Assembly: GCA_902569615.1 (NCBI GenBank) | Contig: CACFUX010000004.1 | Coordinates: 1 to 54,636 of the forward strand | DNA length: 54,636 nt | DNA from: an uncultured Pelagibacteraceae bacterium | Lineage (GTDB): Bacteria; Pseudomonadota; Alphaproteobacteria; Pelagibacterales; Pelagibacteraceae | Direction of reading: 5' to 3' | In this document: positions 1 through 54,636 of the stretch, piece after piece | Position numbering within the stretch: position 1 is the stretch's first letter | Layout: every line of letters begins with the position of its first letter | Program-made: the position numbers and the translations under genes | Notes under the pieces: generated by a model | What the model was told of the DNA's origin: nothing | Database searches by the model: none | What the model saw: the letters and a program-made list of their open reading frames with translations, nothing else

Positions 1-2
1 TT

Positions 3-743
3 TACATTTCAAAAGGGGTAATATCAAAAGAAGAAATTAAATTTGAAAATTTTTTTAAATCTGATGAATGTGTTGATAATTTACAAGCAGGAAGAATGGT
101 TAATTTTTCATTTGAAAATGAAAATGGAATTTTACTATCAATTGGTGGTGAACCATGGGACTCACCAACGCTTAAATCACAAAAAAAAAATTCTATAATA
201 GGAAAAGTATTATTTATTAATGAAAGTGGTCAATATAAAATTTTTTCAATAGGCCATAGAACGCCTCAAGGATTAACTTATTCTCAAAATAATATTATTT
301 CAACTGAGCATGGACCTGATGGTGGAGATGAAATTAATAAAATAGAATTTAATAAAAATTATGGATGGCCTCTAGCATCATATGGAAGACATTATTCTAA
401 AATTAATAAAAAAAACAAAACTCCATACCTAAAAGATCACAAAAGTAATAATTTTGAAGAACCTGTATTTACTTTTTTAAAAGGCATTGGAATTTCACAA
501 ATAATTCATATTCCAAATACTTTTTACAGATTATGGAACAATAATTTTATTGTTGCTTCACTTAATGCTGGTTCATTATTTAGATTAAAATTTGACGAAA
601 AATTTAGCAAAGCAATATATTATGAAAAAATTTTTATTAATCAAAGAATTCGAGATTTAAAATTTTCAGAAAAATTAAATAGTATAGTATTAACTTTAGA
701 AGACAAACAGGAACTTGGTATATTTAAAGTGCAAGATCAGTAA
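3..743 (+). CDS. PQQ-dependent sugar dehydrogenase-like protein (soluble glucose/sorbosone dehydrogenase family), C-terminal part, truncated by window edge
   Basis: Frame open from base 3; motifs GHRTPQGL, EHGPDGGDEIN, NYGWP typical of the GSDH/YliI family. Confidence 0.75.
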   Translation, partial: YISKGVISKEEIKFENFFKSDECVDNLQAGRMVNFSFENENGILLSIGGEPWDSPTLKSQKKNSIIGKVLFINESGQYKIFSIGHRTPQGLTYSQNNIISTEHGPDGGDEINKIEFNKNYGWPLASYGRHYSKINKKNKTPYLKDHKSNNFEEPVFTFLKGIGISQIIHIPNTFYRLWNNNFIVASLNAGSLFRLKFDEKFSKAIYYEKIFINQRIRDLKFSEKLNSIVLTLEDKQELGIFKVQDQ

Positions 744-1760
744 ATGAAATCAATCAAAAGTTTATTAATAATTTTTTCTATTACTATAATTTTATTAGAA
801 ATAGTTGCTAAATTTTATGAAAATAGATTAGAAGTATATAATATATGGCCTGTATCAGAATTGAATAAAAAAAAAGAAATTATTCTTAAAAAAAATTTTG
901 AAATTCATTTTACAGATTTTTCAGTTTTTACTGATCAAAATAGACTAAGAGTTAAATCTAGTGACCAAAATAGAATAATTGAGAAAAAAAACAAAAAAAT
1001 TTTATTAATTGGAGACTCTTTACCTTTTGGCTGGAATGTAGATTACGAAAATTCAATCGGAGGAAATTTAGAAAAATTGTCCAATTATTTAGTTTTGAAT
1101 GGAGCTATACCTTCGTATTCATTGAAACAGAGCAGAATAAGACTAGAAGAATATTTAATAAATTTTAAAAATATTAAACTGATTTATTTTCAAGCCTTAG
1201 ATCCTGCACTTCAATATTCCACAATGAAAGGGGACTGGGATGAAGATATTAATTGGAGCAATATGAATTATATTACTAATTTAAAAGAAAAATTTATATT
1301 TAAGTATGACTCAGTTCCAATTTATGGAGAAATTAATATTATTAAAATTATTCAAAAAATTTATCTAAAATATTTTTACCAAGAATCAAAAAAAGTTTTC
1401 ACCAATAGGTCAAATTATTCAGACTCTTTATTCAAGAATCATATACAAAAAGAAATTGAAAAAATTTACGAAATAAAAAGTAAAAAATCAATATTAGTTT
1501 TAGGTTCTCCTGTGACAAAAGAATTTTTTAGAAACATTTCTAATAATAATTTAAATACTCAAGACAAAGTACTTCTAAAATATGGTACAGAATTAAAACA
1601 ATTTGGAAAAGAATATAAAGATGTTTTTTACATAGATTTTATTAAAATATTTGAAGGCTATACTCCAGATCAGATATTTATTGATAATTGTTGTCATTTT
1701 TCTCCTACGTCAAACAAAATAATAGCTGAAAATCTAATAAATATTTTAAAAAATTATTAA
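744..1760 (+). CDS. SGNH/GDSL-like hydrolase or hypothetical surface protein with N-terminal membrane segment
   Basis: ILLIGDSLPFGW block I-like motif; C-terminal DNCCHFSPTSNKIIAENL resembles the D-x-x-H block; ATG directly follows the upstream stop. Confidence 0.55.
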   Translation: MKSIKSLLIIFSITIILLEIVAKFYENRLEVYNIWPVSELNKKKEIILKKNFEIHFTDFSVFTDQNRLRVKSSDQNRIIEKKNKKILLIGDSLPFGWNVDYENSIGGNLEKLSNYLVLNGAIPSYSLKQSRIRLEEYLINFKNIKLIYFQALDPALQYSTMKGDWDEDINWSNMNYITNLKEKFIFKYDSVPIYGEINIIKIIQKIYLKYFYQESKKVFTNRSNYSDSLFKNHIQKEIEKIYEIKSKKSILVLGSPVTKEFFRNISNNNLNTQDKVLLKYGTELKQFGKEYKDVFYIDFIKIFEGYTPDQIFIDNCCHFSPTSNKIIAENLINILKNY

Positions 1761-1780
1761 AAATTGAATTTTATGATTTC

Positions 1781-1866
1781 TGGTGCGGTTAGAGAGATTT
1801 GAACTCTCACGGGCGAAGCCCACATGGCCCTCAACCATGCCTGTCTACCAATTTCAGCATAACCGC
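1781..1866 (-). tRNA. tRNA-Leu (anticodon GAG)
   Basis: Reverse complement gcggttatgctgaaattggtagacaggc..catgg-ttgaggg-ccatg..ggttcaaatc-type T arm..accgcacca; cloverleaf with long variable arm and encoded CCA. Confidence 0.93.
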
Positions 1867-1923
1867 TTTTCGTGCGTCAGATTAAGTTAATGACAATTTA
1901 ATTTCAAGTTGGTAAGTTTTGAT

Positions 1924-2913
1924 ATGGAGATTAATTCAGAAATTAAAAAAGCTACAGATTCTATATACCAAAAAGTATCAAAAACTATTCCAGAAATGGA
2001 GTGGCTAGTTCATGCTCCATATATTTATAAAATCAACAAATTAAAAAAAGAAAAGAATGCTGTAATTCTTGCTCATAATTACCAAACACCAGAAATATAT
2101 CATGGAATTTCTGATTTTTCAGCAGACTCTTTGGCGCTTGCAGTTGAAGCCGCAAAAACAAAAGCAGATATTATAGTAATGTGTGGAGTTCACTTTATGG
2201 CTGAGACAGCAAAATTAATGAGTCCGAATAAAAAAGTTCTTTTACCTGACATGTATGCTGGTTGTTCATTATCTTCATCGATTAATGGAGAAGATGTAAG
2301 AAATTTAAAAAAAAAATATCCAGGTGTTCCTGTGGTTTCATATGTAAATACTTCAGCAGATGTAAAAGCAGAAACTGATGTCTGTTGTACATCAGCTAAT
2401 GCAGTCAAAATTGTAGAATCTTTAGGAGTAAAAAAAGTTATATTTTTACCTGATGACTATTTAGCAAAATATGTAGCTTCAAAAACTGATATTGAAATAA
2501 TTTCTTGGAGAGGAACGTGTGAGGTTCATGAGCAGTTTAATGATTATGAAATAAATGAAATCAGGAAAAATAACCCGGGGATTAAAATAATTGCACATCC
2601 AGAATGTCCTCCAGATGTAATAAAAGCTAGTGACTTCGCTGGATCTACTAGCGGCATGATTAAATACGTTAAAGATAATCAACCACAAAAAGTTATGATG
2701 GTAACAGAATGTTCTATGAGTGATAATGTTCAAATTGATAATCCAAATGTAAAATTTATTCGTCCATGCAATTTATGTCCTCATATGAAAAAAATTACAT
2801 TACCAAAAATATTAGATTGTTTAGAAAACGAGTCTAACGAAATAATAATGGATACTAATACTATAGAAAAAGCTAGAAAATCTGTAGAAAGAATGACAGA
2901 AATAGGCAGATAA
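1924..2913 (+). CDS. nadA: quinolinate synthase
   Basis: NadA motifs AHNYQTPEIYHGISDFSADSLALA, VMCGVHFMAETAK, CNLCPHMKKITL; ATG at 1924 preferred over the upstream TTG at 1909. Confidence 0.95.
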   Translation: MEINSEIKKATDSIYQKVSKTIPEMEWLVHAPYIYKINKLKKEKNAVILAHNYQTPEIYHGISDFSADSLALAVEAAKTKADIIVMCGVHFMAETAKLMSPNKKVLLPDMYAGCSLSSSINGEDVRNLKKKYPGVPVVSYVNTSADVKAETDVCCTSANAVKIVESLGVKKVIFLPDDYLAKYVASKTDIEIISWRGTCEVHEQFNDYEINEIRKNNPGIKIIAHPECPPDVIKASDFAGSTSGMIKYVKDNQPQKVMMVTECSMSDNVQIDNPNVKFIRPCNLCPHMKKITLPKILDCLENESNEIIMDTNTIEKARKSVERMTEIGR

Positions 2914-2918
2914 ACTCT

Positions 2919-3752
2919 GTGTCAAAGATTCAATTAAGTAAAAACTTTATTAAATCTTCTTGCAAACTAGCTTTAAATGAAGATCTTTTTCCATCAGGCG
3001 ATATAACTTCTGATATTATTGATAATAACCAAATAAAAAAAATTAAATTAATTAGTAATCAGAAATGCATTATAGGTGGTATGGATTTTTTTAAGGAAAC
3101 TTTCAGACTTATAGATAGAAAAATTAAATGTAAAATAAAAAAAAAAGATGGTTTGGAAATTAAAAAAGGATCTGTAGTAGCTATAATAGAAGGAAATATT
3201 AAAAATATACTTTCTGGAGAAAGAGTGGCGTTAAACTTTATTTCTCATATCTCTGGTATAGCAACAAAAACAAACCAATTTGTAAAAAAAGCAAATAAAA
3301 CGAAAATTTGTTGTACCAGAAAAACAATTCCCAATTTAAGAGTAATTCAAAAATATGCTGTCAAATTAGGGGGAGGGATAAATCATAGATTTAATTTAAG
3401 TGATGAATTTTTGATTAAAGATAATCACATTGGTTTTACAAAAAATTTCGAAAATTTAGTAAAAAAATCTATTAAATTAAAAAGAGGAAAAAAAATAACT
3501 GTTGAAGTAGATAATCTAAAACAGTTTAAAAAAATTTTTGGACTAAAATTTGATAGAATTTTATTTGATAATATGAATCCAAATTTAATTAAAAAAGGTG
3601 TTAAGTTGGCAAGAAATTTATATGAAACTGAGGCATCTGGAGGAGTAAATCTTCAAAACATAAGTAAGATCGCATCAACAGGTGTTGATAGAATATCTAT
3701 TGGTGAGCTAACACATTCTGTTAATGCAATTGATTTTAAGTTGGAAATTTAG
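2919..3752 (+). CDS. nadC: nicotinate-nucleotide pyrophosphorylase (carboxylating)
   Basis: LNEDLFPSGDITSDII, CTRKTIPNLRVIQKYAVKLGGGINHRFNLSDEFLIKDNH; adjacent to nadA. Confidence 0.95.
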   Translation: MSKIQLSKNFIKSSCKLALNEDLFPSGDITSDIIDNNQIKKIKLISNQKCIIGGMDFFKETFRLIDRKIKCKIKKKDGLEIKKGSVVAIIEGNIKNILSGERVALNFISHISGIATKTNQFVKKANKTKICCTRKTIPNLRVIQKYAVKLGGGINHRFNLSDEFLIKDNHIGFTKNFENLVKKSIKLKRGKKITVEVDNLKQFKKIFGLKFDRILFDNMNPNLIKKGVKLARNLYETEASGGVNLQNISKIASTGVDRISIGELTHSVNAIDFKLEI

Positions 3753-3769
3753 ACTTATAAAAATATAGA

Positions 3770-6430
3770 TTAATTTTTTTTAATATGAGCTTGGGCTGCT
3801 GCTAGTCTTGCAACTGGCACTCTATAAGGTGAGCATGAAACATAATTTAGTCCTGCTTTGGAACAGAAAGAAATACTTTTAGGATCGCCCCCATGCTCTC
3901 CGCAAATTCCTAATTTAATTGATTTTTTTTGTTTTTTTCCTTTTTCAGATGCTACTTCAATTAGTTCGCCAACACCTTCATCAATTGAAATAAAAGGATC
4001 AATTTCAAATATTTTGTTCTCTATATAATCATTTAAAAACTTGCCACTATCATCTCTACTAATACCAAAAGTAGTTTGAGTTAAATCGTTTGTTCCAAAA
4101 CTAAAAAAATCTGCATGTTTTGCAATATCTCCGGCTTTGATAGCTGCTCTAGGTAATTCAATCATTGTGCCAACTAAATAATGTATTTTTGTATTACTAT
4201 TTTTTTGTACATTCTCAGCAACTCTTACAACTAATTCTTTCATAATTTTTATTTCAGCCTCAGTTGAAACTAGAGGTATCATAATTTCTGGAAAAGCAGA
4301 TTTTATTTTTTTCTTTTTTAAATCAGTTAATGCCTCGAAAATTGCTCTACATTGCATTTCATAAATTTCTGGAAAAGAAATTCCTAACCTGCACCCTCTA
4401 TGTCCGAGCATTGGATTATGTTCATGTAGTTCATTGATTCTAGCCTCAATATCTTTTACAGGTAATTTGAATGCATTTGCTAACTCATTTATTTCCTTTT
4501 CTGTCTTTGGAAGAAACTCATGAAGTGGTGGGTCTAATAATCTGACAGTAACAGGCAATCCACTCATAATTTTAAATATTTCAATAAAATCATTTTTTTG
4601 ATGAGGTAAAAGCTTTTGTAATGCTTTACTTCTATCCTCTATTGTTTTTGAAAGAATCATCTCTCTTACAGATAAAATTCTTTCTTCATCAAAAAACATA
4701 TGCTCTGTTCTACACAAGCCTATTCCTTCCGCACCAAAATCTCTTGCTGTTTTTGTATCTAACGGTGTTTCAGAGTTTGTTCTTACCTTAAGTTTTCTGA
4801 AACTATCAGCCCAACTCATTAGTTTTGAAAAATCTCCAGAAATTTCTGGTTTAACTTTTGGAACTTCTCCTTGAATGATTCTTCCAGTTGATCCATCAAT
4901 TGTAATTAAATCTCCTTCTTTTATCTCTACAGATGAAGTTTTGAAAATTTTTTTATCATAATTTATGTCAATTTCACTTGAGCCTGAAACACAAGGTCTA
5001 CCCATTCCTCTTGCTACAACTGCTGCATGACTTGTCATTCCTCCTCTTGCAGTTAAAATCCCCTTGGCTGCATGCATACCGTGTATATCCTCTGGAGAAG
5101 TTTCTACTCTAACTAAAATCGTTTCTTGCATAATTTCATTTAATCTTTCTGCTTCATCAGAGGAAAAAACTACTTTACCACTCGCAGCACCAGGCGAAGC
5201 GGGCAATCCCTTGGCAATAACGTTTATTTTGGAACTTTCATTTAAAGTTGGGTGTAGAAGTGTATCTAAAGAATGTGGGTCTATTCTCATAATAGCTTCT
5301 TTTTTTGAAATTAATTTTTCCTTAACCATATCTACTGCAATCTTTACTGCTGATTTGGCTGTCCTTTTTCCAGATCTTGTTTGCAGTATCCAAAGTTTTT
5401 TATTTTCAACTGTGAACTCTACATCTTGCATATCTCTATAATATTTTTCCAAATTTTTTAGAATTTTTTCTAATTGTTTAAAGACTTTATACATAGATTC
5501 TTCCATTGATTTTTCACTGGCTTTAGATTCTATTCTTGCTTTTTTTGTTATGTATTGGGGTGTTCTTGTTCCTGCAACAACATCTTCTCCTTGAGCATTA
5601 ATTAAATATTCTCCATAAATTTCTTTTAAACCTGTGGATGGGTTTCTGGTAAAGACTACTCCAGTAGCGCAGTCTTGGCCCATATTTCCAAAAACCATTA
5701 ATTGAACATTAACTGCTGTTCCCCACTCTGATGGAATTTGATTAAGTTTTCTATAAACTTTTGCTCTTTTACTTTCCCAAGATAAAAATACAGCTGATAT
5801 TGCACCTATTAATTGCTCATAAACATCCTGAGGAAATTCTTTTTTTGTTTTTTCTTTAATAATATTTTTAAAATCTTTAATAAGTCCATCCCAATCATTT
5901 TCATCTAAATCAGTATCTAACAAAACTCCCTTTGTAAGCTTATAATTTTCTATTAACTCTTCAAAATTATAACTTTCAACACCTAAAACAACATTGGCAT
6001 ACATTTGAATAAATCTTCTATAACTATCTTTTGCAAATCGTAAATTTGAAGTTTTTTTTGCCAAGGCTATAACTGTTTTATCGTTTAAACCTAAATTAAG
6101 TATAGTATCCATCATACCAGGCATTGAAACCCTAGCGCCTGATCTAACTGATACTAATAATGGATTCTTTAAATCTCCAAATATTTTACCACTTTCTTTT
6201 TCAATATTTTTTATTTCAGTTTTTATTTGTTTTAATATTTTTGGAGCGATTTTTTTTTTATTTTTATAAAATAGATCACAAACCTCAGTCGAAATAGTAA
6301 ACCCTGAAGGAACTGGATATCCTAATCTTCCCATTTCTGCAAGATTTGCGCCCTTTCCTCCCAAAATATTTTTTGGTTTTTTTATTTTTTTTGTATTTTT
6401 TGATTTAAAATTAAAAACTACTTTTTTCAC
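3770..6430 (-). CDS. ppdK: pyruvate, phosphate dikinase
   Basis: Full length 886 aa; GGMTSHAAVVARGMGRPCVSG phosphohistidine domain; GICGEHGGDPKSI C-terminus. Confidence 0.96.
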   Translation of the reverse strand: MKKVVFNFKSKNTKKIKKPKNILGGKGANLAEMGRLGYPVPSGFTISTEVCDLFYKNKKKIAPKILKQIKTEIKNIEKESGKIFGDLKNPLLVSVRSGARVSMPGMMDTILNLGLNDKTVIALAKKTSNLRFAKDSYRRFIQMYANVVLGVESYNFEELIENYKLTKGVLLDTDLDENDWDGLIKDFKNIIKEKTKKEFPQDVYEQLIGAISAVFLSWESKRAKVYRKLNQIPSEWGTAVNVQLMVFGNMGQDCATGVVFTRNPSTGLKEIYGEYLINAQGEDVVAGTRTPQYITKKARIESKASEKSMEESMYKVFKQLEKILKNLEKYYRDMQDVEFTVENKKLWILQTRSGKRTAKSAVKIAVDMVKEKLISKKEAIMRIDPHSLDTLLHPTLNESSKINVIAKGLPASPGAASGKVVFSSDEAERLNEIMQETILVRVETSPEDIHGMHAAKGILTARGGMTSHAAVVARGMGRPCVSGSSEIDINYDKKIFKTSSVEIKEGDLITIDGSTGRIIQGEVPKVKPEISGDFSKLMSWADSFRKLKVRTNSETPLDTKTARDFGAEGIGLCRTEHMFFDEERILSVREMILSKTIEDRSKALQKLLPHQKNDFIEIFKIMSGLPVTVRLLDPPLHEFLPKTEKEINELANAFKLPVKDIEARINELHEHNPMLGHRGCRLGISFPEIYEMQCRAIFEALTDLKKKKIKSAFPEIMIPLVSTEAEIKIMKELVVRVAENVQKNSNTKIHYLVGTMIELPRAAIKAGDIAKHADFFSFGTNDLTQTTFGISRDDSGKFLNDYIENKIFEIDPFISIDEGVGELIEVASEKGKKQKKSIKLGICGEHGGDPKSISFCSKAGLNYVSCSPYRVPVARLAAAQAHIKKN

Positions 6431-6432
6431 AG

Positions 6433-8499
6433 CTAACTTTCTATTTTTGAAAAATTAAAAAAATTATCAAAGGTTTTACACATCATTTGCAAAAGTTCTA
6501 GCCTATTTTTTTTAATTAACTCATCTTGGTCATTTACTATCACATTATCAAAAAACTCATCTAGCTCTTTTCTAAATGATGATAGTATTTTTAATGTAGC
6601 CTCGTTATCACCTTCTCTACCAATACTTGTGAAATCTTTTCTTATTTCATGAATTTTTTTATAAAGTTTCTTTTCAAATTCATTTTTAAATAGGCCAGGG
6701 TCAGCAGAACCTGTTAAATCTATATTGTTGGTTTTTAATTCATTTAATAAAATATTTGATGCTCTTTTGTAGCAAAAAATTATGTCTTTTCCGACATCTT
6801 TTGTAATTATTTTATTTAAAGTTAAAGTTTTTTTATAGATGCTCAAAATTTTATCAATGTTGTAATCAATTAATGCACTTTCAATAATATCGTTTCTTAT
6901 TTCTTTTTCTTTCATAAAATTTTTAAATCTATCATGAAGAAAATCTAAAAGATCCTTTTGGATATTTTTCATATCAAAATTTATATTTTGCTCACTGTAT
7001 AATTGGCAGCTGTAATTGATCAAATCTCTTAATTTCATTTCTTTATTATTTTCTAAAATCATTTTTAATAAACCGATTGCAAATCTTCTTAAAGCATATG
7101 GATCTTTTGAGCTGGTAGGTTTCAAATTTAATCCAAAGAAACCTACAAGTGTATCCAGTTTATCACTTAAGGATAATGCAATGCTGTAAGGTTTTTTTGG
7201 AATTTTACTTTCATATCCGGTTGGTAAATAATGCTCACTTACAGCGATACAAACTTCTTTTTCAAAACCCTGGGCTTCAGCAAAATATCCACCAAGCACG
7301 CCTTGCAATTCTGGAAATTCTCCAACTAAGTCAGATAGCAGATCTACTTTGCATATTGATGATGCAATTTCTATTTTTTCTTTGCTAATTAATAGTTCAT
7401 CAGAAATTAAGCTACTTAACTTTCTTATTCTTTGAACTTTGTCATAATAACTACCTAAACCTTTAAAATAATTTATATTTTTTAATTTTGATATTTGTTT
7501 TACTAAATTTTGAGATTTATCTTTATTCCAAAAAAATTCTGCATCGCTAAGTCTAGCTTCAATTACCCTTTCGTTTCCAATTTTTATAAACCCTTTTTTA
7601 TCGATTGAATCAGCTACAACAAAAAAATTATTTGTTATTTGATTTTTATTATCAAAGGTTGGAAAATATCTTTGATGTTGTTGCATTGTTATTGTGATAA
7701 TTTCTTTAGGAATATCTAAATATTTTTTATTAAAAGAACAGAATAATATTTTTGGTTTTTCAACTATATTGGTTACTTCATTTAGTAATTTATCATTAAA
7801 CTCAACATGAACGTTTTTTTTACTTGAAAGATCTATTAATTTTTTTTTTATTTTTAATTTTCTTGAATCGTGATCAATAATCACATTTATTTTTTTAAAA
7901 TATAAAAAGTATGATCTAGCATTTTTGAATACCTTTATTTTTTCCTCAAAATCTTTATCTATATATGTATAGTTTGAGCTTGTCAGATGGTGAAATTCAA
8001 ATTTTAGAGGCTTATTATCAAAGATTGCTAATATAGATTTTAATGGTCTACCCCAATAAAGATTATAATCTCCCCATTTCATCGATTTTTTCCAAGATAA
8101 ACTTTGAAGTATTAATGGAATATTATTTTTTAAAATATCCTCCGATTTTACTTTTCTTGATGGTTTTTTGTAAAAATAGAATTCACCCTTGTCCGTTTTT
8201 TTTTTATAAATATCCTTATCTTTTATGTAATTTGATTTTAAAAACCCTTCCATGGCCTCGCTCGGGGCTTTAATATTTGGCCCTCTTATTTCTTCAGATT
8301 TTTGATAAGTCTCTCTCTCAATCTTTTTACAAAATAAAACCAATCTATTGGGTGTAGAAAAAATTTTAGTATCACTGTTATAATTTATATTCTCTTTTTC
8401 TAAAAAACTTTTAAAATTTGTAAGTAAGTTTAATCTTGCTGATGATTGTAAATTTGAAGGTATTTCTTCACTAAATAATTCAAGTAAAAATTCAGCCAT
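6433..8499 (-). CDS. glyS: glycyl-tRNA synthetase beta subunit
   Basis: MAEFLLELFSEEIPS start at 8499; GLGSYYDKVQRI, LVGEFPELQGVLGGYFA, DKLDTLVGFF motifs; overlaps glyQ stop. Confidence 0.95.
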   Translation of the reverse strand: MAEFLLELFSEEIPSNLQSSARLNLLTNFKSFLEKENINYNSDTKIFSTPNRLVLFCKKIERETYQKSEEIRGPNIKAPSEAMEGFLKSNYIKDKDIYKKKTDKGEFYFYKKPSRKVKSEDILKNNIPLILQSLSWKKSMKWGDYNLYWGRPLKSILAIFDNKPLKFEFHHLTSSNYTYIDKDFEEKIKVFKNARSYFLYFKKINVIIDHDSRKLKIKKKLIDLSSKKNVHVEFNDKLLNEVTNIVEKPKILFCSFNKKYLDIPKEIITITMQQHQRYFPTFDNKNQITNNFFVVADSIDKKGFIKIGNERVIEARLSDAEFFWNKDKSQNLVKQISKLKNINYFKGLGSYYDKVQRIRKLSSLISDELLISKEKIEIASSICKVDLLSDLVGEFPELQGVLGGYFAEAQGFEKEVCIAVSEHYLPTGYESKIPKKPYSIALSLSDKLDTLVGFFGLNLKPTSSKDPYALRRFAIGLLKMILENNKEMKLRDLINYSCQLYSEQNINFDMKNIQKDLLDFLHDRFKNFMKEKEIRNDIIESALIDYNIDKILSIYKKTLTLNKIITKDVGKDIIFCYKRASNILLNELKTNNIDLTGSADPGLFKNEFEKKLYKKIHEIRKDFTSIGREGDNEATLKILSSFRKELDEFFDNVIVNDQDELIKKNRLELLQMMCKTFDNFFNFSKIES

Positions 8500-8500
8500 T

Positions 8501-9382
8501 TTATTTTTGACTTTCAAGCCAAACTTGTCCAATCCCTTTTGTAAGCTCTCTAATCCTTGATATATATTCGGCTCTTTGGGCAACACTTATTGCGCCTCTT
8601 GCATCAAGTATATTAAATATATGGCTAGCTTTTAAACATTGATCGTATGCTGGTAAGCATAATTTGTTGTTTATTAGAAATTTAGACTCTTTCTCAGTCA
8701 TATCAAAAATTTTAAATAAATTATCTGTATTAGCTAATTCAAAATTATATTTTGAAAATTCTTTTTCAGATTGATGAAAAACATCTCTATATAAAACACC
8801 TTCATTATTCCATTCTAGGTCAAAAACATTTTTTTTCTCTTGAATAAACATGCAAAGCCTTTCTAAGCCATAAGTCAATTCAACTGATATTGGATTACAA
8901 TCTATTCCAGCCATTTGCTGAAAGTAAGTAAATTGAGTTACTTCCATTCCATCGCACCAGACTTCCCAACCAAGTCCTGCAGCTCCAAGTGTCGGGCTCT
9001 CCCAGTCATCTTCTACAAATCTTATATCATGCTCATTATGCTTTATACCGATTGATAAAAGGCTATTTAAATAAAGTTTTTTTATATTTTTTGGTGATGG
9101 TTTGATTAGAACTTGAAACTGGTAGTAATGTTGAAGTCTATTTGGGTTTTCACCGTACCTTCCATCAGTGGGTCTTCTTGATGGCTGAACATATGCAGTT
9201 TTCCATGGCTTATCCCCTAGTGATCTAAGAGTCGTTGCTGGATGAAATGTTCCAGCACCTACTTCTAAATCATAAGGCTGTAGAATTAAACATCCTTGCT
9301 TACTCCAATATTTTTGGAGATTCAAAATCGTATCCTGAAATGAATGAAATTTTGATTTTTTGATTTTTTTTTTAGAAACCAT
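8501..9382 (-). CDS. glyQ: glycyl-tRNA synthetase alpha subunit
   Basis: [42 protein letters not shown] signature. Confidence 0.97.
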
Positions 9383-10178
9383 ATCTTTGCCAGATAGATC
9401 TTTCCTCTAAAACACTAATTGCTTGTTCAGTATGATTTTCCGAAGATAATTTTCTAGCAAGCCAGCCTTTTGCTTTTTCAAATTTTTTAATTATTACTTT
9501 GTCTCCAAATTTCTCTTTCAGTATTTGATCTGCATTTCCAATTCCGTCGATTAAGCCAAGATCTTTTGCTTTTCTTCCAGACCAAAATTCACCAGAAAAT
9601 AATTCTATTCCACTATCTTTTTTTAACTTAGTTGATCTACTTTTTTCTACAACATCAATAAAATCTTTATGTAAATCTAGTTGAATAGATTTTAATCTTT
9701 CAATGTCTTCTTTTTTTTCATCCATGAAAGGATCTAAAGTGCTTTTATTTTTACCAGCAGTATAAACTCTTCTTTGAACCCCAATTTTATTAATTAAATC
9801 TTTAAATCCAAAAGATGAATAAATTACACCTATTGAACCAACTATAGAACTCTGGTTTGCATAAATTTCATCACCCGCACAAGCTATTAAATATCCTCCA
9901 GAAGCAGCGACGTCTTCCATAAAAACAATTACTTTCTTTTTATTTTTTTTTGCTTGGCTTCTTATAAAATCATGAATAAGATGTGACTGTACTGGTGAAC
10001 CACCAGGTGAATTAATAGATATTGCAACAGCAGGTGACTTTTTAATAGAAAAAGCTTTTTTTATAATCTCTTCTTGTCCTGCAAAATCGATGCCTTGTTT
10101 AAACTTGCCTACATTTCCAATAACACCACTTAACTTAATGTGCGGAATAATTTTTTTTTTTTTAAAAAAAGAGAACAT
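9372..10178 (-). CDS. sppA: S49 family signal peptide peptidase / protease
   Basis: [37 protein letters not shown]; catalytic Ser/Lys motifs. Confidence 0.88.
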
Positions 10179-10218
10179 TAATAATGCTTATAAAATTTTT
10201 GATTTAATATAAAGTCTC

Positions 10219-10246
10219 CTTATAGTTGAAGTTTAAGGTGCGTCAA
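10219..10246 (-). promoter_or_regulatory. putative sigma70-type promoter of sppA
   Basis: Minus strand TTGACG - 16 bp - TATAAG about 40 nt upstream of the sppA ATG. Confidence 0.5.
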
Positions 10247-10288
10247 TTGATAAGTATAATATTGTGTTAATTATACTAGTTTAAATGG

Positions 10289-11302
10289 ATGGGAACAGTT
10301 GTTCAGTTAAAAAATCGTATAAATAATTCATATTCAGAGCTCAAAAATTCAGTTGAAGAGAAATTAATTTTAGTTGAAGAAAAAATCAAATCCAAATTAT
10401 CTAGCAAAGTAAGTTTGGTTGATGAAATGACAAGCTACCATTTAAGAACTGGAGGAAAAAGATTGAGAGCACTTTTAACATTAGGTTCGGCTAAAATTTG
10501 TGGATATTCTAAAGGCAGTAGAGATGTAAATTTAGCTGCTTGCGTCGAATTAATTCATGCTGCAACTCTTATGCACGATGATGTAATTGATAACAGCGAA
10601 ATAAGAAGGAAAAAAAAAACATTAAACAGTATTTGGGGAAATCAATCATCAATTTTGGTTGGTGATTATTTATTAAGCAGATGCTTTCAAATAATGGTTG
10701 AAGATGGAAATCTAGAAGTATTAAAACTTTTATCTTACACTTCAGCTGAAATTTCTCAAGGTGAAGTATTACAACTACAGCATAAAGGTGAAATAGACAT
10801 GTTAGAAGAAACGTACTTGAAAATAATTTCATCAAAAACTGCTTCACTTTTTGCTGCAGCAACAAAAGTTGGTTCTATTTTAGCAAATAAAGAAAGTAAA
10901 ATTAAAGAAGCTTTAGAATTTTATGGAAAAAATCTCGGACTTACATTTCAAATAGCTGATGATACTTTGGATTATAATTCAGAACTTAAATTCTTTGGAA
11001 AAAAAATAGGAAATGATTTTTATGAAGGAAAAGTTACATTGCCAATTATTCTGTTATATCAAAAAGCTAATTCAAATGAAAAAATAAAATTGAAAGAGCT
11101 ATTTGAAAAAAAAGAGAGAAATGAAGAGGATCTAAAAAAAGTTTTACAAATGATTAAAAATTATAATATAATTTCTGAATGTTATACAAAAGCAGAATAT
11201 TTTATTAATCTTGCCTCCAACTCACTTAGTATATTTGGAGACACAAAAGAAAAAGAAATACTCAAAAATTTAACTTCTTTTAGTTTGGAAAGATCTTTTT
11301 AA
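10289..11302 (+). CDS. ispB: polyprenyl (octaprenyl-type) diphosphate synthase
   Basis: GGKRLRALLTL, LMHDDVIDNSEIRR, FQIADDTLDY DDxxD motifs. Confidence 0.92.
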   Translation: MGTVVQLKNRINNSYSELKNSVEEKLILVEEKIKSKLSSKVSLVDEMTSYHLRTGGKRLRALLTLGSAKICGYSKGSRDVNLAACVELIHAATLMHDDVIDNSEIRRKKKTLNSIWGNQSSILVGDYLLSRCFQIMVEDGNLEVLKLLSYTSAEISQGEVLQLQHKGEIDMLEETYLKIISSKTASLFAAATKVGSILANKESKIKEALEFYGKNLGLTFQIADDTLDYNSELKFFGKKIGNDFYEGKVTLPIILLYQKANSNEKIKLKELFEKKERNEEDLKKVLQMIKNYNIISECYTKAEYFINLASNSLSIFGDTKEKEILKNLTSFSLERSF

Positions 11303-11925
11303 GGGCTTAAAAGATTTTTTTCCCAATCCTTATCATTTTTTTTAGTATAGCGTAATCTTTCATGTATTCTATCTTTGCCATCAAGCCAAAACTCAATTTC
11401 ATGTGGATCTAAGTTCCATCCTGACCAATATTTTGGTCTTGGAATATCTTTTTCATTTGGATATTGTTTTTTAAAATCTTCAATTGATTTTAACAGCTCA
11501 GCTCTGGATTTTAAAATAGAACTTTGATTTGAAGCCCAGGCTCCTATTCTACTTCCATAAGATCTACTTTTGTAATAGTTGTCTGCATCGATATCTGAAA
11601 CGTTTGTTAATTTTCCAGTTATTCTTACTTGCCTTAATAATGATTTCCAATGAAAACACATTGATGCATTTGGATTAGATTTTATTTCACTACTTTTTTG
11701 ACTATTTAAATTTGTATAAAAAACAAATCCATTCATGCCGAAGTCCTTTAGCAAAACCATTCTTGCAGATGGAACACCATTTTTTCCAGCTGTAGCTAAA
11801 GCTAACGCATTTGGATCGTTAATTTCACTTTTTTTTGCCTCTTTAAACCACTCTCTAAATAAATCTATTGGATTTTCTAAATCCTTAAAGCAATTATCTA
11901 GCCCTAATGAGTTTTTTTGATTCAT
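11299..11925 (-). CDS. pdxH: pyridoxamine 5'-phosphate oxidase
   Basis: [53 protein letters not shown]. Confidence 0.95.
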
Positions 11926-11958
11926 AATTTCAACAAAATAATTTATATAATATATTTA

Positions 11959-13041
11959 ATGTCATTTAATACATTTGGAAAGATATTTCGATTCACAACT
12001 TGGGGAGAGTCTCATGGTCCAGCAATAGGGTGTGTTGTTGATGGATGTCCTCCAAATATCAAAATTAGTGAAAATGATCTGCAACATGAATTAAATAAAA
12101 GAAAACCAGGTCAATCTAAATTTACTACTCAAAGAAAAGAAGACGATAAAGTAATTATTTTATCAGGTACTTTTGAAGGAAAAACAACTGGTACGCCTAT
12201 ATCAATGATTATTTATAATAAAGATATGAGGTCAAGAGACTATGAAACAATAAAAAATAAATTCAGACCTGGTCATGCTGATTATACATACTTCAAAAAA
12301 TATGGAATAAGAGATTATCGTGGAGGTGGGAGGCAATCAGCTAGAGAAACTGCATCTAGAGTTGCTGCTGGAGCAATCGCAAAAAAAGTTTTAGAAAATA
12401 AATTAGGAAAAAAATACAAAGCAATTGGGGCTGTTATTCAACTTGGTATTCTTGGATGTGATACAAATAAATGGGATGATAAAACTATAAGTAAAAATCC
12501 ATTCTTTTGTCCAGATAAATCAATATTAAAACTATGGGAAAAATATTTACTTGGTATAAGAAAATCTGGATCTTCTTGTGGAGCAATAATTGAGGTTAGA
12601 GTAAAAGGAGTTCCTGTTGGACTAGGCGCTCCTATTTATTCTAAATTAGATATGGACTTGGCGTCTGCAATGATGAGCATAAATGCTGTAAAAGGTGTCA
12701 ACATTGGTTCAGGTATGAATTCGGCATTTTTAACTGGGGAACAAAATTCTGATGAAATTATTCAAAAAGGAAAATCGCCAATTTTTAAATCTAACAATGC
12801 CGGTGGAATACTTGGGGGAATTTCAAGTGGACAAGACATTATAATATCATTTGCTGTTAAACCAACTTCATCTATTTTAAATTCGAGAAAAACAATAGAT
12901 AAGTTTGGTAAGAATACCTCAATATCTGTAAAAGGAAGACATGATCCATGTGTAGGTATTAGAGCAGTTCCAATTGGAGAAGCAATGACCCATTGTGTAA
13001 TATTGGACCATTATTTAATGAATAAAGCTCAATGTGAATAG
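11959..13041 (+). CDS. aroC: chorismate synthase
   Basis: [71 protein letters not shown]. Confidence 0.97.
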
Positions 13042-13047
13042 TAAATT

Positions 13048-14961
13048 TTAGTTCTGTTTTTGAACTATTATTTTTGAATTTAATGTATCAAAAACTTTTG
13101 ATACGATTGCATCAGCATCTAGACCGGCATCTTTATACATGATCTCTGGTTTATTATGATCTATAAATTTGTCAGGCAAAATCATTGATCTAAACTTTAA
13201 GTTATTATCTAACAAATTTTTCTCAGATAAAAATTGACTAACATGTGAGCCAAAACCACCTATTGAACCTTCTTCTATTGTAATTATAGCTTCATGGTCA
13301 GTTGCTATTTGCCAAATTAAATTTTCATCAAGTGGTTTTGCAAATCTTGCGTCAACTAATGTAACCTTAATACCTTTTTTATTCAATTTTTCATTAGCTA
13401 ATAAACATTCTTTTAATCTTGCTCCAAAATTAATTAAAGCAACTTTTTTTCCTTCAAGAATTATCCTACCCTTTCCTATATTTATCTTTTCATCAATATC
13501 TGGAAGCTCAATTCCAATACCAGTTCCTCTAGGATATCTTAGAGCAGAAGGATTATTGTTTATTTCTACTGATGTATTAATCATCCTTACAAGTTCAGCT
13601 TCATCGCTTGCTGCCATAACAATAAAATTAGGTAGTGTAGATAAGTAAGTGATATCAAATGAACCAGCATGTGTTGGACCATCTGCCCCTACAAGTCCGG
13701 CTCTATCAATTGCGAACCTTACAGGAAGGTTTTGTATAGCTACATCGTGAACAACTTGATCATACGCCCTTTGTAAAAAAGTAGAATATATTGCTGCATA
13801 TGGTTTATAACCTTCTGTAGCTAAACCAGCAGCAAAAGTTACAGCATGCTGTTCTGCAATACCTACATCAAACATTCTATTTGGAAACTTCTTTGAAAAT
13901 AAATCCATACCTGTCCCTGATGGCATAGCTGCAGTTATACCAATAATTTTACTATCTTTTTCAGCATGCTTTATAAGAGTATTTGCAAAAACTTTTGTGT
14001 ATGAAGGAACATTTGATTTACTTTTTTCTTGAATTCCGGTTTTAATATTAAATTTTGATACACCATGATATTTATCATGTGACTTTTCTGCAAATTCATA
14101 TCCTTTACCTTTTTCTGTTTTAATATGAATCATTATTGGTCCATCATGATTTAATTTTTTAGCATTTTGTAAAACTGGAACTAAACCATCTAAATCATAT
14201 CCGTCAATTGGACCAACATAATAAAATCCTAAAGAATTAAATAACGTGCCTCCAGTTACAGCTGATCTAAGAAAATCTTCTGCTTTTCCAGCTTTATCAC
14301 TAAATCTTTTTGAAAATGCAGAAATTATAAGTTTAAATGTTTCTCTTAAGCTGAAATAAACTTTCCCTGACAACAGCTTTGCAAGATATGTGCTCATAGC
14401 ACCAACTGGTTTCGCAATGGACATATCATTATCATTTAATATTACTATCATTTTTGTTTTTGATGATCCTGCATTATTCATTGCCTCATAGGCCATACCA
14501 GCACTTATCGCTCCATCACCAATTATAGACACTACTTGATTTGATTTTTTTTCTAGTTTGTTTGCAGTTGCAATACCAAGCGCAGCAGAAATTGATGTTG
14601 AGCTGTGAGCAGCTCCAAATGGATCATATTCACTCTCTGATCTTTTTGTAAAACCTGAAAGTCCCATTCCTTGTCTAAGTGTTCTTATTTTATCTTTTCT
14701 TCCAGTCAATATCTTATGAGGATATGTTTGATGTCCAACATCCCAAATAATTTTGTCTTTTGGGGCATCAAATACATAATGTAAAGCAATTGTTAATTCT
14801 ACTACACCCAAACCAGCCCCAAGATGGCCGCCTGTAACAGATACAGCGTCAATCATTTCTTGTCTTACTTCTTCAGCTAATATTTTAAGCTCTGATATTT
14901 TAAGTTTTTTAATATCGGATGGAAAATTTATTTCATCTAAATATTGATATTGTTTTTTCAT
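13048..14961 (-). CDS. dxs: 1-deoxy-D-xylulose-5-phosphate synthase
   Basis: [59 protein letters not shown]. Confidence 0.97.
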
Positions 14962-15830
14962 TTTTCTCTTTCAAAAATAAATAGAATAGTTTTTTTTAAA
15001 TTTTCACTTTTTTTTCCATAATAATCTATTTTATTTAAAATGTTATTTTTTATTTTAATATTATATTTAATAGTATTTTTATAACCTAGTAAACTGATTA
15101 AAGTAGCTTTCCCCTTTTTTTTATCTTTTTTTGTTTTCTTTCCAGCTTTTTTTGAAATACCCTTATAATCAATTAAATCATCTGTTATCTGAAATAATAA
15201 TCCAATTTCATAACCGATATTTTCAAAAAATCTTACAACATTTATCTTCTCATTTGCAATTAACGCTGGAGCCATGCAACAAAATGCAAATAATTTCCCA
15301 GTTTTTTTTATTTGCATTTCAACTATTTTACTTTTTTGGATTTTTTTCTTTTCATAACTTAAATCTAAATATTGACCACCTGCAATTCCTGTATGGCCTG
15401 AACATTTAGAAATCAGGTTTATCAATTTATTCTTAGTTTTTTCTTTTAATAATAAACTTCTGTCACTAAGTATCTCAAATGCTAATGTTAATAATGAGTT
15501 TCCAGCTAATACTGCAGTCGACTCACCAAATTTTTTATGAGTTGATAACTTTCCTCTTCTTATAGAATCATTGTCCATGCAAGGTAGGTCATCATGAATT
15601 AAAGAATAAGCATGTATACACTCAACTGCTGCTCCTATTTTGATTAATGAAGAGTAATTTAAATTAAATATTTTTCCAACATCTAACAAAATTTTAGATC
15701 TTATTTTTTTGCCACCAGGCAATAAACCGTATTTCATTGATCTTACTAGTTCTGTTTTTGACTGTTTTTTTATGTAGAAGTTTAAAAATTTATTTGTATC
15801 ACTAGCAATGTTGTTCAAATTTTTAATCAT
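14958..15830 (-). CDS. ispA: short-chain polyprenyl (farnesyl/geranyl) diphosphate synthase
   Basis: [39 protein letters not shown]; next to dxs and xseB. Confidence 0.92.
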
Positions 15831-16062
15831 TTTTTTTTATTATTTTGCTAATTTTATTTTTTGTTTCTAATGAGATATTTTTTGATTTGGCCTGGAATTT
15901 TTTTTCTATAATATTATTCAGTTTTATTAATTTTTGATAATCTTCTATTGAATTTTCCAAGTTCTTTTCTTTCTCTAAATTTTCTATTATCTTATTTACC
16001 TCAATAGTTAACTCTTCTAGTGATTTTAATTCAATATTGTTTTGAAAATTTTTATCTTTCAT
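15823..16062 (-). CDS. xseB: exodeoxyribonuclease VII small subunit
   Basis: SLEELTIEVNKIIENLEKEKNLENSIEDYQKLIKL; operon position with ispA-dxs. Confidence 0.8.
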   Translation of the reverse strand: MKDKNFQNNIELKSLEELTIEVNKIIENLEKEKNLENSIEDYQKLIKLNNIIEKKFQAKSKNISLETKNKISKIIKKND

Positions 16063-16082
16063 ATATTAGTTGGTGATAATAC

Positions 16083-17015
16083 ATGAATAATAATCTTGCA
16101 AATATTAAAAAAAGCATCTTTTTTTTAAACAAAAACGATTGTGTAGCTATACCAACAGAAACTGTCTATGGCTTGGCGGCAAATGCATATTCTAGTATAG
16201 CAGTAAAAAAAATCTATAATTTAAAAAAAAGACCAAAAAATAATCCTTTAATAGTTCATTATTCAGGTTTGAAACAACTAGAAAAAGATTGTGTAATAAA
16301 TAAGAATTTTTTTATTTTGTATAAAAAATTTTGTCCAGGACCAATTACATTTGTTTTAAAACTTAAAAAAGATAGCCATATTTCAAAAATTGTTACAAAT
16401 AACAAAAGAACAATAGCAGTAAGATTCCCAAAAAATAATTTAACTCAAAAACTTCTTAAACTTTTAAAATATCCCCTTGCTGCTCCAAGCGCAAATATCT
16501 CTACAAAAATAAGTCCAGTTTCCAAAGAAGATGTGCGAGAGGAATTCGGAAATAAAATTAAATTTATACTTGATGGTGGCAGATCTAGAATTGGGCTAGA
16601 ATCTACGATAATTAGTTTAGTCAATAAACCAAAAATATTAAGACTTGGAGGAATAGAAAGAGCAAAAATTAATAAAGTTTTAAAAAAAAATATTAGATAT
16701 GTTATCAAAAATAAAAAAATAAATGCACCAGGTCAATTTAAACTCCATTATTCACCTGGAATTCCTATAAGATTAAATGCTAAAAATTCAAAAACTAATG
16801 AGGCATTTATTCTAATTAAAAAAAGAAAAAAATCTTCTATAAATTATTTTTATTTGAGTAAAACTAAAGATTTTAAACAAGCTGCTAAAAATTTGTATAA
16901 GATTTTAAGATTAATTAAGAATAAAAATTATGAAAGTATTGCTGTTGAAAAAATTCCAAAAATTGGATTTGGAGAAGCAATTAACGATAGATTAAAAAAG
17001 GCATCGGGAAAATAA
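16083..17015 (+). CDS. tsaC: threonylcarbamoyl-AMP synthase, long Sua5-type
   Basis: AIPTETVYGLAANA, KKRPKNNPLIVHY, PLAAPSANISTKISPVS, ESTIISL; about 310 aa with C-terminal extension. Confidence 0.9.
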   Translation: MNNNLANIKKSIFFLNKNDCVAIPTETVYGLAANAYSSIAVKKIYNLKKRPKNNPLIVHYSGLKQLEKDCVINKNFFILYKKFCPGPITFVLKLKKDSHISKIVTNNKRTIAVRFPKNNLTQKLLKLLKYPLAAPSANISTKISPVSKEDVREEFGNKIKFILDGGRSRIGLESTIISLVNKPKILRLGGIERAKINKVLKKNIRYVIKNKKINAPGQFKLHYSPGIPIRLNAKNSKTNEAFILIKKRKKSSINYFYLSKTKDFKQAAKNLYKILRLIKNKNYESIAVEKIPKIGFGEAINDRLKKASGK

Positions 17016-17737
17016 TGCAAAGCTCTATAAAAGTTATCAATCTAAAAAAATCTTATGGAACTAAAGAGGCTGTAAAAAATATAAACTTCGAAATTAAAGA
17101 AAACGAGATTATTGGTTTACTTGGTCCAAATGGATGTGGAAAAACTACTACTATTGGAATGATATTGGGTTTATTAAAACCATCAGGTGGCGAAGTATTA
17201 ATTAATGGAATTAAAATAGAACAAAATCCAATTAAAATTTTACAAAAAATAAATTTTATTTCTCCATATATTGAATTACCAAAAAAATTAACTGTAAAAC
17301 AAAATTTGATTGTGTATGGTAAGCTTTACTCGGTTAAGAAGTTGAATGAAAAAATAGATTACTTGGTAAGCAAATTAAGATTAGAGAGTTTGCTTAATAG
17401 AGTTACTGGGGAATTATCTTCTGGACAAAAAAATAGAATAAGTTTAGCAAAAGCAATAATAAATGATCCTAGTGTATTGCTTCTTGACGAACCTACAGCG
17501 TCTTTAGATCCTGAAGTAGGAGATTTTGTAAGAACATTTTTAGAAAATTATAAAAAAGAAAGAAAAGTATCAATTTTATTAGCCTCTCATAATATGGATG
17601 AAGTCACTAGACTGTGTTCATCAATAATGATGATGAAAAATGGGTTGATAATAGATCAAGGTAAACCGAATGATTTAATTAAAAAACATGGAAGAAAAAA
17701 TTTAGAGGAAGTTTTTTTAAAACTTGTAAGGAGCTAA
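17015..17737 (+). CDS. ABC transporter ATP-binding protein
   Basis: GPNGCGKTTT Walker A, LSSGQKNR signature, LLLDEPTASLDPE Walker B. Confidence 0.95.
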   Translation: MQSSIKVINLKKSYGTKEAVKNINFEIKENEIIGLLGPNGCGKTTTIGMILGLLKPSGGEVLINGIKIEQNPIKILQKINFISPYIELPKKLTVKQNLIVYGKLYSVKKLNEKIDYLVSKLRLESLLNRVTGELSSGQKNRISLAKAIINDPSVLLLDEPTASLDPEVGDFVRTFLENYKKERKVSILLASHNMDEVTRLCSSIMMMKNGLIIDQGKPNDLIKKHGRKNLEEVFLKLVRS

Positions 17738-17738
17738 G

Positions 17739-18530
17739 ATGAATTTAGGTAGAATGTATGGATTATTTTTGAGACATTTTTTTTTAATAACTAGATCTTT
17801 TCCAAGAATCTTAGATCTGGTTTATTGGCCAACTATACAGATAACATTATGGGGATTTATATCTAACTTTTTTTCTACTTATAGTTCTTATTATAGCAAT
17901 GCAGTTGGAGTTATACTAACATGTGCAATACTTTATGACTTCCTATTTAGAACTAGTATTGGTTTTAATATGTTATTTTTAGAAGAAATATGGAGTAGAA
18001 ATTTCACAAACTTATTTATTGCTCCAATTAAAAAAAGTGAAATTTTAATTTCATTAATATTTACTGCTTTAATTAGAGCTCTTATCGGTTTAATCCCAGC
18101 AATTTTATTGACGTCTCCTTTGTTTGGAATTTCTGTATTAGATTTAGGTTTAAGTTTGTTTTTGTTATTCTTAAGTCTTTATATATTTGGAATAACTTTG
18201 GGTATACTAGTATCCTCAGGATTACTAAGATTTGGACCGTCATTTGAAAACATAGCCTGGTCAACAATGTTTTTGTTAGCACCGTTTGGATGTATTTATT
18301 ATCCTATAGAAATATTACCTGAAATATTTCAAAAAATTGCTTATATGCTTCCACTTGTTTATATATTTGAAGAAGCAAGAAGCATTTTGATTGATGGAAT
18401 GGTAAACGTAGAAAGTATTTTAAAAGCCTTTTATTTAAATGGTTTGTATTTATTTATATCAGTTTGTTTATTTTATTATTCTTTCAGTAAGGCTCGAAAA
18501 AAAGGCACTTTAATCAATATCGGTGAATAA
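17739..18530 (+). CDS. ABC-2 type transporter permease
   Basis: Hydrophobic multi-TM protein, FIAPIKKSEILIS and PFGCIYYPIEILPEIFQ ABC-2 features; SD aaggag upstream; coupled to the ATPase gene. Confidence 0.88.
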   Translation: MNLGRMYGLFLRHFFLITRSFPRILDLVYWPTIQITLWGFISNFFSTYSSYYSNAVGVILTCAILYDFLFRTSIGFNMLFLEEIWSRNFTNLFIAPIKKSEILISLIFTALIRALIGLIPAILLTSPLFGISVLDLGLSLFLLFLSLYIFGITLGILVSSGLLRFGPSFENIAWSTMFLLAPFGCIYYPIEILPEIFQKIAYMLPLVYIFEEARSILIDGMVNVESILKAFYLNGLYLFISVCLFYYSFSKARKKGTLINIGE

Positions 18531-18531
18531 A

Positions 18532-18608
18532 TGGTGCGCCTGCTAGGAGTCGAACCCAGAACCTCCTGATCCGAAGTCAGGCGCTCTATCCAGTTGAGCT
18601 ACAAGCGC
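18532..18608 (-). tRNA. tRNA-Arg (anticodon TCG)
   Basis: Reverse complement gcgcttgtagctcaactggatagagcgcctga-cttcgga-tcaggaggttctgggttcgactcctagcaggcgcacca. Confidence 0.95.
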
Positions 18609-18631
18609 ATATAGTATTAATATTATAATTT

Positions 18632-19612
18632 ATGAAAAATATCATTAATTTAATTGTTAAAGACGAAGAAAAATTTCAAAGAGTAGATCAATTTATATCA
18701 AATAAAGAAAAAGATCTTAGTAGGACTAGAATAAAAAATTTAATCTTAAAAAAAAAGTTAAAAATAAACGACAAAACTATTACTGATCCATCTAAAAAAA
18801 TTTATACTGAAGATTATATTGAGTTTGAAATACCAGAACCACAGAAAGCTTCATTAAAACCATTTAACTTTAAATTAGAGATTGTATATGAAGACAAAGA
18901 TTTATTAGTTGTGAATAAACCTGCTGGAATATCTATGCACCCAGGACCAGGTAATTATGATAAAACTTTAGTTAATGCACTTATTAATTATGATAGTAAA
19001 AATTTATCTAGTATCGGTGATGAACTAAGACCTGGTATTGTTCATAGAATAGATAAAGATACATCTGGTTTAGTTGTGATAGCAAAAAATAATTTAAGTC
19101 ATGAAAAATTATCAAATCAGTTTAGTGAGCACTCAATAAAAAGAATCTATCAAACACTTATTTGGGGTAAATTAAGACCTCAAGTTGGTCAAATTCAAAC
19201 GCTCATAACACGAAGCTCAAAAAATAGACAACTTATGGAAGTTGGGATAGCTAAAGGAAAAAAAGCAATTACAAATTATAAAACACTAAAAGTCTTTGAA
19301 AATGAAAAGATTCCTACTTTTAGCTTAATAGAATGTAGACTTGAAACTGGAAGAACTCACCAAATAAGAGTCCACATGAGCCATAAAGGAAATAACATCT
19401 TAGGAGATAGAAAGTATAAAAAAAAATTTAAAAAAATTAAAGGTATAAATTCAGATTTAGAAAAATTAATAATAAATTTAAATAGACAATTTTTACATGC
19501 AAAAGTATTGGGATTTATTCATCCAAAATCGCAAAAAAAATTACAATTTAATTCACTTTTGCCGAGTGATCTTGAAAATATTTTAAAAACATTAAGAAAA
19601 CTAAGCAAATAA
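18632..19612 (+). CDS. rluD: RluD-family 23S rRNA pseudouridine synthase
   Basis: S4-like N-terminus; PGIVHRIDKDTSGLVVIAK; ECRLETGRTHQIRVHMSHKGNNILGD. Confidence 0.92.
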   Translation: MKNIINLIVKDEEKFQRVDQFISNKEKDLSRTRIKNLILKKKLKINDKTITDPSKKIYTEDYIEFEIPEPQKASLKPFNFKLEIVYEDKDLLVVNKPAGISMHPGPGNYDKTLVNALINYDSKNLSSIGDELRPGIVHRIDKDTSGLVVIAKNNLSHEKLSNQFSEHSIKRIYQTLIWGKLRPQVGQIQTLITRSSKNRQLMEVGIAKGKKAITNYKTLKVFENEKIPTFSLIECRLETGRTHQIRVHMSHKGNNILGDRKYKKKFKKIKGINSDLEKLIINLNRQFLHAKVLGFIHPKSQKKLQFNSLLPSDLENILKTLRKLSK

Positions 19613-19655
19613 AATGATTGTAAAATTAATTTTCTTAACTAAATAAATAAGCAAA

Positions 19656-20549
19656 ATGAGTACTACAAAAAACTATAATTTGCCTGCACTTTCAAATGAG
19701 GGTGGCCTTTCAGCTTACTTGGCACAAATAAAAAAATTCCCGATGCTAGATGCTGAAGAAGAATATATGCTAGCAAAAAATTGGAAAAAAACTGGAAATT
19801 TAAAATCTGCAGAAAAACTTGTAACAAGTCATCTTAGATTGGTTGCTAAAATAGCAATGGGATATAAAGGATATGGGTTACCAATAAATGAGATGATATC
19901 TGAAGGTAATGTAGGACTTATGCAAGCTGTAAAAAAATTTGAGCCAGAAAAAGGTTTTAGATTAGCAACGTATGCTATGTGGTGGATCAAAGCCGCTATT
20001 CAAGAATATATTTTGAGATCTTGGAGTTTAGTTAAAATTGGGACTACGACTGCACAAAAAAAACTATTCTTTAATTTAAAAAAAATAAAAAATCAGATAG
20101 CTCCAAAAAGCGAAGGCGATTTAAGAAATGAGCATGTAGAGGAGATAGCAAATAAATTAGATGTTAGTGAAGAAGAAGTAATAACGATGAATAGAAGATT
20201 ATCTGGAAAAGAACATTCTTTAAATGCTCCTCTTGGGGAAGATGGAGATCAATGGCAAGACTGGATTGTTGACAAAGAAATGGACCAAGAATTAAAGTTT
20301 GCTCAAAAAGAAGAAATGGATCAGAGAAAAGACCTTTTAAAAGACTCAATTAAGATTTTAAATGAAAGAGAAAAAGACATTTTATATTTAAGAAGGCTAA
20401 CTGATGAGCCTTCGACTTTAGAAGAATTAAGTAAAAAATTTAAAATTAGTAGAGAAAGAATAAGACAAATAGAAAATAAGGCTTTCGAAAAATTACAAAA
20501 ACATATGCTTAACTCGGCAAAATCAAAAAATCTTCTACCTGCTAACTAG
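19656..20549 (+). CDS. rpoH: RNA polymerase sigma-32 factor
   Basis: [75 protein letters not shown]. Confidence 0.95.
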
Positions 20550-21838
20550 TTCTTAAAAGGATCAATTATTAAAATAGTATCATTTCTTTCTGGGCTTGTA
20601 GAAATGCTCGCAACTTTTGTTTCTACAAATTTTTCTAATTCTTTAATATAATTTTTCGCATTATCTGGGAGCTCATCAAATTTTTTTATTCCTTTTGTTG
20701 AACTATTCCAACCTTGAAAACTTTTATATACAGGTTTAGCTTTTATTTGATCTTCTACCGAAGCTGGTAAATAATCTATTTTTTTTCCATTAACTTCATA
20801 TGCTACACACATTTTAATTTCTTTTAAGTGATCTAAAACATCTAATTTAGTTAATGCTATTCCATCTATACCTGAAATTTTTATAGTTTGTCTAACTAAA
20901 ACACCATCAAACCACCCACATCTTCTTTTTCTGCTTGTAACTGTACCAAATTCTTTTCCTATACTTCCTAATTTTTCTCCTATCTCATCAGTAAGTTCTG
21001 TTGGGAAAGGTCCCTCACCAACTCTGGTGGTATAAGCTTTTGTAATTCCTAAAACATAATTTATTGAATTTGGTCCACAACCAGACCCTGTGGCAGCTGA
21101 TGAAGCTACTGTATTTGAAGAAGTAACAAATGGATAAGTACCATGATCAACATCAAGTAAGACACCTTGAGCCCCTTCAAATAATATTTTTTTTTCTTGT
21201 GATTTAAATTCGTCTATTTTTTTCCATACAGGTTGAGAATATTTTAAAATTTCAGGTGCTATTTTTAGTAAATCTTGTTTAAGTTTATCTTTTTTATAAA
21301 TTTCTTTTCCTAGTCCTTTCCTTATTGCATTATGATGCATTAAAACTACTTCTAATCTATTATCAAGATTTTCTTCAGAAATTAAATCCATAACTCTTAT
21401 TGATCTTCTTCCAATTTTATCTTCGTATGCTGGACCAATTCCGCGTCTTGTAGTACCTATTTTTGATTTACCAGCAGCATCTTCTCTTATTTCATCCATT
21501 TCTCTATGAAATGGCAAAATTAAATTTGCAGCCTCTGATATTATTAAGTTTTGTTGATTTATTTCAACTCCTTTTGATTTAATTTCTCTAATCTCATCTA
21601 GTAAAGCCCAAGGATCAATAACAACACCATTTCCAATAATCGAAATTTTGTTTTTTCTAACAACTCCTGACGGCAATAATCTTAATTTATATGTAACTCC
21701 ATCTATTACTAAAGTATGTCCTGCGTTGTGTCCTCCCTGAAATCTGATAACAATATCTGCCTCACTGGATAACCAATCAACAATCTTTCCTTTTCCTTCA
21801 TCACCCCACTGGGATCCAACAACAACTATATTTTTCAT
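20546..21838 (-). CDS. purA: adenylosuccinate synthetase
   Basis: [55 protein letters not shown]. Confidence 0.97.
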
Positions 21839-22647
21839 CTAAATTTATTATTTATATTTATTATACTTAAATGATTTATTGGTCCATGACCCTTGCCATA
21901 CTTTGGTCCTGTGCCAATAGAATGGTTAACATAATTAATTGCCATCTCACAAGATTTCTTTAATGTTTTTCCACATGAATAATATGTGGCAATGGCAGTA
22001 GATAAAGTGCATCCTGTGCCATGTGTATTTTTTGTATTAATTTTTTTATTTTTAAAAACTGATATTTCATTTTTATTTAAAAAAATATCTTGCATAATTT
22101 TTGATTTTAGATGACCGCCCTTTATTAATACATTTTTTGCTCCTAAACCAATTAAGGTTTTTCCCGCAAAAATCATATCGTTTATTGAAGATATTTTAGT
22201 TTTAGTCAAAATTTCTGCTTCAGGAATATTTGGTGTTATTAAACTGACTTTTTTCATTAGATTATTTTTTAAAATTTTTATTGAATTATTATCAATTAAT
22301 TTAGCTCCTCCCTTAGCAACCATTACTGGATCTAAAATTATTTTTTTTATACTCAACTTATTTAAGGATTCTAAAACTGCATTAATCACATTCTCGGAAT
22401 GAAGCATTCCAATTTTTATTGCATCAGGTTTAATATCTTTTGATGTAATCTCTATTTGCTTTGATATTTCTCTTGGTGATATAGGTATAATAGATTTTAC
22501 ACCAGTAGTATTTTGAACAGTAACAGTAGTTATCGCGGTCATAGCATATGAACCAAGTACGGTAGCTGTTTTAATATCTGCTTGTATTCCTGCTCCACCA
22601 GAAGAGTCTGATCCTGCAATTATTAAAATTTTAGAATTTGGTTTCAA
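21835..22647 (-). CDS. thiD: hydroxymethylpyrimidine / phosphomethylpyrimidine kinase
   Basis: [53 protein letters not shown]. Confidence 0.95.
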
Positions 22648-23978
22648 TATTTTATCGATCGTTTAATTATTTTAATACATTTTAAAATTAAGTTCTTATT
22701 ATGTGACTCTCCCATAATTCTAATCTTTGGTTCAGTGCCAGATTTTCTAACCAAAAGTCTACCATTTTTTCCCATTATTTTATTTGCTTTTTTAATTGCT
22801 TTTTTACACTTTAGTTTATTTAGTATGTTTTTATCTTTTACAATAATATTTTCTAGAATTTGAGGCATAGGTTTAAAAACATTTAATAATTCACTAGCTT
22901 TTTTTCCTTTTCTCATAGAAAACAAAACTTCTAGAGCTACTAACAAACCATCACCTGTTGTAGCAAATTTTCCTAATATAATATGTCCTGATTGTTCTCC
23001 TCCAAGGTTAAACATATTCTTTTGCATTTTTTCTTTTACATATCTATCTCCAACATTGGCTCTTATAAATTTTATTTTTCTCTCTTTAAAATATTTTTGC
23101 AATCCATAGTTTGACATTAAAGTTCCAATTACTCCACCTCTTAGTATTTTTTTTCTTTTCCATCTATCAGCAAGCATTGCAATAATTTGGTCGCCATCTA
23201 CAATTTTTCCTTTTTCATCACACAAAATAATTCTATCTGCGTCACCATCCAATGCTATTCCTAAATCTACTTTATGTTTTTTTACTAAAAATTTAATTTT
23301 TTTAGGAAATGTAGATCCACAATTTTTATTAATATTTATACCATTAGGTGATGTACCAACATTATAAACTTTAGCACCCAATAACTCTAGAAGCTTTGGT
23401 CCAGACTTATATCCAGCTCCATTTGCACAATCGATAGCTATTTTAATTCCTTTTAAATTAAATTTATTTGGAAAATTAGATTTTAATATTTTTATGTATG
23501 TATCATTTGCATTTTCTAGCCTTTTTACCCTACCAAGAATATTTGGTTTAGATAAATTTTTTGCAATTTTTGAGTCTATTAACTTTTCAATTTTTTTTTC
23601 AATTTTATCAGAAAGTTTTAAACCATCGGGCCCAAATAATTTTAGTCCATTATCAAAATATGGATTATGTGATGCTGTTATCATAATGCCCATATTTGCT
23701 CTCATTCTTTTTGTTAGCATTGCTAAACCATTAGTTGGCAAAGGTCCAAGAGTATAAACATGCATTCCGGCAGATGCTAAACCTGATACTAAAGCTGGTT
23801 CTAAAGTGTAGCCAGACAACCTTGTATCTTTGGCAATAATTGCCGTTTGCTTATTTTTTTTTAAATTCTTAAAATAAGTACCAGCGGCCAAACCAAACTT
23901 AAAAAACATTTCTCCATTGATATTTCCTTGGTTTACTTTTCCTCTAATACCATCAGTTCCAAAATATTTTTTTGGCAT
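22644..23978 (-). CDS. glmM: phosphoglucosamine mutase
   Basis: KKYFGTDGIRGKVN, MGIMITASHNPYFDNGLKLFGPDG, ALDGDADR, LVRKSGTEPKIRIMGE. Confidence 0.96.
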   Translation of the reverse strand: MPKKYFGTDGIRGKVNQGNINGEMFFKFGLAAGTYFKNLKKNKQTAIIAKDTRLSGYTLEPALVSGLASAGMHVYTLGPLPTNGLAMLTKRMRANMGIMITASHNPYFDNGLKLFGPDGLKLSDKIEKKIEKLIDSKIAKNLSKPNILGRVKRLENANDTYIKILKSNFPNKFNLKGIKIAIDCANGAGYKSGPKLLELLGAKVYNVGTSPNGININKNCGSTFPKKIKFLVKKHKVDLGIALDGDADRIILCDEKGKIVDGDQIIAMLADRWKRKKILRGGVIGTLMSNYGLQKYFKERKIKFIRANVGDRYVKEKMQKNMFNLGGEQSGHIILGKFATTGDGLLVALEVLFSMRKGKKASELLNVFKPMPQILENIIVKDKNILNKLKCKKAIKKANKIMGKNGRLLVRKSGTEPKIRIMGESHNKNLILKCIKIIKRSIKY

Positions 23979-25030
23979 TATTTAAAATTTAATGATTTAA
24001 AAACTTTCAAGCTTTGGTTTACTTCATTTACATCATGAATCCTTAATATTTGAACTCCTTGTGTCATTGCATATAAACTAGATGAGATTGTACCACCTAA
24101 CCTTTCTTTGCTATCGTTATTTCCAGATAAATCCTTTATAAATTTTTTTCTAGAAGTTCCTAACATTATAGGAAATCCGAGAGAGTGAAAAATAGAAATA
24201 TTATTTAATAAGGTAATATTATGTTTCAACTTTTTACCAAAACCAATTCCTGGATCTAAAACAATATTGTTATGCTTTATTCCCATATGTCTTAATTTTT
24301 TTAATTTATGTTCAAAAAAGTCATAAATATCCAAAAGAACATTTTTATATCTTGGATTTTTTTGCATAACTTTTGGAGTTCCTTGCATATGATGAATGAC
24401 AAATGGCACTTTATGCTTTTTTAAAACAAAAACAGTTTTATCATCATAACTTAAACCTGAAACATCATTTATTAAATTTATGTTATTTTTTATCCCTTCT
24501 TCCATAATCCAGCTTTTTCGAGTATCTAAAGAAATAAATTTATTTAATTTTTTTATTTTTTTTAAAGTTTTGTTTATTCTTTTCCACTCTACACTTTTAT
24601 CAATATCTTTAGCTCCTGGTCTTGTTGATTCTCCTCCAATATCTAAAATTTTAGATCCTTTTTTAATTAAATATTTTGCACGATTAAATCCTTGATTATT
24701 TTTATTATATTTACCTCCATCTGAAAAACTATCTGGTGTTAAATTTACTATTCCCATTATAATAGGAGAATTTAAAAAATTTAGGCCTTTAAATCTTTTT
24801 TTTCGTGTAATTAACTTAATATCTTCTTTTAATTTTTTTTTTATTTTATTACTTTGTTTCTTAATCTCGCTGATATGGATTTTTTTTTTATTTTTTCTAT
24901 TTATAATTTCTATACTATCAAACGATATTGAATTGCTTCCATTTAATGGTAGTGCTAATTTTTTTTTTATTTTTTCTTTTGATGCTGAACCATAATAAAA
25001 ATTACACGCTCGTGTGTAATATTTTATCAT
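23978..25030 (-). CDS. folP: dihydropteroate synthase with N-terminal extension
   Basis: IMGIVNLTPDSFSDGGKY, DIGGESTRPGA, VLDPGIGFGKKLKHN. Confidence 0.94.
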   Translation of the reverse strand: MIKYYTRACNFYYGSASKEKIKKKLALPLNGSNSISFDSIEIINRKNKKKIHISEIKKQSNKIKKKLKEDIKLITRKKRFKGLNFLNSPIIMGIVNLTPDSFSDGGKYNKNNQGFNRAKYLIKKGSKILDIGGESTRPGAKDIDKSVEWKRINKTLKKIKKLNKFISLDTRKSWIMEEGIKNNINLINDVSGLSYDDKTVFVLKKHKVPFVIHHMQGTPKVMQKNPRYKNVLLDIYDFFEHKLKKLRHMGIKHNNIVLDPGIGFGKKLKHNITLLNNISIFHSLGFPIMLGTSRKKFIKDLSGNNDSKERLGGTISSSLYAMTQGVQILRIHDVNEVNQSLKVFKSLNFK

Positions 25031-25036
25031 TTTGAT

Positions 25037-26941
25037 CTAGTGAACTATTTTAGGTTTTAATCCTATCGAGCCAAGAGCTGAGGAATCTTTATCTTCTTCA
25101 ACTTTTAAATCTTCTTTGTTTGTTGGATATTTGTTATTATTTATTATATTTTCAATTTCTTCACCAGTTAAAGTTTCATAAGTTAGTAAAGCTTTAGCTA
25201 TTTTATGCAAATCATCAATTTTGCTTGACAAAATTTGTTTTGCTTGATTGTAACCTTCATCAACTAATTTTCTTATTTCTTTATCTATTTTTTGAGCTAC
25301 AGCCTCTGAAACACTCTGAGTTTGAGTTACTGATCTTCCAAGAAATACTTCTTCTTGATTCTCTCCATATTCTACAGGGCCTAACTCTTCACTCATTCCA
25401 TACTTTGTTACCATTGCTCTAGCAAGTTGAGTGGCTTGATTTATATCTGAACCACTTCCGCCTCCAGCACCAGTTGATATATTGTCTTTACCAAATATTA
25501 TCTCTTCTGCTACTCTACCTCCAAAACAAACTGCTAATCGAGCTTTAAGATATTTAATAGAATGACCATGTTTATCTCGTTCTGGTAAATTCATAACCAT
25601 TCCAAGTGCTCTACCTCTGGGTATTATAGTTGCTTTATGAATTGGATCATAGCTTGGCATATTGAATGAAACCAAAGCATGTCCACCCTCGTGATATGCT
25701 GTTAATTTTTTTTCATCTTCTGTCATGACCATTGATCTTCTTTCTGCACCCATCATGACTTTGTCTTTTGCCTCTTCGAACTCTTGATTAGTAACAATCC
25801 TTTTATTTTTTCTTGCTGCTAGTAAAGCAGATTCATTAACTAAATTTGCTAAATCTGCCCCTGAAAAACCTGGCGTACCTCTTGCAACAGTTCTTAAATT
25901 TACATCTGGTGCCATCGAAATTTTCTTAGCGTGCACTTTAAGAATTTTTTCTCTTCCAAGAATATCAGGATTTGAAACAACAACTTGTCTATCAAATCTT
26001 CCTGGCCTTAAAAGTGCTGGGTCTAAAACATCTGGTCTATTTGTTGCAGCAATAATTATTACTCCTTCATTAGTGTCAAAACCATCCATCTCTACTAATA
26101 ATTGATTTAAAGTTTGCTCTCTTTCATCATTTCCACCTCCAAGACCTGCGCCTCTACTTCTGCCGACTGCATCTATTTCATCTATAAAAATTATACATGG
26201 TGAATGTTTTTTTCCTTGTTCAAACATGTCTCTTACTCTTGATGCTCCTACACCTACAAACATTTCAACAAAGTCCGAGCCTGAAATTGTAAAAAAAGGA
26301 ACTCCAGCTTCGCCAGCAATAGCTCTTGCTAGTAAAGTTTTTCCTGTACCAGGAGGACCAACTAATAAACATCCTCTTGGAATTTTACCTCCAAGTCTAC
26401 TAAATTTTTTTGGATCTCTTAAAAATTCTACTACCTCTTCTACTTCTTCTTTAGCTTCTTCAACTCCAGCTACATCGTTAAATGTAACTTTGCCTTTTAA
26501 TTCATTCATCATTTTAGCTTTAGATCTTCCAAAGCCCATGGCTCCACCTTTTCCTCCTTGCATTTGTCTCATAAAAAATATCCAAACTGCAATTAATAAT
26601 AACATTGGAAACCAAGAGAGAAGAACCCCTAGAACTGATGGCATTTTTTCTTCTATAGGTGATGCTGAAATACTAACTCCTTTGCTTGATAATTTTTCAA
26701 TTAAATTGGGATCATTTGGAGAGAAGGTTGAAAATTTTTCTCCGTTTGACATTACTCCATTAATATTATTTCCCTGTATCTCAACTTGAACTACTCTTCC
26801 ATTGTCAACTTCTGATAAAAATTCTGAAAATATAATATTGTTTTTTTGAGAAACTGAACCCTGAGGGTTTTTAAACATGTTGTACAATCCAATAGTTAAA
26901 AAAACTATCACAGCCCACATCATTAAATTTTTAAAATTCAT
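25037..26941 (-). CDS. ftsH: ATP-dependent zinc metalloprotease FtsH
   Basis: [27 protein letters not shown] region, [10 protein letters not shown] HExxH. Confidence 0.97.
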
Positions 26942-26952
26942 AACCCTAAAGT

Positions 26953-26976
26953 AAGAATTATTCTTGTTTTAACAAG
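26953..26976. promoter_or_regulatory. two overlapping inverted repeats upstream of ftsH
   Basis: AAGAAT-T-ATTCTT (26953-26965) overlapping CTTGTT-TT-AACAAG (26963-26976). Confidence 0.45.
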
Positions 26977-27005
26977 TGCTAAATTGTTGCAAAAATGTCT
27001 TTTTT

Positions 27006-28049
27006 TCACTTTTCTTTATAAATTATAAAAGAATTATTGATTTTTTCTAATATACACCCTGAAATATTAATTTTTTTAATCTGATTAGAGTGAAGTTTTG
27101 ATAATAATTCTACAACACTCTTGCCTCTTGGCGGATAATATCTATTACCTATTTTTTTAAATAAAATAATTATTGATCTAAAAACAATTTCGTGGGGTTG
27201 ATTAAAAAAATCTTTGCTTAAAATACAATATTTTCTATCATTAAAATATTTTGAATTATTTTTAATATTTAAATCTACATAATAGTTTATAGTAAAATTA
27301 GAATCTCTAAGATTATCAACTGTTATTTTGAATTTTTCTAAACTAAAACCTTCAGATCTTAAATTTTTAAATAAATTTCTAATTCTAATTCTTTTAAAAT
27401 TTATATTTTTATTTGAAGAGTCTTCTATACTAAAGTTAAATATTTTGTTTGTCACATAAACTAATTTATCCTTTTTAAAACCAATTAAGGGTCTTAGAAT
27501 TTTTAATTTATCATTATAATTTGTTCTTACTTCACTGAATGAAGCTAGGCCTTTTAAACCAGAACCTCTAGTAAGTCTTAATAAGAAATTTTCATATAAA
27601 TCATCTAAATGATGTGCAACAAAAATAAAATTTGTTCTGTCTTTTTTACATTCTTCCATTATTAAATTATATCTTTTTGTTCTTGCTATAGATTGAATAT
27701 TTGTTTTTGGTTTTTTTCCATTCCATTTTAAAATTTTACAATTAATATTAAATTTTTTTAGTAAATATTTTAATTTTTTTGCTTCGATTGATGACTCTTT
27801 TCTTAGCTTATGATCAACATGATAAAAATTAACTTTCATGTTATTTAAAATTGAATAAACTTTAGAAAAAAAGGCTAAAGCTAAACTGTCATTTCCGCCT
27901 GAAATAGCTACAGAAAAATTTGAATTATTCAAATTAGATTTTACTAATTTGTCAAAATCTTTATAAATTTTATTAATAAATGGATTTCTTAGATGAGATA
28001 ATAATTTATTATGAGTTTTCTTTTTTACACTCAAACTTTTTTTCTTCAT
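27006..28049 (-). CDS. tilS: tRNA(Ile)-lysidine synthase
   Basis: VAISGGNDSLALAFF (SGGxDS PP-loop), YHVDHKLRKESSIEAK, VAHHLDDLYENFLLRLTRGSGLKGL. Confidence 0.9.
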   Translation of the reverse strand: MKKKSLSVKKKTHNKLLSHLRNPFINKIYKDFDKLVKSNLNNSNFSVAISGGNDSLALAFFSKVYSILNNMKVNFYHVDHKLRKESSIEAKKLKYLLKKFNINCKILKWNGKKPKTNIQSIARTKRYNLIMEECKKDRTNFIFVAHHLDDLYENFLLRLTRGSGLKGLASFSEVRTNYNDKLKILRPLIGFKKDKLVYVTNKIFNFSIEDSSNKNINFKRIRIRNLFKNLRSEGFSLEKFKITVDNLRDSNFTINYYVDLNIKNNSKYFNDRKYCILSKDFFNQPHEIVFRSIIILFKKIGNRYYPPRGKSVVELLSKLHSNQIKKINISGCILEKINNSFIIYKEK

Positions 28050-29013
28050 ACTTTGCTTTTTGAAGAACAGATTGATTTGCTTTAGGATATTGTTTTTGAA
28101 CGCCAGTAATCATCAAGCAACCCTGATCTTTTTCTCCTATTTGAACTAATGATACTCCAAGTTTTAATAAATTTATAGGAGCCTTTTCACTTTTTGGATA
28201 TTTTTGATAACCCTCCAAGTATGCAGAAGCTGCGTCAGTGTATAATTGTCTAATCCTAAAAGTTTCAGCATACCAGTATTGAGCACTTCCAGCTAACTGA
28301 TGTTCTGGATTAACATTAACAAACTCTCTAAATGCTCTCTCAGCAGTATTATAATCACCTACTTTTAATAAACTTGTTGCAAATTCATATTGTTCATCAA
28401 TTGAACCTTCGGGTAAAATTTTTTCTTCTACTTGAAATGTTTCTGTAACAACTGTTGCTGTTGTATCTATAGATTGAGTAATTTGATTTTCTAAACTTGT
28501 TTCTGTATCTTTATATGTAATTGAACCTAAATCTTGGGGTTGAGACGAACCAGGAAGAATTTTTTCTCCACTTTGATCCGTAATAGAAGATAATTGATTA
28601 TCTACACCAACATTATTTAGAGTTGATCCACTTTCAAGTTGTTGAAATCTTAATTGATTGTCCGCCTGAACTTTTGAAAGTCTCGATGATAATTTATCAA
28701 TTTTGAAGTTTATTTCCTCAAATTTGTTTGTAAGTTCTTGAAATTGTTTTTCAATTTGAGATAATTTAAGCAAATGTCTTGTTAAAACTTCTTCAGAATT
28801 TTGATCAATTTCACTAACACTATTAGTAGAATTTTCGTTTGAAGAAAAGTTATCAGAATAGACTGCTCTTTCCAAAGTTTTCAAATCTTTCTGCATTAAT
28901 TCAATAATCTCATTTAAGTTGTGATTATCAGTAAATGATTTTTTCGGAAAACTAACTATTGATAAAATCAAAAGTATATAAAAATTAAATTTTATTTTAG
29001 GCATCAGTTTCAT
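28009..29013 (-). CDS. cpoB: Tol-Pal associated periplasmic coiled-coil/TPR protein (YbgF/CpoB)
   Basis: Signal-like N-terminus, coiled coil, C-terminal TPR: EQYEFATSLLKVGDYNTAERAFREFVNVNPEHQLAGSAQYWYAETF; next to pal. Confidence 0.88.
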   Translation of the reverse strand: MKLMPKIKFNFYILLILSIVSFPKKSFTDNHNLNEIIELMQKDLKTLERAVYSDNFSSNENSTNSVSEIDQNSEEVLTRHLLKLSQIEKQFQELTNKFEEINFKIDKLSSRLSKVQADNQLRFQQLESGSTLNNVGVDNQLSSITDQSGEKILPGSSQPQDLGSITYKDTETSLENQITQSIDTTATVVTETFQVEEKILPEGSIDEQYEFATSLLKVGDYNTAERAFREFVNVNPEHQLAGSAQYWYAETFRIRQLYTDAASAYLEGYQKYPKSEKAPINLLKLGVSLVQIGEKDQGCLMITGVQKQYPKANQSVLQKAKYEEKKFECKKENS

Positions 29014-29033
29014 TTGTAATTATAATAATGGCA

Positions 29034-29074
29034 AAAAAAAGACCCCAAATACCTGGATGGTTTTGGGGTCTTTT
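29034..29074 (-). terminator. intrinsic terminator after pal
   Basis: Arms AAAAGACCCCAAA-(T)-ACC / GGTTTTGGGGTCTTTT: 16 bp with one bulge and 5-nt loop; T tract on the minus strand. Confidence 0.88.
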
Positions 29075-29089
29075 ATAAATTTAACTTTT

Positions 29090-29572
29090 TTAATTAGCTT
29101 TGACTGTTACTGATCTTCTATTTTTTGACCATGCTAATGGGTTAGATCCTGAATCAACAGGTCTCTCTTTACCATAACTAATAACAGAAATTCTTGCTGA
29201 AGATATTCCGTAAGTCATTAAATAATCTTTAGCTGAGTTTGCTCTACGCTCACCAAGTGCCAAGTTATATTCTCTTGTTCCTCTTTCGTCAGCGTGACCT
29301 TCTAGAACTACGTTTATTTCAGGATTTTTTCTTAACCAAGCTGCTTGTTTTCTCAAAGTCTCTCTAGAAGCAGTTGTAAGAACTGATTCATTTGTAGCAA
29401 AGAAAACTCTATCTGGAACACCGTCAGCTAAATATTCAACTGTGTCAGTTCCTGTATAAACGTCACCCTGTATTTGTGAGTCAATTTTAGTTGTTTGTGT
29501 TGCACAAGACGTCAGCACAAAGCCTAAAAACATTATCATAAAAATGTTTTTGTTAATTTTCCCTAAATTCAT
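29090..29572 (-). CDS. pal: peptidoglycan-associated lipoprotein
   Basis: Lipobox LTSCA; OmpA-like VVLEGHADERGTREYNLALGERRANSAKDYL. Confidence 0.95.
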   Translation of the reverse strand: MNLGKINKNIFMIMFLGFVLTSCATQTTKIDSQIQGDVYTGTDTVEYLADGVPDRVFFATNESVLTTASRETLRKQAAWLRKNPEINVVLEGHADERGTREYNLALGERRANSAKDYLMTYGISSARISVISYGKERPVDSGSNPLAWSKNRRSVTVKAN

Positions 29573-29662
29573 TACTGCTCCTTAATTCTGTTTTTATTAA
29601 CTTTTTCACACCTAAATAGATCTTACAAGCTTAAAAATCAATATATTTTATTGAAAAAACTA

Positions 29663-31006
29663 CTAATTACTTAATAAAGACGACCAAGATGGGTCGGAAG
29701 CGTCGGTTTCTGTCTCAACAAGCCTCTCATTATAGCCTGTTAAATCGATTGACCAAAGTTTAGCTGAAAATCCTTCACCTTTACTATTTGTTTTTGTCTC
29801 TCTATAAAAAATTAGAACCCTACCGTTTGGCGACCATGAAGGTGCTTCCTGGTAATAATTTTCTGTTAAAAGTCTTTCGCCCTTACCATCAGTTCTCATC
29901 ACTCCAATATAAAATTTTCCTTTATGCAGTTTTGTAAAAGCAATAAGATCTCCTCTAGGAGACCATACAGGTGTTCCATATAAACCTTTTCCAAATGAAA
30001 TTCTTTTAACATTTTTGCCATTACTATTCATAACATATATTTGTTGATAACCACTTCTATCAGAATTAAATGCAATATATTTTCCATCAGGCGAATAAGA
30101 AGGGGATGTATCTATTGAAGGATGATTTGTAATTCTTTCTACAATTCTATTTTCAAGATCCATTGTATAAATATCCGAATTTCCATCCATTGCAAAACTC
30201 ATTATAATTTTTTTTCCATTTGGAGAAAATCTTGGTGCAAAAGTCATTCCAGGAAAATCACCAACAACTTCTTGAATTCCTGTTTCAATATCGAGTAAGT
30301 AAACTCTTGGAAGATTTTTAAAATACGACAAGTATGTAACCATTTGATTTGTAGGATTAAACCTTGGTGTTAAAACTAATTCATTTCCTAATGTTAAATA
30401 CTTTGTGTTAAAACCATCTTGATCCATAATCGCTAATTTTTTTACTCTTTGTGTCTTTGGCCCTTTTTCAGAGACATAAATAATTCTTGTATCAAAGTAA
30501 CCTTTTTCACCAGTTAATCTTTCATAAACTTTATCTGAAATTATGTGTCCAACCCTTCTCCAATTTTTTGGTACCGTTGTAAAAGCTAAAGCCAACATTT
30601 CTTTTCCAGCTAAAACATCCCATAACCTAAATTCAACTCTCAATTTTCCATCTTGAAAATTAACTTTGCCTGTAATTAATCCTTGTGCCTTTATTAATGC
30701 CCAGTCTTCAAATCTTGGTTTTAAGTGAGCAATATCTGGTTTTTGTAAAAATGCCTCTTTATCCAAAGGATTGAATAAACCAGATTTTTTTAAATTATTT
30801 TCAACGACTTTAGAAATTTCTAAACCTAAATCTTCTATCTTTAATCGTTTTTTTAAAGCTTCTTTATCTTCGTCACTGGATGATAAAGATGAAACTGCTA
30901 CAGGCAATGGACTAAGGTTACCTCTTGTTATATCCACCTCAATTAAAGCAAAAGAATTTAGAGGAAATAAAATTAAAAAAATTGTAAAAAGCTTTTTGTA
31001 AATCAT
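29663..31006 (-). CDS. tolB: Tol-Pal system beta-propeller protein
   Basis: Repeats [45 protein letters not shown]. Confidence 0.95.
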
Positions 31007-31812
31007 CCTTCTAGCATCTCCCTAGCATCAAAATTTAATTGTAAATCTTTCCATCTTTCATAACCTGTGGTTGGAACTCTAAGAGGTTGACAAAGTTGAA
31101 TTGCCCTCAAAGCACTTTCTGCTAAAACTTTATAGAAAGCTTGTCCAGGTTTGTTCATTCTAGCGTGATCTAATATCTCTGTTTTAATAACTGATCCATC
31201 TGGTTTCAATTTTAACTTTATCCTTACAAGTAAATTTTCATTATAAGGTAATCCTAAAGGTATACTCCAACAACCAAAAATTTGTGCTTTAAGAGCGTCC
31301 TCTTCATTTAACGTTAATCCAGATAAATTCATACTTGAATCTTGTGATTGAGTTACTTTATCGCTTTTTTTAGTGGTTTCTGCTAGATCTTCTTTCGATT
31401 TATCAATCAATGCTGCTATCGTATTAGGATCAAACATTTCATCTTTTTCAAATTCAGAGACTTGTTTAATCTCATCATCTATTTTTTCTGGGTTTTGTTT
31501 TTTTTCCTCAATTTTTTTAATATTTTCCTTTTTTTCATCAGGAAGAGGTACTGCATCAGGTTTTTCTTTTTTTACTTTTTTTGGAGGTGCTTGTTCAGAA
31601 ACTAATTTTTCTTGTTCTTTCTTAACTTTTTCTATTATTTTTTTTGCCTTTGGAGCAAAAGGAATATTTGTTTGATCGGTAATTTGTATTAATTCCACAG
31701 AAATAATTGGAGGTAAATCAATTGGTTTTTTAACTAAAAGTGGAAGACTGAGTGTTGCAGTAAATATTAGCAACACATGCATGCTCGAAGAAATAATAAT
31801 ATTTTTGTACAC
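31003..31812 (-). CDS. tolA: TolA-like energy transducer
   Basis: Single N-terminal TM, Lys/Glu-rich middle, C-terminal domain; lies between tolR and tolB. Confidence 0.82.
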
Positions 31813-31815
31813 TCA

Positions 31816-32232
31816 CTATCTTTCTTTATATGGCTCAGAAATTAATGCGACTTTAGTAAATCCAGAACCAGATAACATTCCCATTATTTCTAAAACTCTT
31901 CCATAATTAATTGTTTTGTCACCTCTCACATATATTCTAGTATCTGTTCTATTTTTTGAAACAGCTAAAATTTTAGCTATTATTTTATCATACTCTACTT
32001 TTGACTCTTGTATAAAAATTTCTCCTTTTGAATTGATTGTTAAAGTTAATGGTTCTTGCTCCTCTGGCAATGAGTCTGCTGAACTTTCGGGTAAATCAAC
32101 TTGAACTCCAACTGTAAGTAAAGGGGCGGTAACCATAAATATAATTAGTAAAACCAACATCACATCAACGAAAGGTGTTACATTAATTTCATTTATTGGT
32201 TCTCTAGTTGAACTTTTAAATTTAAATGCCAT
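31816..32232 (-). CDS. tolR: ExbD/TolR biopolymer transport protein
   Basis: EINVTPFVDVMLVLLIIFMVTAP. Confidence 0.95.
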   Translation of the reverse strand: MAFKFKSSTREPINEINVTPFVDVMLVLLIIFMVTAPLLTVGVQVDLPESSADSLPEEQEPLTLTINSKGEIFIQESKVEYDKIIAKILAVSKNRTDTRIYVRGDKTINYGRVLEIMGMLSGSGFTKVALISEPYKER

Positions 32233-32235
32233 TAA

Positions 32236-32910
32236 TTAAATTATTGATGTAAATCTTTTTGAAAAAGACTCAAGTTTCTGAAAATATTTTTTAGAATCGC
32301 TGCTAAATTTATTGTAAGCTACAACAGCTGGTATTGCAGCTAATAGACCTAAGGCAGTAGCAAACAGTGCTTCTGCTATTCCTGGTGCAACAATTGCCAA
32401 ACTGGTATTTCTTGAAATTGCAATAGATTGGAAAGAATTCATTATACCCCAAACAGTTCCAAATAAACCTATAAAAGGAGCGGTAGATCCAACGGTAGCT
32501 AAAAAAGTATAACTCTTTTCAATAGTATTCATTTGTTTTTCAATACTGACTTGCAACATACTTTCAAGTTTGTTTGACAAATTTGATTTTGACCTTGATT
32601 TTACAATGACTTGCATTGTGTCCTTAAATACATTTGCCATAGGATCATCTATTTTATCTGGTAAAGTATTATAAAAATTTTCTGCAGATCTAGATTTCCA
32701 AAACTTATTTTCAAATTCTTCTGAACTTTTATTAATTTTTTTAAAAAGACGATACTTTTCTATAATAATTGCCCATGAAAAGATCGACGATGCTATCAAT
32801 ATTATGATAACAGATTTCACAATGATGTCTGCTCTTATAAATAAATTTAAAATTGAAAAATCAGCGCTACTTGCGAGACCTACTGCTTGTGATGAGATAT
32901 CTGCTTCCAT
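32236..32910 (-). CDS. tolQ: TolQ/ExbB proton channel protein
   Basis: VGSTAPFIGLFGTVWGIMNSF, PGIAEALFATALGLLAAIPAVVAYN. Confidence 0.95.
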   Translation of the reverse strand: MEADISSQAVGLASSADFSILNLFIRADIIVKSVIIILIASSIFSWAIIIEKYRLFKKINKSSEEFENKFWKSRSAENFYNTLPDKIDDPMANVFKDTMQVIVKSRSKSNLSNKLESMLQVSIEKQMNTIEKSYTFLATVGSTAPFIGLFGTVWGIMNSFQSIAISRNTSLAIVAPGIAEALFATALGLLAAIPAVVAYNKFSSDSKKYFQKLESFSKRFTSII

Positions 32911-32914
32911 TCAA

Positions 32915-32936
32915 AGTGTTTCACACTAAAATGTGT
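32915..32936. promoter_or_regulatory. overlapping palindromes just upstream of the tolQ start
   Basis: AGTGT-TTC-ACACT overlapping ACAC-TAAAAT-GTGT, 4 nt upstream of the tolQ ATG. Confidence 0.4.
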
Positions 32937-32963
32937 CATCAATTTGGCTTAAATAACTGTTAT

Positions 32964-33458
32964 TTATTCTTGTTTTTTATAAGTATTATAAAAAAAACTA
33001 GCAATTAAAATTGCATCAGCTTTATTTGAGTCTTTTTTTCTAGATAATTGCCCTGAAATATAAGGAAAAATTTCAATAACTTTAGTTCTGCTTGCATCTT
33101 TTTCTGTTTTAATTAAACCAAAATATTTTTTCCACTTTGCGGGTCTTACAAAGTGCATGGATAATTGCATAGCTGAACATATTCCCTTTAAAACACCAAA
33201 AGACTGACCAAAATTAAACATGCTGGTAACGCCTTGTCCTGGCATAGCTGAAACTTGTTCTATAACAACAATTATATCTTTTTTTGGAACTCCATTAATT
33301 CTTTTAGAAATTTCATTGTATATTTGTGGTCCATTTACTTGTCTTTTATTTTTCTTTCCGTCAGCCATAACTGGCATTTCAACTATTTCAGCAACTTGGC
33401 CATTTTCAAAAAAGCAAATAGCTCCTGAAATACCTGGGTCTATACCTATTATTAACAT
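32964..33458 (-). CDS. RuvC-like Holliday-junction resolvase / RNase H-fold nuclease (phage/MOC1-like)
   Basis: LIIGIDPGISGAICF, VVIEQVSAMPGQGVTSMFNFGQSFGVLKGI, PAKWKK, KADAILIASF: acidic RNase H-like motifs, not canonical RuvC. Confidence 0.75.
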   Translation of the reverse strand: MLIIGIDPGISGAICFFENGQVAEIVEMPVMADGKKNKRQVNGPQIYNEISKRINGVPKKDIIVVIEQVSAMPGQGVTSMFNFGQSFGVLKGICSAMQLSMHFVRPAKWKKYFGLIKTEKDASRTKVIEIFPYISGQLSRKKDSNKADAILIASFFYNTYKKQE

Positions 33459-33467
33459 TAATTTTTT

Positions 33468-34184
33468 TTATAATTTCGCATTAGTATAAACATTTTGTAC
33501 ATCATCATCGTCGTCTAATATCGATAAAAAATTTATTATTTCTTCCTTTTCTACAGGCAATAACTCAATTTTGTTTAAAGGAACCCATTCAATTTCAGTA
33601 GATAAAAAATTTGAAATGGTATTTTCTAATTTTTTTTTAACATTATATATTTCGCTCATATCACACTGAATTTCATGAAAATGCTTATTTGAAAAACATT
33701 CGATTGCACCTGAATTTATTGTTAAGTCCAATATTTTATCTTCTGTCGCTTCAGTTAAGTCAATTTTTATTACCCCTAATTGCTGAAAATTATGTGATGC
33801 AGCTCCTTGAGTTCCCAAATTTCCTCCATTCTTTTGAAAAATAGTTCTTAAATTTGATGCTGTTCTATTTTTATTATCAGTTAAAGTCTCTACTATAACT
33901 GCAACTTTTTTTGGTCCAAACCCTTCATATCTCATGCTTTCATAATTTGATGCATTACTAATTTGGGATTTTTCAATTGCTCTTTGAATATTTTCTTTAG
34001 GCATATTTGATGACCTCGCTGATTGTATGGCAGATCTTAACCTTGAATTCATATCTGGATTTTTATCGCCTAATTTTGCGGCAATAGTAATTTCTCTTGA
34101 GAGTTTAGAAAAAAGATTTGATCGAGCCTTGTCTGCTTTTCCCTTTTTATGTTTTATTCCAGCCCAATGAGAATGCCCTGCCAT
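33468..34184 (-). CDS. yebC: YebC/PmpR family regulatory protein
   Basis: MAGHSHWAGIKHKKGKADKARSNLFSKLSREI. Confidence 0.96.
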   Translation of the reverse strand: MAGHSHWAGIKHKKGKADKARSNLFSKLSREITIAAKLGDKNPDMNSRLRSAIQSARSSNMPKENIQRAIEKSQISNASNYESMRYEGFGPKKVAVIVETLTDNKNRTASNLRTIFQKNGGNLGTQGAASHNFQQLGVIKIDLTEATEDKILDLTINSGAIECFSNKHFHEIQCDMSEIYNVKKKLENTISNFLSTEIEWVPLNKIELLPVEKEEIINFLSILDDDDDVQNVYTNAKL

Positions 34185-34193
34185 AAATATAAA

Positions 34194-34994
34194 TTATTTA
34201 TTTAATTCTCCACCTTTAATGAAGGACTCAACTTTGTTTGCCAAACCATTTGATATGTTACATTCAACTATGAGTCCACACAAAGTTCCTTCTCCTTCTG
34301 CAGGGTAATGTTTTTGCGACTCTTTTTTTAAAAAACGATTTAAAGAATTTATTTTATCCATTCCAATAACAGAATTATAATCACCACACATTCCAGCATC
34401 AGTTAAATAAGCTGTTCCATTTAATAAAATTCTACAATCATTTGTTGGAACATGTGTATGTGTTCCAACTAGCAATGTCGCTTTACCATCAAAAAAATGT
34501 CCCATGGCCATTTTTTCACTTGTTATTTCTCCGTGAAAATCAACTACTAAAAAGTCATAATCTTTTTTTAACTTATATTTATTTAAAAATTTATTAGCTG
34601 TTTCAAAAACGTTTTCACATTTTTTCATAAAAACATTGCCCATTAAATTTAAAACACCAACTTTAAAACCTTTTTTAGTCTTAAAAATTCCAAATCCCTT
34701 ACCGGGTGAATTAGATGTTAAGTTTTCGGGTCGTAAAAGTCTAGACTCTCTCTCTATATGATTTGTTGTTTCTTTTTGGTCCCATACATGATTTCCAGTA
34801 GTGATAACATCTACACCTAAAGAAAATAATTCATTTGAAATTTCTTCAGTTATACCTACACCTTGATCAGCAGCATTTTCACCATTTACAACAACAAAAT
34901 CAATATTTTTATCTTGAATAGTTTCTTTTAAATTTTTATTAATTGCTATTCTTCCAGACTTTCCAACTATATCACCTAAAAAAAAAATTTTCAT
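34194..34994 (-). CDS. YmdB-like metallophosphoesterase
   Basis: KIFFLGDIVGKSGR, VVNGENAADQGVGI, TTGNHVWDQKE, VDFHGEITSEKMAMGHFFDGKATLLVGTHTHVPTND. Confidence 0.93.
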   Translation of the reverse strand: MKIFFLGDIVGKSGRIAINKNLKETIQDKNIDFVVVNGENAADQGVGITEEISNELFSLGVDVITTGNHVWDQKETTNHIERESRLLRPENLTSNSPGKGFGIFKTKKGFKVGVLNLMGNVFMKKCENVFETANKFLNKYKLKKDYDFLVVDFHGEITSEKMAMGHFFDGKATLLVGTHTHVPTNDCRILLNGTAYLTDAGMCGDYNSVIGMDKINSLNRFLKKESQKHYPAEGEGTLCGLIVECNISNGLANKVESFIKGGELNK

Positions 34995-35530
34995 TTTAAA
35001 ATATATTTTTCAGTTATAATTATATCTAATTTTTTATCAAATTTATTTATTGGAACTTTATTTATTTTTTGAAAAGAATAAGCGACCCCCACTTTTAAAA
35101 TATTTTTTTTTATTAGATATTTTTCAATATATCTATCGTAATATCCTCCTCCATATCCTATCCTAAATAATTTTTTATCAAAAGCTACCAAAGGAACTAA
35201 GATTATTTCAGGAATTACTTTTTTAATCTTTTCTGGTTCAGGTATTCCAAGTTTATTTAATTTTAATAAATCATTAAATGTCCATAAATAAAAATCCATT
35301 TGTTTATTTTTCTTTATTACTGGTAAACAAATTTTATAACCTTTTTTTTCTAATTCATTTAAAAAATTTAATGTATCTACTTCAAAATTTACTGGATAAT
35401 AACCACCAATTGTTTTGAATTTATTTTTTTGTAATTTTTTAAAAATTTCTGAAAAAGAAAAATTTATATCTTTATTTCCTTTTTTTTTTCTAATATTTAA
35501 TATTTTTTTTCTTATTGTTGATTTTAACAC
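34991..35530 (-). CDS. 5-formyltetrahydrofolate cyclo-ligase
   Basis: IRKKILNIRKKK, VPLVAFDKKLFRIGYGGGYYDRYIEK. Confidence 0.92.
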   Translation of the reverse strand: MLKSTIRKKILNIRKKKGNKDINFSFSEIFKKLQKNKFKTIGGYYPVNFEVDTLNFLNELEKKGYKICLPVIKKNKQMDFYLWTFNDLLKLNKLGIPEPEKIKKVIPEIILVPLVAFDKKLFRIGYGGGYYDRYIEKYLIKKNILKVGVAYSFQKINKVPINKFDKKLDIIITEKYILK

Positions 35531-35533
35531 AGA

Positions 35534-35980
35534 TTACTGTAGTGAATTTTCAGAATCAATTTTAGTTAAAAAATTCTCGATTTGATTAGCAGCTTTTTCG
35601 ATTACTTTTTCATATTCTAATCTATTTTCATTTAATTGATCTTTCATTTTTTTTTGCTCTTCACTTAAATTATTAATCTCTTTTTCTTTTTTTTCTTTAT
35701 ATTCATAAACGAGTGATTTTAATTCTTTAAATTTTTCTGTCAAAATATTTAATTCTTTTGCCTTTTGTTCAATTTTTTTTTTAGTTTCAAAATATTCATC
35801 CATTGTTGTTATCGATGTAATTAGTAAGAGTTTATTTTCTCCAATATTTCCAAGGGAAGATTTTAATTTGTCGAATTTTTCATTTAAATGTAAAGAAAGC
35901 TCTTCTAGGTGCTCCTCTTGTCCATCTTCGCATGACAATAAAAATTCTTTATTATTAAATTTAATATTTACATTTGCCAT
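35534..35980 (-). CDS. zapA: cell division protein ZapA
   Basis: [37 protein letters not shown] plus coiled-coil tail. Confidence 0.85.
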   Translation of the reverse strand: MANVNIKFNNKEFLLSCEDGQEEHLEELSLHLNEKFDKLKSSLGNIGENKLLLITSITTMDEYFETKKKIEQKAKELNILTEKFKELKSLVYEYKEKKEKEINNLSEEQKKMKDQLNENRLEYEKVIEKAANQIENFLTKIDSENSLQ

Positions 35981-36291
35981 TTATCTATCTCTTTTAACAA
36001 ACTATCTGTTTCTTGATTTAATTCATCAATTTTATCTGAAAATTCCATCTCTTTTTTTGCCTCAGTTTCTTTTTTGTTGTTTAAATCGTCTATTTTTAAC
36101 TTAAGCTTTTTATGCTCTTCCTGAAGCTCCTCATATTTCATTTCTAAAGTGTTCTTTTCAATTTCTAATTGATTTTTTTGTTGGTCCAAGTTTGTAATTG
36201 TTTCTTTAAAATTTAATTTTTGGGGATTTATTGAATTCAATTTTTCTAAAGCTTGATTTAGTTTTTTTTCTTTTTCGTGAGAAGAATTCAT
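35968..36291 (-). CDS. small coiled-coil protein (DUF4164-like position next to zapA)
   Basis: Lys/Glu-rich heptads; start [10 protein letters not shown] at 36291; overlaps zapA start by 13 nt. Confidence 0.6.
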
Positions 36292-36344
36292 ATATATATG
36301 ATTATAATAATAAATTGATTCACCCAAGTCTACATAGGATATTT

Positions 36345-38288
36345 TTGAATAAAAACTATAAAGATTTATCCAACGCTATAAGGTTTTTGTCCATGGATGC
36401 TGTACAAAAAGCTAACTCTGGGCACCCTGGTATGCCAATGGGAATGGCAGACGTTGCAACAGTATTATTTAAAAACTTTTTAAGATTTGACCCAGAAGAT
36501 CCTAGTTGGATTAATAGGGACAGATTTGTTCTCTCTGCGGGACATGGGTCAATGCTTTTATACTCTTTACTCTATTTAACTGGATATAAAAGTGTTTCAT
36601 TAAATGATATCAAAAATTTCAGACAATTAGATTCTATTTGTGCAGGACACCCAGAATATCATCCAAATTCTGGAATAGAAACTACCACTGGACCTCTGGG
36701 GCAAGGAATATCAAATGCAGTTGGATTTGCATTAGCTGAAGAAATTTTAAAAAAAAAAGTAGGAAAAAATATTATTAATCATAAAACTTATGTCCTGGCT
36801 GGTGATGGATGTTTGATGGAGGGTATAAGTCATGAAGCATTGAGTTTAGCCGGACATTTAAAATTAAAAAATCTTATTCTTTTATTTGATAATAATTCTA
36901 TATCAATTGATGGTCCAACTAGTTTAGCAGTTTCTGATGATCATGAAAAAAGATTTAAAAGTTATGGTTGGAATTATTTAAAGATTAATGGTCATAATTA
37001 TAAAGAAATTACAAAAGCTTTAAAGAAAGCACAAAAATCTAATAAGCCTATTGCAATTTCTTGTAAGACAACAATTGGTTATGGATCTCCAAATAAAGGT
37101 GGCAAAGCCTCAGCTCATGGAAGTCCTTTGGGTGAAGATGAAATAAAACTTGTCAGAAAAAAACTAAAATGGAATTCTGAACCTTTTAAGATACCACATG
37201 AAATATTAGATAAGTGGAGAAAAATTGGAAAAAATGCTTCACAAAAATCTAAAAAAAATAAGAACAAATATAAGAAAATTTTTTCAAATTTTAAAAATTT
37301 AAAATCGTTTAAAAATTTAATTGAAAAAACAAAAAATGACTATTTAAAAAACTCAAAACCTTTAGCTACAAGAAAATCATCTGAAATGTTTTTAAACATT
37401 ATAACTAAATTACCAAATCTTATTGGTGGTTCTGCTGATCTAGCTGGCTCAAACAATACTAAGACCAAAGATCATAGAATAATAAAACCAGGAAATTTTT
37501 CTGGAAACTATATTCACTACGGAGTTAGAGAGCATGCGATGTGCGGAATAATGAATGGAATTGCATTACACAGTGATTTAATTCCTTATGGTGGTACATT
37601 TTTAATATTCAGTGATTATTGTAAACCATCAATCAGATTGGCAGCGATGATGAGACAAAAAGTTATATATGTGTTTACACATGATTCAATTGGGTTAGGA
37701 GAAGATGGTCCAACCCATCAACCTATTGAGCAATTAACAAGTTTAAGATCTATTCCAAATTTAAATGTTTTTAGACCCTCAGATACAATTGAAACTTTTG
37801 AATGCTGGCAATTAGCACTCGAAAGTAAAGATACACCAAGTGTAATAGCTTTAACCAGACAAGGAATTAATCCTGTAAGAGTTAAAAGTTCTTCCAAAAA
37901 TGAATCGTCTGCTGGCGCTTATGAAATTTTAAGGACTGGAGACAATATTAATGTTACAATTTTAGCAACGGGGTCAGAAACTAGTTTGGCCTGTGATGTA
38001 GGTCATAAATTAGCCACAGATGGTATTTATTCCAAAATAATATCAATGCCTTGTCACAAATTATTCGATCAACAAAGTGAAGGTTATAAAAAGAAAATCT
38101 TAGGTGAAACTAAACTTGTTGTATCTGTAGAGGCCTCTGAAACAGATTTTTGGAAAAAGTATACAAGTAATAATGGATTAAATTTTGGAATTAATAATTT
38201 TGGAAAAAGTGCTCCATACAAAAAAATATACGATCATTTTGAATTAAATTCAGAAAATATAACTAAAAAGATTAAAGAAAAAATATGA
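36345..38288 (+). CDS. tkt: transketolase
   Basis: [64 protein letters not shown] start at 36345 behind aggat. Confidence 0.95.
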
Positions 38289-39286
38289 AGATAAAAGTTG
38301 GAATCAACGGAATGGGAAGAATAGGAAGAATGATTATTCGATCTATTATTGAGAGCAAAAACAAAAAAATTGAAATAAAACATATTAATAATAGAACAAA
38401 TTCTGAGGCTTGCTCAACTCTTCTAAAATATGATTCAATTCATGGAAAATTTAGTGCTGATATAAGTTTTGATGATAAACACTTATTTATCAATAAAAAT
38501 AAAATTACTTTTAGCCAAGAAACAAATTTAAATAATATTAATTGGAAAAAGTATGATGTTGATTATGTTTTTGAATGTACCGGTAAATTTAATTCGAAAG
38601 ACAAATTAGAACCTCATCTAAGTAATGGGGCAAAAAAAGTTATTGTTTCGGCTCCATGCAAAAATGCTGATAAAACTATTGTTTATGGAGTGAATGAGTC
38701 GAAATTAAAAAAAAACGACAAAATTATTTCTGCTGCATCTTGTACCACTAATTGTCTTGCACCAGTAGCTCATGTTCTAAATGAAAATTTTGAAATTGAA
38801 AAAGGTTTTATGACAACAATTCATGCTTTCACAAGTGATCAAAGAATTTTAGATAATTCTCACAAAGATCCAAGAAGAGCTAGATCTGCAAGCCAATCTA
38901 TTGTACCAACATCAACTGGTGCGTCAAAAGCGATTGGTGAAATTATACCTGCTCTAAAAGGTAAATTAGAAGGTATAGCAATGAGAGTGCCTACTCCAAA
39001 TGTTTCTTTAGTTGAACTTATTTTTTGTACAAAAAAAGATTTAAGTATTGAAAAAATTAATTCAGCATTTCATAACTTTAGCAAAAAAAATAAGATTCTT
39101 GAAATCACAAAAGAAAAACTTGTATCTATAGACTTTAATCACAATCCTGCTTCATCAATTGTTGATGCTAGTTTAACAAATGTAGTTGGAAAAAATATGG
39201 GTAAAATTTCAGCTTGGTACGATAATGAGTGGGGTTTTTCAAATAGGATGTGCGATATAGCAGAATATCTTCATAAGATTTCTTAA
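38285..39286 (+). CDS. gap: glyceraldehyde-3-phosphate dehydrogenase
   Basis: [43 protein letters not shown]. Confidence 0.96.
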
Positions 39287-40464
39287 TGAACAGTATCAAA
39301 AATCATGAAAATCTTAATCAAAAAAAAGTTTTATTAAGATTAGATTTAAATGTTCCATTAAAAAATGGAGCGATAACAGATCAAACACGAATTAATAAGA
39401 TCTTACCAATAATTGAATTTTTACTAAATAATAATTCTAAGATAATAGTAGTTTCACATGTAGGACGTCCAAAAGGAAAAGTAAATAAAGATTTATCTCT
39501 TAAACCAATTTGTGAAAATTTAGAAACAAAAATTAACAAAAAAATTAGAATGATTAATGATGATATTTTTAAATTAAGAAAAGAGGATTTGTTTAAAGAC
39601 ACTAATGATCAAATAGTTTTTTTAGAGAATATAAGATTTTATGAAGAAGAAGAAAAAAACGATACTTCTTTTGCAAAACATTTGGCCGGACTTGCTGATT
39701 TGTATGTCAATGACGCGTTTTCTTGCTCCCACAGGGCACACGCATCTGTAAGTAAAATAACAGAGTTTCTTCCTGCTTTTGCTGGAATACAATTAGAAAC
39801 AGAAATAAATGCTTTAAAAAAAGTTACATCTGAAATTAAAAAACCAATTACTTGTATTATTGGTGGGTCAAAAATTTCAACAAAAATTGGAATAATTAAA
39901 AACTTAATACCCATATTTGATAATATTATCATTGTTGGTGGAATGGCTAATAATATTCTTAGTCACAAAGGAAGCCAAATAGGTAAATCAATTAAAGAAG
40001 AAAATTGTGAAATGATAATTAAAGAAATCTTTGAAACTTCAAAAAATCATTCTTGTGAAATAATATATCCAGAAGACGTTATGGTTGGAAAAAATGTGGA
40101 TAGTTCATCAGAAGTCAAAGAACTAAATAATATAGAGGATAACGATTTAATATTAGATATTGGGCCAAAAACAGTAAATAAAATTAAAAATATTATTAAA
40201 ATTAGTGAAACAATCCTGTGGAATGGTCCAGCAGGATATTTTGAGAATCCAAATTTTGCAAATGGTAGTTATGAAATTGCAAAAGCAATTATTAAAAAAA
40301 ATAAAGACAAATCAATTTACTCTGTTGTTGGAGGAGGAGATACAATCGCCTTAATAAATAAAATTAATGCAATCGAAAATTTCAATTTTGTTTCAACTGC
40401 TGGTGGTGCATTTTTAGAATATCTTGAAGGAAAAGAACTTCCTGGTATAAAAGCTCTAAATTAA
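39286..40464 (+). CDS. pgk: phosphoglycerate kinase
   Basis: KKVLLRLDLNVPLKNGAITDQTRI, VVSHVGRPKG, LWNGPAGYFE, VGGGDTIALI. Confidence 0.97.
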   Translation: MNSIKNHENLNQKKVLLRLDLNVPLKNGAITDQTRINKILPIIEFLLNNNSKIIVVSHVGRPKGKVNKDLSLKPICENLETKINKKIRMINDDIFKLRKEDLFKDTNDQIVFLENIRFYEEEEKNDTSFAKHLAGLADLYVNDAFSCSHRAHASVSKITEFLPAFAGIQLETEINALKKVTSEIKKPITCIIGGSKISTKIGIIKNLIPIFDNIIIVGGMANNILSHKGSQIGKSIKEENCEMIIKEIFETSKNHSCEIIYPEDVMVGKNVDSSSEVKELNNIEDNDLILDIGPKTVNKIKNIIKISETILWNGPAGYFENPNFANGSYEIAKAIIKKNKDKSIYSVVGGGDTIALINKINAIENFNFVSTAGGAFLEYLEGKELPGIKALN

Positions 40465-40465
40465 T

Positions 40466-41473
40466 ATGTCAGAATTAAATAACATCGCCCTAAAAATTAT
40501 AGAAAAAGGTAAAGGGATTTTAGCTGCTGATGAAAGTACTGGAACAATGACAAAAAGATTAGATTCTGTAAATGTTCCATCAACACCAGAAAATAGACTG
40601 CTGTTTAGAGAGACCTTATTTAGCGCAACAAGTATGACTGAATGTATTGGGGGTGTAATTTTATATGATGAAACAATAAAACAATTATCCTCAAAAAAAA
40701 ATAAGATCCCTGAATTAATTTCAAATATGGGTGCAGCCCCAGGAATAAAAGTTGATACAGGTGCTAAAGCTCTAGCTGGCTCACTAGATGAAAAAGTTAC
40801 AGAGGGTTTAGATGGATTAAGAGAGAGATTAAAAGAATATTACAAACTTGGGGCAAAATTTACAAAATGGAGAGGTGTTTACAGCATATCTAAGAATTAC
40901 CCGAGTAAACTTTCAATTGAGGCTAACGCTCACGCTTTAGCGAGATATTCTGCATTGGTTCAAGAATGTAATATGGTTCCAATAGTTGAGCCAGAAGTCT
41001 TAATGGACGGTGAACATTCAGCAAAAGAGTGTTATGAAAAAACTTCAAATGTAATCAAAAAATGCTTTGAGGAATTAATTTTGCATAAAGTTGATTTGAC
41101 AGGAATTATACTGAAGCCTAATATGATTCTATCTGGAAATAAATCTAAAGATAAAATTTCAAATGAAGAGGTGGCTAAGTTAACTTTGGAATGTTTAAAA
41201 AATTCAGTACCTTCAGAAGTTCCTGGAATTACTTTTTTATCTGGGGGTCAATCAGAAATAGAAGCAACTGAAAATTTAAATCTGATTAATAAGTATAATA
41301 ATACTAATTTTATAATGAGCTACTCCTATGGGAGAGCCCTTCAACAAAGCGCCTTAAAATTTTGGGCAAAAGATATTCAAAATATTGATGGTACTCAAAA
41401 GGTTTTTAACCACCGAGCAAAAATGAATACGTTAGCTGCTCAAGGAAAATGGTCTAAAGATCTTGAGATTTAA
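40466..41473 (+). CDS. fba: class I fructose-bisphosphate aldolase
   Basis: GKGILAADESTGTMTKRL, PIVEPEVLMDG, GIILKPNMIL, FLSGGQSE, SYSYGRALQQSAL. Confidence 0.96.
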   Translation: MSELNNIALKIIEKGKGILAADESTGTMTKRLDSVNVPSTPENRLLFRETLFSATSMTECIGGVILYDETIKQLSSKKNKIPELISNMGAAPGIKVDTGAKALAGSLDEKVTEGLDGLRERLKEYYKLGAKFTKWRGVYSISKNYPSKLSIEANAHALARYSALVQECNMVPIVEPEVLMDGEHSAKECYEKTSNVIKKCFEELILHKVDLTGIILKPNMILSGNKSKDKISNEEVAKLTLECLKNSVPSEVPGITFLSGGQSEIEATENLNLINKYNNTNFIMSYSYGRALQQSALKFWAKDIQNIDGTQKVFNHRAKMNTLAAQGKWSKDLEI

Positions 41474-42077
41474 TAAAAAAAAATTCATCTATCTCATTTC
41501 ACCGCTCAAAATAAACAAAATTTTTTACTATCATTTACCCATCGTTTTAGATCAAAAAAAAGTAAGTTTTTTTCAATTAAGACTTAAAAAAGAAAATTTC
41601 AAAAAAAAATTAACTATTGGAAGAAAAATAAAGAAAATATGTAAAAAGTTTAACGTTAAATTTTTAGTAAATGATGATGTTTATCTCGCAAAAAAATTGA
41701 ACGCTGATGGTTGTCATTTGGGTCAAAAAGATATGAATATCTTTGAAGCAAGAAGAATAATTGGAAAAAAAATAATAGGAATCACCTGTCATAACTCAAT
41801 TAAATTAGCAAAAGTTGCTATAAAAAGTAAAGCTGATTACTTAGCTTTTGGAGCTTTCAATAAATCAAAAACTAAGAAGATTAAATACAGGGCATCTATC
41901 AATTTATTAAAAAAAGCCAGAAAGATAACAAAATCTCCAATAGTTGCTATTGGCGGTATTAATTCAAACAACTATAAAAAACTCTTGTTGAATAAAGCAA
42001 ACTTTTTAGCTATTTCAGGCTACATTTGGAATAATAAAAAACTAAATCCAAGAGAAGCTATAAAAAAATTAAAATGA
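41463..42077 (+). CDS. thiE: thiamine-phosphate synthase-like protein
   Basis: FFQLRLKK, LVNDDVYLAKKLNADGCHLGQKDM, IGITCHNS, IVAIGGIN; TTG start overlapping fba. Confidence 0.82.
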   Translation: MRFNKKKFIYLISPLKINKIFYYHLPIVLDQKKVSFFQLRLKKENFKKKLTIGRKIKKICKKFNVKFLVNDDVYLAKKLNADGCHLGQKDMNIFEARRIIGKKIIGITCHNSIKLAKVAIKSKADYLAFGAFNKSKTKKIKYRASINLLKKARKITKSPIVAIGGINSNNYKKLLLNKANFLAISGYIWNNKKLNPREAIKKLK

Positions 42078-42634
42078 AAATATCTGGAAATGAGATTAAA
42101 CCTGGAATGCTTTTAGAACATAAAGATGATTTATGGGAAGTACTTAAAACTCAGCATGTAAAACCTGGTAAAGGTGGTGCATTTAATCAAGTTGAAATGA
42201 AAAGTGTTAATAAGGGAACAAAATTAAATGAAAGATTTAGATCAAGTGATGATGTAGAAAAGGCTTCAATTGATGAAATTAATTTTAATTATTTATATGA
42301 AAATGAGGCAGAATATTATTTTATTGATCAAAAAACTTTTGAACAAATTAATATAAAAAAAGAAATTGTTGGCGAAAAAGGTAAATTTTTAAAAGAAGAA
42401 TTGGAAGTAAAAATAAGTTTTTATGAGGAAAACCCAATCGCTATTGAATTACCAAACCAAGTCCAATGTAAAATAGAAAGTACAGACGCAGCTTTAAAAG
42501 GCCAAACAGTTTCATCATCCTATAAGCCAGCAATATTAGATAATGGGGTAAAAATTCAAGTTCCACCATTTATTGAAAGTGGAGATGAAATAATCGTTGA
42601 TACAAGATCAATTGAGTATGTAAGAAAATTATAA
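42074..42634 (+). CDS. efp: translation elongation factor P
   Basis: ISGNEIKPGMLLEHKDDLWEVLKTQHVKPGKGGAFNQVEMKSV. Confidence 0.97.
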   Translation: MKISGNEIKPGMLLEHKDDLWEVLKTQHVKPGKGGAFNQVEMKSVNKGTKLNERFRSSDDVEKASIDEINFNYLYENEAEYYFIDQKTFEQINIKKEIVGEKGKFLKEELEVKISFYEENPIAIELPNQVQCKIESTDAALKGQTVSSSYKPAILDNGVKIQVPPFIESGDEIIVDTRSIEYVRKL

Positions 42635-42638
42635 AATC

Positions 42639-43379
42639 ATGAATTCAATATCAGCAAATTTAAATATTATGATAAAGGCTGCTGAGAAAGCATCTAAAAT
42701 ATTGATCAGGGACTTTGGAGAATTAGAAAAACTTCAAGTATCTTCGAAAGGACCTTTGGACTTCGTGACTAATTCAGATAAAAAAGTTGAAAAGGTAATT
42801 CTTAACGAACTATCAAAATCTAGAAAAAATTACAGTATTTTAAGTGAAGAAATTGGTGAAATAAAAAATTCAGATAGAGATAATTTTTGGATTATAGATC
42901 CAATAGATGGTACAACAAATTTTATGCATGGCGTTCCTCATTTTGCAATATCTATTGCTTTAAAAACAAATAATGAAATTGTTTCTGGATTAATTCTAGA
43001 CCCAATAAAAAATGAAATGTTCTACGCTGAAAAAAACAATGGAGCATTCTTTAATAACCAAAGAATTAGAGTTTCAAAAAAAAGAAATTTAGATCAATGT
43101 TTATTTGCGACAGGCGGTAAGAGTGAATTTAAATCCAAACTCAATACTAGAAGATCTGGTAGTGCTGCTCTTGATATGGCATATGTTGGGGCGGGAAGAT
43201 ATGATGGACATTTTCAAAAGAATTTAAAAATTTGGGACGTTGCGGCTGGTGTAATTATTATCAAAGAAGCAGGTGGTAAAGTTAATGAAATTGATAGCAG
43301 TAATAGCAAAGATTTAAATATTATTGCTGGAAGTAATTCAATATATGATAAAATGCTGGAGACTTTAGGTAACTTTTAA
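42639..43379 (+). CDS. suhB: inositol monophosphatase family protein
   Basis: [45 protein letters not shown]. Confidence 0.93.
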
Positions 43380-43407
43380 TTGTTTTTAAAAATTGTTTTG
43401 CTATAAA
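43380..43407 (+). promoter_or_regulatory. putative promoter of rpmE
   Basis: TTGTTT - 16 bp - TATAAA, 7 nt before the rpmE ATG at 43415. Confidence 0.35.
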
Positions 43408-43414
43408 CCCTGCT

Positions 43415-43645
43415 ATGAAAAAAAAAATACACCCTAAATATCATAAAATAAAAGTGGAAATGACTGATGGGTCACAATTTGAAACTAGATCAACCTGGGG
43501 AGCAGAAGGTGAAATATTAAAATTAGAAATTGATCCAATTTCTCACTCGGCTTGGACTGGAGGAAAACAAAAAATTTTAGATAAAGGTAGAGTTAGTAAA
43601 TTCAATAAAAAATTCCAAAATTTTAGATCTGAGAAAAAAAATTAA
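43415..43645 (+). CDS. rpmE: 50S ribosomal protein L31
   Basis: [47 protein letters not shown]. Confidence 0.95.
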
Positions 43646-44223
43646 TGACTAATGCTCCCTTAATGCCAATGGCAACAGCTGTTTGGCTAGTTGAAAATAC
43701 AACATTGACTTTTAAGCAGATAGCTAACTTCTGCAACCTTCACGAAGTCGAAATACAAGGAATTGCTGATGGAGAAGTTGGTAAAGGTATTGTTGGATAT
43801 AATCCAATAATTGCAGGTCAGCTTACAAAAGAAGAAATTGAATTATCTTCAAAAGATAATTCGAGACCTCTTAACTTAAATAATTACAATGTAGACATTA
43901 AAAGTACTAATAACAAGACTAAGAAATATGTTCCGCTATCTAAAAGACAAGATAAACCGGATTCGGCTTTGTGGCTAATTAGACAATACTCAAATTTGAA
44001 AGACTCTCAAATTGCAAAATTAGTTAGTGTTACAAAAAACTCAGTAGTAGCAATTAGAAATAAAAGTTATTGGAATTATAATAGTCTTAATCCGAAAGAT
44101 CCTGTTGCAATAGGATTAATTACACAAAAAGAACTTCAAGATGCGATAGAAAAAGCTGAAAGAAGAATTAAAAGAGAAAAAAAACTTAAAGAAAAAGAAG
44201 CTTCAAATAAAAATAAAAATTAA
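43645..44223 (+). CDS. DUF1013 / TrcR-like cell-cycle transcriptional regulator
   Basis: LMPMATAVWLVENTTLTFKQIANFCNLHEVEIQGIADGEV; second HTH-like repeat PDSALWLIRQYSNLKDSQIAKLV. Confidence 0.85.
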   Translation: MTNAPLMPMATAVWLVENTTLTFKQIANFCNLHEVEIQGIADGEVGKGIVGYNPIIAGQLTKEEIELSSKDNSRPLNLNNYNVDIKSTNNKTKKYVPLSKRQDKPDSALWLIRQYSNLKDSQIAKLVSVTKNSVVAIRNKSYWNYNSLNPKDPVAIGLITQKELQDAIEKAERRIKREKKLKEKEASNKNKN

Positions 44224-44283
44224 AAAATCAATATAGACAATTAAATTTTTAAATGATAAGAACACTTTTTTTTGGAGGTAGTT

Positions 44284-44478
44284 ATTAAAATAGAAGTAAA
44301 AGACAATAATATAGAGCAAGCACTAAGAGTGCTAAAAAGAAAACTTCAACGTGACGGTTTTTTTAAAATAATAAAATTAAAGAATACTTATGAAAAACCA
44401 TCAGAAAAAAAGAAAAGAATTCTTCAAGAAAATATTAAAAGAGTAAAAAAGTTAAACAAAATTAAAAATAGATATTAA
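44284..44478 (+). CDS. rpsU: 30S ribosomal protein S21 (ATT start proposed; alternative TTG start at 44272)
   Basis: VKDNNIEQALRVLKRKLQRDGFFKIIKLKNTYEKPSEKKKR; GGAGG at 44274-44278, 5 nt before ATT. Confidence 0.9.
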   Translation: MKIEVKDNNIEQALRVLKRKLQRDGFFKIIKLKNTYEKPSEKKKRILQENIKRVKKLNKIKNRY

Positions 44479-44484
44479 ATTTAC

Positions 44485-44561
44485 CGCGGGGTGGAGCAGC
44501 CTGGTAGCTCGCAAGGCTCATAACCTTGAGGTCGGCGGTTCAAATCCGTCCCCCGCAACCA
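44485..44561 (+). tRNA. initiator tRNA-fMet (CAT)
   Basis: cgcggggtggagcagcctggtagctcgcaagg-ctcataa-ccttg..ccccgcaacca; C1:A72 mismatch typical of initiator tRNA. Confidence 0.96.
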
Positions 44562-44565
44562 ATTA

Positions 44566-45261
44566 TTAAATTTTAAATTTAGATTTTTTACTATCAATTA
44601 AAAAATTTTTTACTGTCTCAGTCGTAAGGCTATTAAATGACTTTCCAAATTTTTCAATTTTTTCAATGATAGATGGAGGAATAGTAATTATATGGCAGCC
44701 AAGTTGTTTTGCTTGTAAATAATTATATGGCTCTCTAACACTTGCCCAAAGTATTTGAACATTTTTAAACTTTTTTGCCATTGAAATACTTTTTTTAAAT
44801 TCAGGGACTGGATCTTTTCCTACATCTGCTGCCCTTCCTGCAAAAATTGAAATAATTACTTTAGTTTTTTTGTCTACAACTTTAAGAATTTTTTTTGTTT
44901 GTTCATAATTATAAACAGCCGTAATATTTAATTTAACTTTCTTTTTGTTAAGTTCTTTAATTATTTTTCCCATAAACATACCCTTTGAATTAACTATAGG
45001 AATTTTTACATAAATATTTTTTCCCCAATTATTAATTTTCAAAGCTTGCTTTTTCATTTCTAAATAATTATCTCCAAATACTTCAAGTGAGACAGGTTTT
45101 TTTTTACAGATTTTTAGTATTTTTTTTGAATAAGATTTGTAGTCTTTTGCACCAGCTCTTCTCATTAAAGTTGGATTTGTTGTAAAACCTTTAACAATTT
45201 TTTTTTTATTAAATTTTTTAATTTTATTTAGTTCAGCAATATCACAAAAAATTTTAATCAT
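44566..45261 (-). CDS. transaldolase family protein (TalC / fructose-6-phosphate aldolase-like)
   Basis: KIFCDIAELNKIKK, VKGFTTNPTLMRRAG, NITAVYNYEQ, VIISIFAGRAADVG, ILWASVREPYN. Confidence 0.9.
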   Translation of the reverse strand: MIKIFCDIAELNKIKKFNKKKIVKGFTTNPTLMRRAGAKDYKSYSKKILKICKKKPVSLEVFGDNYLEMKKQALKINNWGKNIYVKIPIVNSKGMFMGKIIKELNKKKVKLNITAVYNYEQTKKILKVVDKKTKVIISIFAGRAADVGKDPVPEFKKSISMAKKFKNVQILWASVREPYNYLQAKQLGCHIITIPPSIIEKIEKFGKSFNSLTTETVKNFLIDSKKSKFKI

Positions 45262-45270
45262 AAAAAATTA

Positions 45271-46005
45271 CTAAAGTACTCTTAATAGTTTATATTTAAA
45301 AATTTTAAAGAAAAATCTGATTGCATAAACAATATGAAAAGAAGATTTTTCAGTTCCATAAAAAGTTTTAATTGGAATTTCTTTTATATAAAGATTATTA
45401 TTTACAAGTTGTAATCTTAGATCAATGTCGAAACAAAAATTATTATCACAATTAAAGAAAAAATTTTTATTTATTGTTTTTAAATTATATGCCCAGTATC
45501 CTGTGTGACAGTCAGTAAACTTTGTATTAAACAAAAAGTTAAAAAATTTGGTAAGAACGATATTTCCTAAAAATTTATAAAATGGCATTTTGCCTTTTAT
45601 TGCTGATTCTTTTTTCATCATTCTAGAACCTGAAACTGCTGAATATTTATTTGAACTCTTTATAACATTAAGCATTTTTGAAATATATTTTGGATTATAC
45701 TGATTATCGCCATGGAGCATTAATGCATAATCAAATTTTCTTTTAAAAGCATATGACAAGCATTTTTTAATATTGCCTCCATATCCTAAATTTTTTTTAT
45801 TAAAATTAATTTTTATTTTTGATCCATACTTAGATTTTGCAAGATTAATATACTTTACTGTAACTTTATCGTCAGAATCATCGTCACTTATATAAATTTC
45901 AAAATTATGTTTTGATAAATATTTAAAAGGAATTTTTTTAATTAAATTTAATATTCTAAAAGATGCTTTGTAAGTAACTATAAATATTAGTATTTTTTTT
46001 TTCAT
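45271..46005 (-). CDS. family 2 glycosyltransferase (polyprenyl-phosphate sugar synthase-like)
   Basis: IFIVTYKA, YISDDDSDD, NLGYGGNIKKCLSYA, ALMLHGDNQYNPKYI. Confidence 0.88.
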   Translation of the reverse strand: MKKKILIFIVTYKASFRILNLIKKIPFKYLSKHNFEIYISDDDSDDKVTVKYINLAKSKYGSKIKINFNKKNLGYGGNIKKCLSYAFKRKFDYALMLHGDNQYNPKYISKMLNVIKSSNKYSAVSGSRMMKKESAIKGKMPFYKFLGNIVLTKFFNFLFNTKFTDCHTGYWAYNLKTINKNFFFNCDNNFCFDIDLRLQLVNNNLYIKEIPIKTFYGTEKSSFHIVYAIRFFFKIFKYKLLRVL

Positions 46006-46064
46006 AATTTTGGAGCTGATGTAACTTATTTAATAAATATATCAAACTCAAATATCTTAAATCA

Positions 46065-47324
46065 TTAAATAACACTATTTTTTATAATTCTTAATAAAAT
46101 AAATCCAAAATAAAAGCCATAAAGATAAAATAAATTTATATTTTTTTTAAAAAAATATCCACTTAGAGAACTATAAAAAACTGTAAAAAATAAAATTAAT
46201 ATTAATGGATCATAGTATTTATGATAAATTGTATTTTGTACATTTGATAGTATTAAAACGAAAATAATTAAAAAATTATTCAAATTTTTATAAGAAAAAT
46301 ATAGAATTAACATCAGAGATAAAAAGCTGAAAATATAAAAAATAAAGTTATCATTTAAAAAAAAATTTGATATTTGAAAAAAGACTCCACCACCAGTAAA
46401 ATTTGTAGAATAATTAAAAAAAGGTAAGCACAAAATAAATAATATTATTGTGAATAATATAATTTTTTTCAAATTTTGAAAAAAATCATTTAGAAATTCT
46501 TTATTTATTATAAAAGGAAGCATATGAAACATAAATATCGAGCCTATAATAAGTATTTTATTTGACAAATTATAACTTAACCCAATCAACTCTTTATTAT
46601 TGGTACCAGGTGTGTTTGCAGTCAAAAAATTTATATCTAAAATAAAAATGTAATAAAAAGCTGGTAAAGACATTATTGCAGAAAAAATACTAATATTAAT
46701 TAAAAATCTTAAATTTGATATTTTCAAATAGTTATAAAAAAAATAAATTATAAAAACAGAAAAATTGGGACTAATGTAAGAAGATATAATTAAATAAATT
46801 AAATTTTTCCAAACATGTATATTAGAATTATTTTGTTTAAATTTTAAATATTCGTAAATAGAAAGAGTAAAAAAAATAAGTCCAATGATTCTTGAATCTG
46901 GCCATATAGCTAAAGATCTAAATGTAGGTGATAAAAAAATAACTAAAGATAAAGTTATTAAAATGTTTTTGCTAATTTCACTAAATTTTAAAATTAAACA
47001 TTTATAAAATATATAAATCAATAAAAGTGAAATATTAAGATGTATAAATCTAATATAATCATATGAAAAACCTAATTTTAAAAATTGACCAAGAAATACT
47101 GGATATAAAGGAGAATGCCTGTGCCCATAGTTTTCATAATTTAAAAGTGTTTTTTTTAAATTTACTGCTGAATCTTTAATGACTGGATAATTTGTTCCAT
47201 GCCAGTCCATGGTAGCTCCAAAATTTAGATCTTCACCAAAGATAAAACCTACAACTAAAGAAGAATACAAAATAAACGATAAGGATATCGTGTATCTGTA
47301 ATTATTTAACAATTTATCTATCAC
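46065..47324 (-). CDS. polytopic membrane protein, GT-C glycosyltransferase-like
   Basis: About 10 hydrophobic segments; first loop with DWHGTNYPVIKD..GHRHSPLYPVFLGQFL resembling GT-C proteins. Confidence 0.5.
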   Translation of the reverse strand: MIDKLLNNYRYTISLSFILYSSLVVGFIFGEDLNFGATMDWHGTNYPVIKDSAVNLKKTLLNYENYGHRHSPLYPVFLGQFLKLGFSYDYIRFIHLNISLLLIYIFYKCLILKFSEISKNILITLSLVIFLSPTFRSLAIWPDSRIIGLIFFTLSIYEYLKFKQNNSNIHVWKNLIYLIISSYISPNFSVFIIYFFYNYLKISNLRFLINISIFSAIMSLPAFYYIFILDINFLTANTPGTNNKELIGLSYNLSNKILIIGSIFMFHMLPFIINKEFLNDFFQNLKKIILFTIILFILCLPFFNYSTNFTGGGVFFQISNFFLNDNFIFYIFSFLSLMLILYFSYKNLNNFLIIFVLILSNVQNTIYHKYYDPLILILFFTVFYSSLSGYFFKKNINLFYLYGFYFGFILLRIIKNSVI

Positions 47325-47356
47325 TTAATTATTTTTGAAAAAAAACTTTATATAAT

Positions 47357-48754
47357 TTAAAGTAATTTTGAAATATCTTCTGTCATTTTTTTAGCATCCG
47401 CAAATAACATTAATGTATTATCTCTATAAAATAAATCGTTATCTATACCGGCATAACCAGGTGAAAGACTTCTTTTTACAAACAAAACTGATTTTGATTT
47501 TTCCACATCTAAAATTGGCATTCCATATATAGGACTTTGAGGATCTGTTTTGGCAATTGGGTTTGTTACATCATTTGCTCCAATTACATATGCAACATCG
47601 CAGTTGGCAAAATCATTATTTATTTCTTCTAATTCAAATACCTCATCATATGGAACATTTGCTTCAGCAAGCAACACGTTCATATGGCCAGGCATTCTTC
47701 CTGCAACAGGATGAATTGCATAAGATACTTTAACGCCATTTTTTTTTAAAGCATCTACCATTTCTCTTAGTGCATGCTGAGCCTGAGCTACAGCCATTCC
47801 ATATCCTGGAACTATTATAACTGAAGAGGCATTTTTCATTAAAAATGCTGCATCATCAGCATTACCACTTTTTACAGGTTTTTGCTCTTTTGAGTCTTTT
47901 GAAGAAGATTGATCTGTAGCTCCCCAACCTCCAAGTATAACATTAAAGAATGAACGGTTCATTCCCTTGCACATAATGTATGATAATATTGCTCCTGAAG
48001 AGCCTACTAATGCACCTGTAATTATTAATGCAGTGTTTTCTAAAGTAAAACCTATGCCTGCCGCTGCCCATCCAGAATAAGAGTTTAGCATTGATATAAC
48101 TACTGGCATATCTGCTCCACCAATTGGAATAATTATTAAAATTCCTACTAAAAATGAAATTACTACTACAGTCCAAAATAAATTATTTGATTGAGTTTTA
48201 CATAAGAAAAATATTAGTCCAACTAAACTAATCCCTAAAATTAAGTTTAATAAATGCTGTCCAGAAAAAGTAATGGGAGATCCTGACATTATTCCTCTTA
48301 ATTTTAAAAAAGCTATAATTGAACCTGTAAAAGTAATCGCTCCAATCGATGCTCCTAGCGACATCTCAATTAAACTTGCTATTTTAATATTCCCTGGAGA
48401 ACCTAAATTAAATACTTCTGGATTTAAAAAAGCTGAAATAGCTACAAAAACAGCTGCGAGACCTACTAAGCTATGAAATCCAGCAACAAGCTCTGGCATG
48501 GCTGTCATTGGAATTTTAAAAGCAATAAATGCACCTATTGATCCACCAATTAAAAGTAAAATTATTAGATATAAAAAACCTGTTGAAAAATTTCCCACTG
48601 AAATTATTGTAACAATAATTGCTATTGCCATTCCAACTATTCCAAACAAATTTCCCTGCCTGGATGTTTCTGGTGATGAAAGTCCTCTAAGAGCTAAAAT
48701 AAAAAGTATTCCAGAAATTAGATAAAATACTGCTAATAAATTTGCAGAAATCAT
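47357..48754 (-). CDS. pntB: NAD(P) transhydrogenase beta subunit
   Basis: GLSSPETSRQGNLFGIVGM, VIIVPGYGMAVAQAQHALREMVDALKKNGVKVSYAIHPVAGRMPGHMNVLLAEANVPYD. Confidence 0.96.
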   Translation of the reverse strand: MISANLLAVFYLISGILFILALRGLSSPETSRQGNLFGIVGMAIAIIVTIISVGNFSTGFLYLIILLLIGGSIGAFIAFKIPMTAMPELVAGFHSLVGLAAVFVAISAFLNPEVFNLGSPGNIKIASLIEMSLGASIGAITFTGSIIAFLKLRGIMSGSPITFSGQHLLNLILGISLVGLIFFLCKTQSNNLFWTVVVISFLVGILIIIPIGGADMPVVISMLNSYSGWAAAGIGFTLENTALIITGALVGSSGAILSYIMCKGMNRSFFNVILGGWGATDQSSSKDSKEQKPVKSGNADDAAFLMKNASSVIIVPGYGMAVAQAQHALREMVDALKKNGVKVSYAIHPVAGRMPGHMNVLLAEANVPYDEVFELEEINNDFANCDVAYVIGANDVTNPIAKTDPQSPIYGMPILDVEKSKSVLFVKRSLSPGYAGIDNDLFYRDNTLMLFADAKKMTEDISKLL

Positions 48755-49062
48755 TTTTTATCCTTCTTCTTCTTTTTGTACATAGCTAGCATTCTCTGTG
48801 TAACTAAAAATCCACCAAAAATATTAACAGCTGCTAAAATTATTGCTAAATAACCAAATATATTTGCTGTATCAAATACATTGCTATTTTCTCCCGCTAA
48901 TGCAGCAATAATAGCTCCAACTATAATTACTGATGAAATAGCGTTTGTAACTGACATAAGAGGAGTATGTAATGATGGAGTAACACTCCAAACAACATAA
49001 TATCCTATAAAAATAGAAAGTATAAAAATGCTTAATCTAAATATAAATGGGTCAATTTCCAT
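48751..49062 (-). CDS. NAD(P) transhydrogenase alpha-2 (membrane) subunit
   Basis: GYYVVWSVTPSLHTPLMSVTNAISSVIIVGAI. Confidence 0.93.
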   Translation of the reverse strand: MEIDPFIFRLSIFILSIFIGYYVVWSVTPSLHTPLMSVTNAISSVIIVGAIIAALAGENSNVFDTANIFGYLAIILAAVNIFGGFLVTQRMLAMYKKKKKDKK

Positions 49063-49066
49063 AAGT

Positions 49067-50155
49067 TTACTTTAATATTGTTTTTGCAATAATTTCGTCC
49101 TCCAAATTAATATTAATTTTCTTATTATCTTTATCATATAAATTAGAGACAAAATTAAATACATTTTTTGCATAAAGATTTGATGATGAAACTGGCAATT
49201 TATTTAAAATGTTACTTTCACCCATAATTTTAACACCATTTTTTTCAACTATTTTATCTACTTCGCTAAACGCAACATTACCACCTTGGACTGCAGCCAA
49301 ATCATATATTATAGATCCAGGACGTAAGTTTTGTAACATTTTTTCTGTAATTATTAATGGAGCTTTTTTTCCTGGAATCAAAGCAGTGCAGATCACAATA
49401 TCAATCTTTTTTAGTGTTTCACTTAATAGTTCTTCTTGTTTCATCTTAAATTCATTTGATGCCTCTTTAGCATACCCTCCTTCAGTTTCTAAATTTTCCT
49501 CTCCTTCAACAACTAAAAACTTTCCTCCCAGACTTTCTACTTGCTCTTTTGATGCTGCTCTTACATCAGTTGCAAATACAATGGCTCCCATTCTTTTTGC
49601 TGTTGCAATAGCTTGCAAACCTGCAACGCCTGCACCAACAATCAAAATTTTTGCTGCAGGTATTGTTCCTGCTGCAGTCATCATCATTGGTATAGCCTTT
49701 TCAAAAACAGAAAATGATTCTACGACAGCTTTGTATCCAGCTAAATTAGCTTGTGATGAAAGTATATCCATTGATTGAGCTCTAGTTATTCTTGGTAATA
49801 GTTCTAGTGAAAACATGTTAACATTCTTATTTACCAACTGATCAATTTTATTTTTATTTTCGTAGGGATTTAAAACACCAATATAAGTTTGGTTAGACCT
49901 TAAAAGAGAAGTTTTGTCTTCATCTAGCAGATTCATTTGAATGATAATATCGCAATCTTGAATCAATTTTTTATCATCACTGACAAATTTTACACCAGCT
50001 TCTTTAAACTCTTCCTCTCCAAAACCTATATGATTTCCATAATTTTCACTTAATTGAATTTCAAACCCTAAATTAATATATTTTTTTGCAATTTCAGGGG
50101 TTATTGAAACTCTTTTTTCTAATTCTTTGTTTTCTGATACAGAGCCTATTATCAT
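49067..50155 (-). CDS. pntA: NAD(P) transhydrogenase alpha-1 subunit
   Basis: EKRVSITPEIAKKYINLGFEIQLSENYG, LVVGAGVAGLQAIATAKRMGAIVFATDVR-like segment, TALIPGKKAPLIITEKML. Confidence 0.95.
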   Translation of the reverse strand: MIIGSVSENKELEKRVSITPEIAKKYINLGFEIQLSENYGNHIGFGEEEFKEAGVKFVSDDKKLIQDCDIIIQMNLLDEDKTSLLRSNQTYIGVLNPYENKNKIDQLVNKNVNMFSLELLPRITRAQSMDILSSQANLAGYKAVVESFSVFEKAIPMMMTAAGTIPAAKILIVGAGVAGLQAIATAKRMGAIVFATDVRAASKEQVESLGGKFLVVEGEENLETEGGYAKEASNEFKMKQEELLSETLKKIDIVICTALIPGKKAPLIITEKMLQNLRPGSIIYDLAAVQGGNVAFSEVDKIVEKNGVKIMGESNILNKLPVSSSNLYAKNVFNFVSNLYDKDNKKININLEDEIIAKTILK

Positions 50156-50166
50156 AAAACTATAGA

Positions 50167-50292
50167 TTATTTTTGTCTTGCTTTAAACTTGGGATTTTTT
50201 TTATTTATAATGTAAACTCTTCCTCTTCTTCTGACTAATTTAGAATTAAGATCTCTTTTTTTTAAGGATTTAAGTGAGCTTGCTATTTTCAT
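50167..50292 (-). CDS. rpmJ: 50S ribosomal protein L36
   Basis: [41 protein letters not shown]; start trimmed because the supplied ORF runs into the 5S gene. Confidence 0.93.
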
Positions 50293-50304
50293 AAATTTTA
50301 TTAA

Positions 50305-50420
50305 GCCTGGCAATGTCCTACTCTTCCATGTCTTAAGACAAAGTACCATCGGCGCTGAAAGGCTTGACTTCCGAGTTCGGAATGGGATCGGGTATTGCCC
50401 TTTCGCAATAATCACCAGGC
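50305..50420 (-). rRNA. rrf: 5S rRNA (116 nt)
   Basis: Reverse complement gcctggtgattattgcgaaagggcaatacccgatcccattccgaactcggaagtcaagcctttcagcgccgatggtactttgtcttaagacatggaagagtaggacattgccaggc; paired ends GCCUGG/CCAGGC. Confidence 0.96.
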
Positions 50421-50426
50421 AAAAAA

Positions 50427-50455
50427 TATATAGAAGATAAAATAATAATTGTAAA
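50427..50455 (-). promoter_or_regulatory. putative sigma70 promoter of 5S rRNA
   Basis: Minus strand TTTACA - 17 bp - TATATA, with 6 nt to the mature 5S 5' end. Confidence 0.5.
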
Positions 50456-50472
50456 CTTTTTTTATATCGCGT

Positions 50473-51138
50473 TTATGTAAATAAATGACCAATAATACTA
50501 GTTAATATTAAAAAACCATCTTTTAATGCATTTACTTTTTTAAAACCTCCTATCCTTGATCTTTCAAATGATGGAATACATTTATAACTTAACCCAGACT
50601 TTTTTGCCTTTATTGGTAATTCAACACATAATCTAAAATCTGTTGATTTTAATTTTAGAGACTTAACTGATCTAGTATTTGCTAGAATATATGTAAATAA
50701 TATGTCTGATATTTTTAAATTAAATAGAAAATTACCGAGAAAAGAAAAAATTTTATTTCCTAAAAGAGTAATAAAGGTATCGTCTTCGCTACCACCACCA
50801 GGCTTTGCATATCTAGAAGTAAAAACCAAATCTAAATTTTTGCATAATTTTAACATTCTATTCAAATACTTTGGATCCATTGATCCATCAGCGTTGATGA
50901 TGCAAAAATATTTTGTCTTAGTGCTATTTATACCTTCAATTATTGCATTTCCGTATCCTAATTTTTTTTGCTTAAAAATTTCAACTTCTTTAAATTTTTT
51001 TAGTGAATTAATCGTTTTAGTGTCATCCTTTTGTAAAACAATTTTTTTTTTACATTTATATTTTTTTAGTTCTTTTAAAAAAATTGGAAGAGACTCAGAT
51101 TCTCTTTTACTTGGGATTATTAAAGTTAAATCTTTCAT
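50473..51138 (-). CDS. family 2 glycosyltransferase (DPM1-like)
   Basis: LTLIIPSKRESESLPIFLKEL, LGYGNAIIEGI, INADGSMDPKYL. Confidence 0.9.
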   Translation of the reverse strand: MKDLTLIIPSKRESESLPIFLKELKKYKCKKKIVLQKDDTKTINSLKKFKEVEIFKQKKLGYGNAIIEGINSTKTKYFCIINADGSMDPKYLNRMLKLCKNLDLVFTSRYAKPGGGSEDDTFITLLGNKIFSFLGNFLFNLKISDILFTYILANTRSVKSLKLKSTDFRLCVELPIKAKKSGLSYKCIPSFERSRIGGFKKVNALKDGFLILTSIIGHLFT

Positions 51139-51145
51139 TATAATT

Positions 51146-52030
51146 TTAAGATATATTTTTCTTAAAATGATTTATATAAGATTTTAGATTTTTTCTACCA
51201 AAAATTTTATAAACTTTATTTGATAAATTCATTTCTGTAAGAGCAGAAGCATAACGTTCACCTGATCTTTTTGGTAAAAATTTAATTTTATTAGTAAATA
51301 GCTTAGCAACTTCTAATATGGAATAACTTGTTTTATTTGAAACACTATAATGTCTATTTTTATTTTTTTTCCATGCAAAATAAACTGCCTCAATTGTATC
51401 ATCAATATGAGTGAACCTTCTTGTTTGAGAGCCAGGTCTTACAACAGTTAATGGTTTTTTTTGTTTGTACAAAAACTCAAAAATTCCAATTACAGTAGCC
51501 ATATCTCCTTTGCATATTTGCTTTGGGCCATAAACATTATAAAAATAAATTATTTCAAATTTTAAATTAAACCATTTTTTTAAATTTTCTAATAATTCGA
51601 TATTTTTTGATTTCGTAAAAGCATAGGGTGATAAATCTTTATCTTTTCCAGAATTGCCTAAGCTTGCCGATGTAGCTGAATAAACTAATTTTATTTTATT
51701 TAATAGACAAAAATTAAATACAGCTTTTGATGCAATTGAATTTGAATCAAAGCATTGATCAAATTTTTTAAAACTTTGGTATATTCTAGAAAATTCTCCA
51801 AAATGAAAAACTGTATGAATTTTATTTTTATTTTTATTTAATAGTCGAAAAATATATTTTGTATTTGATTTTAAATATTTAACTCTTATATTTTTTATAT
51901 GATTAGATTTTGATCCTGAGGAATAATTATCAATACTAATTATTTTAAAACTTGTTTTCTTTAACAAGTATCTGATCAAATTTGAGCCAACAAAACCTGC
52001 GCCCCCGGTTACTACTAACAATTTTTTCAT
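51146..52030 (-). CDS. NAD-dependent epimerase/dehydratase (UDP-sugar epimerase-like)
   Basis: VTGGAGFVGSNLIRYLL, YSATSASLGN, SPYAFTKSK (YxxxK), FYNVYGP. Confidence 0.9.
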   Translation of the reverse strand: MKKLLVVTGGAGFVGSNLIRYLLKKTSFKIISIDNYSSGSKSNHIKNIRVKYLKSNTKYIFRLLNKNKNKIHTVFHFGEFSRIYQSFKKFDQCFDSNSIASKAVFNFCLLNKIKLVYSATSASLGNSGKDKDLSPYAFTKSKNIELLENLKKWFNLKFEIIYFYNVYGPKQICKGDMATVIGIFEFLYKQKKPLTVVRPGSQTRRFTHIDDTIEAVYFAWKKNKNRHYSVSNKTSYSILEVAKLFTNKIKFLPKRSGERYASALTEMNLSNKVYKIFGRKNLKSYINHFKKNIS

Positions 52031-52959
52031 TATTTTAATTTTAAATATTCTAAGTAAACTTTTTTAAAAGATTCATCTAATTTAGTTTTTGCTTTCCAGC
52101 CATATTTATTTGCTATTGTTAAATCGAGTTTTTTTCTTAGCATTCCATTGGGTTTACTCAAATCATATTTAATCTTTAAATTTATATTAAGTTTTTTCAT
52201 TATAAATTTTGCAAAATCTTCAATAGTTTTTTCTAATCCACTACCGATATTGATGAAATTTTCCTTAGTTCTTTTTTTCATAAAAAAAACACATGCGTCA
52301 GCAAAATCTTCTACATAAAGTAATTCTCTTTTAGGTTTTCCATTTCCCCACAAAATAACAGATTTTTTACCACTAGTTTTTGCTTTATGTATTTTTTTTA
52401 TAAGTGCAGGAAAAAAATGTGAGCTTTTAAGATCATAGTTATCATTTGATCCAAACATATTTGCCGGCATAAGGGTTTTATAATTTAATTTATATTGTTT
52501 GCTATATTCCATACACATTTTAACCCCTGCTATTTTTGCAATTGAATAAGCATCATTAGTTTCCTCCAAAGGGCCTGTCATGAAATAACTTTCTTTTATT
52601 GGCTGCTTAGTTTTTTTTGGATAAATACAACTAGATCCTAAAAATATTAGGTTTTTTACTCCTGACAAATAAGAGCTATGAATAATATTCGATTGTATTG
52701 TTAAATTTTCATATAAGAAATTTGCTTTAAAATTATTATTAGCTAAAATTCCGCCTACCTTTGCAGCTGCTATAATTACTATTTTAGGTTTAGTTTTTTT
52801 AAAAAATTTTTCAACTTTGATTTGATCTAATAAATTTAATTTCTTTTTTGAAATAGTAATTATTTTTTTGTATCCATCTTTTTCTAATCTTTTCAGAATT
52901 GCAGAACCTACCATCCCATTGTGTCCTGCTAAAAAAATCTTACTATTTTTTGAAATCAT
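52030..52959 (-). CDS. fcl: GDP-L-fucose synthase
   Basis: KIFLAGHNGMVGSAILKRL, LGSSCIYPK, YSIAKIAGVKMCMEY, MPANMFGSNDNY, WGNGKPKRELLYVEDFADAC. Confidence 0.94.
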   Translation of the reverse strand: MISKNSKIFLAGHNGMVGSAILKRLEKDGYKKIITISKKKLNLLDQIKVEKFFKKTKPKIVIIAAAKVGGILANNNFKANFLYENLTIQSNIIHSSYLSGVKNLIFLGSSCIYPKKTKQPIKESYFMTGPLEETNDAYSIAKIAGVKMCMEYSKQYKLNYKTLMPANMFGSNDNYDLKSSHFFPALIKKIHKAKTSGKKSVILWGNGKPKRELLYVEDFADACVFFMKKRTKENFINIGSGLEKTIEDFAKFIMKKLNINLKIKYDLSKPNGMLRKKLDLTIANKYGWKAKTKLDESFKKVYLEYLKLK

Positions 52960-53996
52960 TACTTAAAAATATGCTTTAACTCATTTTCTATCATTTCGTC
53001 TATGAGCATATTTATATTTATTTTTGGTTTCCATTTAAGGTCTTTTCTAGCTTTCCTTGAATCTCCTAAAAGTGTATTTACATCTAATGGTCTAAAATAA
53101 TTTTTATCACATTCTATTATTAATTTATTATTTTGATCATAAGCTTTTTCATTAATTCCTTTACCTTTCCATTTTAATTTTATTTTTAATTTTTTTGCAA
53201 CTAAGTTTACAAAATATTTAATTGAATATTGCTTTCCAGTAGAAATTATAAAATCGTCTGGTTTTTTGTGTTGAAGTATTTTCCACATTGCTAAACAATA
53301 ATCTTTTGCATGCCCCCAGTCTCTTCTAGCATAAAGATTGCCTAAAAATAATTTTTTTTGTTTTCCAAATTTTATCTTACACATTGCAGCAACAATTTTT
53401 TTTGTAACAAATGTTTCTCCTCTTCGAGAACTTTCATGATTAAATAAAATTCCGTTTGAAGCAAAAATATTATAAGCTTCTCTATAATTTTTTGTAATCC
53501 AATGAGCATACACTTTTGCAACTCCATATGGGCTTAATGGATAAAATGGTGTTTTTTCATTTTGAGGAGTTGTTTGAACTTTTCCAAACATTTCTGATGT
53601 TCCTGCTTGATAAAACTTAGTTTTTTTTTCAAAACTATGAAATTTTATAGCTTCTAAAATTCTTAGAGCGCCAAGTGCATCAGCATTAGCAGTATATTCT
53701 GGAACTTCAAATGATACTGCAACATGTGATTGGGCTGCTAAATTGTATATTTCATCTGGTTTAATTTTTTTTATTATTTGTGAAACCGAAGTTGAGTCTG
53801 TTACATCACCATAGTGTAAAATTAGATTTCTTTTTTTTTGGTGTGGGTCTTGGTATAAGTGATCTATTCTATTTGTATTAATTGAAGATGATCTTCTTTT
53901 TACACCGTGAACTTCATATTTTTTTTTCAATAATAACTCTGCTAAATAAGAACCATCCTGACCCGTAATACCAAATATTAAAGCTTTTTTTTTCAT
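52959..53996 (-). CDS. gmd: GDP-mannose 4,6-dehydratase
   Basis: LIFGITGQDGSYLAELLLKKKYEVHGVKRRSSSINTNRIDHLY, FYQAGTSEMFG, YPLSPYGVAKVYAHWI, LFNHESSRRGETFV. Confidence 0.96.
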   Translation of the reverse strand: MKKKALIFGITGQDGSYLAELLLKKKYEVHGVKRRSSSINTNRIDHLYQDPHQKKRNLILHYGDVTDSTSVSQIIKKIKPDEIYNLAAQSHVAVSFEVPEYTANADALGALRILEAIKFHSFEKKTKFYQAGTSEMFGKVQTTPQNEKTPFYPLSPYGVAKVYAHWITKNYREAYNIFASNGILFNHESSRRGETFVTKKIVAAMCKIKFGKQKKLFLGNLYARRDWGHAKDYCLAMWKILQHKKPDDFIISTGKQYSIKYFVNLVAKKLKIKLKWKGKGINEKAYDQNNKLIIECDKNYFRPLDVNTLLGDSRKARKDLKWKPKININMLIDEMIENELKHIFK

Positions 53997-54636
53997 AACT
54001 TTTTTTTGAAATAAATTTTACTTATTTTTTTACAATATTTTTCTAAATCATTAATTGAATATTTAAAACTTATTATTTTCATTAATTTCTTATTATTTAA
54101 TGTAAAATTATCTTTATTTCTAAGATTCTTTTTTAATTTAACGATTTTACATTTATTTTTGTTATAATAATTTAACCATTTTATAATTTTATTTATATAA
54201 ATTTTTTTTCCTATTGAGATGTTATATACGCCAAAGATATCTTTTTTTATAGAAAAATATATGATTTCTGAAAATTTCTTTATTGAAATAAAATCTTTAT
54301 AATTTTTCCCATTATCAAAAATTATTCCTTTTTTTGCCAAATAAAAAAAATGATCAATAAATGTTTGATGGACTTTTCTTTTATTATTTTCTTTTGGAAG
54401 TCCAACAATATTGGAAACTCTATAAATTAAAACTTTGTATTTAAGAATATAATTTAAATTTTTTTCTGTAATTAATTTATTTTTTGAATAATTACATTGA
54501 GGATTTGGAGTGCTATTTTCTTTAATATCATATTTTGGAGTATAAATTTTTCTAGTACTAAAAAAAATATATTTAATATCAAGATTTCTTATTTTTTTTG
54601 CAATAATTAAATCATTATCCAGCTTAGTATTATATT
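53993..54636 (-). CDS. NAD-dependent epimerase / RmlD-like sugar reductase, truncated by window edge
   Basis: Minus frame stays open to the window end: ..IKYIFFSTRKIYTPKYDIKENSTPNPQCNYSKNKLITEKNLNYILKYKVLIYRVSNIVG..; YxxxK (YSKNK). Confidence 0.7.
   Translation of the reverse strand, partial: YNTKLDNDLIIAKKIRNLDIKYIFFSTRKIYTPKYDIKENSTPNPQCNYSKNKLITEKNLNYILKYKVLIYRVSNIVGLPKENNKRKVHQTFIDHFFYLAKKGIIFDNGKNYKDFISIKKFSEIIYFSIKKDIFGVYNISIGKKIYINKIIKWLNYYNKNKCKIVKLKKNLRNKDNFTLNNKKLMKIISFKYSINDLEKYCKKISKIYFKKKL

Follow-up and report, generated by a model that had tools for sequence, protein, structure and literature searches.

A probable AUU start codon behind a strong Shine-Dalgarno sequence in the rpsU genes of Pelagibacteraceae

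We analysed the rpsU locus of an uncultured Pelagibacteraceae bacterium on a low-GC contig (contig CACFUX010000004.1 of assembly GCA_902569615.1; "the window" is the whole stretch of 54,636 nucleotides that was analysed), the source genome of which (G000) is 73% complete. By gene content and composition it is close to the marine SAR11/Pelagibacter group, bacteria that are abundant in the sea. The gene encodes ribosomal protein bS21 and is followed by an initiator tRNA gene, and a Shine-Dalgarno sequence (SD) and a promoter-like element lie ahead of it (Table 1). The S21 protein was searched for in the genus, family, order and class, and the leaders were then inspected directly; the relatives include several complete or near-complete genomes, such as G012, of which 800 kb was read.

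Table 1. Features at the rpsU locus, in positions of the window
Feature	Position	Strand	Remarks
-35-like element TAGACA	44234..44239	+	TRGAC[AT] in 144 of 144 leaders and in the sister family; second position never T
Proposed 11-codon uORF, rejected as a functional part	44253..44288	+	Frame and stop unconserved across genera; start overlaps the promoter-like element
Extended -10-like element TG-A-TAAGAA	44254..44262	+	TGNTA invariant; gap from the -35-like element 14 nt in 142 of 144 leaders, 15 nt in two
Predicted transcription start (±2 nt)	44269	+	Inferred from the position of the -10
In-frame TTG, rejected as start	44272..44274	+	In relatives missing, out of frame or separated by a stop
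Shine-Dalgarno GGAGG, 5 nt before AUU	44274..44278	+	Kept in non-ATG leaders (two GGGGG, one GGAGA); lost in 17 of 17 ATG leaders; about -12 kcal/mol
AUU start codon (probable)	44284..44286	+	ATT in 121 of 144 distinct family leaders; replaced only by ATG, ACG and ATC; upstream in-frame stops in some genera
rpsU CDS (bS21), 64 codons and stop, read from AUU	44284..44478	+	S21 homology from residue 1; the ORF list has the identical stop, opened at TTG
Initiator tRNA-fMet	44485..44561	+	6 nt after the rpsU stop; C1:A72 mismatch; anticodon-stem pairs A-U/G-C/G-C

The only conventional codon in frame upstream of the ATT is a TTG, the G of which is the first base of the GGAGG. The earlier note had described this arrangement, with the GGAGG five bases ahead of the ATT, and its coordinates and strings proved correct in the window. 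The S21 frame can indeed be aligned at residue 1 with other alphaproteobacterial S21 proteins, and the proposal made in that note, initiation at AUU behind a strong SD, gained support from the relatives, as the pair of ATT and GGAGG recurs in 11 other sampled genera and in most of the window's own genus (g1), more than chance would give. Residue 1 is encoded by ATT in 121 of the 144 distinct Pelagibacteraceae rpsU leaders, by ATG in 17, by ACG in five and by ATC in one. ATT is the sole codon at this position in the 11 other genera (g2-g10, g12 and g13); ATG, ACG and ATC are found besides ATT in g1. Where ATG is present, it occupies exactly the position of the ATT codon. The preceding codon is variable across the family (GTT, TTT, ATT, CTT, AAT, TAT or GCT), and for this lack of conservation at codon -1 GTT was rejected as a start. 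In 34 of 122 ATT leaders no in-frame ATG, GTG or TTG lies between the ATT and the nearest stop upstream, and in nine of the 122 an in-frame stop lies two codons upstream of the ATT. Conservation at residue 1, variability at codon -1 and the absence or cutting off of conventional starts upstream argue that the AUU at 44284 is almost certainly the start of rpsU.

It is highly improbable that translation begins instead at the TTG (giving MEVVIK...) or at codon 3, ATA. The window and most members of the genus do have the TTG in frame, and codon 3 (44290-44292) is ATA in 134 of 145 loci. The TTG, however, overlaps the SD, and in relatives it is replaced by CTG (L029), lies out of frame (L056) or is cut off by an in-frame stop (g9 and g12). 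Codon 3 varies (ATT, ATC and GTA are its other forms) and is never ATG, whereas codon 1 can be. A drifting ATT and SD beside a conserved TTG, set beforehand as the pattern that would speak against an AUU start, was looked for in the relatives, and the reverse was seen. Gene finders restricted to ATG, GTG and TTG will place rpsU starts wrongly or overlook them in SAR11 and several further lineages of Alphaproteobacteria. The internal isoleucine codons of the same rpsU genes are ATT in 292 cases versus ATA in 242, despite the ATA-rich codon 3.

We found that the type of start codon goes together with the strength of the SD. All 127 non-ATG leaders carry a strong or near-strong SD (GGAGG, save for two GGGGG and one GGAGA), and neither GGAG nor GAGG occurs in any of the 17 ATG leaders; the spacing from GGAGG to the start is 4-9 nt across the family. 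Median predicted pairing with the 16S tail is -12.2 kcal/mol for ATT, -12.0 for ACG, -11.6 for ATA (in the sister family) and -0.3 for ATG. In a tree built from the upstream gene, the ATG loci form two separate groups, one of ten loci inside ATT lineages and one mixed with ACG. This gives two independent contrasts with branch support in which ATG goes with SD loss, and four if the best tree is taken; all point the same way, and they are too few for a significance test. The leaders of the two ATG groups are similar, so recombination may have spread a single ATG/no-SD leader event between them. Comparison thus indicates that start strength is paired with SD strength, a relation that rests on few evolutionary contrasts.

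A strong SD is unusual in these genomes. As had been noted from the window, most starts there have little or no SD: a 5-mer SD precedes 3 of 53 window genes and GGAGG none of the 53, and control positions gave the same rate. In the 800 kb of the complete relative G012, GGAGG is found in 11 of 841 genes; rpsU pairing is -11.9 kcal/mol, and 7 of 841 other genes reach this value. Within the str/S10 cluster, translation genes range from about +1 to -7.3 kcal/mol, except tuf (-10.6), and rpsR has no GGAGG in the 15 genomes inspected. The pairing energies and GGAGG counts of G012 support the view that S21 is an SD outlier within an SD-poor genome. The 16S tail retains CCUCC in the nine genomes where the pattern was found. 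SDs are rare yet used in this lineage, and among the ribosomal protein genes examined rpsU stands out. The 3' tail of 16S reads GGATTACCTCC in g1, g5 and g9 and GGATCACCTCC in g2 and g3.

Further upstream, T[AG]GAC[AT]-N14-TGNTA precedes rpsU in 142 of 144 family leaders, with N15 in the remaining two, and the same T[AG]GAC[AT]/TGNTA element was present in 11 of 11 sister-family leaders read. With 17 nt between the hexamers, it is spaced like a -35 and an extended -10. The -35-like element is TAGACA or TGGACA and never TTGACA, the second position being T in 0 of 144 leaders. The base before the TG of the -10-like element is A in 52% and G in 48% (ATG versus GTG), and the distance from the TG to the start codon is 27-40 nt. 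If the usual distance from -10 to +1 applies, the rpsU leader would be about 15 nt long and would start nearly at the SD. We rejected a generic genome-wide promoter motif, as TRGACW-N14-TGNTA has only two matches in 800 kb of G012, one of them presumably that at rpsU. A structured leader RNA was also rejected: no Rfam family matches at the rpsU leader, the Rfam matches in the window being only 5S rRNA and two tRNAs. In the papers searched on known candidate RNAs and ribosomal leaders, rpsU and S21 are absent from the main texts. A dyad, AAARTG...CAYTTT, lies around the -10 (window 44250-44268; g1 leaders) and pairs better within than between loci overall, most strongly in g1. Outside the window's genus it mostly has 2-3 pairs, and it overlaps the promoter-like element; it is possibly a DNA operator.

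The 11-codon uORF had been put forward as coupled to initiation at AUU. Its string from ATG to TAA is present in the window, and within the genus an 11-codon frame ending at the ATT is common. Its frame relative to the ATT and its length are not, however, kept between genera, and the leaders show 21 different combinations of start, length and stop. In addition, the ATG of the uORF coincides with the TG of the extended -10 element, and the predicted transcription start lies downstream of it. Coupling of AUU initiation through termination-reinitiation is thus very unlikely. Of the leader conservation that the earlier note had suggested checking, GGAGG and ATT are kept in most leaders, but the uORF frame is not.

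Downstream of rpsU, the C1:A72 mismatch and the A-U/G-C/G-C pairs (instead of three G-C pairs) were seen in 20 of 20 copies of the tRNA read. In most Pelagibacteraceae genera a tRNA-fMet gene is next to rpsU or close to it; none was found beside the gene in g5, g7, the sister family f2 or the other alphaproteobacteria scanned. bS21 and the initiator tRNA are likely co-transcribed.

Avoidance of AUG extends beyond the family. The rpsU genes of the sister family have GGAGG-N8-ATA. Of 80 other alphaproteobacterial rpsU genes, 33 have GTG at residue 1, 11 have TTG and nine have ATG; 15 of the 80 lack any ATG, GTG or TTG over ten codons or as far as the first in-frame stop, and in all 15 ATC, ATA, ATT or CTG stands at or just before residue 1. 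A further 80 loci, which include many named organisms and are weighted towards close relatives of the query, gave GTG in 72, CTG just before residue 1 in six (for example, Rhodospira trueperi), and TTG and ATG in one each. As a control, rpsR of 30 alphaproteobacteria begins with ATG in 24 by an automatic rule, and most of the other six show an ATG just upstream of the scanned region. The start of rpsU in E. coli is ATG. Because ATG is rare at residue 1 in the two sets of 80 loci while rpsR is essentially all ATG, avoidance of AUG is, as read from these sequences, a feature of alphaproteobacterial rpsU, and the AUU of SAR11 is its extreme form. We found no report of AUG avoidance by rpsU in full-text literature (searched mostly outside subscription journals), and no experiment on SAR11 rpsU in the literature. 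In Pelagibacter phages, the S21 gene of HTVC008M starts with ATG without an SD and that of Mosig has AAAGGAGGTAAT before a TTG start (L189 and L190).

A weak non-AUG start behind a strong SD, together with the avoidance of AUG by related bacteria, suggests that S21 output is restrained on purpose, or regulated, as translation begins. We propose that rpsU is translated from AUU by initiator tRNA with the help of a strong SD at optimal spacing, the strong SD compensating for the weak codon. Selection keeping the weak start would make bS21 synthesis dependent on pairing between the SD and the anti-SD, and also on the strictness, set mainly by IF3, of the 30S subunit against non-AUG codons; a switch to AUG would be tolerated only with simultaneous loss of the SD. 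That selection acts for a weak start together with a strong SD is very probable. Discrimination of the IF3 type is a reasonable candidate for the physical basis, favoured over its absence by a modest degree, and the purpose would presumably be to limit or regulate bS21. As a whole, the best explanation is an SD-dependent weak start that selection maintains and that acts as a translational governor of bS21; it is somewhat better than an even bet. Negative feedback through the bS21 status of the 30S subunit is a more doubtful addition to it. bS21 lies next to the anti-SD, is bound loosely and can be exchanged (PMC10931766, PMC9578407). An autoregulatory circuit for rpsU that senses start codon and anti-SD, as first raised from the window sequence, would fit the sequence pattern and is plausible.

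A constitutively low rate without regulation would leave identical sequences. The weak start may set a fixed ratio of bS21 to ribosomes or to tRNA, with a strong promoter shared with the downstream initiator tRNA and no sensing, which we regard as possible but the less probable case. That the tRNA gene follows rpsU after 6 nt in the window, and is close to it in most genera of the family, is consistent with such tuning, and gain of AUG with loss of the SD would hold output constant. Co-transcription with the tRNA, however, cannot explain the avoidance of AUG elsewhere, because AUG is avoided also where no tRNA adjoins rpsU, as in g5, g7, the sister family and the alphaproteobacterial loci scanned. 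A feedback like that of Bacteroidia, in which 30S subunits lacking bS21 expose the anti-SD and prefer rpsU, and AUU leaves SD pairing as the only driver, is slightly less probable still. It would fit an SD-poor genome with one of its strongest SDs at rpsU and with CCUCC retained, and it has experimental support in Flavobacterium, where ribosomes without bS21 translate rpsU better (PMC9976891). Against it, Tyr54, the C-terminal tyrosine specific to bS21 of Bacteroidia that redirects the 16S tail, has no counterpart here: residues 3-49 of the window bS21 match residues 4-51 of chain 7jil_z, by extrapolation Tyr54 would correspond to about Lys52, and the stretch between residues 37 and 63 lacks Tyr. 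Strong SDs also occur at several unrelated genes of SAR11, so SDs are not ignored, and bS21 of E. coli is reported to help SD pairing (PMC10931766), which would give the feedback the opposite sign. Across the class, rpsU may avoid AUG as part of a homeostatic circuit that senses the initiation state of 30S (IF3 stringency, bS21 occupancy near the anti-SD, or both), the AUU, AUA and ACG of SAR11 being most extreme and AUG lineages having lost weak start and SD together; we consider this wider idea speculative and rather unlikely.

The translational governor proposed here has several relatives among known systems. Autoregulation of rpsU in Flavobacterium through an extended SD (PMC9976891) concerns the same gene, with a strong SD in an SD-poor genome and CCUCC retained, but in SAR11 the start is AUU, AUA or ACG, the tyrosine of Bacteroidia bS21 is lacking and other genes also have SDs. 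The GTC start of Streptomyces sigR is repressed by IF3, and a canonical start leads to overproduction of the protein (PMC5472188). It is a conserved near-cognate start like that of SAR11 rpsU, although sigR encodes a sigma factor rather than a ribosomal protein, and the effect is demonstrated there. Gammaproteobacterial rpsT (bS20), with its UUG or GUG start (PMC10931766), is likewise a small-subunit protein gene with a lineage-wide weak start and a suspected control role; it uses only UUG or GUG, whereas alphaproteobacterial rpsT uses AUG, so the two cases are complementary. That rpsU refuses AUG across the class suggests that the dose of bS21 is controlled at initiation also beyond the sole lineage where this has been shown. 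The loci also provide a natural set of variants for testing, with ATT, ACG, ATC, ATA, CTG, GTG, and ATG with and without an SD.

The gene for IF3, infC, starts with AUU, and IF3 discriminates against non-AUG codons such as AUU. SAR11 rpsU resembles it as another gene of the initiation apparatus in which a good SD precedes AUU (ATT in 121 of 144 leaders and ATC in one, with ATA in the sister family), but its product is bS21, not IF3, and the infC gene of the window's genus has a GTG start. Among the infC loci read (L193-L207), those of g1-g4 start at a GTG that immediately follows a stop codon. No conventional start of infC was seen in g5, g12 and the sister family, where ATT or ATA follows an SD-like sequence. 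The classic infC start has undergone a lineage-specific switch, with GTG in g1-g4 versus ATT or ATA in g5, g12 and the sister family.
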